From: Dyadobacter jiangsuensis
GTDB lineage: Bacteria > Bacteroidota > Bacteroidia > Cytophagales > Spirosomataceae
Assembly (NCBI RefSeq): GCF_003014695.1
Contig: NZ_PYAS01000011.1
Span: forward strand, 124,001 to 188,000
Length of the DNA stretch: 64,000 nt
Direction: 5' to 3'
Shown here piece by piece: positions 1-64,000 of this stretch (positions are counted from its first letter, which is position 1; each line of letters begins with the position of its first letter). A program made the position numbers and the translations under genes. The notes beneath the pieces are model-generated. The model saw only the letters and a program-made list of their open reading frames with translations, had not been told where the DNA came from and searched no databases.

Positions 1-825
1 CCGATGCACGAAGTGACCGTGAATGGCTATTATATCGATGCCCACGAAGTGACTAATGCCGAATTTGCGGCGTTCGTGAAAGCAACCAATTACAAAACCG
101 TTGCCGAACGCCCATTGAACCCGGCCGATTACCCCGGAGTACCAGCCGACAAGCTCGTTCCCGGCTCGGCGGTGTTCACGCCTACGCCTGCACGCGTGAG
201 CCTCGATAACCCCCTGCAATGGTGGAATTACGTGCCGGGCGCCAACTGGGCGCATCCGGAAGGTCCATCGAGTTCGACCAAAGGCCGTGAAAACTACCCG
301 GTCGTGCATGTGTCGTACGAGGATGCCGCCGCTTATGCGAAATGGGCTGGCAAAAGGCTTCCTACCGAGGCAGAATGGGAGTTTGCGGCACAAGGAGGGA
401 AAGGGAACCATACCTATTATTGGGGTGACCAGCTGAAACCGGGCGGGAAATGGGTGGCCAACATTTACCAGGGCAGCTTCCCTGACAGGAATACCAAAGA
501 GGATGGCTATCTTACCGCCGCACCGATCAAATCTTTCCCAGCCAATCCCTATGGGTTGTATGATATGGATGGAAACGTGTGGGAATGGTGCGAGGACCTT
601 TATCGTCCGGATTACTACCAGAAAAGCCCCGCTGCGAACCCCAAAGGACCTTCGGATAGCTATGATCCCGACGAGCCGGGCGCTGTGAAACGCGTTCAGC
701 GCGGGGGCTCTTTCCTTTGCAGCGACGACTATTGCATTCGCTACAAAGCCGGCAGCCGTGGCAAAGGAGAAGTGACCAGCGGGAGCAACAATCTCGGTTT
801 CCGGTGTGTAATGGACAAAAAATAA
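1..825 (+). CDS. Formylglycine-generating enzyme family protein (SUMF1/FGE-type), 5' truncated
   Basis: The reading frame is open from the first base, so the N-terminus lies outside the window; numbering here starts at the Met at base 4. The C-lectin-like sulfatase-modifying fold is clear: the NAEFAAFV start, the GKRLPTEAEWEFAA block near residues 117-130, the GNVWEWCEDLY block, and the closing NNLGFRC. The catalytic signature of true FGE is present, with Cys239 and Cys244 in SFLCSDDYCIRY. Many SUMF1-domain paralogues lack this pair. FGE oxidises a sulfatase active-site cysteine to formylglycine, so a sulfatase gene is likely upstream, although none is visible. The next gene begins 24 bases downstream on the same strand. 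The alternative is a SUMF1-domain protein with another substrate, but the Cys pair argues for FGE. Confidence 0.88.
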   Translation, partial: PMHEVTVNGYYIDAHEVTNAEFAAFVKATNYKTVAERPLNPADYPGVPADKLVPGSAVFTPTPARVSLDNPLQWWNYVPGANWAHPEGPSSSTKGRENYPVVHVSYEDAAAYAKWAGKRLPTEAEWEFAAQGGKGNHTYYWGDQLKPGGKWVANIYQGSFPDRNTKEDGYLTAAPIKSFPANPYGLYDMDGNVWEWCEDLYRPDYYQKSPAANPKGPSDSYDPDEPGAVKRVQRGGSFLCSDDYCIRYKAGSRGKGEVTSGSNNLGFRCVMDKK

Positions 826-849
826 TATGATTACCAAATCGATACTATT

Positions 850-1419
850 ATGAGTGTGCGCTTTCTGACCGTACCGGGGCTGGCGAGCTCAGGCCCGCAG
901 CATTGGCAGACTATCTGGGAAGAGCAATATCCCGACCGTTTCGACCGCGTGCAGCAGGCAAACTGGGACTGGCCCGTGAAGCAGGACTGGGTGGCTCAGC
1001 TGCAAAAGCAGATCAGCGAGCTGACCGAACCGACCATTCTCATTGCGCACAGCCTGGGATGCATTACCGTGGCGCATTGGGCACAGGAGCACAGTTCCGA
1101 GCTGATCAAAGGTGCATTGCTGGTGGCCCCGGCGGATGCGGAGCTTTCCAAACGGTTGAATTTTGTGGTTGGCTTTACGCCCATACCTGTGCGTACGATC
1201 CCTTTCAAAACGATTGTGGTAGCGAGTACGAACGACATTTATGCTACCATCGGCCGATCGAAAGTGTTTGCCGCCAACTGGGGAAGCGATTTTGTGAATG
1301 TGGGTAAAAAGGGTCATATCAATGCCGTGTCGGGGTTGGAAGATTGGGTCGATGGCAAGAAGATATTGGAGCAGTTCGAAGGGGTGAAATTGCTGGAAGG
1401 CGAAGCAACGCGCTCCTGA
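850..1419 (+). CDS. RBBP9/YdeN-family serine hydrolase
   Basis: A 189-residue single-domain alpha/beta hydrolase with no signal peptide. The early FLTVPGLASSGPQHWQ segment is typical of the RBBP9/YdeN (DUF1749-like) family. The nucleophile is Ser68 in AHSLGC, with Asp129 (STNDIY) and His156 (KKGHINA) as the probable other triad members. Family members are small esterases of largely unknown physiological substrate. It follows the FGE gene by 24 bases and is probably co-transcribed with it. Confidence 0.85.
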   Translation: MSVRFLTVPGLASSGPQHWQTIWEEQYPDRFDRVQQANWDWPVKQDWVAQLQKQISELTEPTILIAHSLGCITVAHWAQEHSSELIKGALLVAPADAELSKRLNFVVGFTPIPVRTIPFKTIVVASTNDIYATIGRSKVFAANWGSDFVNVGKKGHINAVSGLEDWVDGKKILEQFEGVKLLEGEATRS

Positions 1420-1455
1420 CAACCGACGTATGGGATTGTTAAAGCCTGTTAATGA

Positions 1456-1488
1456 TTTGTTAAGTGCTTTTTATTCTTTATATCTTTC
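1456..1488 (+). promoter_or_regulatory. Candidate Bacteroidota promoter for the YceI gene
   Basis: TTTG at 1456-1459 is followed after 21 bases by TATCTTTC at 1481-1488. This matches 7 of 8 positions of the Bacteroidota -7 box TAnnTTTG at about the usual spacing. The YceI start codon is at 1527. Confidence 0.4.
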
Positions 1489-1526
1489 AAAACAATTCTT
1501 CTACACTTTAAACGATTGAAATTATT

Positions 1527-2135
1527 ATGAAAAGAATGTTTGTACTCGCAGCAGCTGGTTTGCTTTTCAATGTTGCGGCTATTGCCAACGGTCCTGGAAA
1601 GAATGCTGCCGACAAAACGCTGAAGGTGGATCCCAAAGCAAGTACCATCAACTGGGGCGCTAAGAAAGTAACAGGAACACACGCGGGAACTGTACCTCTG
1701 GAAAGCGGTACGCTCGTGGTGGATAACGACAAGCTCAAAGGAGGAAGTTTTGTAGCCGATATCAAATCCCTGGTGGTAACCGACGTAACCGACAAGGAAA
1801 TGAATGGTAAACTGACCAATCACCTCAAAAGCGATGACTTTTTCTCGGTAGAAAAACATCCGCAGGCGAAACTGGTGATTTCTTCTGTAACACCGAAGGG
1901 CGGCAATGCCTACGACGTAACCGGCAAGCTGACAATCAAAGGAATCACACAGGATGTGAAATTCCCTGCGACTATAACAGCTGATGCCAAGAAGGTAACT
2001 GCTAATGCAAAAGTGGCTATCGACCGTACCAAATACGACATCAAATTCCGTTCGACCAACTTCTTCGAAAACCTTGGAGACAAGGCGATCGACAACGACT
2101 TTACACTCGATGTGAGCCTGGTAGCGAACAAATAA
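1527..2135 (+). CDS. YceI family periplasmic lipid-binding protein
   Basis: 202 residues. Residues 1-21 (MKRMFVLAAAGLLFNVAAIAN) form a signal peptide. The mature part has the YceI lipocalin-like pattern: an early INWGAKKVTGTHAG, a middle LTNHLKSDDFF followed by KHPQAKLVISS, and a late YDIKFRS. YceI proteins bind polyisoprenoids or amphiphiles in the periplasm. The upstream 100 bases carry a candidate promoter and a hairpin terminator follows, so it is probably a single-gene unit. Confidence 0.93.
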   Translation: MKRMFVLAAAGLLFNVAAIANGPGKNAADKTLKVDPKASTINWGAKKVTGTHAGTVPLESGTLVVDNDKLKGGSFVADIKSLVVTDVTDKEMNGKLTNHLKSDDFFSVEKHPQAKLVISSVTPKGGNAYDVTGKLTIKGITQDVKFPATITADAKKVTANAKVAIDRTKYDIKFRSTNFFENLGDKAIDNDFTLDVSLVANK

Positions 2136-2156
2136 TCAGCGAATATTTAGAAGATA

Positions 2157-2194
2157 TAAAATCCGGTCTGAGCAATCAGGTCGGATTTTTTTGT
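2157..2194 (+). terminator. Intrinsic terminator after the YceI gene
   Basis: AAATCCG and CGGATTT close a stem with inner pairs CTGA/TCAG and two G-U wobbles around a GCAA loop, followed by a run of T. It begins 22 bases after the stop codon. Confidence 0.8.
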
Positions 2195-2243
2195 GTGGTG
2201 GAGAATGCCTTGCCACGAAGATTCTATCAATGCGTAAATAATC

Positions 2244-2251
2244 TATATTTG
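2244..2251 (+). promoter_or_regulatory. Candidate -7 box (TATATTTG) for the GH130-like gene
   Basis: A perfect match to TAnnTTTG, ending 31 bases before the chosen start at 2283. No convincing -33 TTTG lies at 19-21 bases upstream, so this is a half-supported promoter. Confidence 0.35.
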
Positions 2252-2282
2252 AAACCATGATTTGATAACTGATAGAAAATCT

Positions 2283-3428
2283 ATGAAAAATTTCATCGCG
2301 GGCCTCGCTATATGCACATCGATCTTCACCGGACAAGCATTTGCCCAAACTGAAAACAAGTTGCCCGAATGGGCATTCGGCGGTTTTAAACGGCCTGCCG
2401 GTGTGAACCCGGTCATTTCCCCCGACAGTACTTCCCGGTTTTTCTGCCCCATGAACAAGCGGCGCGTCGACTGGGAATCGAACGATACTTTTAACCCAGC
2501 CGCGACCATGAAAAACGGCAAGATCGTGGTGCTGTACCGCGCCGAAGACAAGGCCGGCAAGGCGATCGGCATGCGCACCTCGCGCCTGGGTTACGCCGAG
2601 AGCGAAGACGGGATCCGCTTCAAAAGGAGGAAGGAGCCCGTGCTATTCCCTGCTGAGGATAGCCAGAAAGCCAACGAATGGCCCGGCGGCTGCGAAGACC
2701 CGCGTGTGGCAGTAACCGAGGATGGCCTGTACGTAGTTGTTTACACGCAATGGAACAAAGACAAGGCGCGGCTGGGAGTAGCCACCTCCCGGGATTTGCT
2801 CAGATGGGAAAAATACGGTCCGGTTTTCAGGGAAGCTTATCATGGTAAATTCAATAATATATGGACAAAATCGGGCTCCATTGTGACCAAATTGGTGGGA
2901 GATAAGCAGGTGATCGCAAAAATCAATGGAAAATACTGGCTCTATTTCGGCGAAGCCAACGTCAATATCGCTACCTCCACAGACCTCATCAACTGGGAAC
3001 CGGTGGTGGATAGCAAGGGCGAACTGGTCAATCTGATCTCTCCCCGAAAAGGCTATTTCGACAGTAACCTCACCGAATGCGGTCCGCCGGCCATTCTCAC
3101 AGACAATGGCATTGTATTACTTTACAATGGCAAGAACGACAAAGGCGAAGACGGCGACAAGCGCTTCACGCCCAATAGCTACTGCGCCGGACAGGTGTTG
3201 TTTGATAAAAACGATCCCACCAAAGTTCTTGCCCGCCTCGATACCCCCTTCTTCCGCCCGATGGAGCCGTTTGAAAAGAGCGGGCAATATGTAGCAGGAA
3301 CCGTTTTCATCGAAGGAATGGTGTATCATAAGAAAAAATGGCTGCTCTACTACGGCTGCGCCGATTCGCGTGTAGGGGTGGCTGTTTACGATCCCGCGCA
3401 AAAAGTACCGGGTGATCCGTTGCCATAG
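2283..3428 (+). CDS. Exported GH130-like five-bladed propeller glycosidase/phosphorylase-related protein
   Basis: 381 residues from the ATG at 2283; a TTG 21 bases upstream is in frame but would put charged residues ahead of the signal peptide (MKNFIAGLAICTSIFTGQAFA). The fold resembles the GH43/GH130 beta-propeller clan: NDTFNPAATMKNGKIVVLYRAED in the first blade (residues about 70-90), then GGCEDPRVAV, the EDPR motif that carries the catalytic Asp of GH130, and GCADSRVGVAVYD near the end. GH130 enzymes hydrolyse or phosphorolyse beta-mannosides. A signal peptide suggests hydrolysis in the periplasm rather than phosphorolysis (inference). A DUF1080 gene follows 148 bases downstream. The specific substrate cannot be read from sequence. 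Confidence 0.75.
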   Translation: MKNFIAGLAICTSIFTGQAFAQTENKLPEWAFGGFKRPAGVNPVISPDSTSRFFCPMNKRRVDWESNDTFNPAATMKNGKIVVLYRAEDKAGKAIGMRTSRLGYAESEDGIRFKRRKEPVLFPAEDSQKANEWPGGCEDPRVAVTEDGLYVVVYTQWNKDKARLGVATSRDLLRWEKYGPVFREAYHGKFNNIWTKSGSIVTKLVGDKQVIAKINGKYWLYFGEANVNIATSTDLINWEPVVDSKGELVNLISPRKGYFDSNLTECGPPAILTDNGIVLLYNGKNDKGEDGDKRFTPNSYCAGQVLFDKNDPTKVLARLDTPFFRPMEPFEKSGQYVAGTVFIEGMVYHKKKWLLYYGCADSRVGVAVYDPAQKVPGDPLP

Positions 3429-3576
3429 CAGGTTAGTACAGGATAGTGTACCAGATATTTTTAGGAATTTTTGGATATTAATTTCTGCTTTTTTAAGAGA
3501 AGTTAATGTCCAAATTGCCCTTGCAATAAGGGAAATCAGTTGTTCAGGAGTCACTAAACCTATAAATGCGATCAAA

Positions 3577-4344
3577 ATGAGTTTCAGATTTATTAAGGCC
3601 GGAATGCTCATGGCCGCCGTGATGACCCTCACCAGCCAGGTCGACACTTTTGCCCAAAAAAGTGAAAAAGGCTTCAAATCCATCTTCGATGGGAAAACAC
3701 TCAAAGGCTGGGACGGCGATCCGAAATACTGGCGCGTTGAAAACGGCTCGCTCGTCGGCGAAATCACTCCTGAAACACTTTTGAAAACCAACTCATTTAT
3801 TATTTGGCGCGGAGGTGAACCTGGCGATTTTGAGCTGAAAGGTTCCTTCAAGATTGCAACAGCAGGCAATTCGGGTATCAACTACCGCAGCGAGCAACTT
3901 ACCGACGTCCCTTTCGCACTGAAAGGCTACCAGGCCGATATCGATGGTAAAAACAACTACACCGGCCAGAATTACGAAGAACGCAAACGCACCACTTTGG
4001 CCTACCGCGGCCAGAAAACGGTCATTAAAGAATACACTGGCGAAAAAACACCGGAAGGGGTGCGCAAAAATGTATCCAAGAACGCCTGGACCGGTTTTGA
4101 AGTGGTAGGGTCCCTCGGTTCTTCCGATTCTTTGAAGACATTGATCAAAAGCGAAGACTGGAATACATTCCACCTCATTGTGAAGGGAAATCACCTGCAG
4201 CACTACATCAATGGCGTCCTGATGAGCGATGTTACCGACAACGACACGGTAAATGGCGCCAAAAAAGGCCTTTTAGGGGTACAGGTACACGTAGGCCCGC
4301 CTATGAAAGTGGAATACAAGGACCTGCGCATCAAACAATACTAG
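3577..4344 (+). CDS. DUF1080 (3-keto-disaccharide hydrolase family) exported protein
   Basis: 255 residues, starting at the ATG at 3577 where the signal peptide begins (MSFRFIKAGMLMAAVMTLT...TFA). An in-frame extension back to 3412 overlaps the previous gene and reads as non-coding. Family marks are GFKSIFDGKTLKGWDGD, WRVENGSLVGEI, the glycine-rich FELKGSFKIATAGNSGINYR, and the C-terminal HVGPPMKVEYKDLRIKQ. DUF1080 is a concanavalin-like jelly-roll domain, and characterised members act on 3-keto-glucosides. The ThuA-like gene and Gfo/Idh/MocA oxidoreductases nearby fit a 3-keto-sugar pathway. Location is periplasmic by signal peptide; the substrate is unknown. Confidence 0.85.
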   Translation: MSFRFIKAGMLMAAVMTLTSQVDTFAQKSEKGFKSIFDGKTLKGWDGDPKYWRVENGSLVGEITPETLLKTNSFIIWRGGEPGDFELKGSFKIATAGNSGINYRSEQLTDVPFALKGYQADIDGKNNYTGQNYEERKRTTLAYRGQKTVIKEYTGEKTPEGVRKNVSKNAWTGFEVVGSLGSSDSLKTLIKSEDWNTFHLIVKGNHLQHYINGVLMSDVTDNDTVNGAKKGLLGVQVHVGPPMKVEYKDLRIKQY

Positions 4345-4354
4345 TTCACCAAAC

Positions 4355-4381
4355 ATCGGCGGTCGGCGGTCGGCCGTCCGC
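4355..4381. repeat. Solo arm of the period-7 (YGACNGC) intergenic repeat family
   Basis: On the minus strand it reads as heptamers of the type CGACCGC ending in CGAT, matching the arms of the larger elements near 7.2, 11.8, 14.7, 53.1 and 57.9 kb. Only one arm is present. It ends 4 bases before the next start codon. Confidence 0.75.
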
Positions 4382-4384
4382 TTA

Positions 4385-5245
4385 ATGCCCATTATGAATA
4401 AAATCGGATTTAATGTGCTGGCCTGGACGGCGGCAGTTTCGGACGACTTGTTTCCGATCATCGAAAGACTGAAAACGATTGGATACGACGGTGTCGAGTT
4501 CTATTTAGGCCCCCAGGAAGCTACGGCTTACCAGCGGATGGGCAGTTTTGTAAAAGACCTTGGCCTCGAAACCACGGCGGTAATGACGCTCGGTGCCGAC
4601 GAAAACCCGGTGAATGAATCCGCCGAAGTACGCGGAAGGGCATTGGACAAAATCAAATGGGCCGTGGATCGTGCGTATGACCTCAATTCGAAAGTCATTT
4701 GCGGGCCGTTCCACTCGGCGCATACCGTTTTCGTGAACCGTCCGGCCGACGACCGCGAATACGCATTGGCAGGGGAGGTATTGCATGCAGCTGCCGACTA
4801 TGCCGCGCAAGCCAATATCACATTTGCATTAGAAGCACTTAACCGATTCGAATGCTACCTGTGCAATACGATGGAGCAGCTGCTCAAACTCGTCAAAGCG
4901 GCCGATCACCCGAATGTACGTGCGATGTTTGATACGCACCATTCCAATATCGAGGAGAAAAGTTACCTGGGTGCGTTGCAGACCATCGCACCCGTGCTCG
5001 CACACGTGCACATCAGCGAGAACGACCGCGGTACGCCGGGAACGGGCCAGGTAAAGTGGGACGATGCCTTCGCCGCATTGGCGGCCATCAAATACGATGG
5101 CTGGCTGACGATCGAGGCATTCTCGCGTAACGATCCCGGTTTTGCGAATGCGATCGGCGTTTGGCGGGAGTTCAACGAGCCGTGGGACATTGCCGAAAAC
5201 GGCTACAAGTTTATCCGCGAAATGAGCCTGAAACACGGCCTCTGA
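4385..5245 (+). CDS. Sugar phosphate isomerase/epimerase, D-tagatose/D-psicose 3-epimerase-like TIM barrel
   Basis: 286 residues, cytoplasmic (no signal peptide); the start could also be the ATG at 4394 (MNKIGFN). The AP-endonuclease-2 TIM barrel shows the four metal ligands of the D-tagatose 3-epimerase family at near-identical spacing: Glu150 (FALEALNRFE), Asp183 (MFDTHH), His209 (HVHISEND) and Glu244 (LTIEAFS). These enzymes epimerise ketoses at C3 with Mn or Co. It lies between the exported DUF1080 and ThuA-like genes and is probably co-transcribed with ThuA (27-base gap). The exact ketose cannot be inferred. Confidence 0.88.
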   Translation: MPIMNKIGFNVLAWTAAVSDDLFPIIERLKTIGYDGVEFYLGPQEATAYQRMGSFVKDLGLETTAVMTLGADENPVNESAEVRGRALDKIKWAVDRAYDLNSKVICGPFHSAHTVFVNRPADDREYALAGEVLHAAADYAAQANITFALEALNRFECYLCNTMEQLLKLVKAADHPNVRAMFDTHHSNIEEKSYLGALQTIAPVLAHVHISENDRGTPGTGQVKWDDAFAALAAIKYDGWLTIEAFSRNDPGFANAIGVWREFNEPWDIAENGYKFIREMSLKHGL

Positions 5246-5272
5246 TCAATCCACCTTTTTCAGTCCGCGTTT

Positions 5273-6325
5273 ATGAAAAATCTTTTGAAATCAATGCTGG
5301 CGATCGGCATTGCGCTGATCACTTTCGGCTCCAAAGCACAGGACGATCCTGCGAAACACCGCGTCGTGTACAAGGGCGACAAGGGGCCGGGTGTGGGTAA
5401 GAATATTGTTTTTATTGCCACCGACCACGAGTACCGCGGCGAGGAATCGCTGCCCGCACTGGCGCGCATTATGGCCAAGCGTTACGGGTTCACATGTACG
5501 GTCGTGTATGCGCTCGACTCCAACGGCTACATTTACCCCGGCAGTTCGAATGTGAAAGGCCTGGATGTGCTCGATAAAGCCGACCTGATGGTGCTTTTCA
5601 TGCGTTTCGCGCATTTCAAGGACCAGGAAATGCAGCATTTCGAGAAATACCTCAAACGCGGCGGGCCTATCGTGGCATTCCGGACTTCGACCCACGCATT
5701 TGATATTAAAAATGACCCGAAATGGGAGCATTATACCTGGAACTACAAAGGCCCTAAAACAGCCTGGAAAGATGGTTTCGGCGAGTATATCCTGGGTGAA
5801 ACCTGGGTATCCCATTACGGAACGAACCACAAGCAATCTTCCAGAATCGTCATCGACGAGGCGCAAAAGAACCACCCGATTATGCGGGGCGTAAAAGATA
5901 TGTGGGTTCAATCGGGCGGCTATACCGCTGCTCCCAAAGGAACTGTACTCGCAAAAGGCCAGGTGCTGAATGGTATGACGGCCGATTCACCTGCTGATCC
6001 GACGAAAGAGTTGCTGCCCGTTGCGTGGATCCGCGACTATCAGATGGAGGGCGGCAAGAAAGGCCGTGCATTCACCACAACGCATGGTGCTTCCGAGGAT
6101 TTGCTCAATGAAGGTTTCAGAAGAATGGTCGTGAATGCGATGTTCTGGGGTTTGGGGCTTGAAAGCGCTATTAAACCGACCAACGACATTGCCTTCGTAG
6201 GACCCTACAAACCTACCACGTTCAATTTCAGCGGCTATAAAGCGAATGTGAAACCGTCTGATCTGGCCGGCTGGGATTCGCTGATCATGCCGGGCGAGGT
6301 CGTTAAGAAGAAGAAGTCGAAGTGA
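5273..6325 (+). CDS. Exported ThuA-like (trehalose utilisation) domain protein
   Basis: 350 residues with a signal peptide (MKNLLKSMLAIGIALITFGSKAQ). The ThuA class-I-amidotransferase-like fold is seen in KNIVFIATDHEYRGEESLPALARI, the DVLDKADLMVLFMRF block, and RTSTHAFD near residue 142. The C-terminal part (RAFTTTHGASEDLLNEGFRRMVVNAMFWGLG) is the usual ThuA ending. ThuA acts together with ThuB, a Gfo/Idh/MocA oxidoreductase, in 3-keto-trehalose metabolism in rhizobia (established for that family). Here it sits 29 bases before another sugar isomerase. Its activity in Bacteroidota is not established. Confidence 0.85.
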   Translation: MKNLLKSMLAIGIALITFGSKAQDDPAKHRVVYKGDKGPGVGKNIVFIATDHEYRGEESLPALARIMAKRYGFTCTVVYALDSNGYIYPGSSNVKGLDVLDKADLMVLFMRFAHFKDQEMQHFEKYLKRGGPIVAFRTSTHAFDIKNDPKWEHYTWNYKGPKTAWKDGFGEYILGETWVSHYGTNHKQSSRIVIDEAQKNHPIMRGVKDMWVQSGGYTAAPKGTVLAKGQVLNGMTADSPADPTKELLPVAWIRDYQMEGGKKGRAFTTTHGASEDLLNEGFRRMVVNAMFWGLGLESAIKPTNDIAFVGPYKPTTFNFSGYKANVKPSDLAGWDSLIMPGEVVKKKKSK

Positions 6326-6354
6326 TTTTTATATAATTGAAAATAAACTTTTTA

Positions 6355-7182
6355 ATGTCTCAGCAACTTCCATTTCGCTTTGGATCAGAGGTTTACACCT
6401 GGTTCATGAGCAACAGCGGCCAAACACACCAGGGCCGGTTAGGACACATGATCGAAGTCATCGCGAAAGCGGGTTTTACCGGGATCCAGCCAATTTTCAC
6501 CTGGATGGGTGATCTCCAAGATCCCGATAAACTCGAAGCCAAGCTCAAAGAGCAGGGCATAGAGCTCGCCGCATTGGCGCTTGCACTGGACTGGAACGAA
6601 GCCGAAGAGACAGAACGCGAACGCGAAGTGGCCGACCACGCCATTCGTGTGGCGCAGCGCTTCCCGGGCGCGGTACTCAACACCGTGCAAATCCCGACGG
6701 GCAGACATAACATCGAGGAACGCCAGAAGCGCCTCGTCAATATCGTCAACACGGTTTCGCGCCGCGCGGCTGAGAAGGGTGTGCCTTGCAGCTACCATCC
6801 CAACTCCCCGCATTCGTCGATCATCCGCACCGAGGAAGATTACAAAATCGTACTCGAAGGCCTGGACGCGTCCGTGACCGGTTGGACGCCTGATGTTGGC
6901 CACATCATCAACGGTGGCATGGATCCGCTCGCGAAAATGAAGGAATACCAGTCGCTGATCAACCACGTGCATTACAAGGACTGGGACGGCAATCCTGAAT
7001 TCACCTTGATGGGTAAAGGCAAAGTAGATCTGCTAGGCGTAACTCAATGGCTCAAAGACATTAATTATAAAGGCTGGATCATCTGCGAAGACGAAGGCGA
7101 AGAAGCCCTCTCAGAACCCGATTTCGTGACATTACACGACGGGAAGTGGATTCAGGAGGATTTGATTCCGGCGTTGAAGTGA
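6355..7182 (+). CDS. Sugar phosphate isomerase/epimerase (TIM barrel)
   Basis: 275 residues from the ATG at 6355; a TTG 18 bases earlier is in frame but less likely. A cytoplasmic AP-endonuclease-2-type barrel: GSEVYTWFMSNSGQTHQGRLGHMIEVIAKAGFTGIQP at the start, SYHPNSPHSSIIRTEEDY in the middle, WTPDVGHIINGGMDPL carrying a ligand Asp, HVHYKDWDGNP and a late Glu in GWIICEDEGEE. It is closer to inosose dehydratase/xylose-isomerase-like barrels than to the 4385 gene. It ends the first sugar run; a period-7 repeat element follows directly. Confidence 0.85.
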   Translation: MSQQLPFRFGSEVYTWFMSNSGQTHQGRLGHMIEVIAKAGFTGIQPIFTWMGDLQDPDKLEAKLKEQGIELAALALALDWNEAEETEREREVADHAIRVAQRFPGAVLNTVQIPTGRHNIEERQKRLVNIVNTVSRRAAEKGVPCSYHPNSPHSSIIRTEEDYKIVLEGLDASVTGWTPDVGHIINGGMDPLAKMKEYQSLINHVHYKDWDGNPEFTLMGKGKVDLLGVTQWLKDINYKGWIICEDEGEEALSEPDFVTLHDGKWIQEDLIPALK

Positions 7183-7185
7183 TGA

Positions 7186-7369
7186 TGACCGCCGACGGCC
7201 GACCGCGGACTGCCGATGGGTTGGACGGTAAAGAGACTGTATAAAAGATTAAAGAAATTGACCACCGCCGGCCGACCGCGGACAGCCGATGGGGGGTAAT
7301 GTAAAGAGCCCGTTCAAAGAATTAAGCAATAAACAATCGGCGGTCGGCCGTCAGCGGTCGTCGGTCAGC
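7186..7369. repeat. Period-7 inverted-repeat element (two left arms, one right arm)
   Basis: Left arms at 7186-7220 and 7258-7294 read TGACCGC then variants such as CGACGGC and GGACTGC, each ending CGATGGG. The right arm at 7336-7369 is the reverse-complement type, starting ATCGGCGGTC. The two left arms share most of their unit order, suggesting duplication of one arm. The whole element fills the gap between the isomerase and the alpha/beta hydrolase gene. Confidence 0.8.
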
Positions 7370-7393
7370 AAACAAACGAAGCATTCCAGTAAC

Positions 7394-8206
7394 ATGCCAA
7401 CCATCAAAACCAACGGTATCAACTTTTACTACGAAGAACGCGGTTCCGGGGAGCCTTTGCTGCTCATTATGGGCATTACTGCGCCCGGAGCGGTGTGGAA
7501 TGTGCATGTAGCCGACTGGAAACACCATTTCCGGTGCATTATCGGCGATAACCGCGGCGTAGGGCTTACCGACAAACCTGCCGGACCGTATTCGACCGAG
7601 CAAATGGCGGATGATTACGCCGGCTTGCTGGATTCGCTCGGTTTGGAGAATGTCAATGTGGTTGGTTGTTCGATGGGCAGTACCATTGCCCAGCAGCTCG
7701 CGATCCGGCATCCGAAAAAGGTGAAATCGCTGGTGCTAATGTGTCCGTGGGCGCGTTGTGATAACTACGCCAAGGGCCTTTTTCAGCACATTATGAATGC
7801 GAAGGCCCGTTTCCGGCCGGAGGAATTCAGTTTGTACATCCAATTGCTGATTTTTTCGAAATCGTCGTGGGACGATGCAAAACAGCACGAAGATCTGGAA
7901 AATGGCAGGCGGATCGACGCATTCAATCCGTTTCCACAGCCGCTGCACGGATTGGAAGGGCAGGCTGCTGCCTGCATTAATCACAATGCATTACCCGATC
8001 TCGGCAAGATCAGTGTGCCTACATTGGTGATAGGAGGCAGGGAGGATATTTTCACGCCGGTATGGATGGCCGAAGAGGTCGCCAACGGCATTCCGGGCGC
8101 CGAACTCTTTTTGTACGATAAGCTAGGACATGCATTCCATTTTGAAAATACAGAGGATTTCAATGCGCGTGTAAGAAACTGGCTGGCAGCCGTCCCGGTA
8201 GCCTGA
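7394..8206 (+). CDS. Alpha/beta hydrolase
   Basis: 270 residues from the ATG at 7394; upstream in-frame codons (from 7289) translate the period-7 repeat and are not credible coding sequence. The order of motifs is classical: GSGEPLLLIMG (oxyanion region), DNRGVGLTDKP, nucleophile Ser93 in GCSMGS, the acid in VIGGREDIFTP, and the His in KLGHAFHFE. No signal peptide. It resembles lactonase/carboxylesterase-type hydrolases, but substrate specificity cannot be read. It stands alone between a repeat element and the DUF4432 gene. Confidence 0.88.
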   Translation: MPTIKTNGINFYYEERGSGEPLLLIMGITAPGAVWNVHVADWKHHFRCIIGDNRGVGLTDKPAGPYSTEQMADDYAGLLDSLGLENVNVVGCSMGSTIAQQLAIRHPKKVKSLVLMCPWARCDNYAKGLFQHIMNAKARFRPEEFSLYIQLLIFSKSSWDDAKQHEDLENGRRIDAFNPFPQPLHGLEGQAAACINHNALPDLGKISVPTLVIGGREDIFTPVWMAEEVANGIPGAELFLYDKLGHAFHFENTEDFNARVRNWLAAVPVA

Positions 8207-8293
8207 TTCCGCATTTTTGGAGTTAAAAGCATTAAAATGAGGCATTTTGCGCCTTTTTCAGGTTTAGATAATTACGAGTTTAATTAAGATATA

Positions 8294-9388
8294 ATGGAGA
8301 CCGGCAATTCGAAACGGACCGAACAACAGGCCACAGACTGGAAAACAAAAGTGTCGAACCACGTTCAGGTGGGAGGCATTGAAACCTCCGTGCTGGATAA
8401 TGGTGCCGGGCGTGGTACCCGCATTGCGTGGATCAACACAGGCGGTGGTTTGCGCTTTAAAGTCGTGATAGACCGGGCGATGGATATTGCCGAGGCTTTT
8501 TACAATGAGCACAGTCTGGCGTGGATCAGCCACGGTGGCGTTACTTCCCCGCAGCCATTCTCGGATAAAGGCATCGACTGGCTCCGCACATTCGGCGGCG
8601 GCTTGCTCACTACCTGCGGCCTCTCGCATGCGGGCGGGCCCGAGTCGGACAGCTTCGGCGACCGCGGTCTGCATGGGTTAATCGGTAACCAGCCTGCGGA
8701 AATCGTTTCGATCATTCAACCCGACCTGCGCGCCGGTAAATACGAGATGAGCATTACCGGTATTATCCGCGAAACACGGCCATTCGGCCCCAGTTTGGAA
8801 TTAAAAAGAACCATTTCGGCGACTTTGGGAGAAGCAAAACTGCGCATTCATGATGAGGTGATTAATAAAGCCAATACTGCTGCACCGCATATGCTGCTGT
8901 ACCATTTCAACTTCGGCTGGCCGATCGTCGATGAGGGCACCGACATTCTGTGGAATGGCCAATGGCGTCCGCGGTTCGAGGAGAATGCGAAGATTTTCAA
9001 GGAAGGTAATGCATTCAAAAAGGCCCCGGCGCCGCTGGAAAGCCACTTGGGGAGCGGAGAAGAAGTAGCACTGATCGACGTGGACGCGGACATTTTCGGG
9101 GATAGCATTTGCGGTTTGCATAACGAGAAACTGGGTCTGGCCGTCGCATTGAAATTTAAAAAGGAGCAATTACCCTGGCTCGCCAACTGGCAGCATTGGG
9201 GCAAAGGCGAATATGTGACCGGCATCGAGCCGAGTACGCACCCGCTGTCGGGGCAGGCAAAGGCGCGCGAAGACGGAACTTTGATTTTCCTTCAACCGGA
9301 GGAAACCAAAGAATATGACCTCGAATTGAGCGTATTGACGGCGAAAGAGGAGATCGAAGAATTTGAATTAAAGGTGAATGTATCGTAG
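8294..9388 (+). CDS. DUF4432 aldose-1-epimerase-like protein
   Basis: 364 residues, no signal peptide. Beta-rich galactose-mutarotase-like superfamily features: DRAMDIAEAFYNEHSLAWIS early, FGGGLLTTCGLSHAG at about residues 98-112, HGLIGNQPAE, and LLYHFNFGWPIVDEGT in the second half. This pattern is typical of DUF4432. Family function is not firmly established; position in the fold suggests carbohydrate binding or mutarotation/isomerisation. It begins what looks like one transcription unit with the cupin, TIM-barrel, oxidoreductase and ABC genes that follow, all on the same strand. Confidence 0.8.
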   Translation: METGNSKRTEQQATDWKTKVSNHVQVGGIETSVLDNGAGRGTRIAWINTGGGLRFKVVIDRAMDIAEAFYNEHSLAWISHGGVTSPQPFSDKGIDWLRTFGGGLLTTCGLSHAGGPESDSFGDRGLHGLIGNQPAEIVSIIQPDLRAGKYEMSITGIIRETRPFGPSLELKRTISATLGEAKLRIHDEVINKANTAAPHMLLYHFNFGWPIVDEGTDILWNGQWRPRFEENAKIFKEGNAFKKAPAPLESHLGSGEEVALIDVDADIFGDSICGLHNEKLGLAVALKFKKEQLPWLANWQHWGKGEYVTGIEPSTHPLSGQAKAREDGTLIFLQPEETKEYDLELSVLTAKEEIEEFELKVNVS

Positions 9389-9524
9389 GAAAAAACGATT
9401 CTTGCGGTGCGCTGGACCAGGCAAAATCGTCAAGGTGCAGTGCACCGCAAGATTTGTAACGAAAATAACCGGTGCGACGCACCACCATATTTATAACCAA
9501 AACCAATTCTTTAATACAAAAACA

Positions 9525-10739
9525 ATGGGACTTTCAAGTATAGCTGAGAAGGCGTTGGAGCAGGGGAGGGGAATTTTGCGCTTAGCACCGACATGGGTGC
9601 CGCGTTCATTTTGCGTTCCCGGCCGCAGGATCAAATTGCACCCCGACGATTACTACATACTGGGTGGAGAGCGCGGCGGTATCGATGAGCGTTGGTTGTC
9701 ATCTACAACTCCTGCGGAAAATGGACCGCTTACAGGCGAAAATGAAGGTTTGAGCCAAATCGTTTTGGAAGATGAGTCAGGGGTTCAAAAAGTGACATTG
9801 CGGGACGCGGTAGCAGAGTTGAAAGGTCAGATCATAGGCGACAGACTTTGGGATCAATACAAGAGCTGGCCTATGTACTCCAAGTTTTTTGACAATATGG
9901 GGCCGCTTCCGCATCATATTCACCACAGAGATGAGCACGCCGCCATGGTGGGCCAGAATGGAAAGCCGGAAGCCTACTATTTCCCGCCGCAATTGAACAA
10001 CCACGGTGGTGATTTTCCATATACATTCATTGGTATTGCTCCCGGTACGACCAAAGAGCAGATCAAAGAATGTCTGATGAACTTCACCAAGGGCGATAAT
10101 AAGATTACCAATTACTCCCAGGCGTTCCGTCTGGAGCCAGGAACAGGCTGGGATGTGCCTCCCGGCATGTTGCACGCGCCAGGCAGCTTGTGTACCTATG
10201 AGCCGCAAAAAGCATCAGATATTTTTGCGATGTACCAATCTCTTGTTAACGAGGCGGTTATTCCGGAGGAATTGCTTTGGAAAGGAACGCCGAAAGACAG
10301 AATCGGCGACTATGACTTGCTGATGGAAGTGATCGACTGGGATTTGAATGTGAATCCTAATTTGATGGAAAAACATTTCATGCGCCCGAAACCGGTAAAA
10401 GATGTTGCTGAAATGGCGGCAGAAGGATACAGCGAAAACTGGATTTGCTACAAAAACGAGGCTTACAGCGCCAAGGAATTGACGGTTTTCCCAGGTCAGA
10501 CTGTAACCATTAAAGATGGTGGCGCATACGGAATGATTGTGATGCAGGGCCACGGCAAATTCGGTGTGTGGGATATCGAAACCCCTGCATTGATCCGCTA
10601 CGGACAGCTCACCAACGATGAGTATTTTGTAACTGAAAAAGCGGCGACCGAAGGGGTAGTAATCAGCAACCCGTCGAAAACCGATCCGATCGTGATCCTG
10701 AAACACTTCGGTCCAGGTAACCCTGATTTGATATTGTAA
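9525..10739 (+). CDS. Cupin, class I mannose-6-phosphate-isomerase-like protein
   Basis: 404 residues from the ATG at 9525; the in-frame extension to 9378 overlaps the previous gene and is unlikely. Two cupin-like halves are visible. The metal site of PMI-type cupins is suggested by HHIHHRDEHA, then GKPEAYYF (compare KPE in ManA), then the third-ligand segment WDVPPGMLHAPGS. The C-terminal part (ELTVFPGQTVTIKDGGAYGMIVMQGHG) is a second cupin barrel. It probably isomerises an aldose or aldose phosphate, but it is not a standard ManA and I give no symbol. It sits in the sugar operon, 21 bases before a TIM-barrel enzyme. Confidence 0.7.
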   Translation: MGLSSIAEKALEQGRGILRLAPTWVPRSFCVPGRRIKLHPDDYYILGGERGGIDERWLSSTTPAENGPLTGENEGLSQIVLEDESGVQKVTLRDAVAELKGQIIGDRLWDQYKSWPMYSKFFDNMGPLPHHIHHRDEHAAMVGQNGKPEAYYFPPQLNNHGGDFPYTFIGIAPGTTKEQIKECLMNFTKGDNKITNYSQAFRLEPGTGWDVPPGMLHAPGSLCTYEPQKASDIFAMYQSLVNEAVIPEELLWKGTPKDRIGDYDLLMEVIDWDLNVNPNLMEKHFMRPKPVKDVAEMAAEGYSENWICYKNEAYSAKELTVFPGQTVTIKDGGAYGMIVMQGHGKFGVWDIETPALIRYGQLTNDEYFVTEKAATEGVVISNPSKTDPIVILKHFGPGNPDLIL

Positions 10740-10760
10740 AAAATCTAAAATTCTTAAACC

Positions 10761-11795
10761 ATGCCTGAAAATAATTTCCCCAAGCTTCACAACGCCACAT
10801 GGCCTGGCATCGTGGGCAAAGGTTCTGATTCAGAGCCGATCATTCCTTTTGATACACTTTTGGAAAAAACCGCTGCTGCGGAAGTGGATGGTGTGAAATT
10901 CGACGGTGTCGACATCGGCCTTTTCGATGAGCACATCGGTGAATACCTGAACGGTGCAGATGGCGGCAAGCGCCTGGCTGATAAGCTGGCAGGTTATAAT
11001 CTTGAAGCAGGCAGCCTCGTAGCCAATGTATGGGCAGGTTCGGCCATGGGTAGCAAGGATGCCCGCGATACATTTGTGGAGCAGGTACGCAAGGCATGTG
11101 AATTCGGCAAGCAATTGCGTGATGCGGGTATCCGCCATGGTGGTGTGATCCGGATCGATTCGGCAGCTTCGCCGGAAGCGTGGTCGGCTGATCCGAAAGG
11201 CAATACCAAACAAATTGCCGAGACTTTCAGACGTGCTGCTGACGTCGCCGCCGATTTCGGTGAAAGACTGGCTGCCGAAGGTGAGATTTGCTGGGGCGGT
11301 ATGCACAGCTGGAAAGCGATGATCGATACGCTCGAAGCGACCGATCGTCCTAATGTAGGTTTCCAGGCTGATATGTCGCATACATTCCTGTATTTGCTGG
11401 GCTACAATGCGCCGGAAGACCGCATTCTGCCAGCCGATTTCCAATGGGACGACCGCGCGACTTTGGATGAAGCTTTCAAGAAAATGACCGCCGCGCTGCG
11501 CCCCTGGACCATCGATTTCCACGTAGCACAAAATGACGGAACCGTTCACGGAACTGGTTCACACGATAAAACCGGTCGTCACTGCCTTGCAACTGATCCT
11601 AATGGCAAGCTCGATATCGTACATCATGCCGGCTTCTGGCTGCGTGACGAAAAAGGTGAGCTTACGAGAGCATTCCGTCACATCTGCTGGGACGGCTGTA
11701 TGTTCCCGAACGAGGTAATGTACAAGCAGCAAACCTGGAACGATATCCTCGCAGCGCTCGTGAAAGTGCGCAATGCGCATGGGTGGGTGGCGTAA
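10761..11795 (+). CDS. TIM-barrel sugar isomerase/epimerase-like protein
   Basis: 344 residues, no signal peptide. Xylose-isomerase-like TIM barrel: [30 protein letters not shown] at the N-terminus, [11 protein letters not shown] in mid-barrel (candidate ligand Glu), [17 protein letters not shown] (candidate Asp and His), [24 protein letters not shown] (His), and a late ICWDGCMFP. The inserted [12 protein letters not shown] segment and longer length set it apart from the other two barrels in this window. It forms a tight pair with the upstream cupin gene. Confidence 0.78.
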
Positions 11796-11910
11796 TGACC
11801 GCTGACCACCGACGGCCGACGGCCGATCGCTTATGTTGGCAGCATAGTATTAACTGCTACCAAGCTAACAATACCGCGATCGGCGGTCGGTAGTCAGCCG
11901 TCGGTGGCCA
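11796..11910. repeat. Period-7 inverted-repeat element
   Basis: The left arm 11796-11830 has heptamers TGACCGC, TGACCAC, CGACGGC, CGACGGC, CGATCGC. The right arm 11876-11910 is the opposite orientation. The 45-base centre contains a further imperfect hairpin (TTGGCAGCA with TGCTACCAA), so the whole element is a nested palindrome. Its first TGA overlaps the end of the preceding gene's stop region. Confidence 0.82.
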
Positions 11911-11973
11911 AAAAATATTCCAAAAACCTAAGGCTCGAAGCAATTCGCGGCGAGCCCCAACCAACAAAACCTT

Positions 11974-13134
11974 ATGTCAGAAAAAAAGCAAGTTCGCGTC
12001 GCCCTGATCGGTTCCGGTTTGATGGGCCGTACGCATACCAATGGTTATAAAAGAATCGGGGACTTTTTCCCTGAGCTCGAATACCGCCCGGTGCTGGCGG
12101 CTGTTTGCTCCCGCAACGAGGAGAAAGTGAAGGCTTTCGCCGAGCAGTGGGGCTACGAGTCGTACGAAACCGACTGGCGTAAAATCATCGAACGCGACGA
12201 TATCGATGCGGTGGATATTTGTACACCCAACGATACGCACGCTGAGATCGCATTGGCAGCTGCTGCAAAAGGCAAAATGATCCTTTGCGAAAAGCCCCTC
12301 GCACGTACGCTTGCGGAGGCGAAAACGATGGTGGATGCCATTGAAGCTGCCGGTGTGAAAAACACGGTTTGGTACAACTACCGTCGCGTGCCTGCTGTGA
12401 CTTTGGCGAAACAAATCGTGGATTCAGGTAAGCTGGGCCGTATTTTCCATTACCGTGCCAACTTCCTCCAGGACTGGACGATCAGTCCGGATGTACCACA
12501 GGGTGGAACCGCTACCTGGCGCCTCGACGTAGACGCTGCGGGTTCGGGCGTAACCGGCGACTTGCTCGCGCACTGTATCGACACCGCGATGTGGATCAAT
12601 GGCGGCATTAAGGATGTGTCGGCCGTGGCTGAGACATTCATCAAAGAGCGCAAGCATGCTGGTACCGGCGAAGTGCAAAAAGTGGGTATCGACGACGCTT
12701 GTATCTTCCACTGCCATTTCGATAACGGCTCACTGGGCCTCTTCGAGTCTACCCGTTATGCTCGCGGGCACAAGGCGCTTTATACTTTTGAAATCAACGG
12801 CGAGCATGCTTCCATTCGTTGGGACCTGCATGATCTGAACCGTCTGGAATACTTCGACCACAGCGACGATTCGATCGTTCGCGGATGGCGTTCGATTCTG
12901 GTAACCGACGGCGACCAGCCCTATATGAAGCGCTGGTGGATCCCCGGAACCAGCATTGGATACGAGCATTCGTTCGTACACCAGGCGGCGGATTTCTTCG
13001 AAAGCCTGCAAACCGGCAAACCTTGCTCACCGACTTTCCGCGATGCCTACGAAACGCAGAAAGTATGCGAAGCGGTGCTGGAATCGGCAGCTTCCAAAAG
13101 CTGGAAAGATACCGGCGTACATTGGGAAGGTTAA
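11974..13134 (+). CDS. Gfo/Idh/MocA family oxidoreductase (cytoplasmic)
   Basis: 386 residues without signal peptide. N-terminal Rossmann domain with [13 protein letters not shown] at about residues 13-25, [14 protein letters not shown], and the family motif CEKPLA near residue 108. The C-terminal alpha/beta domain has [13 protein letters not shown], the usual GxxxDxxxH-like region contributing Asp and His. These enzymes use NAD(P) to oxidise or reduce sugars and cyclitols. The position directly ahead of an ABC sugar importer suggests action on the imported compound. It is preceded by a period-7 element and followed by a strong hairpin. Confidence 0.93.
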
Positions 13135-13154
13135 TCCAATAATGCATTTATAAT

Positions 13155-13202
13155 CTGAGGCTTTAACCGGATCCTGCGTAGTGGGTGAGGTTAAAGCCTC
13201 AG
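13155..13202 (+). promoter_or_regulatory. 14-bp-stem hairpin between oxidoreductase and ABC importer genes
   Basis: CTGAGGCTTTAACC at 13155-13168 pairs perfectly with GGTTAAAGCCTCAG at 13189-13202, with a 20-base loop. Only a weak TTTC follows, so it could be an inefficient terminator or an mRNA-stabilising hairpin that sets the ratio of upstream to downstream gene expression. The ABC start codon is 14 bases downstream. Confidence 0.7.
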
Positions 13203-13215
13203 TTTCGATACTGCT

Positions 13216-14718
13216 ATGTCCGATTATATTCTGAGGGTTAAGGGAATTTCCAAGTCGTTCTCCGGCGTCAAAGCGCTGGACAATATTCATTTTGACCTCA
13301 AAAAAGGCGAAGTGCATGCCTTAATGGGTGAAAATGGGGCTGGGAAATCGACTTTCATGAAAATCCTGATCGGGCTTGTCGTGCCGGATTCCGGGGAGGT
13401 TTTGCTGGAAGGTGAGAACCTGAGCGGGAGCCACGTGACTGAAACCTTGAAAAAGGGCATTTCCATGATCCACCAGGAAATTCTCATCATTCCCGAACTG
13501 ACCGTAGCGCAGAATATATTCCTGGGACGAGAGCGGGAGGTTTCCGGCAAAGGAGGGATTCTTTCCGGTTGGCTGAACGACTCGGAGATCAACCGGCAGG
13601 CCGCTGCATTGCTGGATCGGATGGGCGTCAATATCGCTCCGAAGGCGAAGATGAAACACCTCAGCGTGGCGCAAATGCAAATGGTCGAGATTGCGAAGGC
13701 TATTTCGAACAATGCGAAGGTGATCATCATGGACGAGCCGACTTCGGCGATTTCGGAGAAGGAAGTGGCGACATTATTCCAGATCATCCGCGATCTGAAA
13801 GCGCAGGGCGTAAGCATTATCTATATTTCCCACAAAATGGACGAGATATTCCAGATTTCTGACACTATAACGGTGCTTCGAGACGGGAAATATATTGGTA
13901 CAAAACGCGCTGCCGAGCTCGATCAGAATGCATTGATCGCCATGATGGTCGGGCGGGAAATAGACCAGATGTTTCCCGAAGCGACGCAGCCGGTCGGACA
14001 CGAATTGCTTTCGGTGAAGAACCTGGGCAGAGCGGGCAAGTTTGCCAATATCACTTTCAATGTAAAATCCGGCGAAATACTGGGATTGGCAGGCCTAATG
14101 GGCGCCGGGAGGACTGAAATAGCCAGGGCTATTTTTGGTTTGGATCACTGGGATGAAGGAGAAATCAGCATCAAACAAACACCGATTCGCGCGCGTACAC
14201 CACGCGAGGCGATCGACCGGGGAATCGGGTATGTAAGTGAGGATAGAAAGGGGTTGGGGTTTATTCCGAGAATGTCGGTCAAGGATAATATCACGCTTTC
14301 GAGCATGAACAATCACCGCAAAGGCGGCTTTATCAACACACACAGCGAACAGTCGGTTACTGAGCAAATGATCGCCGATTTAAAGATCAAAACAGCAGGT
14401 ACGGGCCAGCATGTCACCTATTTAAGTGGGGGAAACCAGCAGAAAGTCGTCATCGGCAGAGTACTGCTTGCTTCACCCGAGATTATCATGCTCGACGAGC
14501 CGACGCGCGGCGTCGACGTCGGAGCAAAATTTGAGATTTACAAACTGATCCGCAGCCTCGCCGACCGGGGCATGGCGATCATCATGATATCATCCGAACT
14601 ACCGGAAATCCTGGGACTCAGCGACCGGATACTGGTATTGTCCAAAGGCAAACAAACCGCGCTGCTTTCCAAAGCGGAAGCGACGCAGGAGTTGATTATG
14701 CGGTATGCGGTGGCGTGA
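13216..14718 (+). CDS. Ribose-type sugar ABC importer, ATP-binding protein (RbsA/MglA family)
   Basis: 500 residues with two nucleotide-binding domains. NBD1 has Walker A GENGAGKS at residues 38-45, an LSVAQMQMVEIAKA signature and Walker B VIIMDEPTSAIS. NBD2 has the degenerate GLMGAGRTE (Arg299 replaces the Walker Lys, normal for this family), LSGGNQQKVVIGRVL and IIMLDEPTRGVDVG. This is the carbohydrate-uptake-2 architecture for pentoses, galactose and cyclitols. The permease and binding protein follow in order. Confidence 0.95.
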   Translation: MSDYILRVKGISKSFSGVKALDNIHFDLKKGEVHALMGENGAGKSTFMKILIGLVVPDSGEVLLEGENLSGSHVTETLKKGISMIHQEILIIPELTVAQNIFLGREREVSGKGGILSGWLNDSEINRQAAALLDRMGVNIAPKAKMKHLSVAQMQMVEIAKAISNNAKVIIMDEPTSAISEKEVATLFQIIRDLKAQGVSIIYISHKMDEIFQISDTITVLRDGKYIGTKRAAELDQNALIAMMVGREIDQMFPEATQPVGHELLSVKNLGRAGKFANITFNVKSGEILGLAGLMGAGRTEIARAIFGLDHWDEGEISIKQTPIRARTPREAIDRGIGYVSEDRKGLGFIPRMSVKDNITLSSMNNHRKGGFINTHSEQSVTEQMIADLKIKTAGTGQHVTYLSGGNQQKVVIGRVLLASPEIIMLDEPTRGVDVGAKFEIYKLIRSLADRGMAIIMISSELPEILGLSDRILVLSKGKQTALLSKAEATQELIMRYAVA

Positions 14719-14725
14719 GAAATGC

Positions 14726-14830
14726 TGACCGTCGACCGCCGACCGCCGACCGCCGATTATGAGTAACAAAGAAATACGAATTGCAATTTAAAGAAGCTTG
14801 CGGCGGTCAGCGGTCGGCCGTCGGCGGTCA
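14726..14830. repeat. Period-7 inverted-repeat element inside the ABC importer operon
   Basis: The left arm 14726-14761 has TGACCGT followed by three identical CGACCGC heptamers and CGAT. The right arm 14800-14830 is in opposite orientation with variant units CGACGGC and TGACCGC. The centre is AT-rich. It separates the ATPase and permease genes, so it will be in the mRNA as a long hairpin. Confidence 0.85.
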
Positions 14831-14862
14831 AACAGAACTATGTTCCAAGACCTAACAAACGA

Positions 14863-15795
14863 ATGAACAGATTCTCCAAATTCGGCCAGTACGGCATCTT
14901 CCTCGCATTTGCATTGATATGCCTGGTGCTGGCATTGAGTACGCCCAAGTTTTTTACGATTTCCAATCTGCTGATTATCGGGAACCAGGTATCGATCAAT
15001 GCATTGCTGGCATTCGGGGTCACTTTTGTGATCATTACCGGCGGTATCGACCTGTCGCTGGGTTCGATGGTGGCGGTAACGGGCGTGGCGGCTGCGAGTT
15101 TTGCACATCCTGATACTTATCCGCTGGTGGTGCCATTGCTGGTTGGTTTGGGCGCAGGTTCGGCTATGGGCGCTTTTAATGGTTTGGTGATTACGAAGAG
15201 CAAAGTGCCGCCATTTATTGTCACGCTGGGAACGATGACGATCGGGCGCGGACTTGCATTGATCCTTAGTAAAGGACGACCGGTTTCAAATCTTTCGGAC
15301 GAGTTCAATTTCATCGGCGGAGGGAATATTGCTGGTATTCCGTTTCCTATTATCATTCTGCTGATCGCATTCGCCGTTTGCTCGGTAGTTCTGAACAAAA
15401 CCATTCTCGGGCGCTACATGTACGCGGTCGGGGGCAACGAGCCTGCCGCGCGTGCGTCGGGCATACGCGTGAGTCGTGTAAAAATGTGGGTATATACCAT
15501 TTGCGGGTTGCTTTCTGCATTGGGCGGTATCTTGCTGACGTCGCGCATCACCACCGGGCAGCCTAATGCGGGAGCAGGTTTCGAGCTCGATGCGATCGCC
15601 GCCGCAATTATCGGCGGCACGAGCACTTCGGGCGGCACGGGAACCATGACCGGCACGCTGATCGGCGCGTTGCTGATTGGCGTGATCAGCAATAGTCTCG
15701 ATCTGCTGAATGTGACTTCTTACTATCAGCAGGTCGTGATGGGGGTGATTATCATCGGCGCCGTGGTGCTCGATGGTGTGGGGAAGAAGGATTGA
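14863..15795 (+). CDS. Ribose-type sugar ABC importer, permease (RbsC family)
   Basis: 310 residues, about 8-10 membrane segments. The family signature is complete: FVIITGGIDLSLGSMVA at about residues 55-71 and, in the cytoplasmic coupling loop, AAAIIGGTSTSGGTGTMTGT. It forms the inner-membrane channel with the ATPase encoded upstream and takes substrate from the lipoprotein encoded 93 bases downstream. Confidence 0.95.
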   Translation: MNRFSKFGQYGIFLAFALICLVLALSTPKFFTISNLLIIGNQVSINALLAFGVTFVIITGGIDLSLGSMVAVTGVAAASFAHPDTYPLVVPLLVGLGAGSAMGAFNGLVITKSKVPPFIVTLGTMTIGRGLALILSKGRPVSNLSDEFNFIGGGNIAGIPFPIIILLIAFAVCSVVLNKTILGRYMYAVGGNEPAARASGIRVSRVKMWVYTICGLLSALGGILLTSRITTGQPNAGAGFELDAIAAAIIGGTSTSGGTGTMTGTLIGALLIGVISNSLDLLNVTSYYQQVVMGVIIIGAVVLDGVGKKD

Positions 15796-15888
15796 TTTAT
15801 GGAGAAAGGAGGATGGAGGAAAGGGAAGAGGGGAGTCGATTTTGAAATACTAGAACACAAATGGCCGATAGCCGAAAGTCAATAATCT

Positions 15889-16830
15889 ATGAGATACAAC
15901 GCAATTTTTGCAGCACTTATCGCCGCAACACTTTTGGCAGGCTGTAACCAATCCTCTAATAAGGAATCCGCTGACGGCGGTGGGAAAAAGCTCGTGATCG
16001 GGGCTACGATGCTGAGTATGCAAAACGAGTTTATCGTGAATGTGAGCGACGCCATGGAAGCGAAAGCGAAGGAAATGGGCGTGGAGCTGATCACCGTGGA
16101 CGCTGAGCGTTCGGCATTGAAACAGGTAGAACAGGTGGAGAGTTTTATCGGTCAGGGGGTAGACGCGATCATTATGAACCCTTGTGAAGTGGAAGCGAGT
16201 TCACCGGCGATCAAACTGGCCATGGACGCGAAGATTCCCATCATTAATGTCAATTCAGAGACCTCTGCCAAGCCTACGGCATTTGTAGGGTCGGACGATA
16301 CCGAATCGGCACGCATTGCGATGAGATACATTGCTGAAAAGCTCGGGGGCAAGGGTAATGTGCTGATGATGCACGGTTTCATGGGCCAGGCCGCGCAAAT
16401 CCGGCGCGATAACGGGGCGAAGGAGATCCTGAAAGCTAATCCAGGTCTCAAACTGCTTGCCGAACAAACCGGTGAATGGGACCGCGCCAAAGGCATGTCG
16501 CTTACCGAAAACTGGATACAATCTTACGGCGACAAGATCAACGCCATTTTTGCACAAAACGACGAAATGGGCATGGGGGCCGTGAAAGCGCTGGAAGCTG
16601 CGGGTTTGAAAGGGAAGGTGCTGGTGGTAAGCGTGGACGCTATCCCGGACGCATTACAGGCGGTGAAAAAGGGGACATTAGATGCGACGGTTTTCCAGAA
16701 TGCCAAAGAGCAGGGCGGAAAAGCAATTGAAACGGCAGTGAAGGCGGCTAAGAAAGAGGCGTTTGAGAAGGACGTACTTATTCCTTTTCAGCTGGTGACG
16801 AAGGAGAATGTGGGGAATTTTTTGAAATAG
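15889..16830 (+). CDS. Ribose-type sugar-binding lipoprotein (RbsB-like)
   Basis: 313 residues. Lipoprotein signal ending LLAGC (Cys19), followed by a short Ser/Asn linker and a periplasmic-binding-protein type I fold: LVIGATMLSMQNEFIVNVSDAMEAKAKEMG, then GVDAIIMNPCEVEASSPAI, FVGSDDTESARIAMRYI and IFAQNDEMGMGAVKALEAAG, all typical of RbsB/AraF/XylF relatives. Lipid anchoring is unusual for a Gram-negative ABC binding protein but known in Bacteroidota. It completes the importer. The ligand is unknown and likely matches the isomerases encoded upstream. Confidence 0.93.
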   Translation: MRYNAIFAALIAATLLAGCNQSSNKESADGGGKKLVIGATMLSMQNEFIVNVSDAMEAKAKEMGVELITVDAERSALKQVEQVESFIGQGVDAIIMNPCEVEASSPAIKLAMDAKIPIINVNSETSAKPTAFVGSDDTESARIAMRYIAEKLGGKGNVLMMHGFMGQAAQIRRDNGAKEILKANPGLKLLAEQTGEWDRAKGMSLTENWIQSYGDKINAIFAQNDEMGMGAVKALEAAGLKGKVLVVSVDAIPDALQAVKKGTLDATVFQNAKEQGGKAIETAVKAAKKEAFEKDVLIPFQLVTKENVGNFLK

Positions 16831-16841
16831 GAATCAATGAA

Positions 16842-17291
16842 ATGAAATCACACACATTTGATGATAATGGTTATCTTCTCCCGGACGAGGTTACAGATAT
16901 TACCTGGGATAATTTTGAAGAGATTTTCATATTCAATCATCAGAGGGCGGAATTGGCGTTAGAGCTGAAAGAATTTGTTTCCACAGTAACCGATTGGAGA
17001 ACGGACACATTGCAAATCTGGGTTGACGGATCCTTCGTTACGCTCAAACCACATCCGAACGATATCGATCTGATTTGTTTTGTTGATAATGTCTTTTACG
17101 AATCTAATCTGACTACTTTAAGCTCGATCAAAGCAGCTTTTTCAAAGCTAGACATCTATTTTATTAAAAACTACCCTAAAGAACATCCCAGATACTTTTT
17201 GACTAACTTTGATAAACTTGATTGGTTGCATTTTCTTACTAGAGACCGTCAAAACAGAAGAAAGGGGATCGTTAACTTGTTATTGTCATGA
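16842..17291 (+). CDS. Nucleotidyltransferase-fold protein (DUF6932-like)
   Basis: 149 residues. The only clear motif is a minimal nucleotidyltransferase core: DGSFVTLKPHPNDIDLICF, with Gly63-Ser64 and the metal-type pair Asp74/Asp76. The remainder is helical and polar with no signal peptide. It starts 11 bases after the sugar-binding-protein gene but is clearly AT-richer: two 60-base lines inside it count 38% and 33% G+C against 53% in a line from 12.0 kb. It overlaps the next gene by 4 bases (ATGA). The pairing with a small partner recalls NTase/HEPN-type toxin-antitoxin cassettes (inference); the partner is not a recognised HEPN protein. Confidence 0.7.
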   Translation: MKSHTFDDNGYLLPDEVTDITWDNFEEIFIFNHQRAELALELKEFVSTVTDWRTDTLQIWVDGSFVTLKPHPNDIDLICFVDNVFYESNLTTLSSIKAAFSKLDIYFIKNYPKEHPRYFLTNFDKLDWLHFLTRDRQNRRKGIVNLLLS

Positions 17292-17494
17292 AACCTTTTG
17301 AGCAACTTCAGGCCGAAATTCAGACCACGCTGGAGAAAATTGTTCGTGTAAATGCCTCCATTGCCAGGCATGAAGCTCAGGAGCATCCTGATGAACTTGC
17401 TGTGGCCCAGTTTGAAGAAATCAAATTGCAATTCACACAACACCTGTTGCAGCTTCTGTCCGAAATGGATATCAAACTTAGAGTCGCTGCATAG
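17288..17494 (+). CDS. Small hypothetical helical protein, partner of the nucleotidyltransferase-fold gene
   Basis: 68 residues, starting on the ATGA overlap with the upstream gene, which implies translational coupling. Predicted almost entirely helical and acidic/polar, with a heptad-like pattern (FEQLQAEIQTTLEKIVRVNA and FEEIKLQFTQHLLQLLSEM). There are no Cys and no membrane segment. I do not recognise a family. Its coupling and size suggest it is a binding partner or antidote for the upstream protein. Confidence 0.6.
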   Translation: MKPFEQLQAEIQTTLEKIVRVNASIARHEAQEHPDELAVAQFEEIKLQFTQHLLQLLSEMDIKLRVAA

Positions 17495-17531
17495 GTTATT
17501 TAAAGTGTTGTTCAGCTCATTGCCCGTTCCC

Positions 17532-17607
17532 GGCAAATGTAAAATAATCCCCCCTTAAAAGTAAAACGCCACGCTCCCCGCGCTTTTACCCCCGAATGGC
17601 ATTTGCC
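17532..17607 (+). promoter_or_regulatory. Nested hairpin ahead of the Tat-exported oxidoreductase gene
   Basis: GGCAAATG at 17532-17539 pairs with CATTTGCC at 17600-17607. Inside, GTAAAA pairs with TTTTAC around a GC-rich loop. The element ends 29 bases before the start at 17637. It may be a terminator for the preceding cassette or a 5'UTR structure; no T-run follows. Confidence 0.45.
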
Positions 17608-17636
17608 AGTTTTCCTAAAACCAATCAACATCACGA

Positions 17637-19004
17637 ATGAACACTTTCAATATCAACCGCCGTAGTTTCCTCCACGGGGCCACGGCTGCATTGGCACTTT
17701 CCACTTTTGGAGCGCAGGGAATGGACCTGATCAATCCGGCTAAAACATGGCGCGTAGGATTAATTGGTACAGGTTGGTACGGTAAAAGTGATCTTTTCAG
17801 ATTGATTCAGGTGGCGCCTGTGGAGGTGATCGCGCTTTGTGATGTGGATAAAAATCAGTTGAACGAAGCGGGTAATCTGGTGAGCCAGCGGCAAAAATCT
17901 GGCAAGACGCCGAAGTTGTACGGCGACTACCAGAAAATGCTTGCGGAAAATGAAATGGATATTGTCCTGATCGGCTCGCCCGACCATTGGCATGCTCTGC
18001 AGATGATCGACGCTGTGAAGGCCGGTGCCCACGTGTATGTGCAGAAGCCGATCAGCGTGGACGTATTGGAAGGTGAAGCGATGGTTGCTGCGGCACGCAA
18101 ATACAAAAAAGTAGTGCAAGTAGGAACGCAACGCAAAAGCACGCCACATTTGATCGATGCCAAGAAGAATATCGTCGATGCAGGCTTGTTGGGCAAGATT
18201 TCGCATGTTGAAATGTGCTGCTATTACCACATGCGGGCAAATGGGAACCCGCCGGTGGAGGCCGTGCCCGATTATCTCGACTACGAAAAATGGACGGGCC
18301 CCGCACCCCTACGCCCCTACGACGGCTCGCCGCACGTGCGCTGGTGGCGGACGTTCATGGAATATGGCAATGGTATCACAGGCGATATGTGCGTGCACAT
18401 GTTCGACACGGTGCGCTGGATGCTGAAATTGGGCTGGCCGAAAAAAATCACTTCGACCGGTGGTATTTATGTGCAGAAAGAGGGTAAGTCTAACATATCC
18501 GACACGCAATCAGCGATTTTTGAATACGATGGGCTGAACTGCGTATGGCAGCACCGCACCTGGGGTACCCCTAACAACCCGGATTATCCGTGGTCGTTTA
18601 CGCTTTACGGCGAAAAAGGGACGCTTTGGGCAAGCACGATGGCTTATGATTTTATCCCGCAAGGCAAAGGGGAGAAGATCCACAAGGACGTTGTTTATGA
18701 AAAAGAAAAGTATCCCGAAGACCTGAAAGAAGACAAGATTGAGCTCAATGCAGCACCCGCTACGCGCCTGCACATGCTCGACTTCCTGGCCGCGATCGAG
18801 AACAATGGCCGGCCGGTTGCCGACATCGAAGAAGGACATATTTCGACAGCAAGCTGCATTTTGGCAAATCTTTCTATGAAAACAGGCCGTTCGATTGTTT
18901 ATGACCCAATAAAACGCGAAATTGTGGGAGATAGAGAAGCGAATGCGTTACTGGCCCGCGCCTACCGGGCTCCTTACAAACATCCTGACTATAAACACGT
19001 CTAG
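17637..19004 (+). CDS. Tat-exported Gfo/Idh/MocA family oxidoreductase
   Basis: 455 residues. A twin-arginine signal (NRRSFLHGATAALALSTFGA) precedes the Rossmann domain (WRVGLIGTGWYGKSDLFRLI). Conserved blocks are DIVLIGSPDHWHALQMIDAV, VQKPISVDVLEGE (the usual EKP is QKP) and GDMCVHMFDTVRWML with the catalytic-region His/Asp. Tat export implies folding with NAD(P) bound before secretion, as in glucose-fructose oxidoreductase of Zymomonas (established for that enzyme). A periplasmic sugar oxidoreductase next to exported DUF1080 and ThuA-like proteins supports oxidation of glycosides outside the cytoplasm. A terminator follows 45 bases downstream. Confidence 0.93.
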   Translation: MNTFNINRRSFLHGATAALALSTFGAQGMDLINPAKTWRVGLIGTGWYGKSDLFRLIQVAPVEVIALCDVDKNQLNEAGNLVSQRQKSGKTPKLYGDYQKMLAENEMDIVLIGSPDHWHALQMIDAVKAGAHVYVQKPISVDVLEGEAMVAAARKYKKVVQVGTQRKSTPHLIDAKKNIVDAGLLGKISHVEMCCYYHMRANGNPPVEAVPDYLDYEKWTGPAPLRPYDGSPHVRWWRTFMEYGNGITGDMCVHMFDTVRWMLKLGWPKKITSTGGIYVQKEGKSNISDTQSAIFEYDGLNCVWQHRTWGTPNNPDYPWSFTLYGEKGTLWASTMAYDFIPQGKGEKIHKDVVYEKEKYPEDLKEDKIELNAAPATRLHMLDFLAAIENNGRPVADIEEGHISTASCILANLSMKTGRSIVYDPIKREIVGDREANALLARAYRAPYKHPDYKHV

Positions 19005-19049
19005 GATAGGTCATTAAAGTTCGTGGTCCCTTATATATTCCCAGTACAT

Positions 19050-19085
19050 CGCGTCCGGCAAAATCCGGGCGCGTTTTTGTTTTTG
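19050..19085 (+). terminator. Intrinsic terminator after the sugar cluster
   Basis: GCGTCCGG pairs with CCGGGCGC (one G-U) around CAAAAT, followed by GTTTTTGTTTTT. It marks the probable 3' end of the sugar-metabolism transcript. Confidence 0.85.
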
Positions 19086-19162
19086 GCGCACTTTTTCAAC
19101 GCGTCCGGTGCAACAGAAAAGGAGGTATGCAGGTAATGGTAAATAGCGGTGCAGAAGGTTAA

Positions 19163-19176
19163 TGCAAACGTTTGAA
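19163..19176. promoter_or_regulatory. LacI-family operator-like palindrome
   Basis: TGCAAACGTTTGAA has the central CG and the 10-base perfect palindrome CAAACGTTTG typical of LacI/GalR-type operators. It lies about 145 bases before the DUF4136 start and 160 bases after the oxidoreductase stop. No LacI-family gene is present in the window. Confidence 0.3.
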
Positions 19177-19319
19177 ACAGCTCATAATAAGTAATTCTGC
19201 TGATCTATATATCAATTTTATTTGTTTATAAGTTTAATAGATGTTTCATAGGTATTTAAACCATTTACCCTCTGAAACTGTCAGACTAGCATAACAATAA
19301 CCAAACGTTCCAAAACACA

Positions 19320-19895
19320 ATGAAAACCATAGTGAAGTTGATAAAATCCGCTGGTATGGCGGTTGTGGCGGGTGTATTCATAATGGCATGCAGTAATGCC
19401 CTTCAAGTAAGTTACGATTACGACTCCGCAGTGAATCTGAAACAGTTCAAAACATTTAAAGTGGAGGCTGAGCACAATATCGAGCAGGACCCGTTGCTGG
19501 GTAGCGAACTGAACAGGCGCCGGCTGGGCGATGCCGTGGTAGAGGTAATGGAGGCCAAAGGCTACAAAATGGATCAGCAGAATCCCGAGATTATCGTGCG
19601 ATTTATGACGGATGTGAAAGATCGTCAGCAAGTGCGTTCCAACAATATGTATTCGCCCTATATGTGGTGGTACGGAGGTGGCAATAATATCTCCACTTAC
19701 AACTACCAGGAAAGCCGATTCATCCTCAACATTTACCAGAAAACCACCGAGCGGATGATCTGGCAGGGTTGGGCTTCGGGAAAAGTGAAAGCGCCAACCA
19801 AGAAAGAAGATCAGAATACGATGATCAAAAACACGATGGCCGACATCCTCCGTTCTTTCCCGCAAGCAACGCTGGATACTTACAGCAGGAAGTAA
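19320..19895 (+). CDS. DUF4136 lipoprotein
   Basis: 191 residues. Lipoprotein signal with Cys24 (FIMAC), followed by the DUF4136 pattern: YDYDSAVNLKQFKTFKV at the start, RLGDAVVEVMEAKGYKM, PEIIVRF in the core, and WQGWASGKVKAPTK near the end. Family members are small envelope lipoproteins of unknown role. It is a single-gene unit between a long upstream region and a bidirectional terminator. Confidence 0.9.
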   Translation: MKTIVKLIKSAGMAVVAGVFIMACSNALQVSYDYDSAVNLKQFKTFKVEAEHNIEQDPLLGSELNRRRLGDAVVEVMEAKGYKMDQQNPEIIVRFMTDVKDRQQVRSNNMYSPYMWWYGGGNNISTYNYQESRFILNIYQKTTERMIWQGWASGKVKAPTKKEDQNTMIKNTMADILRSFPQATLDTYSRK

Positions 19896-19910
19896 TTTTA
19901 AAAAGTCGAA

Positions 19911-19949
19911 TAGTAAAAATGCCGGGCTGACGTCCGGCATTTTTACTAT
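19911..19949. terminator. Bidirectional terminator between DUF4136 and the efflux pump gene
   Basis: AGTAAAAATGCCGG and CCGGCATTTTTACT form a 14-bp perfect stem. The A-run and T-run flank the GC core, so it can terminate both convergent transcripts. Confidence 0.88.
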
Positions 19950-19961
19950 ATATCAGGCAAT

Positions 19962-22900
19962 TTACAAATCCTGCCCGTTGCGATATTCTTCCGATGCCTT
20001 CTTCACAATCGCGTCGCCATCGTGTAAATCACCGAATACCTCAACCAGCGTATCTACCACGACACCGCGTTTTACGGGTACCCATTCTGCTTTTTTGCCT
20101 TTGTCGCGGATCACAAATACCTGCTCGCTGGAATTGACGACGGCGGTTGTTGGTACAAACAGGGTATTGCCGGTGCGCTCGGTGTTGAGCTGCACCTGCG
20201 CATACATGCCGGCTTTGAGCTCGTTGGAGCGGTTATTGACGTCGAATTCCGTCATCATGGAGCGGTTTTCTTCGGACAATGTACGGGAGCTGCGGGCGTA
20301 AACGGCTTTGTAGATTTTTTCGGGGCTAGCCGAAACGGTGAAACTCACCTCGCCCTTGTTCGGAATGGCGCTCGACATGTTTTCGGGGATCGCGAGCGTC
20401 AAACGGAGTTTCGTATTGTCTTCCAGGATGAACAACGGCTTTGCACCGCCTTCACCGGGTCCCACGAGGGCGCCCGGGCTGATATTCCGCTCGGTAATAA
20501 TGCCGTCGAATGGTGCAGTCACCGTCAGGTAGCGCGAAAGCTCTGTTTTTGTTTCCATGAATGATTTCGCGGCTTGTACATTACCTTTTGCCACGGCCAT
20601 TGCAGAACTGTCGGCAGCGGCACGCGCCTTCGCAAGGTCGAGCTCATTAAGTGATACAGCTCCCTCCGTGCGGTTGGTTTTTTGCAGACGACTATATGTC
20701 AGTGCGCTGGCTTGGTAACGCGTGGTGGTTTGCTGAAATGAGGCTTCGGCGGCAATCAGCTGGGCTTTGGCCTGGCTGAGCTCCGAGATGACCTCCGGTG
20801 CTTCTAATACTGACAATACCTGACCTTTCCTGACAAAAGTCCCGCGGTCGACATTTACCGTTTTGACGAACCCCTTCACTTTCGGATGAATGCTGACCTT
20901 GTTCCACGGCTTCAACTCGCCCGGTAATGCGATCTGCTTGGCTGGCTTCATGCTTTTTACATAGGCCATTTCCACAGCTGCCGGCTCTTTGGCGGCGGTT
21001 TCCGCGGGGGCGGTTTTGGCCTCGTGGCTTTCGCTGGTTTCGGCGGTGCTGCTGCATGCGCTCATACCGGCCGCAACGGTGATGAGTATCAGAATGGATT
21101 TCAGGGTATTCATGGAAACGGATGTTTGGAGTTTTTTACGAAAGAAATTGCTTTCAGGATCCTCAGGATCAAGGGATACCGAGTTGACGGACGCTTTACG
21201 CTGAACAAGGGTAAATACCGCCGGTAAAATGAGCAGCGACGCCAGCGTAGAGGCGATCAGCCCGCCGATTACCGCTTGTCCAAGCGGTGCGATCTGGTCG
21301 CCGCCCTCGCCGAGGCCGGACGCCATCGGGATCATACCGGCGATCATCGCGATACTCGTCATAAGAATCGGGCGGATCCGGCTGCCGGCGGCGAGTGTTA
21401 CGGCTTTGTGTGCATCCTGCAATTTGAGGCGCAGGTTTTCGGCGTTAGTTACCATCAGGATCGCATTCGCGACCGATACCCCGACGGACATGATCAATCC
21501 CATGTAGGATTGCAGGTTCAGCGTTGCGCCGGTGAGCAATAGCAGACCAATCGAGCCTACTACCACGGCCGGGATGGTCGAAAGTACCACCAATGACAGT
21601 TTGAAGGATTGATAAGTAGCCGCCAACAAGAGGAACATGATCACGACGGCGATCAGCAGGCCGGTCTGCAAGCTGCTCAGGGTTTCGGTCAGCAATTCGG
21701 TTTGACCTTTCAGCTCCACAATTACCCCGCGTGGCGGCTCGCCTGCATTCTTAATCGCTTTCTGAACGGCGGTAGTGGCCGCTCCAAGATCTTTTTTGTG
21801 AATGTTGGCCGTTACTGTGACCAGTCGGTTCGGGCCGGCGCGGTCGTATTCGCCAGGGGCGGTTTTTTCGGAGAAGGTGGCCACGTCGGCGAGCAGCGGG
21901 TTGCTTACGCCGGTTTTCAAAGGAATCGTACCAATATCTTCTACGGATGTCATCTGGTATTCCGGAATCTGCACCTGCACCTGATAGGCAAGTCCCTTAG
22001 CGTCGTCGAGCCAGAGGTTTTTATCGGTAAAACGGCTGGAAGATGTAGCTGCTACCATCGAACGGGCCACTTGTGTGGAGGTAATGCCCAGTTGCCCGGC
22101 CCGCTCTCGGTCGATTTTCACGTCCAGGATTGGGTATTGCAGTGGCTGTGCAATCTGTACATCGCGGAGGAATGCGATCTGCTGCATTTCCTTCTGAATT
22201 TTGCGTGCAAACCTTCCGGCTTCTTCCACGTCTTTGGCAGCGACGCTTACCTCGATCGGTGTCGACGCGCCCTGGCTCATGATTTTGTCGACGAGCTCGA
22301 TCGGTTCGAATGAAATGGCCAGATTGGGAATTTCTTTGGCTATTCTGGCCCGCAGTTTTTCTTTCAATGCATCCATTCTCACAGGAAACTCTTCTTTCAA
22401 AGAAACCTGCAAAACCGCCTCATGCGGGCCGCTGTTGAACACGAAAATATTGGAAGTACCATAGCTGGATGGGACGGTACCCACATAAGCCGAGGATATT
22501 TCTACGTTCTCCTTTCCTACCTCCGATTTAATCAGGTTCAGAACCTTCAATGTGGCCTCTTCCGTGCGCTCCACACGTGTACCGTCGGGTACCCGCATGC
22601 GCATCTGGAACTGGTGGCTGTTGGCTTTCGGGAGAATATCCGTCCCGATGAGGAAGAACCCGCCGACGATCAATGCAATGCTGCCGACGAGGTATACCGG
22701 CACGATCAGGCGCTTGCCCATAATGCCGCCGAGTACATTCAGGTATTTCAGTTTAAACTTTTCAAAACCGGTAGGCGGCAGCGACGGGTGCGCTCCTTCT
22801 TCGATCACATCGTCGATTTCCTGAGCGTCTAATGCCAATGTCGGCGCCTCGTGATGCGGGTGATCTTTTAGCAGCCAGTTGGAAAGTACCGGTACCAATG

Positions 22901-24338
22901 TCTGCGAAAGCAAAAACGAAGCGATCATCGCGAAACCTACGGCCAGTGAAAGCGGCAGGAACATCGATCTTGGAATACCACTCATGACGAACGACGGCGC
23001 AAAAACGGCCAGAATCGCGAGCAAAATCAGGAATTCGGGGAATGCGATTTCTTTACAAGCGTCCCAAATGGCCTGCTCTTTCGGTTTGCCCATTTCCTGG
23101 TGCTGGTGAATGTTTTCAATGGTCACCGTCGCCTGATCGACGAGTACCCCGATCGCCAAAGCAAGCCCGCTCAATGTCATGATATTGATGGTTTGACCAA
23201 ACAAATTCATCAGTATCACGGCTGAAAGAATGGAAATAGGAATAGTCACAATGACGATAATCACGCTGCGCCAGTCTCTGAGGAAGAGGAGTACCATCAA
23301 ACCGGTCAGTAATGCCCCCAGGATACCCTCGGTGATAAGGCTTTTCAACGAGTTGGTCACATACACCGACTGGTCGAATTCATAGGAGATTTTCACGTCC
23401 TCGGGTACGGCATTGCGCAATTGCGGCAATGCAGCGCGGATATTGTTCACCACGTCCAGCGTCGAGGCGTCAGATTTTTTAACCACAGGAATATAAACCG
23501 CGCGGCGGCCGTTGATCAGCGCGTAGCTCACGGTCACGTCGGCCCCATCTTCCACCACACCCACGTCGCGGATGAACACGGTGGGCCCTGCCCCGACGCG
23601 GATCGGGATATTCAGGAAGTCTTCGGGTTTCTTAATGAGCGAGTTGACGGGCGTCATCAGCGTTTTGTCGCCCATGCGGATGTTACCTGCCGGTGAAGGC
23701 TGGTTGTTGGCAATAATGGATTTGATAACTTCCTCGGGCGTCAAATGATAGCTTCTGATGCGTTCCGGGTCTACGCGCACGACGATCGTGCGCTGGTTAC
23801 CTCCAAATGGCGGCGGGCTGGAAACGCCCTCGATGCGGCTGAACATCGGCCGTACGCGGGAGGAAGCGAAATCCTGGATTTCGTTGAGCGAGCGCGAAGC
23901 ACTTTCGAATACCATCTGGCCGATAGGCACCGAGCTGGCATCGAAGCGGACTACTTGCGGAGGTACGGTGCCCTCGGGCATGTAGGCCTTCGCGCGGGAG
24001 ACGTTGTTGGCAACTTCCGCAGCGGCTTGTGCCATATCCGTGCCGGGGTAGAACGAGAGTTTGATCAATGACAACCCCTGGATCGTCTTCACATCCACAT
24101 CGCGGATACCCGATACATACAGGAAGTGGTCCTGGTAGCGGGTGGCGATGAAGCCGTCCATCTGGTCGGGCGCCATACCACCATAGGGCTGCACCACATA
24201 AATGGTAGGTAAATCGAGGTTGGGGAAAATGTCGACGGGAATGCTCCGTATCGACAGAATCGAGAAAAATAGGATGCCTATCACGACCACCACGATGGAA
24301 ATGGGCTGTCGGAGGGCAGTTCTGATGAGTTGATACAT
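19962..24338 (-). CDS. RND efflux permease fused in frame to its membrane-fusion (HlyD/AcrA-type) adaptor
   Basis: 1458 residues. Residues 1-1075 are a complete RND inner-membrane pump: TM1, two periplasmic porter loops, a TM2-6 bundle with [15 protein letters not shown] at about 400, and a second half ending after TM12. Residues 1076-1458 are an adaptor beginning with its own lipoprotein signal ([20 protein letters not shown], Cys1095), a lipoyl half ([20 protein letters not shown]), an alpha hairpin and a beta-barrel. No stop separates them. The pump C-terminus is cytoplasmic, so an uncleaved signal would act as a thirteenth membrane pass and place the adaptor in the periplasm. Internal initiation at 21113 is the alternative. 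In TM4 the usual Asp-Asp is Asp401-Gln402, and the TM10 Lys is replaced ([11 protein letters not shown]). It works with the TolC encoded upstream. Confidence 0.9.
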
Positions 24339-24356
24339 GCTGTTTGGGTTTGATTT

Positions 24357-24414
24357 GTCATGCTGAGCGGAGTCGAAGCATCTTGCAAGATGCTTCGACT
24401 CCGCTCAGCATGAC
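24357..24414. repeat. 58-bp perfect palindrome (REP-like element)
   Basis: Two 29-base arms, beginning GTCATGCTGAGCGGAGTCG, are exact reverse complements with no loop base. The word TGCTGAGCGGAGTCGAAGCA is, to my knowledge, a widespread intergenic repeat in bacteria (established only from memory). It lies between the tolC stop and the pump start, so it forms a strong hairpin in the tolC-pump mRNA. Confidence 0.93.
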
Positions 24415-24424
24415 CGTTTGCGTA

Positions 24425-25882
24425 TCATTGAGCTATTTGATTTAAGAACACACTTAGGTCACCCGCAGCGGCGGCTTTCAGCAGGAGCGAGCGCCATGCG
24501 TTGCCGTTGGTGACGAACTTGTCGACTTCGGCGCGGTTCAATGCATTTACACTTTGTGCCAGTGTAAAAAGATCCGTCAAACCGCTCTGGTAGCGCGCCT
24601 CTGCCTGGTTGAATGCGGTACGTGCGGCTGCGAGCTGCACGGGTGTGAGGCGTGCCTGCGCGAGCGAGAGCTGAAACTGGATTTCGGATTCGCGCGACTG
24701 GCGATCGAGTTGCAGCTGCTGGGTTTGATACAATGACTTGAAACGCTCGGCCTGGAATTGCTCGGCGTGATAATCGTTTCTGACCTTGAAAATGTTGGTC
24801 AGGTTCCAGCGGGTGGAAATGCCGAAAAGGTAGTTGTAGACCTGGTATTTCACTCCGCTGCCGAAATCGGTACGGAAGGAATCATCTTTGTTCGAGACAC
24901 CCGAACCGCGTCCCCAACCGGCACCTACCAACGAAACGGAGGGCAAATAGGAACGTTTTATAGCCAGACTTCGCGCGACAGAGGCGTCGATTTGGCTCTG
25001 GGAAAAACGTAATGCAGGGTTTTTGAGGAACGACGCGATTTCAGCAGAAGGCACGGGCAATTGGGCGTAGAAACCCATCGTGTCGACCTGAATGCTATCG
25101 CGCAATTCGCCGGTCAGTTCCGAAAACCGGAGGCGCTGAGCCTTTTCCGACCGCTGGCTTTCCAAAAGGAGTAATTGCGCTTTGGCATATTCCGCGGCAG
25201 CCAGCGAGCTATCTACACCCGGGCGCATGCCGGAGGTGACGGCGGCATCCGTCACGCGTTTGAAAACGGCGGCGCGTTCCAGGTTTTGCCGCTGTGCATC
25301 TACCAGTTTCTGGTTAATCAGCAGGAGCAGGTAAGCGTCGATGATTTTGACCTGATGCTGAAAAAGTTCGTTCTCATAGTCGGCCTGGCTGCGGGCGAGG
25401 TCGGCTTTGGCAGCGTTGACGTTGGCATTCACTTTGCCAAAATTGAATACCTTCCAATCGACCATAGCCGTGGTGAAACTGCCGAATGTGGCCGTGTAAA
25501 TGTTTTCCGGACGGATACCACCGGAAGGCGATAATGCGCTACCCTCGTTGGGCAGGAATGCACCCGCCACGCTGTTGCTGGTGGCATAGGTATATTGGTC
25601 CTGCACGATGAATGCGGGCAGGTAGTCGGTTTTAACGGACTTAATGCGGCTTTCGGCGCTGTGTATTTCGGCCTGTTTGGCTCTCAGAAAGGGAAAACTG
25701 CCTTTGCCTTGTTCCAGGGCCTCGTGCAATTTGATATGCTGGGCGTTTGCCTGTACACACGCGAATGCGACGAAAAGGAATGCGAGCCATCGGTTTTTGA
25801 TTTTGAAGATCCGGGGTGCCGGCGAATGCGCATTTCCCGGCGGAAAAAAGCGGGAAACGGAATGATACTGGGAGTGCTTCAT
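24425..25882 (-). CDS. TolC-family outer-membrane efflux protein
   Basis: 485 residues. A long N-terminus precedes a hydrophobic signal segment (WLAFLFVAFACVQANAQ, residues about 32-48); translation may start later, but no closer Met is available. Two TolC repeats of coiled-coil helices follow, with LTPVQLAAARTAFNQAEARYQSGLTDLFTLAQ near the C-terminus as the diagnostic second repeat. It forms the outer-membrane duct for the RND pump-adaptor encoded 86 bases downstream. Expression is probably linked to the divergent two-component system. Confidence 0.92.
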   Translation of the reverse strand: MKHSQYHSVSRFFPPGNAHSPAPRIFKIKNRWLAFLFVAFACVQANAQHIKLHEALEQGKGSFPFLRAKQAEIHSAESRIKSVKTDYLPAFIVQDQYTYATSNSVAGAFLPNEGSALSPSGGIRPENIYTATFGSFTTAMVDWKVFNFGKVNANVNAAKADLARSQADYENELFQHQVKIIDAYLLLLINQKLVDAQRQNLERAAVFKRVTDAAVTSGMRPGVDSSLAAAEYAKAQLLLLESQRSEKAQRLRFSELTGELRDSIQVDTMGFYAQLPVPSAEIASFLKNPALRFSQSQIDASVARSLAIKRSYLPSVSLVGAGWGRGSGVSNKDDSFRTDFGSGVKYQVYNYLFGISTRWNLTNIFKVRNDYHAEQFQAERFKSLYQTQQLQLDRQSRESEIQFQLSLAQARLTPVQLAAARTAFNQAEARYQSGLTDLFTLAQSVNALNRAEVDKFVTNGNAWRSLLLKAAAAGDLSVFLNQIAQ

Positions 25883-25927
25883 AATTCGGGTTAAAGATAT
25901 TTTTAGCCGAAATTAGAGCTCAATTCT

Positions 25928-25996
25928 GGAAACATTTGGGAAACGGAACCGTGCAAGGAGCTGTTTATTACGCGATTATCCTTCCTAAATGTTTCC
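25928..25996. promoter_or_regulatory. Inverted repeat GGAAACATTT / AAATGTTTCC in the divergent tolC-regulator region
   Basis: Exact 10-base arms at 25928-25937 and 25987-25996, 49 bases apart, between the divergent tolC and response-regulator genes. OmpR-type regulators bind repeated half-sites, so this is a candidate site for the adjacent regulator. The right arm lies at the approximate -33 position of the candidate regulator promoter. Confidence 0.5.
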
Positions 25997-26008
25997 AACT
26001 TCAGGGTG

Positions 26009-26016
26009 TATTTTTG
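26009..26016 (+). promoter_or_regulatory. Candidate -7 box (TATTTTTG) for the response-regulator gene
   Basis: A perfect match to TAnnTTTG, 22 bases before the start at 26039. The -33 region overlaps the right arm of the inverted repeat (GTTTCC) rather than a TTTG, as might be expected for an activator-dependent promoter (inference). Confidence 0.5.
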
Positions 26017-26038
26017 TAAAGTATCTTTTGAAAGAGGA

Positions 26039-26716
26039 ATGAAAATTTTAGTTGTCGAGGACGAAAAAGGGCTTGCAGAAAGTATCACCGATTACCTTTC
26101 CCGCGAGGGGTTTATTTGTGAGGTAGCCAACACATTCTGGCAGGCCGATGAAAAGATCAGCCTCTACCAGTACGATTGCACGATTGTGGACCTGACGTTG
26201 CCCGATGGCAATGGTTTCGACATTATCCAGACATTGAAAAAGATCGCCGCAGCGACGGGTATTATCATTATTTCGGCGCGTAACACATTGGAAGACAAGT
26301 TGAAAGGGTTGGAGATAGGCTCAGACGATTACATGACCAAGCCATTTCACCTTTCGGAACTGAATGCCCGCGTAAAATCGCTGATCCGGCGCAGGAATTT
26401 CGGCGGTAACAACGATATGATTTGGAAAGATATCCGGGTCAACCTGCCTGCCCGAAAGGTTTTTATTAAGGATATTGAAACCACATTGTCCAAAAAGGAG
26501 TACGATCTGCTGCTCTATTTCCTTTCCAATATCGACGTCGCGTTGACCAAAGAATCTATTGCTGAGCATCTCTGGGGCGATAATATGGATTCAGCCGATT
26601 CGCTGGATATGGTGTATTCCCATATCAAAAACCTTCGCCGGAAGATCGTAGAGAAGGGAGGAAAGGACTATATTCAATCGATTTACGGGATAGGATACAA
26701 ATTCACCGCACCTTGA
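26039..26716 (+). CDS. OmpR-family response regulator
   Basis: 225 residues from the ATG at 26039, where the receiver domain starts (MKILVVEDEKG); the in-frame upstream extension from 26006 contains the -7 box. Phospho-acceptor Asp51 in IVDLTLPDG, a conserved Thr/Ser region (IIIISARNT) and Lys in MTKPFHLSEL complete the receiver. The C-terminal winged helix shows LSKKEYDLLLYFLSN and the recognition-helix region VYSHIKNLRRKI. It overlaps the kinase gene by 4 bases. Confidence 0.95.
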   Translation: MKILVVEDEKGLAESITDYLSREGFICEVANTFWQADEKISLYQYDCTIVDLTLPDGNGFDIIQTLKKIAAATGIIIISARNTLEDKLKGLEIGSDDYMTKPFHLSELNARVKSLIRRRNFGGNNDMIWKDIRVNLPARKVFIKDIETTLSKKEYDLLLYFLSNIDVALTKESIAEHLWGDNMDSADSLDMVYSHIKNLRRKIVEKGGKDYIQSIYGIGYKFTAP

Positions 26717-27972
26717 AACTGCTCGAAAAAGCCAGCCGCATTTACCTGCTCGCCTCGCTGCTGATTTATGTAGCGGTAGGGGTAGCCTTTTTCTGGATCA
26801 TCAAATTCATGATTTACGATGAAGTGGAGAGCAGGCTGATGGTGGAGAAGCAGGATTTCGAGACCTACATCCGAAGCAACGACACTTGGAGCAACAATTC
26901 CTACTTTGTCGAGAATAAAATCGAGGTGGTACCGGTATTCGGCCGATTCGATAATAAGGTCGCATTCACAGACACGCTCATCAGCAACCGCTACGACGAA
27001 ACCGCCGACCCGTTCCGTCAGCTCACATTCTACACCTTAATCGGCGGCTCACCTTACCGCGTTGCGATCCGGAAGTCGATGATCGAATCCTATAAGCTGA
27101 TCGAGGCTATTTCGGCAGCGATGATCGCGTTTCTGGGGCTGCTGCTGGTGAGTACTTTTCTTTTTCACCGTGTTTTGTCGGGTAAATTGTGGAAACCGTT
27201 TTATGATTCGCTGGCCAGGATCAAGGACTTTGACTGGACGAAGAATAAGCCGCTGGAAACCGTCCGAAGCGAAATCACCGAATTCAACGAACTGGGGGAT
27301 GTGATGGAGAAGATGGCGTCGAAAATGCAGCACGATTACCGGAGCCTGCGCGAGTTTACTGAAAATGCTTCTCACGAAATCCAGACGCCCCTCGCGCTCA
27401 TCAATGCGCGGGTGGAGCAATTTATCCAGTCGAAGGATTTGGGCGAAAACCATACGTACTGGATCGAGGAGATTTACCACGCTGCGCGCCGGATGTCGCG
27501 GCTTAACCAGGGATTGTTATTGCTGGCTAAAATTGAAAACCAGCAGTTTACCGAGCAGGAGGACCTGGATCTTTCGGAGCTCGCATTGAACAAGCTGAAA
27601 GATTTCGAAGATATTTTGCAGCATAAAGAAATCGGCTTGACGGTACAATCGACCGGAAGTTTCAGGAAGGTTATGTCTCCCGCATTGGCGGATATTCTTT
27701 TGACAAACCTGATCAGCAATGCGATCCGGCACAACTACACCGGCGGAGAGCTGCGGCTGGAATCCGGTGCCGACTATGTTCAGGTGAGTAATACCGGCAA
27801 TCCGTTGAAGAGTGACCCGGAGCGGTTGTTCGAACGGTTCAAAAAGGAATCGGCGGGCGCGGAATCGCTGGGGCTCGGGCTCGCGATCGTGAAGGAGATT
27901 TGTGATAATTGCGAGCTGGGGATTTCCTACCAGTACGAGGAGCCGATCCATTCGATCAGAATCACAGGGTAG
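26713..27972 (+). CDS. Sensor histidine kinase
   Basis: 419 residues if the TTG at 26713 is the start; it forms a TTGA overlap with the regulator stop and includes TM1 (residues about 10-33). The first in-frame ATG (residue 33) would remove TM1, so TTG is preferred. A periplasmic domain of roughly 95 residues lies between TM1 and TM2 (about 131-152). HisKA has His221 in NASHEIQTPLALI. The ATPase domain has LLTNLISNAIRHN, FERFKK and ESLGLGLAIVKEI. It probably senses an envelope stress or a pump substrate; the ligand is unknown. Confidence 0.93.
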   Translation: MKLLEKASRIYLLASLLIYVAVGVAFFWIIKFMIYDEVESRLMVEKQDFETYIRSNDTWSNNSYFVENKIEVVPVFGRFDNKVAFTDTLISNRYDETADPFRQLTFYTLIGGSPYRVAIRKSMIESYKLIEAISAAMIAFLGLLLVSTFLFHRVLSGKLWKPFYDSLARIKDFDWTKNKPLETVRSEITEFNELGDVMEKMASKMQHDYRSLREFTENASHEIQTPLALINARVEQFIQSKDLGENHTYWIEEIYHAARRMSRLNQGLLLLAKIENQQFTEQEDLDLSELALNKLKDFEDILQHKEIGLTVQSTGSFRKVMSPALADILLTNLISNAIRHNYTGGELRLESGADYVQVSNTGNPLKSDPERLFERFKKESAGAESLGLGLAIVKEICDNCELGISYQYEEPIHSIRITG

Positions 27973-28108
27973 TGCGACGCTCCTGCTTCGCACTATCCTG
28001 TGGAGGCCTCTGGCCGACTTTGCAAGATGTCGCATTTTGGACCGGCCGGAGGCCTGCGAATAGTAGGCGCGAAGCGGGAGCTTCGCGCCAGCTTGTGAGC
28101 TTCGCGCC
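27971..28108. repeat. Cluster of hairpins between convergent kinase and TlpA-like genes
   Basis: GGCGCGAAGC (28066-28075) and GCTTCGCGCC (28080-28089) form a perfect 10-bp stem with a 4-base loop. AGTGCG/CGCACT closes another hairpin at 27971-27994. GGCCTCTGGCCG pairs with CGGCCGGAGGCC with one wobble. A further partial copy (GAGCTTCGCGCCA) lies next to the stop of the TlpA-like gene. It may terminate both transcripts although no T-run is present. Confidence 0.7.
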
Positions 28109-28109
28109 A

Positions 28110-29579
28110 TTATTTCGCGACTTTCTGCAACTCAGCTTCGAGCGTTTTATTGTTCGGGAATTCCTGCGGAATCCAGCGGTTCACGATCTTGCCTGCACCG
28201 TCGATCACCAGGAACGGGTACCGGATATCAATGCCGTATTTCTCCTTCAAAACCTCGATATTCTCGTCAGAAGCCCACAAATGCTTCGCGGTCGGCCGCG
28301 TTTTTACATATTGTTTCCAGGTCGAAAGCGGGATACCCGTTGCAACGGAAATGTAAGCGAAAGTCACCTTGTCGGCATATTTATCTTCCAAAACCTTTAA
28401 TCCCGGCTCATGCTGGCCGATGCTGAATGAGAAGACCATCAGAACCGGCTTACCTTGCAATGAGGAAACCGTTACGGCAGCGCTGTCGGTGTTGAGCAGG
28501 GTGACGTCCGGAATGGCGGCGCCCGGTTGCAGCGATTCTTTGGTTTGGATCAGCTTGGAAATGTACGCTGTGTAGGGCGATTGCGAGAATGTCGCTTTGT
28601 AATCTGCCAGCAGCGTTTTGGCGGTTTCGATGCCCGGGATGGCCGTAGCCGCGTAATTGAGCCAGTAGGTAGCCAGGTACTCTTTCTGTTTCGGATAATT
28701 GGCCAGCTTGTCCTTGCTGAATGAATATACATCCTTCAATGCATCCGGGCTGATCTCATAACGTGTTTCCGATTCGAGGGGAAATTTGCGCGTCGAGGGA
28801 ATGAGCGCCCAGTAGCGGAGCTCGTCGCGGTAGGCCTGGCTGAGCAATGCATCGTCTGGCTGGATTTTGAAATCCGTCAATGTAAAATCTTCCAGTTCCT
28901 TACGTTGCGTGGCGTCAAGTTTCGCTACCCGGTTGCGGCGCATGATTTTCTCCTGAATAAGCTGGCGGGTCAGCGATGGCTCGGTCGCCGTGGTAGCCAG
29001 CACGTATGCTTCGAATGGAGGGACCACCGGATTGGCCATTTTAAATTTCTCAAACGCATCCAACCGTACTTTTTTCAGACTGTCGCTTTGCTGTACCACG
29101 CTTTTGTTATCGATTTGCGAAGGTTTGTAGCCAAAAACGGGCAGGTACTGGTATTGGTTTTCCAGGAAATAGTTTTTCAGAAATGTCTGATAACCTGCAT
29201 TCTTACCGGCGAAAGTCACGTCGGCCTTGTCGGCGAAGCTGATCGTCAGGTCGTCGCCGGGTTGCAGGAACAGCATCCAGGTTTTATTCATGCCGTTGCC
29301 GCTGTATTGCAGGCGCATCATTTTGGGCTCATTGAGTTGAATAACTGCTTTTTCACTGGTCTTGTCTGCAAAATTCACCGAGGCCACGGCGTCAAGCTTC
29401 GCGTCGGCAAGGCCTGTGCCCAGATTGGGGTGAAAATGTACATCTTCGAGCACCAGCGTAACGGTCACAGGAGCTTGTTTGGATGCTGTGAGCGTAATGT
29501 TGGCCGTATTTTGCGCATATGCAGCCCAGCTGAGAGCAGAACTGAATAGTGTGAGGATCAGAATGTTTATGTGTTTCAT
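28110..29579 (-). CDS. TlpA-like thioredoxin-fold protein lacking the CXXC site
   Basis: 489 residues with a signal peptide (MKHINILILTLFSSALSWAAYA). The N-terminal half (residues about 25-330) is a beta-rich then helical region seen in Bacteroidota TlpA-type proteins. The C-terminal domain starts near PGAAIPDVTLLNTD and has the AhpC/TlpA order: GKPVLMVFSFSIGQHEPGLKVLE, then VTFAYISV, WKQYVK, and YPFLVIDGAGKIVNRW. The usual WCxxC segment is FSFSIGQHE with no cysteine, so disulfide chemistry is not possible there. A binding or structural role in the periplasm is inferred. Confidence 0.82.
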   Translation of the reverse strand: MKHINILILTLFSSALSWAAYAQNTANITLTASKQAPVTVTLVLEDVHFHPNLGTGLADAKLDAVASVNFADKTSEKAVIQLNEPKMMRLQYSGNGMNKTWMLFLQPGDDLTISFADKADVTFAGKNAGYQTFLKNYFLENQYQYLPVFGYKPSQIDNKSVVQQSDSLKKVRLDAFEKFKMANPVVPPFEAYVLATTATEPSLTRQLIQEKIMRRNRVAKLDATQRKELEDFTLTDFKIQPDDALLSQAYRDELRYWALIPSTRKFPLESETRYEISPDALKDVYSFSKDKLANYPKQKEYLATYWLNYAATAIPGIETAKTLLADYKATFSQSPYTAYISKLIQTKESLQPGAAIPDVTLLNTDSAAVTVSSLQGKPVLMVFSFSIGQHEPGLKVLEDKYADKVTFAYISVATGIPLSTWKQYVKTRPTAKHLWASDENIEVLKEKYGIDIRYPFLVIDGAGKIVNRWIPQEFPNNKTLEAELQKVAK

Positions 29580-29696
29580 CGGTTCGAAAGGGAAGCTGTT
29601 TTTACCAAAAACAGGAGGTGTAAAAATTGTGCCAATATACGTAACTCATGCCGGTATCTGTTCCGGCGGCTTATTCAGCGTAGTCCGGGAGCATAT

Positions 29697-29736
29697 TAAT
29701 GCAGTTTTTAAAAGCATTAATAAGTCAACTGACTTA
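29697..29736. promoter_or_regulatory. Two adjacent palindromes upstream of the FAD/Fe-S oxidoreductase
   Basis: TTAATGC at 29697-29703 pairs with GCATTAA at 29714-29720. Immediately after, TAAGTCA and TGACTTA (29721-29736) are exact 7-base arms separated by AC. The gene starts 30 bases downstream. This looks like an operator region for a dimeric repressor (inference). Confidence 0.45.
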
Positions 29737-29765
29737 AATTCGCTTTTTGATTATCGATTGTTCCC

Positions 29766-32717
29766 ATGACCCGCGTTTCACAATTCCAGTTCAATACCCT
29801 CCGCGCCCGGTTTGAGGGTGAGTTGTATTTCGACAATTCCACGCTACATGCAGCACAGCGCACAGTTTACGCCACCGATGCGTCCGTTTATCAGGAAATG
29901 CCGGTCGCGGTGGCTTTGCCGAAAACCGTGGAGGATATCCGCGCGCTGATCGATTTTGCCAAAGCCAACCAGGTGACATTGATTCCCAGGGCAGCGGGCA
30001 CATCGCTGGCCGGGCAGGTGGTAGGGCAAGGCATTGTGGTCGATATTTCGAAGCATTTCAGAAAAATTATCGAGGTGAATGCCGACGAGAAGTGGGTACG
30101 CGTGCAGCCGGGTGTGATCCGGGATGACCTGAACAAGCACCTTGCGCCTTACGGGCTGCTTTTCGGGCCTGAAACTTCCACGGCCAGCCGCGCGATGATC
30201 GGGGGGATGATCGGCAACAATTCCTGCGGGCTGCATTCCATTACCTGGGGCGCCACGCGTGACCATTTGCTGGAAGTGAAAGTGTTGCTTTCCGACGGTT
30301 CGGAGGCTGTTTTCAGCGAGCAGAGCATCGCCGATTTTACGAAAGAAATCCGCGAAAAGCAGATCAAAGGCCAGCGCCTGCAATCCATTCTGGCAGGCAT
30401 GTTCGGGCTCATATCCAATCCTATTGATCAGGATTTAATCAAAAAACAGTTTCCGAAACCAACCGTTACCCGCCGCAACTCCGGTTATGCGCTGGATGCG
30501 TTGGTCCGAAATTTTGAAAATGGAAATATTAACCTCTGTAACCTCATTGCCGGTTCCGAGGGCACATTGTGCTTTGTTACAGAAGCTAAAATAGCGTTGG
30601 TCGACGCCCCGCCCGCTGCTGTGGGCGTCGTGTGCGTACATACGGGCTCGCTCTCGGAAGCGCTGCACGCGAACCGCGTAGCGATGGAGCATGATCCGAA
30701 GGCTTCTGAACTGGTCGATAAATACATTATGGATTTCACCAAAAACCATAATGTGTATTCCCAAAACCGGTTTTTCATGCAGGGCGACCCGGCTGCAATG
30801 CTAATGGTGGAGTTCTGGGGTGTCGCGAAAGAGGAAGTAGAGCAAAAAGCGGCCGCATTGGTTGCGCAATTGAAGGCCGAAAACCTGGGCTACGCCTATC
30901 CGTTGTTGTTCGGCGATGATGCCAATAAGGCCTGGGATATTCGAAAGGCCGGTTTGGGGCTGATCCGTAACCTGCCGGGTGACACGCAGCCCGTGAACCT
31001 CATCGAAGACTGTGCCGTAGCCGTAGAGGATTTACCTGCTTACATTGAAGAATTGGAGGTTTTGCTGGAAAAACACGGCTTGCGCGCGTCGTACTACGCG
31101 CATGCGGGGGCAGGCGAGCTGCACGTGGAGCCGATGATCAACCTCAAAACGAGCGAGGGAAAACAGCAATTCCGCGAGGTGTTGGCCGATACAGCCGTAC
31201 TCGTGAAGAAATACAATGGTGCATTGTCGGGCGAGCATGGCGATGGCCGCCTGCGAGGGGAGTTTATCCCTTATATGATGGGAGAGGAGGTGTACGAAAT
31301 GTTCAGGCAGGTGAAGCGGATCTGGGACCCGGATGGCGTTTTCAATGCCAATAAAATCGTGGATACGCCGCCGATGAACGAGTTCCTGCGCTATGGGCAG
31401 GACAAACCAAACCCGCAAATCGATACAGTGTTCGACTTTTCGCGGCAGGAGGGTATTCTCCGCCTGGCCGAAAAGTGCAGCGGCTCGGGCGATTGCCGCA
31501 AAACGGAATTGACCGGCGGTACGATGTGCCCCAGCTACATGGCCACGCGCAGCGAGCGCGATACCACGCGGGCCCGTGCCAACATCCTGCGCCAGTACCT
31601 CACGCCCGAAACCGCCCCGACGACGAGCCAGGAAATGGTGAAGGAGGTGCTCGACCTTTGTCTCTCCTGCAAAGGCTGTAAATCCGAATGTCCTTCCAGT
31701 GTGGATATCGGCAAGATGAAGGCCGAATTCACGCAACAATATTATGAAAGCCACGGCGTGCCGATGCGCAGCAAGCTGATCGCCGGTTTTTCTAACCAAA
31801 TGAAACTTGCCTCGATTGCGCCCTGGGCATTCAACGGCGTATTCGGAACGCCGGCGTTGCGACGGATCGCCAATAAAATGGTAGGTTTCCACCCCGAACG
31901 CTCCATGCCGAAGCTGGATAGCGAAACGCTGAAAAGCTGGTGGGAGAAGCATCAGCGCAACAAGCCGGCGGTTGCACCGCATTCGCGCAGGATATATTTG
32001 TTTTGTGACGAGTTTACTAACTATAATGACGCCGAGGTTGGTAAAAAGGCCGTATTGCTGCTTGAAAAACTGGGATACGAGGTCATTATTCCGGAGCATT
32101 TGGAATCGGGGCGTTCGTATTTATCCAAAGGTTTTGTGAAAGAAGCGCAGAAACTGGCGATCAGGAATGTGGCTTTGTTGAAAGATAAAATCACCTATGA
32201 TGCGCCGTTGGTAGGGATTGAACCGTCGGCAATTCTGTCGTTTCGGGACGAGTACGTGGACTTGGTGGGTGAAAATGAAAGGGGCAATGCGCAGAAAATC
32301 GCAGAGAATGCATTGCTTTTCGAGGAATTCATCGCCCGTGAAATTGATGCGAAGCGCATTCGGAAAAATGCATTTGTGGGTAAAAATCAGCTGATCAAGC
32401 TGCACGGACATTGCCACCAGAAAGCACTATCCACATTGACGGCTTCTAAAAAAGCATTGCAACTGCCGGAAAACTATCACGTTCAGCTGATCCCGTCGGG
32501 TTGCTGTGGAATGGCGGGCTCATTTGGTTATGAGGAAGAGCATTTCGAGGTGTCGATGCAGATCGGAGAACTGGTGCTGTTCCCAACTGTCCGGCAGCAG
32601 CCCGAGGATGTGATCATCGCGGCTGCCGGGACGAGTTGTCGCCATCAGATTAAGGACGGCACAGGGCGTAAAGCGATGCACCCTGTCGAGATTTTATATG
32701 ACGCACTGATCAAGTAG
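29766..32717 (+). CDS. FAD-binding and 4Fe-4S fused oxidoreductase (GlcD/GlpC or Dld-II type)
   Basis: 983 residues. The FAD-binding PCMH domain shows PRAAGTSLAGQVVG at about 75-88, GGMIGNNSCGLHS and IAGSEGTLCFVTEA. The FAD-oxidase C-domain contains GALSGEHGDGRLRGEF. Two ferredoxin motifs follow: CSGSGDCRK...CP near 570-585 and CLSCKGCKSECP near 630. The C-terminal cysteine-rich (CCG) part has HGHCHQKAL and SGCCGMAGSFGYEEEH. Such fusions oxidise D-lactate, glycolate or D-2-hydroxyglutarate and pass electrons to the quinone pool. The single-subunit form combines GlcD and GlcF functions. No lactate permease is adjacent, so the substrate remains open. Confidence 0.92.
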   Translation: MTRVSQFQFNTLRARFEGELYFDNSTLHAAQRTVYATDASVYQEMPVAVALPKTVEDIRALIDFAKANQVTLIPRAAGTSLAGQVVGQGIVVDISKHFRKIIEVNADEKWVRVQPGVIRDDLNKHLAPYGLLFGPETSTASRAMIGGMIGNNSCGLHSITWGATRDHLLEVKVLLSDGSEAVFSEQSIADFTKEIREKQIKGQRLQSILAGMFGLISNPIDQDLIKKQFPKPTVTRRNSGYALDALVRNFENGNINLCNLIAGSEGTLCFVTEAKIALVDAPPAAVGVVCVHTGSLSEALHANRVAMEHDPKASELVDKYIMDFTKNHNVYSQNRFFMQGDPAAMLMVEFWGVAKEEVEQKAAALVAQLKAENLGYAYPLLFGDDANKAWDIRKAGLGLIRNLPGDTQPVNLIEDCAVAVEDLPAYIEELEVLLEKHGLRASYYAHAGAGELHVEPMINLKTSEGKQQFREVLADTAVLVKKYNGALSGEHGDGRLRGEFIPYMMGEEVYEMFRQVKRIWDPDGVFNANKIVDTPPMNEFLRYGQDKPNPQIDTVFDFSRQEGILRLAEKCSGSGDCRKTELTGGTMCPSYMATRSERDTTRARANILRQYLTPETAPTTSQEMVKEVLDLCLSCKGCKSECPSSVDIGKMKAEFTQQYYESHGVPMRSKLIAGFSNQMKLASIAPWAFNGVFGTPALRRIANKMVGFHPERSMPKLDSETLKSWWEKHQRNKPAVAPHSRRIYLFCDEFTNYNDAEVGKKAVLLLEKLGYEVIIPEHLESGRSYLSKGFVKEAQKLAIRNVALLKDKITYDAPLVGIEPSAILSFRDEYVDLVGENERGNAQKIAENALLFEEFIAREIDAKRIRKNAFVGKNQLIKLHGHCHQKALSTLTASKKALQLPENYHVQLIPSGCCGMAGSFGYEEEHFEVSMQIGELVLFPTVRQQPEDVIIAAAGTSCRHQIKDGTGRKAMHPVEILYDALIK

Positions 32718-32721
32718 CATC

Positions 32722-32982
32722 CTATTGGGTGCCACGGACGTGCTCATAAACCGTATCGGAACGCAGCGGCGTACCGGCGGTATCGGAAGCAATGCTGTCG
32801 ACAGCCGTTGTGCCCTGATCAGCCGGGTTATCGGCCTGTCCTGACAGGTTTCTATCGTGGTTAAAGAAGCCGCCAAACCAGGCGATCAGCGAAAGAACGA
32901 TACCGATGCCGACGATCCACTTCCAGACGTTCTTCACGTTCTTGGTGGCCCTTGCTTCCTTATCTGTTTCTTGCCTGTTCAT
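32722..32982 (-). CDS. Small single-pass membrane protein
   Basis: 86 residues: a charged N-terminus (KEARATKNVKNVWK), one TM helix (WIVGIGIVLSLIAWFGGFF, about residues 22-40), then a polar tail rich in Asp, Thr and Ser. No family recognised. It converges on the oxidoreductase gene with a 4-base gap, and its coding character rests on composition and a plausible TM plus tail. Confidence 0.62.
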   Translation of the reverse strand: MNRQETDKEARATKNVKNVWKWIVGIGIVLSLIAWFGGFFNHDRNLSGQADNPADQGTTAVDSIASDTAGTPLRSDTVYEHVRGTQ

Positions 32983-33192
32983 GGGTTGAATGATTTAGTT
33001 TGAAATAACCCCTACCATTTCCATACCAGCACGGATTCGGCACTTTTCGAGCGATTTATATAACATTGTGTTGATAAAATTTCCCCAAACTAAGTCGTGA
33101 AATCAAAATGTAATAAATCGGGGATGTTTCATGTTACCTTAGCTGGAAATTTCGTTTCACGTACTAGTTCTTCTCACAAACCAGCCATATTC

Positions 33193-33957
33193 ATGAAAAT
33201 CCGCCAACGTTTCTCTATCTCTCTTTTTGCACTTTTCTTATTTGCGCAGTTCGGTGTGCAGGCGCAGAATGATAACCGTTCCTTCTTTTCGGTTACTGCC
33301 GGGTACAGCTTGCCGGTAGGAGAGCTTGCAAGGGAAAAGCTGAACGACCCTTTCGCAGGTCTGACGGGCTCAGGATATTATGGTCAGGTGAATTATGATT
33401 TCCGCATCGCGCGCTGGTTTGGATTGAAGTTTTCCGGAAGCATGAACAAGAACACGACGCGCCCTCAGCCGATCGTCGATATTGCGGACCTCCGTGTAGA
33501 AGAAATCAAAGGCTTTATCAACGAAACCACCTCGCATACGTGGGACACGCGCGTGTCGCGCTGGAAATTTAATGCGATCATGGCCGGTCCCGCTATTTTT
33601 CTCAATTTTAACCGGGTACAGATCGAAGGGCACATACAGGGAGGATATGTAAAAGTTACTTCTCCTACTGTGGATATGACAGGTACTTTCCAATCTGGTC
33701 AAAACCAGATTCTCGTGCATTTGAGCCCGGCTTCTACGAGCGGTTTCGGGGTAGGTGCAGGAGCGAGTTTACGCCTGCCTATTGCCGGTCCATTATATTT
33801 CCACCTTTCCGGTGATTTTCTCGCCACCGAAGCCGAGCTAAAAAACGTTGCCGTGAATGTGCGTGTGGGTAATATTCCCGAAGTAGGTATTCCTATCAAT
33901 GAAAAGCGGTTTGTTGGAGTCGCCAATATCGGTGCGGGACTGGGGCTTTCATTTTAA
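33193..33957 (+). CDS. Outer-membrane beta-barrel protein
   Basis: 254 residues from the ATG at 33193, where the signal peptide begins (MKIRQRFSISLFALFLFAQFGVQAQ); upstream in-frame codons are not signal-like. The mature part alternates hydrophobic and polar residues with repeated short strands (FFSVTAGYSLPVG, YGQVNYDFRIARWFGLKFSG, SGFGVGAGASLRLP) and ends in FVGVANIGAGLGLSF, an aromatic C-terminal strand as in OmpA/OmpX-like barrels. Function unknown. Confidence 0.82.
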   Translation: MKIRQRFSISLFALFLFAQFGVQAQNDNRSFFSVTAGYSLPVGELAREKLNDPFAGLTGSGYYGQVNYDFRIARWFGLKFSGSMNKNTTRPQPIVDIADLRVEEIKGFINETTSHTWDTRVSRWKFNAIMAGPAIFLNFNRVQIEGHIQGGYVKVTSPTVDMTGTFQSGQNQILVHLSPASTSGFGVGAGASLRLPIAGPLYFHLSGDFLATEAELKNVAVNVRVGNIPEVGIPINEKRFVGVANIGAGLGLSF

Positions 33958-33976
33958 TACATAAAATACCAAAAAG

Positions 33977-34020
33977 AAAACGGGTCGGATGCCGCACGCA
34001 TCTGACCCGTTTTGCTTTTT
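33977..34020. terminator. Bidirectional terminator between barrel protein and SusD-like genes
   Basis: AAAACGGGTCGGATGC pairs with GCATCTGACCCGTTTT through 16 bp including one G-U, around a 5-base loop. T-rich and A-rich flanks serve both convergent genes. Confidence 0.88.
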
Positions 34021-34039
34021 TAACAGGTTTGGGTATGCA

Positions 34040-35500
34040 TTATTTTGCAAACCAAAGCTTCATTTTCATATCATTCTTGCCTCCCTGGGCGGTGAGGGCC
34101 GCTGAAAAATTCTCATAGTTCAGCGATTCTTCCGAGTTCGGGTAAGGCAGCCGCGTTGGAATGACGTTTTGATTGGTATTCAGTACAGGAGGTTTCAAAT
34201 CGGGTATGCCGGTTCTGCGGAATTCGGTCCAGGCTTCGAGGCCCTGGCCGTACAACGCAATCCACTTTTGCTCCATAATCTGCGTAAAACCCGCAGCGCC
34301 GGCCTTCAAAGCATTTGCAGTGAGGTATTCGGGGGAAACGGTCAGTTTGTACTGCGCAAACGAGGCTGTAATGGCATCGGTGTAGTTTTTGGCTACGTCG
34401 CCGGCGGCCGCAATTCCCTTGTAGGCAAATTCGCTTTTGAGAAACAGCAGCTCCGCATAGCTCATAATGACGCCCGGTGCAGTAGGCCCGGTGAAATAGC
34501 TGCCGACCCGCGAAGTGCTGTCGAGGCCCAGTTTTCCGGCTTGCGAGGAAGATAGCCCGTTAGGAACGCCGGTGTATTCATCTTTTAACACCGGTTTGTT
34601 GGCGTAAATAGGAAGGCGTGCATCCTTCAAATCTTTCATTTTGTTTACCAAAGTGGCGCTTACGCGGTGGTCATCGCGTGTTTTCCGGTTCACATTCACA
34701 GGATTCTGGTTGTTGGTCGCGTCCAGGTAATTGAGCTGAATATTCTCGGATACCGAAGTAATGACGGGATACTTGGCAGGGTCGCTCAGAATCCGGGTGA
34801 TTTCCGCCTTTACATCAATAGGCGAATCGGCTTTGTCGATCATCCGGCTCAGCACGCGCAGGCTCAGCGTATTGGCGAATTTCTTCCACTTTGTAAGATC
34901 ATTATTGAAGAGAATATCGCCCGCGATCGCCATACTTTTGTCGGTGGCGTTGATCGACTCCCCGGCTGATTTAAGCTCGGCTACAATGCCGGCGTAAACA
35001 TCCTTCTGCTTGTCATATTTCGGCAAAAGATTCCCTTCCAATCCCTGTAACGCATCGGTGTAGGGGATATCGCCGTACACATCGCTGAGCAGCGTGAATG
35101 CCCACGACCGCAATATCATCGCTACCGCCTGGTAATTAACGTTACCCGACTCCTTGCCGATTTTGTAGATGCGCTGGTAATCCGCGAGGGATTCTACATA
35201 CAAACCTTGCCAGGCCGCGGTGTATACGTCGCTGGAAACCGTATATTGGTCAATGTCCGTGTACTGAATCCGTGCCCAATGCTGCGAGTAGCCGTCGCCG
35301 ATATCCATTCCGAGAGAGCCCCCCCAGTAAATATCGACCGCACTCTGGATTCCGTGAGGCAGGAATAGATCGGCGGTGCCGGTAGCCGCGCTGTTATTGT
35401 TGGTGTTAATCGTGTCGAAATCGCCGGTGCAGCTCGTTGCGCAGATGATCGGGAAGGAGAGCAGCGCCGAAATGCCCATTGAATATATTTTCTTTTTCAT
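34040..35500 (-). CDS. SusD/RagB-family outer-membrane lipoprotein (SusD-like_2 type)
   Basis: 486 residues. Lipoprotein signal with Cys24 (ICATSC). The helical TPR-like SusD fold is indicated by QAVAMILRSWAFTLLSDVYGDIPYTDAL, LTKWKKFANTLSLRVLSRM, MSYAELLFLKSEFAYKG and, near the end, IMEQKWIALYGQGLEAWTEFRRTG. This set fits the SusD-like_2 subfamily. It caps the SusC-type transporter encoded 17 bases upstream and binds nutrient at the cell surface. No glycoside hydrolase or anti-sigma gene lies alongside, so the substrate (oligosaccharide, peptide or other) is not predictable. Confidence 0.95.
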   Translation of the reverse strand: MKKKIYSMGISALLSFPIICATSCTGDFDTINTNNNSAATGTADLFLPHGIQSAVDIYWGGSLGMDIGDGYSQHWARIQYTDIDQYTVSSDVYTAAWQGLYVESLADYQRIYKIGKESGNVNYQAVAMILRSWAFTLLSDVYGDIPYTDALQGLEGNLLPKYDKQKDVYAGIVAELKSAGESINATDKSMAIAGDILFNNDLTKWKKFANTLSLRVLSRMIDKADSPIDVKAEITRILSDPAKYPVITSVSENIQLNYLDATNNQNPVNVNRKTRDDHRVSATLVNKMKDLKDARLPIYANKPVLKDEYTGVPNGLSSSQAGKLGLDSTSRVGSYFTGPTAPGVIMSYAELLFLKSEFAYKGIAAAGDVAKNYTDAITASFAQYKLTVSPEYLTANALKAGAAGFTQIMEQKWIALYGQGLEAWTEFRRTGIPDLKPPVLNTNQNVIPTRLPYPNSEESLNYENFSAALTAQGGKNDMKMKLWFAK

Positions 35501-35517
35501 CGTCTCGAAGAATTAGC

Positions 35518-38500
35518 CTATAAATTGAAACTGATATTGAAGCCCATGGTTTTGGTGGTCGGGATTTGTCCGTTTTCGATCCCCTGCAAATTACCGTCGT
35601 TGTAATAGCTGGTTTCGGGGTCGATATGCGGCAGGTTGCTCTTCAACAGCGCCAGGTTGCGTCCGACGATGGAGATAGCGATGTCGCGGAACGGCAGTTT
35701 GTTGAAAACCTTTCCGGAAATCATGTAGGTAAGCTTCACCTCCCGCAATTTGATGTAGCTCGCGTCGAAAATGGTGTTTTCGTTGTTGGTCAGCAGGTAA
35801 TATTTGTGATGGTATTCCTCCGACGAAATACGCTTCTCGTTAGGCACATACTCAGGCGAGGCCGAAGTACCGATATTCACCACACCTTGTCCTACCACGC
35901 CGTCCTCGCGACCGAAGGTGGTTTCTTTCAATACGCCGGTATACCTGCCGATATTGATCGATTGCGAGAAAATGTCGCCGCCCTGTTTCATATCGATGAG
36001 GGTGCTGAGCGAGAATCCTTTATAGGTAAACGTATTGGAAATACCACCGATCCAATCGGGTGTGAAGCTGCCGAGCACCCTGCTTACCGGGTCGATCATC
36101 GGGTATCCCTGGCTGTCGTAGACGATCTGGCCGTCCGGGGCGCGCAAGAAGCCTTTGCCAAAGAAGGTACCATACGGCTGGCCTACCCGTGCTTCCACCG
36201 ACAACCCTCTGAAACTATTGGTCGATGTCGCCTGGGTCAATGCATTATAGCTGGTGTTCAGCTGATAGGTAGTAAGCCCGCCATCCAACGCTACCACCTT
36301 GTTGTTGTTCTTAGCCCAGTTTATCCCGATATCCCATGAAAATTTGTCGAGCTTCACAGGCGTGGCGGTTAGTTGGATTTCGATTCCCGAGTTTTTGATC
36401 TTACCCGCATTCAGCAACTTGGAAAGAAATCCCGTCGCATTGGAAATATTGACGTCCAGGATTTGGTTTTTAGAAACCTTGTTGTAGTAAGTAACGTCGA
36501 GACCCACACGGTTTTGCCACAGCCGGATATCCGCACCAATTTCGTAGGAGGATGTGATTTCCGGTTTCAGGTTGGCATTCAGCATCGCGTTGTTCTCGGA
36601 GAGGCTTGGCGTACTTCCCCACGCGTTTTCGTATTTGTACGTGCTCACCAAGCGATACGGATCGGTATCATTTCCTACCTGGGCCACGCCTGCGCGCAGT
36701 TTTGCAAAAGATAGAACCGACGATTTGATATCAAACATATCCGTCACGATCGCGCTCACCGCCGCGGAAGGGTAGAAATAGGAACGGTTATTGGACGGCA
36801 ATGTGCTCGACCAGTCGTTGCGAGCGGTCAGATCCAGGAAAAGGTAATTCCGGAAGCCAAGGTTAGCGGCTGCATAAAGGCTGTTAACGGTCTTTTTGAT
36901 ATAACTGTTTTCACCCACGAGCTTCTGACGGGAGTTTCCGAAGTTGTATACGCGCGGAATGGCTAGCTCAGTCGCACCCATGTAGTTGCGCTGCGCGTAG
37001 TTGGTGCGATGGTTTCCACCGATGTTAGCCGTAATATCGAACTCCCCGAATTTATGGGTGGCATTGAGCAGGAAGTCCGAGTTGGACTCGCGGACGAATA
37101 TCTGCTCCTCATTATAAGCGTCGTAAAGCGCTGAGGTACCGATGATCGCCTGGCGCGCTGCGCTTTTGGTCTTGCGGCGGTCTTCGTAGAAATCGGTACC
37201 GGTGCGTGCGGTGAGCGAAAGCCAACCGGTGAACTTGTAGGTGGCCGAGAAATTGCCGTAAAGCCGGTCTTTTTCATTGGCCCGGGTGCTTTCGTTGAGC
37301 AGGTAGTAAGGGTTTGTCCAGTAGTTGTCGTTCCAGTTGTATTGGTAAATGCTGCCCGGCTTTTTGTAGGATTTCAGCTTATCCATATCCACCTGGCGAC
37401 CAAACCATATGAAGTAGAGGCCGAAGTTGTTACGGTTATCGGAGCCGTCCTTGACATAATTCCCTGTTGCACGGATACTTAGTTTGCTCGTAAGGTTCCA
37501 GCCTGCATTCAGGGAAACAGTCCGCCGCTTGTAGTTGGTATTAGGCAAAATACCGGTTTGATCCAGGTTTGTAAATGCGAGCCGGAAATCGGCTTTGTCG
37601 TTCGAACCCGTTACGGCAACGCTGTTGGTGAATGTCCTGCCGGTTTCAAAAAACTTGTCCACATTATCGGGGTGCGCAATCCAGGGTGTGGGAGTTCTGG
37701 TACCGTCCGCCGCGATGGGCGAGTCGAATTGCGCGATCAGACGCCCGTCGAGTCTGGGTCCCCAGCTTTCGTCCACACCGTCGCCCTTGCCGCCGCCTTT
37801 GCCATCCACGTAAGTAAACTGCCCCGCAGCGCCCTGGCCGTATTCGTTTTGCCATTCAGGCAATCTGAAAGGGCTTTCGAACGCCGTGTTGGAATTGACC
37901 GAAACCCCAATCCCTTTCGTGCCCTTACCGCTTTTGGTCGTGATCAAAACCACGCCATTCGCCCCGCGCGAGCCGTAAAGTGCCGCGGCGCTGGGGCCTT
38001 TCAGCACGTTGATCGACTCCACATCGTCCGGGTTGATCGCCGCCGCCGCATTGCCGTAATCGATACCGGTACCCGAGCCGAAATTGCTGTTATCCACCGG
38101 CACGCCGTCCACGACGAACAGCGGCTGGTTGTTGCTGCCGATAGAGCTCGCACCGCGGATGATCATCCGCGACGAGGAGCCCGGTGCACCATTGGAATTG
38201 GTCACCTGCACCCCTGCCAACCGGCCCGAGAGCGAGTTGACCAGGTTCGTCTCCCGCGCTTGCGTGAGTGTTTTGCCGCTTACTTCCTGCACCGCATAGC
38301 CCAGCGCCTTCTTTTCACGGGCGATACCGAGGGCCGTTACGACGATCTCGTTGAACTGCGTCGCGTCGTTTTCGAGCATAATGTCGAAGACGGTTTTCGA
38401 CCCGACGGGGATTTCCAGTGTTTTGTAGCCGATAAACGAAATAACAAGGGTTGCGTTGGCCGGCGCGCTGAGGGTGAAGTCGCCGTTGGAGTCCGTAGTG

Positions 38501-38655
38501 CTGCCGCGGCTGGTGCCCTTGATCAGGATGCTGGCACCGGGAAGGTACCCGTCGGCCGACTGCACTTTGCCTTTGATGCTCAGGTCTTGTGCAAAGCCTG
38601 TTCCGGCGAGGAACAGCAAGACCCATAAGAAGCCTAATGTAAAGACTTTCTTCAT
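35518..38655 (-). CDS. SusC/RagA-family TonB-dependent outer-membrane transporter
   Basis: 1045 residues. Signal peptide to about residue 22, then a carboxypeptidase-D-like domain (IKGKVQSADGYLPGASILIKG), a TonB-box region (NEIVVTALG) and the plug with SINVLKGPSAAALYGSRGANG, the SusC hallmark. The 22-strand barrel fills the rest and ends MGFNISFNL with terminal aromatic strand. It is the pore partner of the SusD-like lipoprotein downstream. The 374-base upstream region is AT-rich near the gene and probably holds its promoter. Confidence 0.97.
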   Translation of the reverse strand: MKKVFTLGFLWVLLFLAGTGFAQDLSIKGKVQSADGYLPGASILIKGTSRGSTTDSNGDFTLSAPANATLVISFIGYKTLEIPVGSKTVFDIMLENDATQFNEIVVTALGIAREKKALGYAVQEVSGKTLTQARETNLVNSLSGRLAGVQVTNSNGAPGSSSRMIIRGASSIGSNNQPLFVVDGVPVDNSNFGSGTGIDYGNAAAAINPDDVESINVLKGPSAAALYGSRGANGVVLITTKSGKGTKGIGVSVNSNTAFESPFRLPEWQNEYGQGAAGQFTYVDGKGGGKGDGVDESWGPRLDGRLIAQFDSPIAADGTRTPTPWIAHPDNVDKFFETGRTFTNSVAVTGSNDKADFRLAFTNLDQTGILPNTNYKRRTVSLNAGWNLTSKLSIRATGNYVKDGSDNRNNFGLYFIWFGRQVDMDKLKSYKKPGSIYQYNWNDNYWTNPYYLLNESTRANEKDRLYGNFSATYKFTGWLSLTARTGTDFYEDRRKTKSAARQAIIGTSALYDAYNEEQIFVRESNSDFLLNATHKFGEFDITANIGGNHRTNYAQRNYMGATELAIPRVYNFGNSRQKLVGENSYIKKTVNSLYAAANLGFRNYLFLDLTARNDWSSTLPSNNRSYFYPSAAVSAIVTDMFDIKSSVLSFAKLRAGVAQVGNDTDPYRLVSTYKYENAWGSTPSLSENNAMLNANLKPEITSSYEIGADIRLWQNRVGLDVTYYNKVSKNQILDVNISNATGFLSKLLNAGKIKNSGIEIQLTATPVKLDKFSWDIGINWAKNNNKVVALDGGLTTYQLNTSYNALTQATSTNSFRGLSVEARVGQPYGTFFGKGFLRAPDGQIVYDSQGYPMIDPVSRVLGSFTPDWIGGISNTFTYKGFSLSTLIDMKQGGDIFSQSINIGRYTGVLKETTFGREDGVVGQGVVNIGTSASPEYVPNEKRISSEEYHHKYYLLTNNENTIFDASYIKLREVKLTYMISGKVFNKLPFRDIAISIVGRNLALLKSNLPHIDPETSYYNDGNLQGIENGQIPTTKTMGFNISFNL

Positions 38656-38876
38656 AATTGATTAAGTAATGGAGTGAAACAGTTAGGTAATATTATCAAA
38701 ACAGAAGAATCTTCTATTTTTAATTAATTTCAAAAAATATCTGATTGAGAAAAAATGTTTTAATAAAATATTCATCGATTAAAGTGATTTTATTTAAAAT
38801 TTAATATTTTAAAAAGAGATGTTTATATGAAGTTACACGGTGCAGCAACTGACTGAATGTGAGGGATGCCGGCGGA

Positions 38877-38917
38877 GACCGCATTCGGCTGTCGGCCGAA
38901 TTCACCGGGGCGGTCTG
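38877..38917. repeat. Two-stem hairpin upstream of thrA
   Basis: AGACCGC and GCGGTCT form the outer stem. ATTCGGC and GCCGAAT form the inner one, with an 8-base bulge on the 3' side. It lies before the candidate promoter, so it is more likely a DNA-level or divergent-transcript element than a leader attenuator. Confidence 0.55.
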
Positions 38918-38932
38918 CATTTAGGGGTATTA

Positions 38933-38966
38933 TTGAAAGTAAGCGGCGTTTGAATTGCTATATTTG
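38933..38966 (+). promoter_or_regulatory. Candidate Bacteroidota promoter for thrA
   Basis: TATATTTG at 38959-38966 is a perfect TAnnTTTG. TTG at 38933-38935 is the best -33 candidate, with 23 bases between, slightly long. The start codon is 63 bases beyond the -7 box. Confidence 0.5.
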
Positions 38967-39029
38967 CATTCTGTTCAAAATGAGCGGCCCTGTGCCGTTC
39001 ACATTCGCATATTTCGAATATAGCTTTAA

Positions 39030-41486
39030 ATGAAGGTTCTTAAATTTGGCGGCACCTCTGTCGGATCGGTCGACAGTATCAAAACGGTAATCAGTATCCT
39101 CGAAGAAAATCTGTCAAAAGGCGAGCGTATAACGGTCGTTTTTTCAGCCATGGGCGGTGTCACGAACAGGCTCATTGAAATCGGGAAAATGGCAGCCGCC
39201 GGCAATACGGAATATGTCGAATTTTTGAAAGGCGTGGAGGAAAGGCATTTCGCGGTGGTGCGCGGGCTGATCCCCGTGAAGAACCAGAGCAGCACATTTG
39301 CGGCTGTGCGCGGCCTTTTCAATGAGCTGGAAGACATTCTCCGCGGCGTTTCGTGGATCCGCGAGTTGTCCGAACGCACGCTCGACCTCATTATGAGCTT
39401 CGGGGAGCGCCTCTCGACGCTGGTTATCACCGAAATCCTTAAAAGCAAGGGCGTCGCGGCCGAATTCTGCGACGCGCGCCAGGTGATCCGCACCAATGCC
39501 AGCTATGGCATGGGCGATGTCAATTTTGAAGTTACCAATCATTTAATATTAGAGCATTTCGCGAAAAGCCCGGCGCTGCAATGCGTAACGGGCTTCATCG
39601 CATCCACGGCGGAGGGCGTCACCACGACACTCGGCCGCGGCGGCTCCGATTACACGGCGTCCATCCTGGGCGCGGCGCTCGAAGCCGATTCGATCGAGAT
39701 CTGGACGGACGTCGACGGCATGATGACCGCCGACCCGCGCAAGGTCGCGAATGCATTCACGATCCCATCCATTTCCTATGCGGAAGCGATGGAATTGTCG
39801 CATTTCGGTGCAAAGGTGATTTATCCGCCGAGCTTGCAGCCGGCATTTGCCAAGAACATCACGCTGAAAGTACTCAACACGTTCAATACCGATTTTGAAG
39901 GAACGTATGTTCAGAAATCTGCTAACGGTAAGGAGTATGTGATTACGGGGATTTCGTCGATTGACGAGATTGCGCTCGTGAATATCCAGGGCAGCGGGAT
40001 GATCGGCGTGGCCGGTATTTCCGGTCGTTTGTTTACCGCGTTATCCAACAATGCGATCAGCGTGATCCTCATTTCGCAGGCATCGTCGGAGCATTCGATC
40101 TGCTTCTCGATCGACCCGAAAAATGCGCAGAAAGCGATCGATGTGCTGGAAAAGGAATTTGCTACCGAGATCGGTTTGGGGCATATCGATGGTATTTCCG
40201 TTGAGAAAAACCTCTCGATCGTCGCTATCGTGGGCGAAGGCATGAAGAAAAATACCGGTATTTCGGGCAAGTTGTTTTCGGCTTTGGGTAAAAACGGTAT
40301 CAACGTGGTAGCTACTGCGCAGGGTTCTTCCGAGCTGAATATTTCGGTGGTTATCTCAAAAAGCGATCTTTCCAAAGCATTGAATGCGATTCACGGCGTA
40401 TTCTTCCAGTCGGAAACGCGTTCGCTCAACCTGTTTATTGTGGGGGTTGGGCTGATCGGCAGCACGCTGATCGAGCAAATCCGCAACCAGACCCAGTACC
40501 TGCGGGAGGAGAAGCTGCTGAACCTGAATATCGCCGGTTTGTCCAATACCAAAAAAATGCTGCTCGATCCGGACGGTATCAAACCCGAAAATTGGCGCGA
40601 CCGCGTGATGGACGAAGGCGTGAAAACGAGCCTGCCCGCATTCGTGCAGCGCATGATCGAGCTCAACCTGCCGAACAGCGTTTTTGTGGATTGTACTTCC
40701 GACAAGGACATTGTCCAGTACTACCATATGCTGCTCGACGCGAGTATCAGCGTCGTGACGCCCAATAAGGTCGCCAACTCCGGCAGCTACTCCGAATACA
40801 TCGCATTGCAGCGTACCGCATTGCAGCGCGGCGTGAAATTCCTGTACGAAACCAACGTAGGCGCCGGTTTGCCCATCATTAATACCATTCAGGGGCTAAT
40901 GGCGAGCGGCGATAAATTCCTGAAAATTGAAGCGATCCTTTCCGGAACGCTATCCTATATATTCAACAATTTTGGCGGCGATAAACGCTTCGTGGACGTG
41001 GTGAAAGAGGCCAAAGCCAAAGGTTTCACCGAGCCCGACCCGCGCGATGACCTCAGTGGCGCCGACGTAGGCCGCAAAATCCTGATCCTTTCGCGGGAGG
41101 TAGGGGTGCCCTTGGAGCCGGAAGAAGTGAAAATCTCGCAAATCCTGCCCGCCAACTGTCTGGCCGCACCTACTGTGGATGCTTTCTTCGGCGAACTGGA
41201 AATTTCCAATGCTTACTTCGCCGATATGCAGGCAGCAGCGGAAGCGAAAGGCGAAAAGCTGCGTTACATCGCGACACTCGAAAACGGGAAAGCCACCATC
41301 GAGCTGAAAACCGTTGACGCCTCGCATCCGTTTTACACGCTTTCGGGCAGCGACAACATTGTTTCCTTCACCACGGAACGTTACAAAGACCGCCCGCTTG
41401 TGATCAAAGGCCCGGGCGCCGGCGCGGAAGTGACCGCCTCCGGCGTGTTCGCGGATATTATGAGTATCAGTAGCTATTTGGGATAG
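39030..41486 (+). CDS. thrA: Bifunctional aspartate kinase / homoserine dehydrogenase I
   Basis: 818 residues. Aspartate kinase domain at 1-280 with KFGGTSVGS at residues 3-11 and SFGERLSTLVI. Two ACT regulatory repeats follow at about 310-455 (ISSIDEIALVNIQGSGMIGVAGI and NLSIVAIVGEGMKKNTGISG). Homoserine dehydrogenase starts near 467 with NLFIVGVGLIGSTLIEQI, then VVTPNKVANSG, LYETNVGAGLPIINTIQGL and the catalytic-region DPRDDLSGADVGRK. It catalyses the first and third steps of threonine/methionine synthesis and is normally feedback-inhibited by threonine through the ACT repeats. It is followed 16 bases later by thrB. Confidence 0.98.
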   Translation: MKVLKFGGTSVGSVDSIKTVISILEENLSKGERITVVFSAMGGVTNRLIEIGKMAAAGNTEYVEFLKGVEERHFAVVRGLIPVKNQSSTFAAVRGLFNELEDILRGVSWIRELSERTLDLIMSFGERLSTLVITEILKSKGVAAEFCDARQVIRTNASYGMGDVNFEVTNHLILEHFAKSPALQCVTGFIASTAEGVTTTLGRGGSDYTASILGAALEADSIEIWTDVDGMMTADPRKVANAFTIPSISYAEAMELSHFGAKVIYPPSLQPAFAKNITLKVLNTFNTDFEGTYVQKSANGKEYVITGISSIDEIALVNIQGSGMIGVAGISGRLFTALSNNAISVILISQASSEHSICFSIDPKNAQKAIDVLEKEFATEIGLGHIDGISVEKNLSIVAIVGEGMKKNTGISGKLFSALGKNGINVVATAQGSSELNISVVISKSDLSKALNAIHGVFFQSETRSLNLFIVGVGLIGSTLIEQIRNQTQYLREEKLLNLNIAGLSNTKKMLLDPDGIKPENWRDRVMDEGVKTSLPAFVQRMIELNLPNSVFVDCTSDKDIVQYYHMLLDASISVVTPNKVANSGSYSEYIALQRTALQRGVKFLYETNVGAGLPIINTIQGLMASGDKFLKIEAILSGTLSYIFNNFGGDKRFVDVVKEAKAKGFTEPDPRDDLSGADVGRKILILSREVGVPLEPEEVKISQILPANCLAAPTVDAFFGELEISNAYFADMQAAAEAKGEKLRYIATLENGKATIELKTVDASHPFYTLSGSDNIVSFTTERYKDRPLVIKGPGAGAEVTASGVFADIMSISSYLG

Positions 41487-41502
41487 AAAACAACCATTTA
41501 CA

Positions 41503-42432
41503 GTGAATTCAGTAAAAGCTTTTGCGCCGGCGACAGTCGCTAATGTGTCGTGTGGGTTTGATATTTTCGGGTTTGCCATTCAGGAGCCGGGGGATACCGT
41601 TGAGTTGTACAAGCGGGATGAGCCGGGCATTGTCATTACGGAAATTACGGGCGACGAAGGCCGGTTGCCGCGCCAGGCAGATAAGAACTCGGTGACGGTG
41701 GTGATGCTGGCTTTACTGAAACACCTGGGTATCAAAGACTTGGGCTGCGAAGTGGTTTTGCGGAAGAATATGCCTTTGGGCAGCGGAATGGGGTCCAGCG
41801 CGGCCAGCGCAGTAGCCGGTGTGGTAGCGATGAACGAATTGCTCGGTAACCCATTGAGCCGTAAAGAATTGTTGCCTTTCGCAATGGAAGGCGAGCGTAT
41901 CGCTTCGGGCTCGGCGCATGCGGATAATGTAGGCCCGTCGCTTTTGGGCGGTTTTGTGGTGATCCGTAGCTATAACCCATTGGATATCTTTACAATACCG
42001 GTGCCCGATGATCTTTACTGCACACTCGTGCATCCCGATATCGAGATCAATACCAAAGACGCCCGTTTCATTTTGCGCAACGAGGTTTCCCTGAAAAATA
42101 CAATCGCTCAGATGGGCAATGTGGCTGGTCTGGTAGCAGGTCTGATGAAAGCGGACTATGACCTGATCAGCCGTTCGATGGTGGATGTGATTATCGAACC
42201 TGTTCGCTCGATCTTGATCCCTGAGTTCAAAGACGTCAAACAGGCGGCAATTTCGAATGGCGCGTTGGGATGCAGTATTTCAGGTGCCGGGCCGTCGATG
42301 TTTGCGCTGAGCCGCGGTATCGAAAATGCTCAGAATGCCGGGAAAGCCATGCAGGAACGGTTTGCAAGTGCAGGGATTGAGTCGGCGGTGCATGTTTCGG
42401 GGATTAACCAGGGTGGGGCGGTTGTTTTGTAA
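41503..42432 (+). CDS. thrB: Homoserine kinase
   Basis: 309 residues from a GTG start at 41503 (MNSVKAFAPATVANVSCGFD), which gives the exact family N-terminus. GHMP-kinase motif 2 is MPLGSGMGSSAASAVAG at about residues 85-101, and motif 3 GALGCSISGAGPSMFAL is near 255. It phosphorylates homoserine to O-phosphohomoserine, the substrate of threonine synthase. No thrC follows; a palindromic repeat does instead. Confidence 0.97.
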   Translation: MNSVKAFAPATVANVSCGFDIFGFAIQEPGDTVELYKRDEPGIVITEITGDEGRLPRQADKNSVTVVMLALLKHLGIKDLGCEVVLRKNMPLGSGMGSSAASAVAGVVAMNELLGNPLSRKELLPFAMEGERIASGSAHADNVGPSLLGGFVVIRSYNPLDIFTIPVPDDLYCTLVHPDIEINTKDARFILRNEVSLKNTIAQMGNVAGLVAGLMKADYDLISRSMVDVIIEPVRSILIPEFKDVKQAAISNGALGCSISGAGPSMFALSRGIENAQNAGKAMQERFASAGIESAVHVSGINQGGAVVL

Positions 42433-42820
42433 TGAGTGAATGATTGAATGACCGACTGAGTGAATGGGCCTGGAATAATAGACCTGAAAAATGCCGTTAG
42501 GCATGAAACATTGGTAGCAAAATGGCATTTCAAAATCCCCCAAAATGCCGATAGGCATGTAACAACAACGCAACGGTAGGGCCTACGCGGCATCTGTTGT
42601 TGCATCCCTGACGGGATTTTGACAACGCGGTATGACTTTTCTGACTACCAATGTTGCATCGCTACGCGATTTTTTCTGAAATCACTATCTGCCATGGGAA
42701 ATGAATACTAGAATGACGGAACGAGCTGTTGGAACGGGAAATTGGGCGTTTTGTGTCAAAATGTGAACTTTCAGGTTCCGTAAAAACGTTAAGATTGGCA
42801 GAGATAAAAACATTAGAAAA
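42433..42820. other. 388-bp gene-free region after thrB
   Basis: It starts with short GAATG-rich repeats (18 bases at 42437-42454 recur exactly at 54761-54778) and contains the hierarchical palindrome at 42486-42675. It ends with about 130 bases of ordinary sequence before the A-type carrier gene. No credible coding frame is seen. Confidence 0.75.
42486..42675. repeat. Hierarchical palindrome of about 190 bp
   Basis: Nested arms share one centre at 42581: GTAGG/CCTAC at 42576-42586, then AACAACAAC (42561) against TGTTGTTG (42595), then ACATTGGTAG (42508) against CTACCAATGT (42645). Each outer module adjoins a small hairpin (GCCGTTAGGC, GCCGATAGGC, TCCCTGACGGGA, TCGCTACGCGA). The words ATGCCGNTAGGCATG resemble repeats I recall in other Bacteroidota genomes. 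Confidence 0.88.
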
Positions 42821-43147
42821 ATGGTTACGGTAAGCGATACAGCCAAAAACAAAATTGTAGAACTCCGCAAGGCTGACGGTTTTGACGAAGATTATCAGAT
42901 TCGTGTGGGCGTGTTAGGCGGCGGTTGTTCGGGCCTCACGTACAATCTCGAATTCAACTCTGAGTCGAAGCCGAACGATATGGTTTTTGAAGATAAAGGA
43001 GTGAAGATTATCGTAGACAAAAAGAGCCTGCTGTACCTGGCCGGAACGACCCTGGATTTCAGCGACGGGTTGAACGGGAAAGGCTTTCAGTTCATCAATC
43101 CCAACGCTACCCGCACCTGCGGATGCGGCGAGAGCTTCGCGGTATAA
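42821..43147 (+). CDS. A-type iron-sulfur carrier (IscA/ErpA/SufA family)
   Basis: 108 residues, the normal length. The three conserved cysteines are Cys36 (GGGCSGLTY) and Cys100/Cys102 (TRTCGCGESF). It carries or transfers Fe-S clusters to apo-proteins in the cytoplasm. No other isc/suf gene is adjacent. IscA, SufA and ErpA cannot be told apart from this sequence. Confidence 0.95.
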   Translation: MVTVSDTAKNKIVELRKADGFDEDYQIRVGVLGGGCSGLTYNLEFNSESKPNDMVFEDKGVKIIVDKKSLLYLAGTTLDFSDGLNGKGFQFINPNATRTCGCGESFAV

Positions 43148-43171
43148 TTAAATTATTAAAATATTTTATTT

Positions 43172-43212
43172 TGAAAAAACGCGCTCCGAAACCCGGAACG
43201 CGTTTTTTTTAT
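43172..43212 (+). terminator. Intrinsic terminator after the A-type carrier
   Basis: AAAAAACGCG and CGCGTTTTTT flank an inner TCCG/CGGA pairing, followed by eight T. A strong rho-independent terminator. Confidence 0.88.
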
Positions 43213-43281
43213 CGTTTTGAATGGGTTTATTTTGAACTGTCTTTTACACACCGCATTAAAGGAACGTTTAAATCCATTTGA

Positions 43282-44181
43282 ATGAAACCAACTCTTTTGA
43301 TTTTGGCTGCCGGAATCGGTAGCAGGTACGGAGGTATCAAGCAGCTCGACCAGTTCGGTCCCAACGGAGAAACCATCATCGATTATTCTTTATACGACGC
43401 CATTCGCGCAGGTTTTGGAAAAGTAGTATTTATCGTACGCCAGGAGATCAAGGACAGCGCCGAAGCGATTTTCGCCCCCAAACTCAAAGGCAAGATCGAT
43501 TTTGACTTTGCAATACAGGGTGTTCAATCCTACGTTCCCGAAGACCTCGGTGCTGTGGAGCGCACCAAACCATGGGGTACAGGCCACGCTACCCTTTGCG
43601 CGTGGGAGCAAACCGACACGCCATTTGCAGTGATCAATGCCGACGATTTCTACGGTCGCGATGCATTCGAAACCATGGCCAAGTTCCTGCAAACCGATAC
43701 CAACGAGAAGCAGCACGCGATGATCGGCTACGAGCTGAAACGCACGCTATCTGAAAACGGGACCGTTTCCCGCGGCGTATGCGTAGAGCGTGAGGACCAT
43801 AACCTCGAATCCGTAGTGGAACGCACCAAGATCTTTGAAGAAAACGATGTAATCTATTTCGAAGAAGGCGAAACCCGCACGGAGCTGGCACCGGAAACGC
43901 CGGTTTCGATGAACTTCTGGGGCTTCAAACCCTCGATGTTCCCCATCACCAAAGAACTTTTTGAAAAATACGCCCGCGAAAATATCCATACGCCTAAGGC
44001 AGAGTTCTATATCCCGACCGTGATGACCCACATCATCAAAAGCGGCCTGGGCGACTGCCGGGTGTTCCGCATTGCTTCCGACTGGTTTGGGGTTACCTAC
44101 CCTGAGGACAAGCCATCCGTACAGGCTTCCCTGAATGCACTACACGAGGCAGGAGCTTATCCTTCGAAGTTGTGGGATTAG
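43282..44181 (+). CDS. Sugar nucleotidyltransferase-like protein (NTP_transferase family)
   Basis: 299 residues, no signal peptide. The glycosyltransferase-A-like nucleotide fold begins LLILAAGIGSRYGGIKQLDQFG, with the NTP-binding GxGxR and a Lys, then AVINADDFYGRDAF with metal-binding Asp near residue 116, and MNFWGFKPSMF later. It should join a nucleotide to a sugar-1-phosphate or related substrate. Substrate not predictable. Flanked on both sides by terminators, so a single-gene unit. Confidence 0.9.
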   Translation: MKPTLLILAAGIGSRYGGIKQLDQFGPNGETIIDYSLYDAIRAGFGKVVFIVRQEIKDSAEAIFAPKLKGKIDFDFAIQGVQSYVPEDLGAVERTKPWGTGHATLCAWEQTDTPFAVINADDFYGRDAFETMAKFLQTDTNEKQHAMIGYELKRTLSENGTVSRGVCVEREDHNLESVVERTKIFEENDVIYFEEGETRTELAPETPVSMNFWGFKPSMFPITKELFEKYARENIHTPKAEFYIPTVMTHIIKSGLGDCRVFRIASDWFGVTYPEDKPSVQASLNALHEAGAYPSKLWD

Positions 44182-44207
44182 TTACTATTGAAAGCTGAGC
44201 CAAGCTC

Positions 44208-44248
44208 AATAAAAAAGCGTTCACGAATCACTCGTGAACGCTTTTTGC
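44208..44248. terminator. Bidirectional terminator after the nucleotidyltransferase gene
   Basis: AAAAAGCGTTCACGA pairs perfectly with TCGTGAACGCTTTTT around ATCAC. It serves the + gene ending at 44181 and possibly the - gene ending at 44315. Confidence 0.9.
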
Positions 44249-44314
44249 ATTACAACTAAACCTTATTTATGAGTTCTTCTGCATTATCTGCGTATTTCAA
44301 CACGGGTCGTACTA

Positions 44315-47300
44315 TTATTTTCTGATCAAAACCTTATGAGAAGTTTTGGAGCCGTCCTTCCGGTTAATCACCAGAATATAAGATCCAGCGGCAAGGTGCC
44401 TTACATCCACTTCGCTTTGGGGCTTGGCAGATGTGAACGCCATTGTTCCGTTGGCTGAAATCAATTGCAGCGACGTTACCTGATCCATGTTGGTGGATTG
44501 GATAAACAGGCGGTCGGCTACCGGGTTGGGGTATACGGAGACGAGGTCTTTGTATTCCGGTGTGGCGTCAGCTATTACTGCTTTTTCGAATTCTTCGCCT
44601 GCCAATACTGGCGGACTACCGGCAGGAAAGTACAGGAGATATTCGGGTACAGTGCGCCACGGTCCATATACTTGACCCGTTAAAGCGGTGGCGAGCTCAT
44701 GTTTAAACCGTACACGCAATCGTGTCGCTGTCCAGAGTTTTATGATACCGGCTTTAACCTCTGTGCCTGAAAGTGTGCCGAATGAATTCTGAGCATCATC
44801 TGTGATAGTACTAGTGGTGATTGGATTGTTGGGCACCTTTGAAAAACTGGTTCCGTTTTGCGTATAATCCCATGCCAACCGACCATTGTTACGACCGAGA
44901 AAAGATGTGGCGTGGATACCCACAACGACCGAATTTTGAATACACTGTGAGTAAGTCATTGGAGTGAGATTCGTATTATACAATCGAGTGCTGTTCCGCT
45001 TGTTTTTACCCGCATAACCGTCGTTGCCGAAATAGGCTCTAACCCCTCCGTTATTTGTCATACCACTTTGGTCCATACCCGGTATACCAACGACTATATC
45101 GCTATACCCGTCCCCATTCAAATCGCCTCCGCCGGAAACGGCTTGCCCAAAGTGATCCTCTACTTGTTCTCCTTTCAATGAGAAACTGCTGGTGGTATTG
45201 AGTCCATTATACGACCCATGGAAGATCCAGACGCCACCACCGTTGGCAACAGCATCGTCATAATAGGGTGCCCCAACGATCACATCGTCGTAGCCATCAC
45301 CGTTTACATCGCCTGCGCTTGCAACCGAGGTCCCGAACGCAGCCTCTGCCTGGTTAACTTCAATCAGCGTGTTAAAAGGTGATGCAATTCCATTCGAGGA
45401 TCCGTAGTAGACCCTTGCAACTCCCTCATTGTTCTGGCCGTTTGTGATACCTGGCGCCCCGATAATAATATCGCCGAAACCATCGCCATTCACATCCCCG
45501 GCGTTGGATACCGAAGCACCGAAGTTTGCGTTAGGTGTGTTAGACTTAACTTCAATCTTGGACAACGTACCGGTAGGAATTCCGCCTCCACCACCATGCC
45601 ATACATAAAAGGAACCCTCGCCTCCACTTGACAATCCAGCTCCGGCAATGATATCCATGAATCCGTCACCGTTCACATCCGCGGTAGCTAAGCTGCTTCC
45701 CAGTTTTGTCCCGGCGCTAGGCCCATACACGAGGGTATAATTTGCATTGGTTACTCCGTTGCCAGATCCGGGAAAAATGGCGATTAGACCTCTTTCGGAC
45801 TTTAAGTCATTTGTTACAAGCGGCGCACTTACGATAATATCTGTAAAGCCATCACGGTTAATATCGCCGCTGCCTACGCTTGTACCGAACAGTTTATTCG
45901 AAACTTGATAAAGCGGGGTACCGCCCGAAAAGTTGCCTTGTGCATTACCATTATAAACATATGCTACTCCGGTGTTTCCGCCAAATATACCTCCAGTGGC
46001 CCCGATAACGAGGTCGTCGAACCCGTCGCCGTTATGGTCACCTGCACCGGAGACGGAACATCCCAACTTTGCGTTCTGTTGGTCGGACTCCAACTTTTTC
46101 ATCGAATTTGTCCCTGTGGCCGCGTCCCCAAATGAAAGGAATACCGCTCCTTCACCCACCTGACCGCCATCGAAGTTAGGTGCGCCAGCCAGAATGTCAT
46201 TCAGCCCGTCCCCATTGTAATCGCCAATGATGCTTACGGATGAACCAAGCAATGCTCCCGATGTTGTGCCGGTTGAAACGCCTCTCGGTGTTAATCCAAT
46301 TGTTCCGGCACTGCCATGAAACACAAACACCTGCCCTTCATCCGTCTGCCCATGGTCAAATGCGTAGCTACCAACCAGAATATCGCTGTAACCATCCCCA
46401 TTCACGTCCCCTGCCGAGCTTACCTTGTTGCCCATGGCGGCATTGTATTGGTTGCCCTGTATGATTGTGGGACCACTCAATTGACCATTGCTACTGCCAT
46501 GGTAAATAAAAGTAGCTCCCTCTCCTTCCTGACCCTGCCCGTTGGTGTACCAGCGTGCACCTATGATGAGATCGCTGTATCCATCCGCATCAATATCGCC
46601 TGCAGGAGCGATTGAGTAGCCGAATTGCGCGTTGGGCTGGTTGATTTGGAGCGTTATGGACGCAGCAGAATTTAGGTCAGCATTGGCATTCCCGTATTTT
46701 ACCAAAACACTTCCCTCTTTGCTTTCTCCATTTGTATTCTGGCTTGCCGCAATTAAAATGTCGCTGAGCCCATTGCCATCGATATCGCCAGCGGTCGCTA
46801 CATTAATTCCCATTAACGCCCCGGCATGCCCACTGCCAATACCATACCCAGTAATTGCCGAACTAAAAAATGTACTGGAACCAAGATAGAGGTTTGCCCG
46901 TCCTTCATCGACGGCATCCTTATCATAATACGGAATCCCCACGATCACATCACTAAACCCATCGCCATTGAAGTCTCCGGCAGTCGATACAGAGTATCCC
47001 ATTTTAGCACCAATCTGGTTAGATTGGAAGGTAACAGCTGTCGCGGTCAATCCGGATGGATCGCCTTTGTAGACAAATGCCCCTCCTTCGTTATCCTCTC
47101 CCAGGTCGTATTGTGGTGCGCCTACGATCACGTCGCTATAACCGTCCCCATTCACATCTCCTGCACTCGATACGGAAAAGCCCAGCCACATATAACTTTG
47201 GTCTATTTGAAGCACCTTGTTAGAATTCTGCGGCGTACCGTTGGTAATGATCGGATCAATAGTAACAGGATAGGCCGCAACTGCCACGTCCACGCTGATC

Positions 47301-48004
47301 TGAATGCGGTTATCCACATAAGCCAGTGTCGCGTTCAACGGCTTCTTGTTGCCGTCCCAGCATTTGAGATCGCTGTAAACGAGTTCGTTGCGAATACTGC
47401 CGTTGGCTGTTTTGGAAAAGAAATGTAGTTCGTTGCCGGAGCCTTGTTCTACTTCGAGGCCCTTGGCGGCCATTTTTACCTGCAATTGATGCGTACCTTC
47501 CGGGGCGTTTTCGATGATGAAGTTCTGGCGGACGCCTTCTTCATTGTTGATAAACTCCTCGGTGAATGCCTGGTGGCTGATCTGCACTTTGTTTTCGTGG
47601 TGCTCAGCCTTGGCGGCTATTTCCGGGGCGTAGAGGAGCTTGCCATCGGCGAAGACGCCTTCATTGACCAGCTCCATTTTAAAACCGTCGCCGGTAGTGT
47701 CTACGCGCGTCTGAACGGTGAGTTTGCCCGGCTCGTAGTACGCCCGGATGTTGTTCCTGCGGTTGGGGCTTTGCAGCTTTTTCTTTTGCTCGTCGTAGGA
47801 AATGTGGTATTCCTGCTTTTCCAACGAATTGCGGATGTCCGCCAATGTGGCTTCGGATATGCCTTTGGGTAATGCATCGGCCTTTTGTGTCACCGGTTTG
47901 GCAGGGACCGGACTTATCCGGTGGTGTTGGTGCCACAACCCCGCACCGAGGAGAGTCGTTCCGGCCAGGGCAATAGCCATGGCCCGTTGATAAATCTTTT
48001 TCAT
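44315..48004 (-). CDS. Secreted FG-GAP repeat (integrin-alpha-like) protein with T9SS sorting domain
   Basis: 1229 residues. N-terminal signal/anchor (MKKIYQRAMAIALAGTTLLGAG), then a roughly 230-residue domain shared with the upstream paralogue (YHISYDEQKKKLQSPNRR, RAYYEPGKLTVQTR, EEGVRQNFIIENAPEGTH). I count 12 FG-GAP/integrin-alpha repeats of the form GDVNGDGYSDVIVGAP...YGSSNG, each carrying a calcium-loop-like DxNxDGxxD. A beta-rich region precedes the C-terminal Por sorting domain (VYPNPVADRLFIQ to KVLIRK). It is expected to be exported by the Sec and type IX systems and attached to the surface or released. Function unknown; adhesion or polymer binding are reasonable guesses. Confidence 0.92.
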   Translation of the reverse strand: MKKIYQRAMAIALAGTTLLGAGLWHQHHRISPVPAKPVTQKADALPKGISEATLADIRNSLEKQEYHISYDEQKKKLQSPNRRNNIRAYYEPGKLTVQTRVDTTGDGFKMELVNEGVFADGKLLYAPEIAAKAEHHENKVQISHQAFTEEFINNEEGVRQNFIIENAPEGTHQLQVKMAAKGLEVEQGSGNELHFFSKTANGSIRNELVYSDLKCWDGNKKPLNATLAYVDNRIQISVDVAVAAYPVTIDPIITNGTPQNSNKVLQIDQSYMWLGFSVSSAGDVNGDGYSDVIVGAPQYDLGEDNEGGAFVYKGDPSGLTATAVTFQSNQIGAKMGYSVSTAGDFNGDGFSDVIVGIPYYDKDAVDEGRANLYLGSSTFFSSAITGYGIGSGHAGALMGINVATAGDIDGNGLSDILIAASQNTNGESKEGSVLVKYGNANADLNSAASITLQINQPNAQFGYSIAPAGDIDADGYSDLIIGARWYTNGQGQEGEGATFIYHGSSNGQLSGPTIIQGNQYNAAMGNKVSSAGDVNGDGYSDILVGSYAFDHGQTDEGQVFVFHGSAGTIGLTPRGVSTGTTSGALLGSSVSIIGDYNGDGLNDILAGAPNFDGGQVGEGAVFLSFGDAATGTNSMKKLESDQQNAKLGCSVSGAGDHNGDGFDDLVIGATGGIFGGNTGVAYVYNGNAQGNFSGGTPLYQVSNKLFGTSVGSGDINRDGFTDIIVSAPLVTNDLKSERGLIAIFPGSGNGVTNANYTLVYGPSAGTKLGSSLATADVNGDGFMDIIAGAGLSSGGEGSFYVWHGGGGGIPTGTLSKIEVKSNTPNANFGASVSNAGDVNGDGFGDIIIGAPGITNGQNNEGVARVYYGSSNGIASPFNTLIEVNQAEAAFGTSVASAGDVNGDGYDDVIVGAPYYDDAVANGGGVWIFHGSYNGLNTTSSFSLKGEQVEDHFGQAVSGGGDLNGDGYSDIVVGIPGMDQSGMTNNGGVRAYFGNDGYAGKNKRNSTRLYNTNLTPMTYSQCIQNSVVVGIHATSFLGRNNGRLAWDYTQNGTSFSKVPNNPITTSTITDDAQNSFGTLSGTEVKAGIIKLWTATRLRVRFKHELATALTGQVYGPWRTVPEYLLYFPAGSPPVLAGEEFEKAVIADATPEYKDLVSVYPNPVADRLFIQSTNMDQVTSLQLISANGTMAFTSAKPQSEVDVRHLAAGSYILVINRKDGSKTSHKVLIRK

Positions 48005-48075
48005 AAGACGTGTGTATTGGATGTTTTGGATTTACGGTAATATTCCCGCGCCCAAATTTTGTGAGCGTGGGAATC

Positions 48076-48116
48076 AAAAAGGCTAAGCGATTATTCTCAG
48101 GCGGAAACCGCTTAGC
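48076..48116 (-). terminator. Terminator between the two FG-GAP genes (minus strand)
   Basis: GCTAAGCG and CGCTTAGC form an 8-bp stem; on the minus strand the hairpin is followed by CCTTTTTG. It suggests the two paralogues are at least partly separate transcripts. Confidence 0.65.
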
Positions 48117-48155
48117 ACGTGGTTCGTTGATCTCCGGAATGTCGCCGCCGGATAA

Positions 48156-51100
48156 TTAACGCAGCACAATAGAATGGGTGCTTTTGGTGGCGTTGGAATA
48201 GCGGATGAGCAAGAGGTAGCGGCCCGGACGGATTCCGCTAATGTCCAGTTTATCGGCGCCGTCTGTCCACTTTCGGATGACCGAACCGTCGGAGGTGTGT
48301 AGTATCGTTTCGGCAATGGGATTCTGTTTTTCGGAATGAAGATATATGACGGACGCTGCCGGGTTCGGATATACGTAGGTTAATGCGAGGGGATTTCCGT
48401 TGGCGGTATGCCCGGGCATGAGTGGCACCGGTGCGCTCGCTGTACCGGCAGACGGGCCGGACACGTAGCGCCAGGGGCCGTAAATCTGCCCCGTCAAAGC
48501 AAGGGCAGCATTGTATTTGATTCTAACCCTTAGGTTCGTCGCGGATCCTGGTTTGTCGATCAGGCTCTTCAACTCGGAGCCCGTCAGGTTGTGATATCCT
48601 TTTTGAGATCCGGTGTAGGAAGTACTATGGGCAAGTTTGCCATTCGCGCCGGTCGTGAAGCCATTACCATTTGAAACTGCTTCCCATATCAATTTTCCTT
48701 TGTTTAGGCCCAGGAACGATTTGGCGGCCAATCCGATGCCAAAATTGCTCTTGGTGTGCTGCTGGTAATTCAGCAGGCTAACCAGATCCGAGTTGTACAG
48801 GCGGATGTTGTTCCGTAAACCCCGACCATTATTTCCATAATAAACAAAGGCAGCGTCCGCATCCGTCTGGCCGGAGCTGAAATTGGGTGAGCCCACGATC
48901 ATATCGCTGTAACCGTCCGCATTTACGTCACCGGCGGCTGCCACTGCCCAACCGAAAAAATCGTAGGTGTCGTTGACATTGCCAATAATACGCTGGGGGC
49001 TTGTATTGATCCCCGCCGGTGATCCGTAATAGATCAGCGCCAGGCCGGTAGGTACCGAGGTGTTTTCATCGATAAACCACGGCTCGCCAATGATCACATC
49101 GCTGTAACCGTCGCCATCGAGATCGCCCGCACCCGCTACGGACTCACCCATGGCGGCGCCCATACCCGTTTCATGCGCGTACAGGTGTGCGGCGTTCGCC
49201 TGCGTAATGCCCGCAGGTGAGCCATAGTAAATGTGTGCGGCACCATCGCCGTTGTCATAAGCGTGTGCACCGACGATCAGGTCATGAAAGCCGTCGCCAT
49301 TCACATCGCCGCCACCCGATACATCCCAGCCGAAATGCGCCTGATCCTGAGTACCCTTCATCCAGTCTATTGTAAGCGAGTCCAGTGAATGCGCTTTCCC
49401 ATAACCGATTAAAATAGCCCCAGCATCGTAATCGCCCATGCTGTATGCGCCCGCGACGAGGTCGTCGTGGCCATCGCCATTCAAATCGCCGGCAGGGGAT
49501 ACCGCATTGCCGAGCCGGGTATCTTCCAGGTCGCTTTCGACGATCCGCAGCCCGGCGATGTCGGAGCCGTTGATCGAACCGGGAAATATGTAGAGCGCTC
49601 CTTCTTCGGACTGTCCATTGGAATAATTCATCGCTCCGATGATGATTTCGGAAAAACCATCGTCGTTGAGGTCGCCTGCGTGAGCTACGGCGCAACCGAA
49701 CCATGCACCGGTTTTGTTGCTTTCGAGCTGGATGGGGGCGGAGTGGAGTCCTGCCGACGAGCCAAGGTAAACAAATGCGGCACCCTCTTCGTCTTCGCCG
49801 CCGTGATAATGCATGGCGCCGATGATAACATCACCATACCCGTTACCGTCGACGTCTCCCGCCGCGGAAACCGAGGTGCCGAATCCGGCATCCGCCTGAT
49901 CGGTTTCAAGTATATGGGCGGGGATTTTGCCGATGCCGCCCGGTGTTCCTTTAAACAGAAATGCAACACCTTCTTCGGATTGGCCATTGTCATAATGCGG
50001 TGCGCCGACGATGATGTCATCGTAGCCATCCCCATCAACATCGCCCGCTCCCGATACCGCATATCCGAATTGAGATTCGGGTTGAATGGAATGCAGGGCC
50101 GTTGCGGTAGCGGTATCGGGTCCCGATGCACTGCCGTGCCAGACCATGATAGCCCCTTCGTTGCTCTCTCCCTGATCATAAAGATGGGCTCCGATAACAA
50201 TGTCGCTGTAACCATCCCCATCGACATCGCCTGCGCTAGCAAGGGACTGGCCCAGGTATGCATGGGCCTGGGCACTTTTAAAAACGGACGCGGGCTTTTT
50301 ACCAATCCCTGCCGGAATTCCGGAAAAAAGCATCACCACTCCTTCATTGGGCAGGTTCTTGCCCTGCATTTTGCTCGCAATCAGCACATCGGCATAGCCG
50401 TCTCCCTGCACATCGCCCGCACAGGCTACCGCACGCCCGAATTCCTCTTCCATTTGCTGTCCCACAAGCGTGATGGAAGCGTTGGCATTGATTCCATTTG
50501 CAGAACCAAGGTGAATTTTGACCAAACCCTGATCCGGATACGCCTTGTCGTAACGCGGTGCGCCGAGGATGATATCGGAAAAGCCATCACCATTCAAATC
50601 ACCTGCGGATGCCAGCGACGTTCCCAGGTGCGCGTCGCTCTGGTCGCTTTGTATGATGGAAGGTACCAGCGATATCCCTTGCAAGCTGCCCAGGTATACA
50701 AGTGCAGCACCTTCGTTGGACTCTCCCTGGTCGTAAAACGGCGCACCGACAAGCACATCACCAAAACCATCGGCATTGACATCCCCGGCACCTGCTACGG
50801 AAGTCCCCATTCCCGAAATAGACTGGTTCATTTCCAGGATCGTAACCTTGTTAGGGTCTATGCCTGTTTTAAAACCATAGTAAACAAATGCCGCCCCTTC
50901 ATTTAACTGCCCCTGGTCGAATTCGTTTGCACCCACAACGAGATCGCTGTAATTATCATTATTGATGTCGCCTGCCAATGCAACGGCTATACCAAATTGT
51001 GCTCCGGACTGGTTTCCTTTGAGCATCGTCACCGGGTTGGGCTTTATACCTTTGGGAGATCCCAAATAGACCAATACCACGCCCTCATTGGCTTGCCCAT

Positions 51101-52169
51101 TATCGTAAAAAGGAGCGCCGATGGCAATGTCGCTGAACCCGTCCGCGTTGATGTCCCCGGCACCGGAAACCGAGTAACCCATTTCGGCGTGGGCCTGGTT
51201 GCTTTCCAAAAGCGTAGGTACCGGATTGAGCCCGTTGGCAGAACCATAGTAGAGCAATGCAGCCCCTTCGCTGTCTTGCCCATTGTCATAATGCGGTGCT
51301 CCGGCCAGTACATCACTAAAACCGTCGGCATTTACATCTCCCGCGCTAGCGACCGAAAACCCCAGCCAGGCATCTGCCTGATCCGATTGCAGCAGCGCAT
51401 TTGCATTGACAGGATTGCCATTCACGACAATAGGGTCGATCGTTACGGGATATGTGGCGTTGCGGACATCCACGGTGATTTGAATTTGTTGCCCCACGGC
51501 GGTCAGGTGCGCGGTAAGCGGGTGGTTCTGCGCGTCCCAGCATTTGAGATCGCGGTAGATAAGCCGCGGATTGGTTTTGTCATTTTGGGCAAAAAACAGC
51601 AATTCATTCTCAGCACCATCCTGAATATTCAGGCCACAAGCAGCTAATTTTATTTGAAGGTCATGAGTACCTGCGGGTGCCTCGTGAACGATGAAATTCT
51701 GCCTGACGCCATCTGCATTGTTCACAAACTCCTCCGTGAATTTTGCATGGCGGATCAGTAGCCTGTTTTCCAGTATTTCAGGTTTGGCAGCCGGATCGGG
51801 CACGTCGATCAGGAGGCCGTCGGCGAAAATGCCTTCATTTTTCAGTGCAAACGAAAAATTATAACCCGAGGAATCGATGCGGTTCTGAATGGTAAGGTTC
51901 CCAGGCTCATAGTATGCCCGGAGATTGTGCTTTCGATTGGGGCTTTGGAGCCTGCGTTTGGTGCGGTCGTACGAAATGTGGTACTCGCGGGCGGCTATGG
52001 TTTCGGCGAGACCGGCAGGGAGATGGTTGGTGATGTGTTGGGCAGAAATTTGTGGACTGCTGTTGGCGGCTGAGTGCAAAGAAGCCGGAGAATAGCAGGT
52101 GTTAAATGCGTAAATAAACAGGGTGACGATAGATGCCGCGATGGACAATAGCAGGAGGTGCTGTTTCAT
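48156..52169 (-). CDS. Secreted FG-GAP repeat (integrin-alpha-like) protein with T9SS sorting domain, paralogue
   Basis: 1337 residues. Signal peptide-like N-terminus (MKQHLLLLSIAASIVTLFIYA), the same N-terminal domain as the downstream paralogue (YHISYDRTKRRLQSPNRK, DGVRQNFIVHEAPAGTH) and 14 FG-GAP repeats by eye, two more than its neighbour. Repeats here are more regular (DNGQSEEGVAFLF, DQGESNEGAALVYLGS). The C-terminus is a Por-type sorting domain (VYPNPAASVIYLHSE to HSIVLR). Tandem duplication with change in repeat number is the likely origin. Upstream lies a 197-base gap and an SGNH hydrolase gene. Confidence 0.92.
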   Translation of the reverse strand: MKQHLLLLSIAASIVTLFIYAFNTCYSPASLHSAANSSPQISAQHITNHLPAGLAETIAAREYHISYDRTKRRLQSPNRKHNLRAYYEPGNLTIQNRIDSSGYNFSFALKNEGIFADGLLIDVPDPAAKPEILENRLLIRHAKFTEEFVNNADGVRQNFIVHEAPAGTHDLQIKLAACGLNIQDGAENELLFFAQNDKTNPRLIYRDLKCWDAQNHPLTAHLTAVGQQIQITVDVRNATYPVTIDPIVVNGNPVNANALLQSDQADAWLGFSVASAGDVNADGFSDVLAGAPHYDNGQDSEGAALLYYGSANGLNPVPTLLESNQAHAEMGYSVSGAGDINADGFSDIAIGAPFYDNGQANEGVVLVYLGSPKGIKPNPVTMLKGNQSGAQFGIAVALAGDINNDNYSDLVVGANEFDQGQLNEGAAFVYYGFKTGIDPNKVTILEMNQSISGMGTSVAGAGDVNADGFGDVLVGAPFYDQGESNEGAALVYLGSLQGISLVPSIIQSDQSDAHLGTSLASAGDLNGDGFSDIILGAPRYDKAYPDQGLVKIHLGSANGINANASITLVGQQMEEEFGRAVACAGDVQGDGYADVLIASKMQGKNLPNEGVVMLFSGIPAGIGKKPASVFKSAQAHAYLGQSLASAGDVDGDGYSDIVIGAHLYDQGESNEGAIMVWHGSASGPDTATATALHSIQPESQFGYAVSGAGDVDGDGYDDIIVGAPHYDNGQSEEGVAFLFKGTPGGIGKIPAHILETDQADAGFGTSVSAAGDVDGNGYGDVIIGAMHYHGGEDEEGAAFVYLGSSAGLHSAPIQLESNKTGAWFGCAVAHAGDLNDDGFSEIIIGAMNYSNGQSEEGALYIFPGSINGSDIAGLRIVESDLEDTRLGNAVSPAGDLNGDGHDDLVAGAYSMGDYDAGAILIGYGKAHSLDSLTIDWMKGTQDQAHFGWDVSGGGDVNGDGFHDLIVGAHAYDNGDGAAHIYYGSPAGITQANAAHLYAHETGMGAAMGESVAGAGDLDGDGYSDVIIGEPWFIDENTSVPTGLALIYYGSPAGINTSPQRIIGNVNDTYDFFGWAVAAAGDVNADGYSDMIVGSPNFSSGQTDADAAFVYYGNNGRGLRNNIRLYNSDLVSLLNYQQHTKSNFGIGLAAKSFLGLNKGKLIWEAVSNGNGFTTGANGKLAHSTSYTGSQKGYHNLTGSELKSLIDKPGSATNLRVRIKYNAALALTGQIYGPWRYVSGPSAGTASAPVPLMPGHTANGNPLALTYVYPNPAASVIYLHSEKQNPIAETILHTSDGSVIRKWTDGADKLDISGIRPGRYLLLIRYSNATKSTHSIVLR

Positions 52170-52302
52170 GGATCAGAAGAGTTTAAGTTGAAGTGCAAAA
52201 CCGAAGCGATAAGCTCCGACCTCAATTTTGTAGGAATCACAAACTCTTTTAAAATCCGATGATCAGGTAACGGGATGGGTTAGCGAACGGAAAACAGGTA
52301 AG

Positions 52303-52343
52303 TAAAAAGCCGGTCGCGGAAATAGTTTCCGGAACCGGCTTCA
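52303..52343 (-). terminator. Terminator of the SGNH hydrolase gene (minus strand)
   Basis: On the minus strand GAAGCCGGTTCCGGAAA pairs with TTTCCGCGACCGGCTT (interrupted by one small internal loop), followed by a T-run. It starts 24 bases after the stop codon. Confidence 0.85.
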
Positions 52344-52366
52344 AGTAGTTATGCTATTTCAATGCA

Positions 52367-53044
52367 TTATTTCTGCACCAACGCTTCCAGCATTTTCTCT
52401 GCCAGGAACTGGTTGCCTGCGTCTGTCAAATGTACGCGGTCGGTGGTGAGGATGCCTTTCTCCTTGTTTTCAGGATTGTTTTTGGCCAGATAGTCCTGGA
52501 AATGCTTGCGCAGGTCGAGCAATTGCAGGTTGTTGCGCGTCGCGATTTCGCGGATCAGTTTGGAATACTGGTTCAAATCGCCGTCCTGCTGATTGGAATT
52601 GTCATTGCGCTCGCCAATGACGGTAGGCGTACACACGATCACGCGGATATTCTGCGCTTTCAGTTTTTTGATCAACGCCTCGTAGAACTTCACATATTTG
52701 TCGGGATCGGTACCGGTGCCGGACGAGGCTTTGTGCCATACATCGTTGATACCCACGTAAATGAATACGACATCGGGCTTCTTGGCGAGCACGTCGTCTT
52801 CGAGTCTTAAATAGAGGTCATACACTTTATTGCCGCCGATTCCGGCGCCGATCAGCTCATATTGGCTGTCCTGGCCCTTCGCTTTCAGCATTTCGCCTAC
52901 TTTGGTGATATAGCCGGTAGGGCTCACGCCGGCCTGGGTAATGGAATCGCCGAAGAAAACGACACGGAGCGGCTTATCGGCACGCATAGCGAGCAATGGA
53001 AGTGCGACAATGGCAATTTGAAGCAGTTTGAAAAGTACTTTCAT
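52367..53044 (-). CDS. SGNH/GDSL-family hydrolase
   Basis: 225 residues. Short hydrophobic N-terminus (MKVLFKLLQIAIVALPLLAM) consistent with a signal peptide. Block I has Ser34 in FFGDSITQAG, block II a Gly (GAGIGGNKVYD), block III FIYVGINDVWHK with Asn, block V Asp202-x-x-His205 in DRVHLTDAG. All four SGNH residues are present, so it should be an active esterase, for example on acetylated polysaccharide. A period-7 repeat lies between it and modC, so it is probably not in the mod operon. Confidence 0.92.
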   Translation of the reverse strand: MKVLFKLLQIAIVALPLLAMRADKPLRVVFFGDSITQAGVSPTGYITKVGEMLKAKGQDSQYELIGAGIGGNKVYDLYLRLEDDVLAKKPDVVFIYVGINDVWHKASSGTGTDPDKYVKFYEALIKKLKAQNIRVIVCTPTVIGERNDNSNQQDGDLNQYSKLIREIATRNNLQLLDLRKHFQDYLAKNNPENKEKGILTTDRVHLTDAGNQFLAEKMLEALVQK

Positions 53045-53100
53045 GGATTGATTGTATGGATTTTTTGGTGAAAAGACGGTTGTGGGGGGAAGTTACCCTT

Positions 53101-53213
53101 TTGACCGCCGACCGCCGACCGCCGATTTCCGATGGTAGATCCGCTGATTTAAAATGTGACATCTGCTGATTTAAAATGCGATCGGCCGTCGGCGGTCAGC
53201 GGTCGGCCGTCAA
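53101..53213. repeat. Period-7 inverted-repeat element at the modC 3' end
   Basis: The left arm 53101-53128 has three near-identical CGACCGC-type units ending CGAT. The right arm 53178-53213 is opposite in orientation and contains the modC stop codon (TCA on + at 53210-53212). The centre has a direct repeat of CTGATTTAAAATG at about 53143 and 53164. Confidence 0.85.
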
Positions 53214-54097
53214 GTTTTGAGAATGCGAACCTCCACATCGGCCCCGCTGTAATGCAACGTGAACTTGGTGCCTGGCTGTAATTGCACCCCCCAATGCGTC
53301 GGAACAGTGAATTGCCGGATCTTTCCGTCAACCCAGGCGTGGACGGTCAGCATTTCGGTGGTTCGTTCAAGCGTAAGCACTTCGCCGTAGATGAATAGCG
53401 CCTCTGTTTGATCCTTCAAATACACTTCGGCCGGCGATCCGATGCGGATTAACCTGCCGTTTTCCATGATGGCCACCTGATCGGCCAGCCTGAAAATCTC
53501 GCCCATATCGTGGGTTACGAGTATGACGGTAAATGGTCGCTCGCGGCGTAGTCTGAGCAGCAAATCCTGCAATTGCAGCTGCATATCGGGGTCGAGGGCG
53601 GCGAAAGGTTCGTCCATCAAAAGCAAGTCGGGTTCGCGTACGAGCGCGCGGGTGAGTGCGACGCGCTGCTGCTGCCCGCCCGAAAGCTGGTGCGGTTTGC
53701 GGTCGATGAGTTGGGTAAGGCCCGCGATTTCGAGCAGATGGCCGATCAGCTCCTGATTATGGTATTTGGGTAATGCGAATTCAAGATTTTGCATGACTGT
53801 CATGTTCGGGAACAATGCATAATCTTGAAAAACAAAACCGATATGGCGTTGCTGTGGCGGAACGTGAATGCCGTTTGCTGTGTCCAGCCAGGGATCTTTG
53901 CCAAAAGTGATCCTGCCGGATTCGGGCATGGCAAGTCCGGCGATTTGCCTCAGCAAGGTGGTCTTTCCCGCACCCGATGGCCCGGTGAGGGCGAGAATGC
54001 GGTGGCCGGTCACTGTGAGATCCACTTCCATCGGTAAAATCCCACCCGCGGTGTGTAATGTATGCCGGATATGGACTTCAAGCAGGTTGTCGGACAC
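53210..54097 (-). CDS. modC: Molybdate ABC transporter ATP-binding protein
   Basis: About 295 residues if translation starts at GTG 54097, just inside the modB end (20-base overlap). A longer in-frame extension to 54175 reads through modB and gives non-family sequence. Walker A GPSGAGKTTLLRQIAG, signature LSGGQQQRVALTRALV, Walker B LLLMDEPFAALD and the His-switch VILVTHDMGE are intact. The C-terminal TOBE/MOP-like part includes VQLQPGTKFTLHYSG. It energises molybdate (or tungstate) uptake with ModA and ModB. The exact start is uncertain. Confidence 0.9.
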   Translation of the reverse strand: MSDNLLEVHIRHTLHTAGGILPMEVDLTVTGHRILALTGPSGAGKTTLLRQIAGLAMPESGRITFGKDPWLDTANGIHVPPQQRHIGFVFQDYALFPNMTVMQNLEFALPKYHNQELIGHLLEIAGLTQLIDRKPHQLSGGQQQRVALTRALVREPDLLLMDEPFAALDPDMQLQLQDLLLRLRRERPFTVILVTHDMGEIFRLADQVAIMENGRLIRIGSPAEVYLKDQTEALFIYGEVLTLERTTEMLTVHAWVDGKIRQFTVPTHWGVQLQPGTKFTLHYSGADVEVRILKT

Positions 54098-54752
54098 GGA
54101 GCAGGCGGTTGTTAATGGAATAGACCAGCAGCAAAATAACGAAAGTGATCGCAAAAAGCACCATCGCGTACGCATTGGCAGCGGGGTAGTTGAGCGCCTC
54201 CACCTCGTTGTAGATGGCTACGGACGCCACTTTGGTGACGCCGGGGATATTGCCGCCGATCATCAGTACCACGCCGAACTCGCCGACGGTATGGGCAAAT
54301 GTGAGTACAAATGCCGTGAGAATGGCCGGTTTGCAATTGGGCAGGAGCACTTTCACGAACGTCTGCCATTCGCTTTTGCCGAGCGTATAGGAGGCTTCCC
54401 GTAACGACGCTGGCAGCGATTGCAGGCCGGCCCGGATAGGGTAGATCATGAATGGCAGGCTGTACAAAATGGAAGCGATCACCAGCCCCGGGAACGAAAA
54501 AACGAGCCTTATCCCCAGATATTCCTCGACCATTGCCCCAAACCAATGCGACGGGCTGAATGCCAGCAACAAATAAAACCCGATCACCGATGGCGGCAGC
54601 ACGAGCGGCATGCCGATCAGCGCCTCCACCACGCCTCGCCCTTTGAACTTCCCGAAAACGAGCCAGTAGGCAATCGGCATGGCGATCACTAGCAGCAGAA
54701 TTGAAGTGATGCTGGCGAGTTTGAAGGTTAGCAGGAGTGGCTGGGGGTCCAA
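54078..54752 (-). CDS. modB: Molybdate ABC transporter permease
   Basis: 224 residues, about five or six TM segments. The EAA loop region reads SLREASYTLGKSEWQTFVKVLLP at about 134-156, and the N-terminal MPLVLPPSVIGFYLLLAF block is a ModB hallmark. It lies in the order modA-modB-modC on the minus strand, with the modC coding region overlapping its end. Confidence 0.94.
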   Translation of the reverse strand: MDPQPLLLTFKLASITSILLLVIAMPIAYWLVFGKFKGRGVVEALIGMPLVLPPSVIGFYLLLAFSPSHWFGAMVEEYLGIRLVFSFPGLVIASILYSLPFMIYPIRAGLQSLPASLREASYTLGKSEWQTFVKVLLPNCKPAILTAFVLTFAHTVGEFGVVLMIGGNIPGVTKVASVAIYNEVEALNYPAANAYAMVLFAITFVILLLVYSINNRLLRVRQPA

Positions 54753-54939
54753 GTAATTTTGAATGATTGAATGACCGGGTCGCCGGTGCGATGAATAGTC
54801 AGGTGTTGTTAAGTGTAGTCAGGTGTAGTCAGGTGTGGTCATGTGTAGTCATGTGTAGTCATGTATTGTCAATTATTGTTTACGTTTTCAATGATTATTC
54901 CTGACCACTTCTGACAACACTTGACTACATCCGACAACG
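54753..54939. repeat. Decamer-repeat element with inverted arms, between modA and modB
   Basis: From 54797 to 54876 the DNA has an exact 10-base period, about eight units such as AGTCAGGTGT and AGTCATGTGT. From about 54901 to 54940 the reverse-complement decamers run the other way (CTGACCACTT, CTGACAACAC, TTGACTACAT). The layout mirrors the heptamer elements with a longer unit. It separates modA and modB and would form a hairpin in the mod mRNA. Confidence 0.85.
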
Positions 54940-55692
54940 TTATTTATAACCGTACCGTTTGAAAATAGCCTTCGCCTTAGCCGAATACAGGAACTGATAA
55001 AACTGTTCGCTGGAAGCTTTTTTGGGAGACGTTTCGCTGTGTTTCAATAAAATAGCTGCTTGTTGAATGGGTTTGTAAAGGGTTGAATCGACTAGCACAT
55101 AATGTCCTTTTCCTTTCATTTCCGGGGATAATACAATGGATAATGCATTGAAACCCGCTTCCACGGAGCCGGTGGTAATGTATTGGGCTGTTTGCGCGAT
55201 GCTTTCGCCGTAAACGAGCTTCTTTTCGGTTTGTTCGTAGAGCTTCAATGCATTCAATGCCTGCACGGCGGCTTCGCCATAGGGGGCCGTTTTGGGATTG
55301 GGGACGGCTATTTTTTTGACTTGATCCGTGGCTAATACCTCCGGTTTGAGCTCGGTTTCCGGGATGTCTTTCGACCAGAGTACCAATGCGCCGCTGGCAT
55401 AAACTTCCGGTTTTAAATCGGAACCGCCGTTTTTGAAGATTTCTTCGGGATATTTGGTGTCGGCGGAAACGAATACGTCGAATGGCGCGCCCTCGCGGAT
55501 CTGCGTGGTGAGTTTGCCGGATGATGCGACTACGATCTCGATCTTTTTGCCCGATTCTTTCTCGAATTCCTGCTGGATTTCCTTCATCACATATTGCACG
55601 TTGGCAGCGGTGGCGACGACGATTTTCTCCGACGGTTTGGAGCAACCGGCGAGAAATACAGCAAAAAGGGCGAGGATACGTAGTTTGTTCAT
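54940..55692 (-). CDS. modA: Molybdate-binding lipoprotein
   Basis: 250 residues from the ATG at 55692; a further upstream Met (55719) would put nine polar residues before the signal. Lipobox AGCS follows an MNKLRILALFAVFLAGC signal. The ModA pattern is strong: IVVATAANVQYVMKEIQQEFEKESGKKIEIVVASSGKL at the start, GAPFDVFVSADTKYPEEIF, and GYNALS-like GFNALSIV. It binds molybdate/tungstate in the periplasm for ModBC. Confidence 0.93.
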   Translation of the reverse strand: MNKLRILALFAVFLAGCSKPSEKIVVATAANVQYVMKEIQQEFEKESGKKIEIVVASSGKLTTQIREGAPFDVFVSADTKYPEEIFKNGGSDLKPEVYASGALVLWSKDIPETELKPEVLATDQVKKIAVPNPKTAPYGEAAVQALNALKLYEQTEKKLVYGESIAQTAQYITTGSVEAGFNALSIVLSPEMKGKGHYVLVDSTLYKPIQQAAILLKHSETSPKKASSEQFYQFLYSAKAKAIFKRYGYK

Positions 55693-55722
55693 GCCGCAAT
55701 TTAAAATATTGTTTTGCAATAA

Positions 55723-55825
55723 TAACCGCTTACAGGCTCCGCGGAGCGTCCCCTCGGGAAATTGTCGTAAATTGCGCCCCGTTTCGCCGGGCTGTTCCGG
55801 ACGGACGATTTAACCGCTTATAGCC
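55723..55825. promoter_or_regulatory. Direct repeats and GC-rich structure in the modA/aminotransferase divergent region
   Basis: TAACCGCTTACAGGC at 55723-55737 and TAACCGCTTATAGCC at 55811-55825 are direct repeats (13 of 15 identical). Between them lie the 12-base palindrome GCTCCGCGGAGC and a GC-rich stem (GCCC...GGGC). It could be a ModE-type operator zone or a structured modA leader; neither is proven. Confidence 0.35.
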
Positions 55826-55846
55826 AATGGCTAAAAGCACAATTTA

Positions 55847-55860
55847 ATCATTATAATGAT
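55847..55860. promoter_or_regulatory. 14-bp perfect palindrome over the aminotransferase start codon
   Basis: ATCATTATAATGAT is self-complementary and includes the ATG at 55856-55858. A dimeric regulator bound here would block initiation (inference); the AT-rich composition makes chance a real alternative. Confidence 0.3.
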
Positions 55861-57013
55861 CATAGAAACTGCACAGCGCACCAGGCAGACATCGGAATAC
55901 TATTTTTCGGTGAAGCTGGCCGAAGTGCGCAAACTGATTGCCGAAGGGCATGACGTCATCAATCTCGGGATCGGAAACCCGGATATGATGCCCTCAGTAG
56001 AAACGCTGGAAGCATTGACAACCGCTGCCTATCAACCACAGGCGCATGGTTATCAGCCTTATACAGGCACCCCCGCTTTCAGAAAATCAGTGGCAGATTT
56101 TTATTATCGTACCTATGGCGTAACACTCGATCCGAATACTGAAATATTGCCGCTCATTGGTTCCAAAGAGGGCATTACCCACATATCGCTGACGTTCCTC
56201 GATTCGGGCGACGAGGTGCTGGTACCCGAGCTGGGTTACCCGGCCTACCGCGCCGTGAGCCAGATGGTCGGTGCGGTGGTGAAGGAGTATCCGCTGCGCG
56301 AAGACCACGGCTGGCAGCCCGACTGGCATGCGATGGAAAGCCTCATTACGCCGAAAACGAAGCTCATGTGGCTCAATTACCCGCATATGCCCACGGGTGC
56401 ACCCGCTACGCAGGAGCTGTTCGAGGAGGCGGTTGCATTTGCCAAAAAGCATCGGATATTGCTTTGTCATGATAATCCTTACAGCTTGATCCTGAACAAG
56501 AAAGCGCCTATCAGCCTGCTTTCTGTGGAGGGAGCCAAAGAGGTGGCGATCGAGCTGAATTCGATGAGCAAGTCGCACAACATGGCGGGCTGGCGTATGG
56601 GCTGGCTGTCGGGTGCGAAGGAGTACATCAGCGCGGTGCTGACGATCAAGAGCAATGTCGATTCGGGCATGTTTTTCGCGATGCAGGAGGCTGGGGCGAA
56701 GGCATTAGGTAACTCGGCCGAATGGCACGCGGAGCGTAATGCAGTGTACCAGGGCCGCCTGGAAGCGTCGGAGGCGCTCTTGCGCACGCTGGGCTGTACA
56801 TGGGACGACAAGCAGGAAGGCATGTTCCTCTGGGGCAAGCTGCCCGACTCCACAGAGTCGGCGGAAGCGCTGGTAAACAGCCTGCTGGTTGACAAGCATG
56901 TGTTCATCGCGCCGGGCTTCATTTTTGGTCCGAAAGGCCAGCGCTATATCCGGTTGTCACTATGCTTGCCCAAAGAGAGAATCTGGCAGGCAGTGGAGCG
57001 GATTAAAGGGTAA
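55856..57013 (+). CDS. Class I/II aminotransferase (probable aromatic or aspartate aminotransferase)
   Basis: 385 residues, fold type I. IDLGIGNP-like VINLGIGNPDMMP at about 37-49, GTPAFRKSVADFYYRTYGV, WLNYPHMPTGAPAT (usual NPxNPTG is NYPHMPTG), LCHDNPYSLI with the pyridoxal-stacking Asp, and PLP Lys239 in SMSKSHNMAGWRMGW. The adjacent prephenate dehydrogenase, starting 28 bases downstream, supports a role in tyrosine synthesis. LL-diaminopimelate or aspartate aminotransferase activity is the alternative. Confidence 0.9.
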   Translation: MIIETAQRTRQTSEYYFSVKLAEVRKLIAEGHDVINLGIGNPDMMPSVETLEALTTAAYQPQAHGYQPYTGTPAFRKSVADFYYRTYGVTLDPNTEILPLIGSKEGITHISLTFLDSGDEVLVPELGYPAYRAVSQMVGAVVKEYPLREDHGWQPDWHAMESLITPKTKLMWLNYPHMPTGAPATQELFEEAVAFAKKHRILLCHDNPYSLILNKKAPISLLSVEGAKEVAIELNSMSKSHNMAGWRMGWLSGAKEYISAVLTIKSNVDSGMFFAMQEAGAKALGNSAEWHAERNAVYQGRLEASEALLRTLGCTWDDKQEGMFLWGKLPDSTESAEALVNSLLVDKHVFIAPGFIFGPKGQRYIRLSLCLPKERIWQAVERIKG

Positions 57014-57041
57014 TATTTCAGGATTTTCAAAATTTAAGATA

Positions 57042-57899
57042 ATGATCATCAGTATCATAGGGGTTGGCCTGCTCGGCGGGTCGTTTGCCCTGGGACTGCG
57101 CGAGAAATACCCGCACGTGAAATTCGTGGGTGTGGATAACTCGGCGGTCAATCAGAAAATAGCATTGGCGAAAGGGATCGTAGACGAGATCCTGACGCTC
57201 GACGAGGCATTGCAGGTATCCGAGCTGAACGTGCTTGCGACGCCCGTGGACGCCATTACCAAGTTGTTGCCCTACATGCTCGATCACCTGCCCGACGGCC
57301 GGACGATCATGGACCTGGGTTCTACCAAGGAGCTGATCTGCAAACTGGCAGATAAGCATCCTAAACGCGGCCAGTTTGTGGCAGCACACCCGATGGCCGG
57401 GACCGAAAACTCGGGCCCTGGCGCGGCATTCCGGGAGCTTTTGATCGATAAAAACGTGATCATCTGTGACAAGGAAAAGAGTAGCCCTGATTCGGTGGGG
57501 TTGGTGGAAACGTTCCTGCGCGATGTGGGCATGAAAATCCATTACATGAAGCCCGTCGAGCACGATTTGCATTTGGCTTACGTATCGCATTTGAGCCATA
57601 TCAGCTCTTTTGCATTGGGTATGACTGTGTTGGATAAGGAACGCGACGAGCGCGCGATCTTCGATATGGCGAGCACCGGTTTTTCTTCCACAGTACGTTT
57701 GGCCAAAAGCTCTCCGCAAATGTGGGCGCCTATTTTCGACCAGAACAAAAAGAATGTTTCCAAGGCATTGGGCGATTATATCGAGCTGCTGAAAAAGTTC
57801 AAAGAGGCGATCGATGGCCGCGATATGGACGCCAGCTTGTCTTATATGGCCCGGGCAAATGATATCGGGCGGGTTTTGGCGGGGATTGAGAAGAAGTAG
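57042..57899 (+). CDS. tyrA: Prephenate dehydrogenase
   Basis: 285 residues from the ATG at 57042; the open frame extends back into the aminotransferase gene but the Rossmann start (MIISIIGVGLLGGSFALG) fixes this Met. Further markers: VGVDNS after beta2, LATPVDAITKLLP, MDLGSTKELI, AAHPMAGTENSGPGAAF with the catalytic-region His, and HLAYVSHLSHISSFAL. It oxidatively decarboxylates prephenate to 4-hydroxyphenylpyruvate, which the upstream aminotransferase could convert to tyrosine. No ACT domain or chorismate mutase fusion is seen. Confidence 0.94.
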   Translation: MIISIIGVGLLGGSFALGLREKYPHVKFVGVDNSAVNQKIALAKGIVDEILTLDEALQVSELNVLATPVDAITKLLPYMLDHLPDGRTIMDLGSTKELICKLADKHPKRGQFVAAHPMAGTENSGPGAAFRELLIDKNVIICDKEKSSPDSVGLVETFLRDVGMKIHYMKPVEHDLHLAYVSHLSHISSFALGMTVLDKERDERAIFDMASTGFSSTVRLAKSSPQMWAPIFDQNKKNVSKALGDYIELLKKFKEAIDGRDMDASLSYMARANDIGRVLAGIEKK

Positions 57900-58020
57900 T
57901 CAGGCGGTGGTCATGTATTGTCATTTTTTTGACCGCCGACGGCTGACAGCCGACCGCCGCATGGGGCAATGATAACTGTTCGGCGGTCAGCTGTCGGTGC
58001 TCAGCGGTCAGGTGTGGTTA
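57898..58020. repeat. Hybrid heptamer/decamer inverted-repeat element after tyrA
   Basis: Heptamer arms lie at 57929-57960 and 57981-58010, in opposite orientation. Outside them are decamer-like words: AGTCA, GGTCA and TGTCA at 57898, 57909 and 57919, and GGTCAGGTGT at 58006-58015, almost the unit seen at 54.8 kb. This locus links the two repeat types. Confidence 0.75.
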
Positions 58021-58060
58021 AGAATTGTAGTTTTTAAGTTATTGATTATTAGTATATTGT

Positions 58061-58090
58061 AAATGGTTCTGAAATTTTTCGGAACCATTT
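58061..58090 (+). terminator. Hairpin downstream of tyrA
   Basis: AAATGGTTCTGAAA pairs with TTTCGGAACCATTT (one T-G pair) with a two-base loop, then GCGTTTTC. A possible terminator of the aminotransferase-tyrA unit; the T-run is weak. Confidence 0.55.
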
Positions 58091-58178
58091 GCGTTTTCAG
58101 GGCTGTTAAGTTGGGGTCGTTTAGCGACGCCCTTCTTGATTGATTTTGAAGCATATAGTCTCAACAAAACAATAGGAA

Positions 58179-58946
58179 ATGACAAAAGCGCATGGGGTTT
58201 TGGCAGCGGTATTGATAGCAGCAGGCATTTCGTTAGGTGTGCACCGGGCCGACTCACTTTCCAATCATTCTACTCTAAAAACATCGCCGGTCGCGAAAAC
58301 CGACTCGGTTGTTACCCGTTCCGAATGGATTTCATTGTATGACTCGCTTGGCCTGAAAAAGCAAGGCTTGTCGGAACGCGCATTCTATTGCGCCTGGTTC
58401 GGTTTTCAGAAAATCAAGCTCGATAACCCGATCATGGCGATCTGCGATTTTACGCAATCGTCGCGCAACAAGCGGTTGTACGTGATCGATCTGCTGAAAA
58501 AGAAGGTGCTTTACAATACTTATGTGGCGCATGGACGAAACTCGGGTAATGAGTTTGCCGAGCATTTTTCAAATGCGAATTCTTCCTTCCAATCGAGTTT
58601 GGGTTTTTACAAAACATTAGGCACCTACCAGGGCAAGCACGGGCTTTCCTTAAAGCTGGAAGGGCTTGAAAAGGGTATTAATGACCGTGCATTGGAACGT
58701 GCGATTGTGATGCACGGTGCGAATTACGTGAGCGAAACTTTTATTAAAAATACCGGTCGCCTCGGGCGCAGTCTCGGTTGCCCGGCCGTTTCGATCGCCG
58801 ACTCTAAAAAGCTGATCAATATGCTCTACAATGGCGCGGGGCTTTTCATCTACTCCGGCGACCAGCATTATATTCAGAAATCGTCGTTACTGGCCGGAAT
58901 GGAGGCTATTTCCGAAGTTCAGGCATTGGGCGCTTCGCGTTTGTAA
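58179..58946 (+). CDS. Murein L,D-transpeptidase catalytic-domain family protein (YkuD_2 type)
   Basis: 255 residues. Hydrophobic N-terminus (VLAAVLIAAGISLGV) for export. The catalytic zone has His179 in VMHGANYVSE and Cys201 in GRSLGCPAVS, the shortened HG...GCP motif of this family. LYNTYVAHGRNSG precedes it. It probably cleaves or cross-links peptidoglycan peptides at the cell surface. Its last 28 bases overlap the end of the convergent YcbB-like gene, which encodes a second putative L,D-transpeptidase. Confidence 0.88.
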   Translation: MTKAHGVLAAVLIAAGISLGVHRADSLSNHSTLKTSPVAKTDSVVTRSEWISLYDSLGLKKQGLSERAFYCAWFGFQKIKLDNPIMAICDFTQSSRNKRLYVIDLLKKKVLYNTYVAHGRNSGNEFAEHFSNANSSFQSSLGFYKTLGTYQGKHGLSLKLEGLEKGINDRALERAIVMHGANYVSETFIKNTGRLGRSLGCPAVSIADSKKLINMLYNGAGLFIYSGDQHYIQKSSLLAGMEAISEVQALGASRL

Positions 58947-60115
58947 ACATCCGGGAAATACATCAGATCACCCTTTTCATTACAATCTGCCGGCAAATAC
59001 AGCAAAAACACGGGTACGCGTACTTTCAGCTTGTGCCATTTCGGCGGGTGTGAGACGCTGTCGGGTTCGGTCATGAAGTCGCTGTCGAGGAGCTGGGTAC
59101 CCGCCATGTAATTGGCCAGGTCGGTGGGGTGTTGCACGCGCACGCACCCGTGGCTGCGCCAGCGCTTGTCGCTTTTGAAAAGGTACCTGGCATTGGTATC
59201 GTGCAGGTAAATGGCCAGCGGGTTTTTGATCTCTACTTTTAACAAACCCAGTGAATTGTCCTCGCCGGTCTCCTGGCGGAAACGATACGGGAACTGATCG
59301 GCGGTAAGGTCGCCCCATTCCAATTCTTCGGGGTTGATAGCCTGCCCGTCCTTTCCAATCACCTGAATGCGGTTTCGGGTCAGGTATTCGGGATCGGCAG
59401 CCGCTTTGGGGAATATTTCCTTGATGGCAATGCTTTTAGGTACATTCCAGTAGGGGTGCGTCACAATGCTCGTCGCGTAGGTGTCGATCGTGGGCGTAGG
59501 TGTGTCGCGCTTGCCCACGACGGTACGCATGGTGAGCACGTTCTTGCCTGCGGAGTCCATGGCCGTGAGGTAAGCGCCGCGGATATTGACCATTACAAAA
59601 CGCGGCGCGTGCTGGATCTGCCGGTGAATCCAGCGGTAGGCATTCAGCGTTTGGGCGACATAAGCGGCGCTGTCTTTCTTATTCGATTTGATCAATCGGT
59701 CGTAATGGATTTTCAGGTTGTGGTAAACCGGGAAAACCGGCTCCAATTGTTCCATTACCCGCTCAATCGATTCCCCTTTTGCCAGTTCTTCTGCCGCATT
59801 GCGGATCAACGCGGTATCGGCTTTCACCTTCTTTTGGGTAAACCGGATGGTGGGCTTATGTCCGAACGCGATTTCTTCCAGCAGCGCGAAAACCGGCGCA
59901 ATGGTATCCTTCGTTTCAAATTTTTGGGTATTGATTCCCGCTTCGCCTGCCTGCGAAAGGAGTTCCTGGTAAATATCCTCGCTGCTGATGGCCTCTGCCA
60001 GTTCCTGGTCGGTCATGTCCTTCGGGTTCTTCCGGCACGACTGCATGATGGCGAGGGTAAAAAGTATCAGGAGGGGTACATAGCGGGCTTTGCCCAGACC
60101 GGACAGCATTTGCAT
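58919..60115 (-). CDS. L,D-transpeptidase (YcbB/LdtD-like), short form
   Basis: 398 residues from the ATG at 60115, which gives a lipoprotein-like signal (LLILFTLAIMQSC); an ATG at 60148 is in frame and would lengthen it by 11. A helical region of about 170 residues precedes VMVNIRGAYLTAMDSAGKNVLTMRTVVGK and the YkuD catalytic domain, whose motif is SHGCVRVQHP with Cys324. Family LdtD proteins are usually longer and carry a peptidoglycan-binding domain, which I do not see here. It should make 3-3 cross-links in peptidoglycan. Overlap with the convergent gene is at the 3' ends. Confidence 0.9.
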   Translation of the reverse strand: MQMLSGLGKARYVPLLILFTLAIMQSCRKNPKDMTDQELAEAISSEDIYQELLSQAGEAGINTQKFETKDTIAPVFALLEEIAFGHKPTIRFTQKKVKADTALIRNAAEELAKGESIERVMEQLEPVFPVYHNLKIHYDRLIKSNKKDSAAYVAQTLNAYRWIHRQIQHAPRFVMVNIRGAYLTAMDSAGKNVLTMRTVVGKRDTPTPTIDTYATSIVTHPYWNVPKSIAIKEIFPKAAADPEYLTRNRIQVIGKDGQAINPEELEWGDLTADQFPYRFRQETGEDNSLGLLKVEIKNPLAIYLHDTNARYLFKSDKRWRSHGCVRVQHPTDLANYMAGTQLLDSDFMTEPDSVSHPPKWHKLKVRVPVFLLYLPADCNEKGDLMYFPDVYKREAPNA

Positions 60116-60197
60116 TACGAACGATGATTTGGTGCTGCAAGATAACATGCAATTGTCATGCTAACTGAAAAAGGGCAAGGACAACCTGCCCGCAGCT

Positions 60198-60242
60198 CAA
60201 AAATGGGGAATTAAAGTGGCATCGCTGTACTTTAATTCCCTA
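60198..60242 (-). terminator. Terminator of the FtsX-like permease gene (minus strand)
   Basis: GGGAATTAAAGT and ACTTTAATTCCC form a perfect 12-bp stem. On the minus strand it is followed by CCATTTTTG. It starts directly after the permease stop codon. Confidence 0.88.
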
Positions 60243-60248
60243 AATCGA

Positions 60249-62909
60249 TTATTCGTTGCGGAGGCTGCGGACCGGATCGGCCGTGGCGGCGCGGATCGCC
60301 TGAAAACTAACGGTACCAATCGTGACGGCCAATGCCATAGCGCCCGTCACCGCGAACACCCACCAATGGATCGTGGTCCGGTAAGGATAGCTTTCCAGCC
60401 ATTTTTGCAGCGCATACCACGCCAGCGGCGAAGCTACCATGATGGCGATCACCACCAGTTTTACAAAATCTTTTGAAATCAATCCCACAATACCCGCCAC
60501 CGACGCGCCCAACACTTTGCGGATACCGACTTCCTTGGCCCGTTGTTCGGCCGCCTGTACGACCAGTCCGAAAATGCCCAGCGCAGAAAGGAACATCGTA
60601 AGTCCGCTGAAAAAGAGGAAGAGCTGATGGAGTTTGGATTCAGCTTCGTATTGTTTGGCGAGTTTGTCTTCAATATTATGAATGCGCAGCAGCTTTTCCG
60701 GAAAGAAATGTTTCCAGAGCTTACGCACACCCGCACCAACCTGCATTTCAGTACCGGGCTGAATGCGGATGAGCATACTCGCATATTCAGGTGCTTTTTG
60801 TGCAAGAATGAGCGTGGGCTTCATGGGTTCATAAAGTGATTCGTTATGAAAATCCCCGACGACGCCCACCGGCACCGATTGTGCATCTTTGGCGTGCACA
60901 TCCAGCTGTTTGATGCGGAGCATTTTCGCGGCAGAGGCAGTCATCAGCGAATTCTGGTTCATTTGCGCTTTTTCAAACTTGACGAAATCCTTTTCCCGCA
61001 GCGAGTCGGCATTGATTGCGTCGGCGAAACGGTTGCTGAACATGCGGCCCTTCACCAATTTCAATCCCAGCGTCGCAGGCAAATCCACATCACCGGCTAT
61101 GTACCACACGCGCAGGCGGCGGCCGGCGTGTGCAGGATCATCAACCTCCCGCTGCATATAGCCGGCGCCCTCCGTAGGCATCCACATACTCAGGCTGCTG
61201 CGCATGACACCCGGTATCCTTTGCAGTTCGCTTTTGAATGCTTCGCCCTTGCCATTCCACGAAATCTGCTCGATGCCGATCAGGTTGTTTTTATCGTAGC
61301 CAAGTTCTTTGTTTTTCATCAGGTCAAATTGCTGCCATACCACGATGGTAGCGAGCAGCACGATGATCGAAATAGAGAACTGTGCTACCACAAGCGTTTT
61401 GCGAAGCCCTGTTTGGCCCAACGACGCTGTAAATATGCCGCGTAATGTGTTGGCCGGTTTAAAACCCGAAATAACCCAGGCCGGGTAAAGGCCTGTAAGC
61501 AGTGCGGTGAGGAAAAACATCAGCAGTGCGCCTCCCGCCATCAGGATATTGGAAGTAAACGTCAGTACCAGCCGGTGCCCAAGGAAGTTCTCGACCGGGT
61601 GCAATGTGAAGAAATAGGCGAAAACCGCAATACCGACTGAAATACCGAACAAAAGCAGGGTTTCGGTCAAAAGCTGCATCACTAGTTGCGTCCTCGACCC
61701 GCTGAGTACTTTCCGGACGCCAGCTTCTTTCACCCGTGCAAATGCCTTGGCGGTGCTGAGATTGACGAAGTTGACGCAGGCAATGAATAGCAGCAGCAAT
61801 GCAACACCGCCAAAGATATAGATCGTCCGGATGTTCGCCTTTACTTCTTGTCCATCCGCGAAATCGGAGTGGAGGTAAATGTCTTTCAATGGTTGAAACT
61901 CGAATTGTTCCCGGCTATTGTTTTTCATAAACCGGGTATACCAGGTATTGACTTTCTTCGTGAATTGTGTGACATCCGTGCCGTGTTTCAGCAGTATATA
62001 ATTGCGTCCGAAGGACATGATGCCATCATTGACAAGCGGTTCGGGCTTTGCGGCTTGAAATCGGATAGCATCGGCGCGCAGGTGGCTGTTGTAGGGCAAA
62101 TCGTCGATCAGACCGGTAATTTCATAAGGAGTCGGCTCGGAACTGAAAGTAGGAATGTCGTAGATGATCTTTCCAACCGGGTCCTGACCGGGAAATATCC
62201 GGGCGGCATAGGCTCGTGTCACGAGCAAACTCCAATGCTTTTGCGTCGAATGTTTGAGACTTCCGGCGAGCAGCTTGATGTCCAATATGCGGCTGATCGA
62301 CGTGTCGGCGGTCAGTAAATTGGTGCTGATGCCGTCGTTATCTTCCGGGCGGATTTTGAAATATTTCTCAAATGAATCTACCGTGGACCATGACTCAACT
62401 TCCGCATAATTTTTCTCCAACTCCGGCGCGAGGCCAATCGGAGATGAAGAATTGCGTTCGGAAAGGTCTTTGCCCATTTTGTTCACCGTGACAATCCTGT
62501 AAATATCATCCTTCCGGCTCCATTGCCGGTCGTACGAAAGGCTGTCGATCACCACGGTAGCCACCATCATACAGGCCCATAAGCCAATGGAAAGTCCGGT
62601 CAAATGGATCAGCGAATAGCCGCTGTTTTTCAGCAGGACGCGCGAGCCTATTTTGAAATAATTGCGCAGCATATCGCGGCTGAATGCCGACGGCGTGCCG
62701 TACGGGGATGGGTTTCTCCTCATAATCGAAGGGCGGCACAATGCGGCTACCTCGCGGAGGAAGAAGAAATTGGCCTTGCGTGTACCCGCGCGGCGATGGC
62801 GCAAGGCGTAGCGTTCGTGCAGGTCGCCGAGGAGCTCTTCGCGCAGGTGCGGCGCACATATGCGGGTGGCGAGCTTGTCCAGCCAGCGGGGAGGAAGTGG
62901 TGGTCGCAT
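60249..62909 (-). CDS. FtsX/MacB-type ABC permease with N-terminal prefix domain
   Basis: 886 residues. Residues 1-65 are a cytosolic prefix (PPRWLDKLATRICAPHLREELLGDLHERYALRHRR), known in Bacteroidota permeases linked to PadR regulators. TM1 follows near residue 90 (SLIHLTGLSIGLW), then a periplasmic MacB-core domain, a TM block (IYIFGGVALLLLFIACVNFVNL), KEAGVRKVLSGSR, a second periplasmic domain and the final block with AKEVGIRKVLGAS. The duplicated layout means one polypeptide can supply both permease halves. No ATPase is adjacent, so it must use one encoded elsewhere. Start at 62909 is 4 bases after the regulator stop. Confidence 0.92.
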   Translation of the reverse strand: MRPPLPPRWLDKLATRICAPHLREELLGDLHERYALRHRRAGTRKANFFFLREVAALCRPSIMRRNPSPYGTPSAFSRDMLRNYFKIGSRVLLKNSGYSLIHLTGLSIGLWACMMVATVVIDSLSYDRQWSRKDDIYRIVTVNKMGKDLSERNSSSPIGLAPELEKNYAEVESWSTVDSFEKYFKIRPEDNDGISTNLLTADTSISRILDIKLLAGSLKHSTQKHWSLLVTRAYAARIFPGQDPVGKIIYDIPTFSSEPTPYEITGLIDDLPYNSHLRADAIRFQAAKPEPLVNDGIMSFGRNYILLKHGTDVTQFTKKVNTWYTRFMKNNSREQFEFQPLKDIYLHSDFADGQEVKANIRTIYIFGGVALLLLFIACVNFVNLSTAKAFARVKEAGVRKVLSGSRTQLVMQLLTETLLLFGISVGIAVFAYFFTLHPVENFLGHRLVLTFTSNILMAGGALLMFFLTALLTGLYPAWVISGFKPANTLRGIFTASLGQTGLRKTLVVAQFSISIIVLLATIVVWQQFDLMKNKELGYDKNNLIGIEQISWNGKGEAFKSELQRIPGVMRSSLSMWMPTEGAGYMQREVDDPAHAGRRLRVWYIAGDVDLPATLGLKLVKGRMFSNRFADAINADSLREKDFVKFEKAQMNQNSLMTASAAKMLRIKQLDVHAKDAQSVPVGVVGDFHNESLYEPMKPTLILAQKAPEYASMLIRIQPGTEMQVGAGVRKLWKHFFPEKLLRIHNIEDKLAKQYEAESKLHQLFLFFSGLTMFLSALGIFGLVVQAAEQRAKEVGIRKVLGASVAGIVGLISKDFVKLVVIAIMVASPLAWYALQKWLESYPYRTTIHWWVFAVTGAMALAVTIGTVSFQAIRAATADPVRSLRNE

Positions 62910-62912
62910 AGG

Positions 62913-63266
62913 TCAGCTGTTTGAAAAGTCGAGGCCCATTTTGGATAGTTCGGAAGGGGTAATGCGGTTCCAGAGGCTATTGCGGACGGTGCGCGCCTCA
63001 TGGAGGACCTTTCCACCATAAGCGGTAACCGTAAACAGGCGCTTGCGACGTCCGCCGCGTTCCTGCGTGGCCTCGCCGAGGTGCGAGCTCAGGTAGCCCT
63101 TCTGTTCGAGCCGCTGCAACGCGGCATGTACGGCGCCGGTGCTCACAGTCTGCCCGGTTTCGCTTTCGAGTTCTTCGGCAATACTCACCGAGTAAGCTCC
63201 CGGCGCCAGCGCCGCCACGGCCAGTAATACGATTTCTTCAAATTCACCCAAATCGCTTCGTCTCAT
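62913..63266 (-). CDS. PadR-family transcriptional regulator
   Basis: 117 residues. Winged-helix PadR domain: DLGEFEEIVLLAVAALAPGAYSVSIAEELESETGQTVSTGAVHAALQRLEQKGYL, then GGRRKRLFTVTAYGGKVL for the wing and effector end. It lies just upstream of the permease gene in the same operon and probably represses it in response to a membrane-active compound (established mode for PadR/permease pairs, not shown here). Confidence 0.94.
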   Translation of the reverse strand: MRRSDLGEFEEIVLLAVAALAPGAYSVSIAEELESETGQTVSTGAVHAALQRLEQKGYLSSHLGEATQERGGRRKRLFTVTAYGGKVLHEARTVRNSLWNRITPSELSKMGLDFSNS

Positions 63267-63504
63267 AGGAATGTGTCCGGATTTATTTCATCTATTTCTG
63301 TATGTAAAATATCTTGCCAGACTTTGAAAACAGCGCCCACATTCAATTTACGGGGATTTTATGAGAAAGCCCTGTTCGTTTTTGAACAAAGATCGTCCGG
63401 TGCTGTACGGGGTTTAAAAAGTTATCAGCAAAATTGAATGCAATAGAATCAGCCAAGTTTTTCCTTTATCAGATTTCAAGCATTTACATCAAAATCATCA
63501 CACT

Positions 63505-64000
63505 ATGGCGAAGCTGAGTAAAATCACGGTGGATAATGTCGACATATCTATCACCACCATCAACGACAATGACTACATCTGCCTTACCGACATGGTAAAG
63601 GGGAAAGAGGATGCAGGCAGGGCAGCGGATGTTATCAAAAACTGGATCAGAAATCGTGCTACCATCGAATTTCTGGGAACCTGGGAAGTGATCTACAATC
63701 CTGATTTTAAAGTGGTCGAATTCGACCACTTTAGGCGAGAGGCCGGAGTCCCGACTTTTACAATGAGTGTTTCGAACTGGATTGAGAATACAAATGCGAT
63801 TGGGATGTTTTCTAAATCAGGCAGGTATGGAGGAACTTATGCGCATAAGGATATAGCATTCGAATTTGGGTCCGCGATTAATCCGATATTTAAGCTATAT
63901 GTAATCAGGGAATACCAGCGGCTTAAAGAGAGTGAAAATAACCGGTATGGATTAGAATGGAACGTAAAGCGTATTCTATCCAAAGCAAACTACCAAATAC
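63505..64000 (+). CDS. KilA-N domain protein, 3' truncated by the window edge
   Basis: An open frame of 165 complete codons runs off the right edge with no stop. It starts at ATG 63505 (MAKLSKITVDNVDISITTIN). KilA-N features: NDYICLTDMVKGKED early, IKNWIRNRATIEFLGTWE and YAHKDIAFEFGSAINPIFKLYV, the usual N- and C-terminal KilA-N blocks. These DNA-binding domains are common in phages and mobile islands, often with a second nuclease or Bro-type domain that would lie outside the window. A 60-base line inside it counts 38% G+C, lower than the core genes, hinting at accessory DNA. Confidence 0.85.
   Translation, partial: MAKLSKITVDNVDISITTINDNDYICLTDMVKGKEDAGRAADVIKNWIRNRATIEFLGTWEVIYNPDFKVVEFDHFRREAGVPTFTMSVSNWIENTNAIGMFSKSGRYGGTYAHKDIAFEFGSAINPIFKLYVIREYQRLKESENNRYGLEWNVKRILSKANYQI

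Follow-up and report, generated by a model that had tools for sequence, protein, structure and literature searches.

Tripartite efflux pumps are generally regarded as 3:6:3 assemblies of separately synthesized parts, and the question raised by the locus studied here is whether Dyadobacter jiangsuensis, from a genus of soil bacteria, makes two of these parts, the permease and its adaptor, as one protein or as more than one. Within the window, i.e., the whole stretch of 64,000 nucleotides that was analyzed, a single open frame of 1458 codons on the minus strand (positions 24338 to 19962) encodes a complete RND permease followed by an equally complete RND adaptor, as indicated by the frame itself and by Pfam and NCBIfam matches. 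The permease moiety spans residues 1-1075 (21114..24338, minus strand), with its last hydrophobic segment ending at residue 1047; a tail or linker of 28 residues follows, then a signal running from Met1076 to Cys1095 and, finally, the mature adaptor moiety of residues 1095-1458 (19965..21056, minus strand). The original prediction of a permease and a membrane fusion protein (MFP) in one frame, with the lipoprotein signal of the adaptor retained in the fusion, was thus borne out—both domains were matched, and the Met1076-Cys1095 stretch carries a lipobox.

The permease moiety belongs to the RND (ACR_tran) superfamily: the Pfam match covers residues 5-1045 and model positions 2-1020 of 1021, with 665.4 bits, above the curated cut-off. 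None of the NCBI cut-offs for multidrug (HAE-1) or metal (HME) RND subfamilies was reached among the best 25 of 39 families, with scores of 559 against 1250 for RND_permease_2, 438.6 against 1250 for RND_permease_1 and 364.4 against 701.45 for CusA/CzcA. The proton relay also departs from the AcrB type; in an alignment to MdtB, D401 is kept, but Q402 and A957 are present in 31 of 31 sequences, at the positions of D408 and K940 of AcrB, whose relay consists of D407, D408 and K940. The accessible part of one publication (PMC8277102) names D407 and K940 for the AcrB relay.

The adaptor moiety is an RND periplasmic adaptor (MFP), with a match to RND_mfp (TIGR01730) at residues 1122-1456 (169.5 bits, cut-off 94.9) and Pfam matches to HlyD_D23 (1148-1380) and HlyD_3 (1272-1377). 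An AlphaFold2 model of residues 1040-1458 (mean pLDDT 80.9, pTM 0.56, most of its first 80 residues scoring under 60) predicts a two-helix hairpin formed by helices 142-182 and 191-230 in model numbering, and Foldseek placed AcrA, MexC-type, MacA and MexA adaptors closest to this model. A gene for a TolC-family outer membrane factor (24425..25882, minus strand; OEP match) lies directly upstream in the same orientation, and a divergent pair encoding a response regulator and a PorY-type sensor kinase (26006..27972, plus strand; profile matches), likely the regulators, is located beyond it. The TolC gene precedes the RND gene in all 52 loci checked, with the divergent regulators recurring in many of them. 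In its parts, the system therefore resembles the AcrAB/MexAB-type tripartite pumps (3:6:3), which likewise combine an RND permease, a hairpin adaptor—here with a predicted fold matching AcrA, MexA and MacA—and a TolC-family partner; it differs from them in that permease and adaptor form one frame, and in having the above-mentioned Q402 and A957 where AcrB has D408 and K940.

Could the fusion be an artefact? The original prediction had allowed that an assembly error might have removed a stop codon, a suggestion refuted by the distribution of the open junction: an orthologue without a stop at the joint was found in 33 of 48 Dyadobacter genomes (86-100% identity), whereas no such orthologue was present among the matches listed for the other 15. 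Since these 33 genomes come from different species, several of them assembled in one or two contigs, both chance and the loss of a stop in one assembly are excluded, and we found nothing in favor of an assembly or annotation error, the probability of which we regard as negligible. Two of the 33 orthologues have a permease moiety that is interrupted or shortened close to the N-terminus, away from the junction. Outside the genus, all 41 distinct orthologues that we opened (RND identity of at least 70%) consist of two genes; the RND stop and the adaptor start overlap as ATGA in 18 of them, and in eight the adaptor lies in the same frame past a stop. No stop-free full-length orthologue outside Dyadobacter appeared among the matches listed from 222 genomes of the family (including the 48 of Dyadobacter) and 390 of the order. 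Measured from the serine codon in DPES, the ATG lies 39 nucleotides away in Dyadobacter versus 35 in Larkinella—a net change of +1 modulo 3, which eliminates the stop and brings the adaptor start into frame. Because the two-gene state prevails outside the genus and the neighboring genes agree, the separate-gene state is, on this comparison, ancestral, and the fusion was derived in the Dyadobacter lineage and kept there. Separately encoded homologues with the same junction, which the original prediction had named as a refutation, hence occur only outside the genus, where this state is ancestral.

The next point is whether ribosomes read through the joint. Per codon, the first, second and third positions have undergone 0.12, 0.00 and 5.12 changes in codons 1060-1067 and 1.75, 0.38 and 3.38 in codons 1068-1075, such that the codon-position bias persists through the linker (codons 1060-1075; 21114..21161, minus strand), which also displays slow synonymous evolution. 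Insertions and deletions near the joint comprise whole codons, e.g., a one-codon gap in two species. Together, these patterns indicate that frame 0 is translated across the joint, as a single frame. One orthologue has an extra ATG two codons upstream of ATG1076. We also considered a ribosomal or transcriptional -1 slippage at a run of six A residues in codons 1068-1069, by which the permease would end at a TGA overlapping the ATG and the ancestral ATGA coupling would be restored. This run occurs in 23 of the 33 orthologues, and the -1-frame TGA overlaps ATG1076 in all 33; yet the TGA is a mere consequence of an ATG followed by AAY, the frame-0 coding bias runs on beyond the A run, and the run is absent in ten of the 33, so that programmed slippage at this site was rejected as a general mechanism and is very unlikely to account for the locus.

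If the joint is translated, the fate of the fused chain depends on the lipoprotein signal peptide (residues 1076-1094; 21057..21113, minus strand) and on the lipobox residue Cys1095 (21054..21056, minus strand), the predicted site of Lgt and LspA action. The original prediction had favored an uncleaved signal acting as a thirteenth transmembrane segment that would hold the adaptor covalently on the permease at a fixed 1:1 ratio. In keeping with this idea, the frame is open and the linker coding, a hydrophobic segment is present at residues 1079-1095 (KD17 of 1.9), which would be the thirteenth of the chain if left uncut, and residues 1047-1081 contain six K/R versus four D/E, which fits a cytoplasmic loop. 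A plain transmembrane segment, however, needs neither an invariant cysteine nor a small residue before it, and both are found here amid drift: Cys1095 is unchanged in all 33 orthologues (and in all 30 rows of an alignment), position -1 is always A (19), S (13) or G (1), and the core sites 1082-1093 have each undergone 4-12 changes across the 33 sequences. The signal has the features of a type II lipoprotein sequence, with a basic n-region (K1080 being present in 32 of 33), a hydrophobic core, a small -1 residue and the invariant cysteine, and the genome carries one copy of Lgt and two of LspA. Moreover, the hydrophobic core of residues 1082-1094 is short for a transmembrane segment, a cysteine is also kept in six further fusions (described below), and the prevailing view, according to the accessible part of one review (PMC4446572), is a 2:1 ratio of adaptor to permease. 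That the cysteine and the small preceding residue are fixed while the rest of the signal drifts favors lipidation and LspA cleavage over a permanent tether; the pattern argues that Cys1095 is still lipidated and that LspA probably still cuts, although lipidation without cleavage may also occur. The permanent 1:1 tether is accordingly not well supported, and we consider it unlikely. We found no description of a cleaved internal lipobox behind a protein of 12 transmembrane segments in the open-licence PMC literature.

An alternative put forward in the original prediction, that Met1076 is an internal start, gained strong comparative support from its invariance, from synonymous constraint and from the openness of the surrounding RNA. 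The ATG (21111..21113, minus strand), the ancestral start codon of the adaptor and a putative internal start, is unchanged in 33 of 33 orthologues, an invariance that could partly be due to the n-region of the signal. Codons 1062-1081 (21096..21155, minus strand), a putative internal translation-initiation region, form the strongest synonymous-constraint block of the gene: on the tree of 31 unbroken genes, with 17 scorable sites in this block, we counted 48 synonymous changes where the rates for these amino acids in the rest of the gene predict 123.9, and 0 of 200,000 draws was as low (a probability that is indicative, as the draws assume independent sites). The flanks behave normally, with 88 changes versus 94.7 expected for codons 1046-1061 and 55 versus 50.0 for codons 1096-1125. 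When the gene was divided into 70 blocks, the one at the joint had the lowest value (-6.4), followed by the true start (-4.9) and then by a block at -3.1. Likewise, when the mean fold energy from -30 to +20 was compared across the 40 ATG codons occurring in at least ten sequences, ATG1076 was the least structured (-0.3 kcal/mol), next to -2.2 for the true start and -4.4 to -16.7 kcal/mol for the 38 others; the adaptor starts of 73 separate-gene relatives have a mean of -2.7. In the other reading frames of at least 150 amino acids in the window, one of 306 internal ATGs was as open as ATG1076 versus four of 38 first ATGs. The CAA codon 1071 (21126..21128, minus strand), which shows no change at all in the 33 orthologues, supplies the A at positions -13 and -14 of this ATG. 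According to the accessible part of a ribosome-profiling study in Flavobacterium johnsoniae (PMC6847099), A at -12, -13, -6 and -3, together with low structure, is favorable for initiation, an A-rich stretch from -14 to -11 with low structure being characteristic of starts there; the -3 base of ATG1076 is T in 29 of 31 sequences, the favored base being A. Taken together, the Met1076 region bears what looks like the signature of a start site in use.

Two readings of this signature compete with a combined one. In the first, the free adaptor comes from translation starting at Met1076 alone, and the fused chain made by read-through would be either a side product that the cell tolerates or another pool of adaptor. 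The invariant ATG, the synonymous constraint and the unstructured region all agree with it; nevertheless, without a stop the adaptor would be present on every permease chain, such that the fusion is not minor relative to the permease, and the codon bias implies that the linker is selected as protein. A further fusion (L163) has no ATG at its joint, where the candidate GTG is structured (-19.2), and still retains its lipobox—this being a single case without close relatives. We deem an internal start on its own rather improbable. In the second reading, the nucleotide constraint at the joint would serve something else, e.g., a promoter within the gene or a site for a small RNA. The dip at the joint is deeper than that at the gene's own start, and a control with 10 Dyadobacter paralogue operons and 32 Spirosomataceae-type orthologues showed no dip at separate-gene adaptor starts, where N-termini are too variable and scorable sites few; hence, another nucleotide-level role is possible. 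Against this, the constraint is centered on the ancestral start codon, and the region 20500-21700 gave no Rfam match at E-values of up to 1. The entire window contains no match to a strict form of the Bacteroidetes promoter pattern, which thus offers little discrimination at the joint. Overall, such a different role seems highly improbable.

To place the gene in a broader context, we examined related loci in other Bacteroidota. Six more RND-adaptor fusions were identified, three of them in Chitinophagaceae (L130, L138 and L143; RND identity 57-59%) and three with a more distant RND type (L163, L223 and L224); Pfam matches to both permease and adaptor were confirmed for the three scanned, i.e., L143, L163 and L224. 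A cysteine closing a hydrophobic stretch is kept in all six, and an ATG in five, with fold energies of -2.0, 0.0, -0.9, 0.0 and 0.0. A search of 120 genomes of the L163 genus retrieved no similar fusion, and no further stop-free full-length match to L224 was seen among the matches listed from 395 genomes of the phylum. Eleven other candidates proved, once opened, to be separate genes, another locus had an RND-TolC type frame and one more contained no open frame longer than 1061 amino acids. In Dyadobacter itself, CusA-type RND-TolC fusions resemble the present gene in that the RND C-terminus continues in frame into a downstream component of the tripartite pump via an internal signal peptide. 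All 30 loci opened read through the joint and kept the internal signal, which ends in A|Q in 29 and in S|Q in one (as judged by eye). They differ in that the partner is an outer membrane factor, the site is signal-peptidase-I-like and no Met is conserved; no synonymous dip was detected at the joint in 27 of the 30 loci, where scorable sites are few. Since an outer membrane protein would hardly stay on an inner membrane permease, these frames most plausibly encode precursors that signal peptidase I processes, which in turn makes a signal-peptidase-II reading of the RND-adaptor gene plausible.

On this basis, we lean, by a little, towards a polyprotein that is cleaved by signal peptidase II, with initiation at an internal start contributing further free adaptor; LspA cleavage and internal initiation are compatible, and both probably hold. 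The permease would insert first in the membrane, the linker would remain cytoplasmic and the signal would insert as a thirteenth helix. Lgt would then lipidate Cys1095 and LspA would cut before it, releasing the adaptor as an inner-membrane lipoprotein and leaving the signal as a thirteenth helix on the RND C-terminus. Some ribosomes would start at Met1076 and thereby produce additional free adaptor, bringing it above the permease in amount. As the accessible part of one review indicates that 3:6:3 models dominate for tripartite pumps (PMC4446572), a strict 1:1 product would fall short of adaptor, a gap that the internal start would fill. One gene thus probably makes both a pump and a separate adaptor protein. 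A wider proposal, which we hold tentatively and with somewhat less confidence than we would need to favor it, is that of a signal-peptidase-II efflux polyprotein whose permease retains the signal as a thirteenth helix and whose internal start tops up the adaptor and thereby sets its ratio to the permease, having apparently arisen more than once in Bacteroidota beside the signal-peptidase-I RND-TolC versions.

A parallel is the fbcH product of Bradyrhizobium, a cytochrome b/c1 precursor that is synthesized as a single polypeptide and then cleaved at a signal within it. It, too, joins a membrane protein and an exported partner; there, however, signal peptidase I acts and the products are cytochromes, while signal peptidase II is predicted for the efflux pump described here. 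Covalent fusions of pump parts include the natural dimeric adaptor DSY0927 and engineered AcrA dimers, mentioned in the accessible part of PMC4446572, which link adaptor to adaptor rather than permease to adaptor. The open-licence PMC literature, including the accessible parts of PMC8277102 and PMC10872679, yielded no account of RND-adaptor fusions occurring in nature, nor did we find in that literature one of an RND-TolC fusion or of a bacterial signal-peptidase polyprotein.

A fusion conserved in a lineage together with its cut site and start codon makes the need for an excess of free adaptor directly testable, and the present gene also allows one to ask whether LspA acts on a signal located behind a 12-helix protein. 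For the annotation of such genomes, it serves as a warning that a single open reading frame may stand for two or three products.

The permease part of the fused gene (positions 21114-24338 of the window, minus strand) carries D401, but Q402 and A957 stand at the positions of D408 and K940 of AcrB, in all 31 unbroken copies. Among separately encoded homologues with a motif match, which were counted without deduplication, the D401-Q402 pair reads D-Q (69), D-E (17) or D-M (1), and the position of A957 is occupied by A (71) or S (9). The permease and its relatives form a clade of RND proteins whose proton relay is unusual. Two further Dyadobacter orthologues, L030 and L041, have an N-terminal permease part that is broken or starts late.

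Directly upstream of the fused gene in the window, an inverted repeat whose 27-bp arms match perfectly (24349-24418) separates the stop codon of the TolC gene from the start of the RND gene, and the 86-nt intergenic stretch containing it has a fold energy of -55 kcal/mol. The element is present as an inverted pair at two sites of the source genome, with its core found upstream of the RND gene in 2 of 31 orthologues. The enzymes proposed to lipidate and cut the adaptor's lipoprotein signal are encoded in this genome by one Lgt gene and two LspA genes (contig C2, 472428-472946; contig C14, 195722-196147).

In another genus, a lone RND-adaptor fusion (L163, genome G328) retains the lipobox at a joint lacking the ATG. 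Within the genus, TolC-family proteins are also joined in frame onto CusA-type RND permeases (L158-L160 and L166-L195). All 30 such loci opened (L166-L195) retain a signal peptide within the frame whose end resembles a signal-peptidase-I site, and a conserved Met is absent from their joint. These frames appear to encode polyproteins that combine a pump component of the inner membrane with one of the outer membrane.
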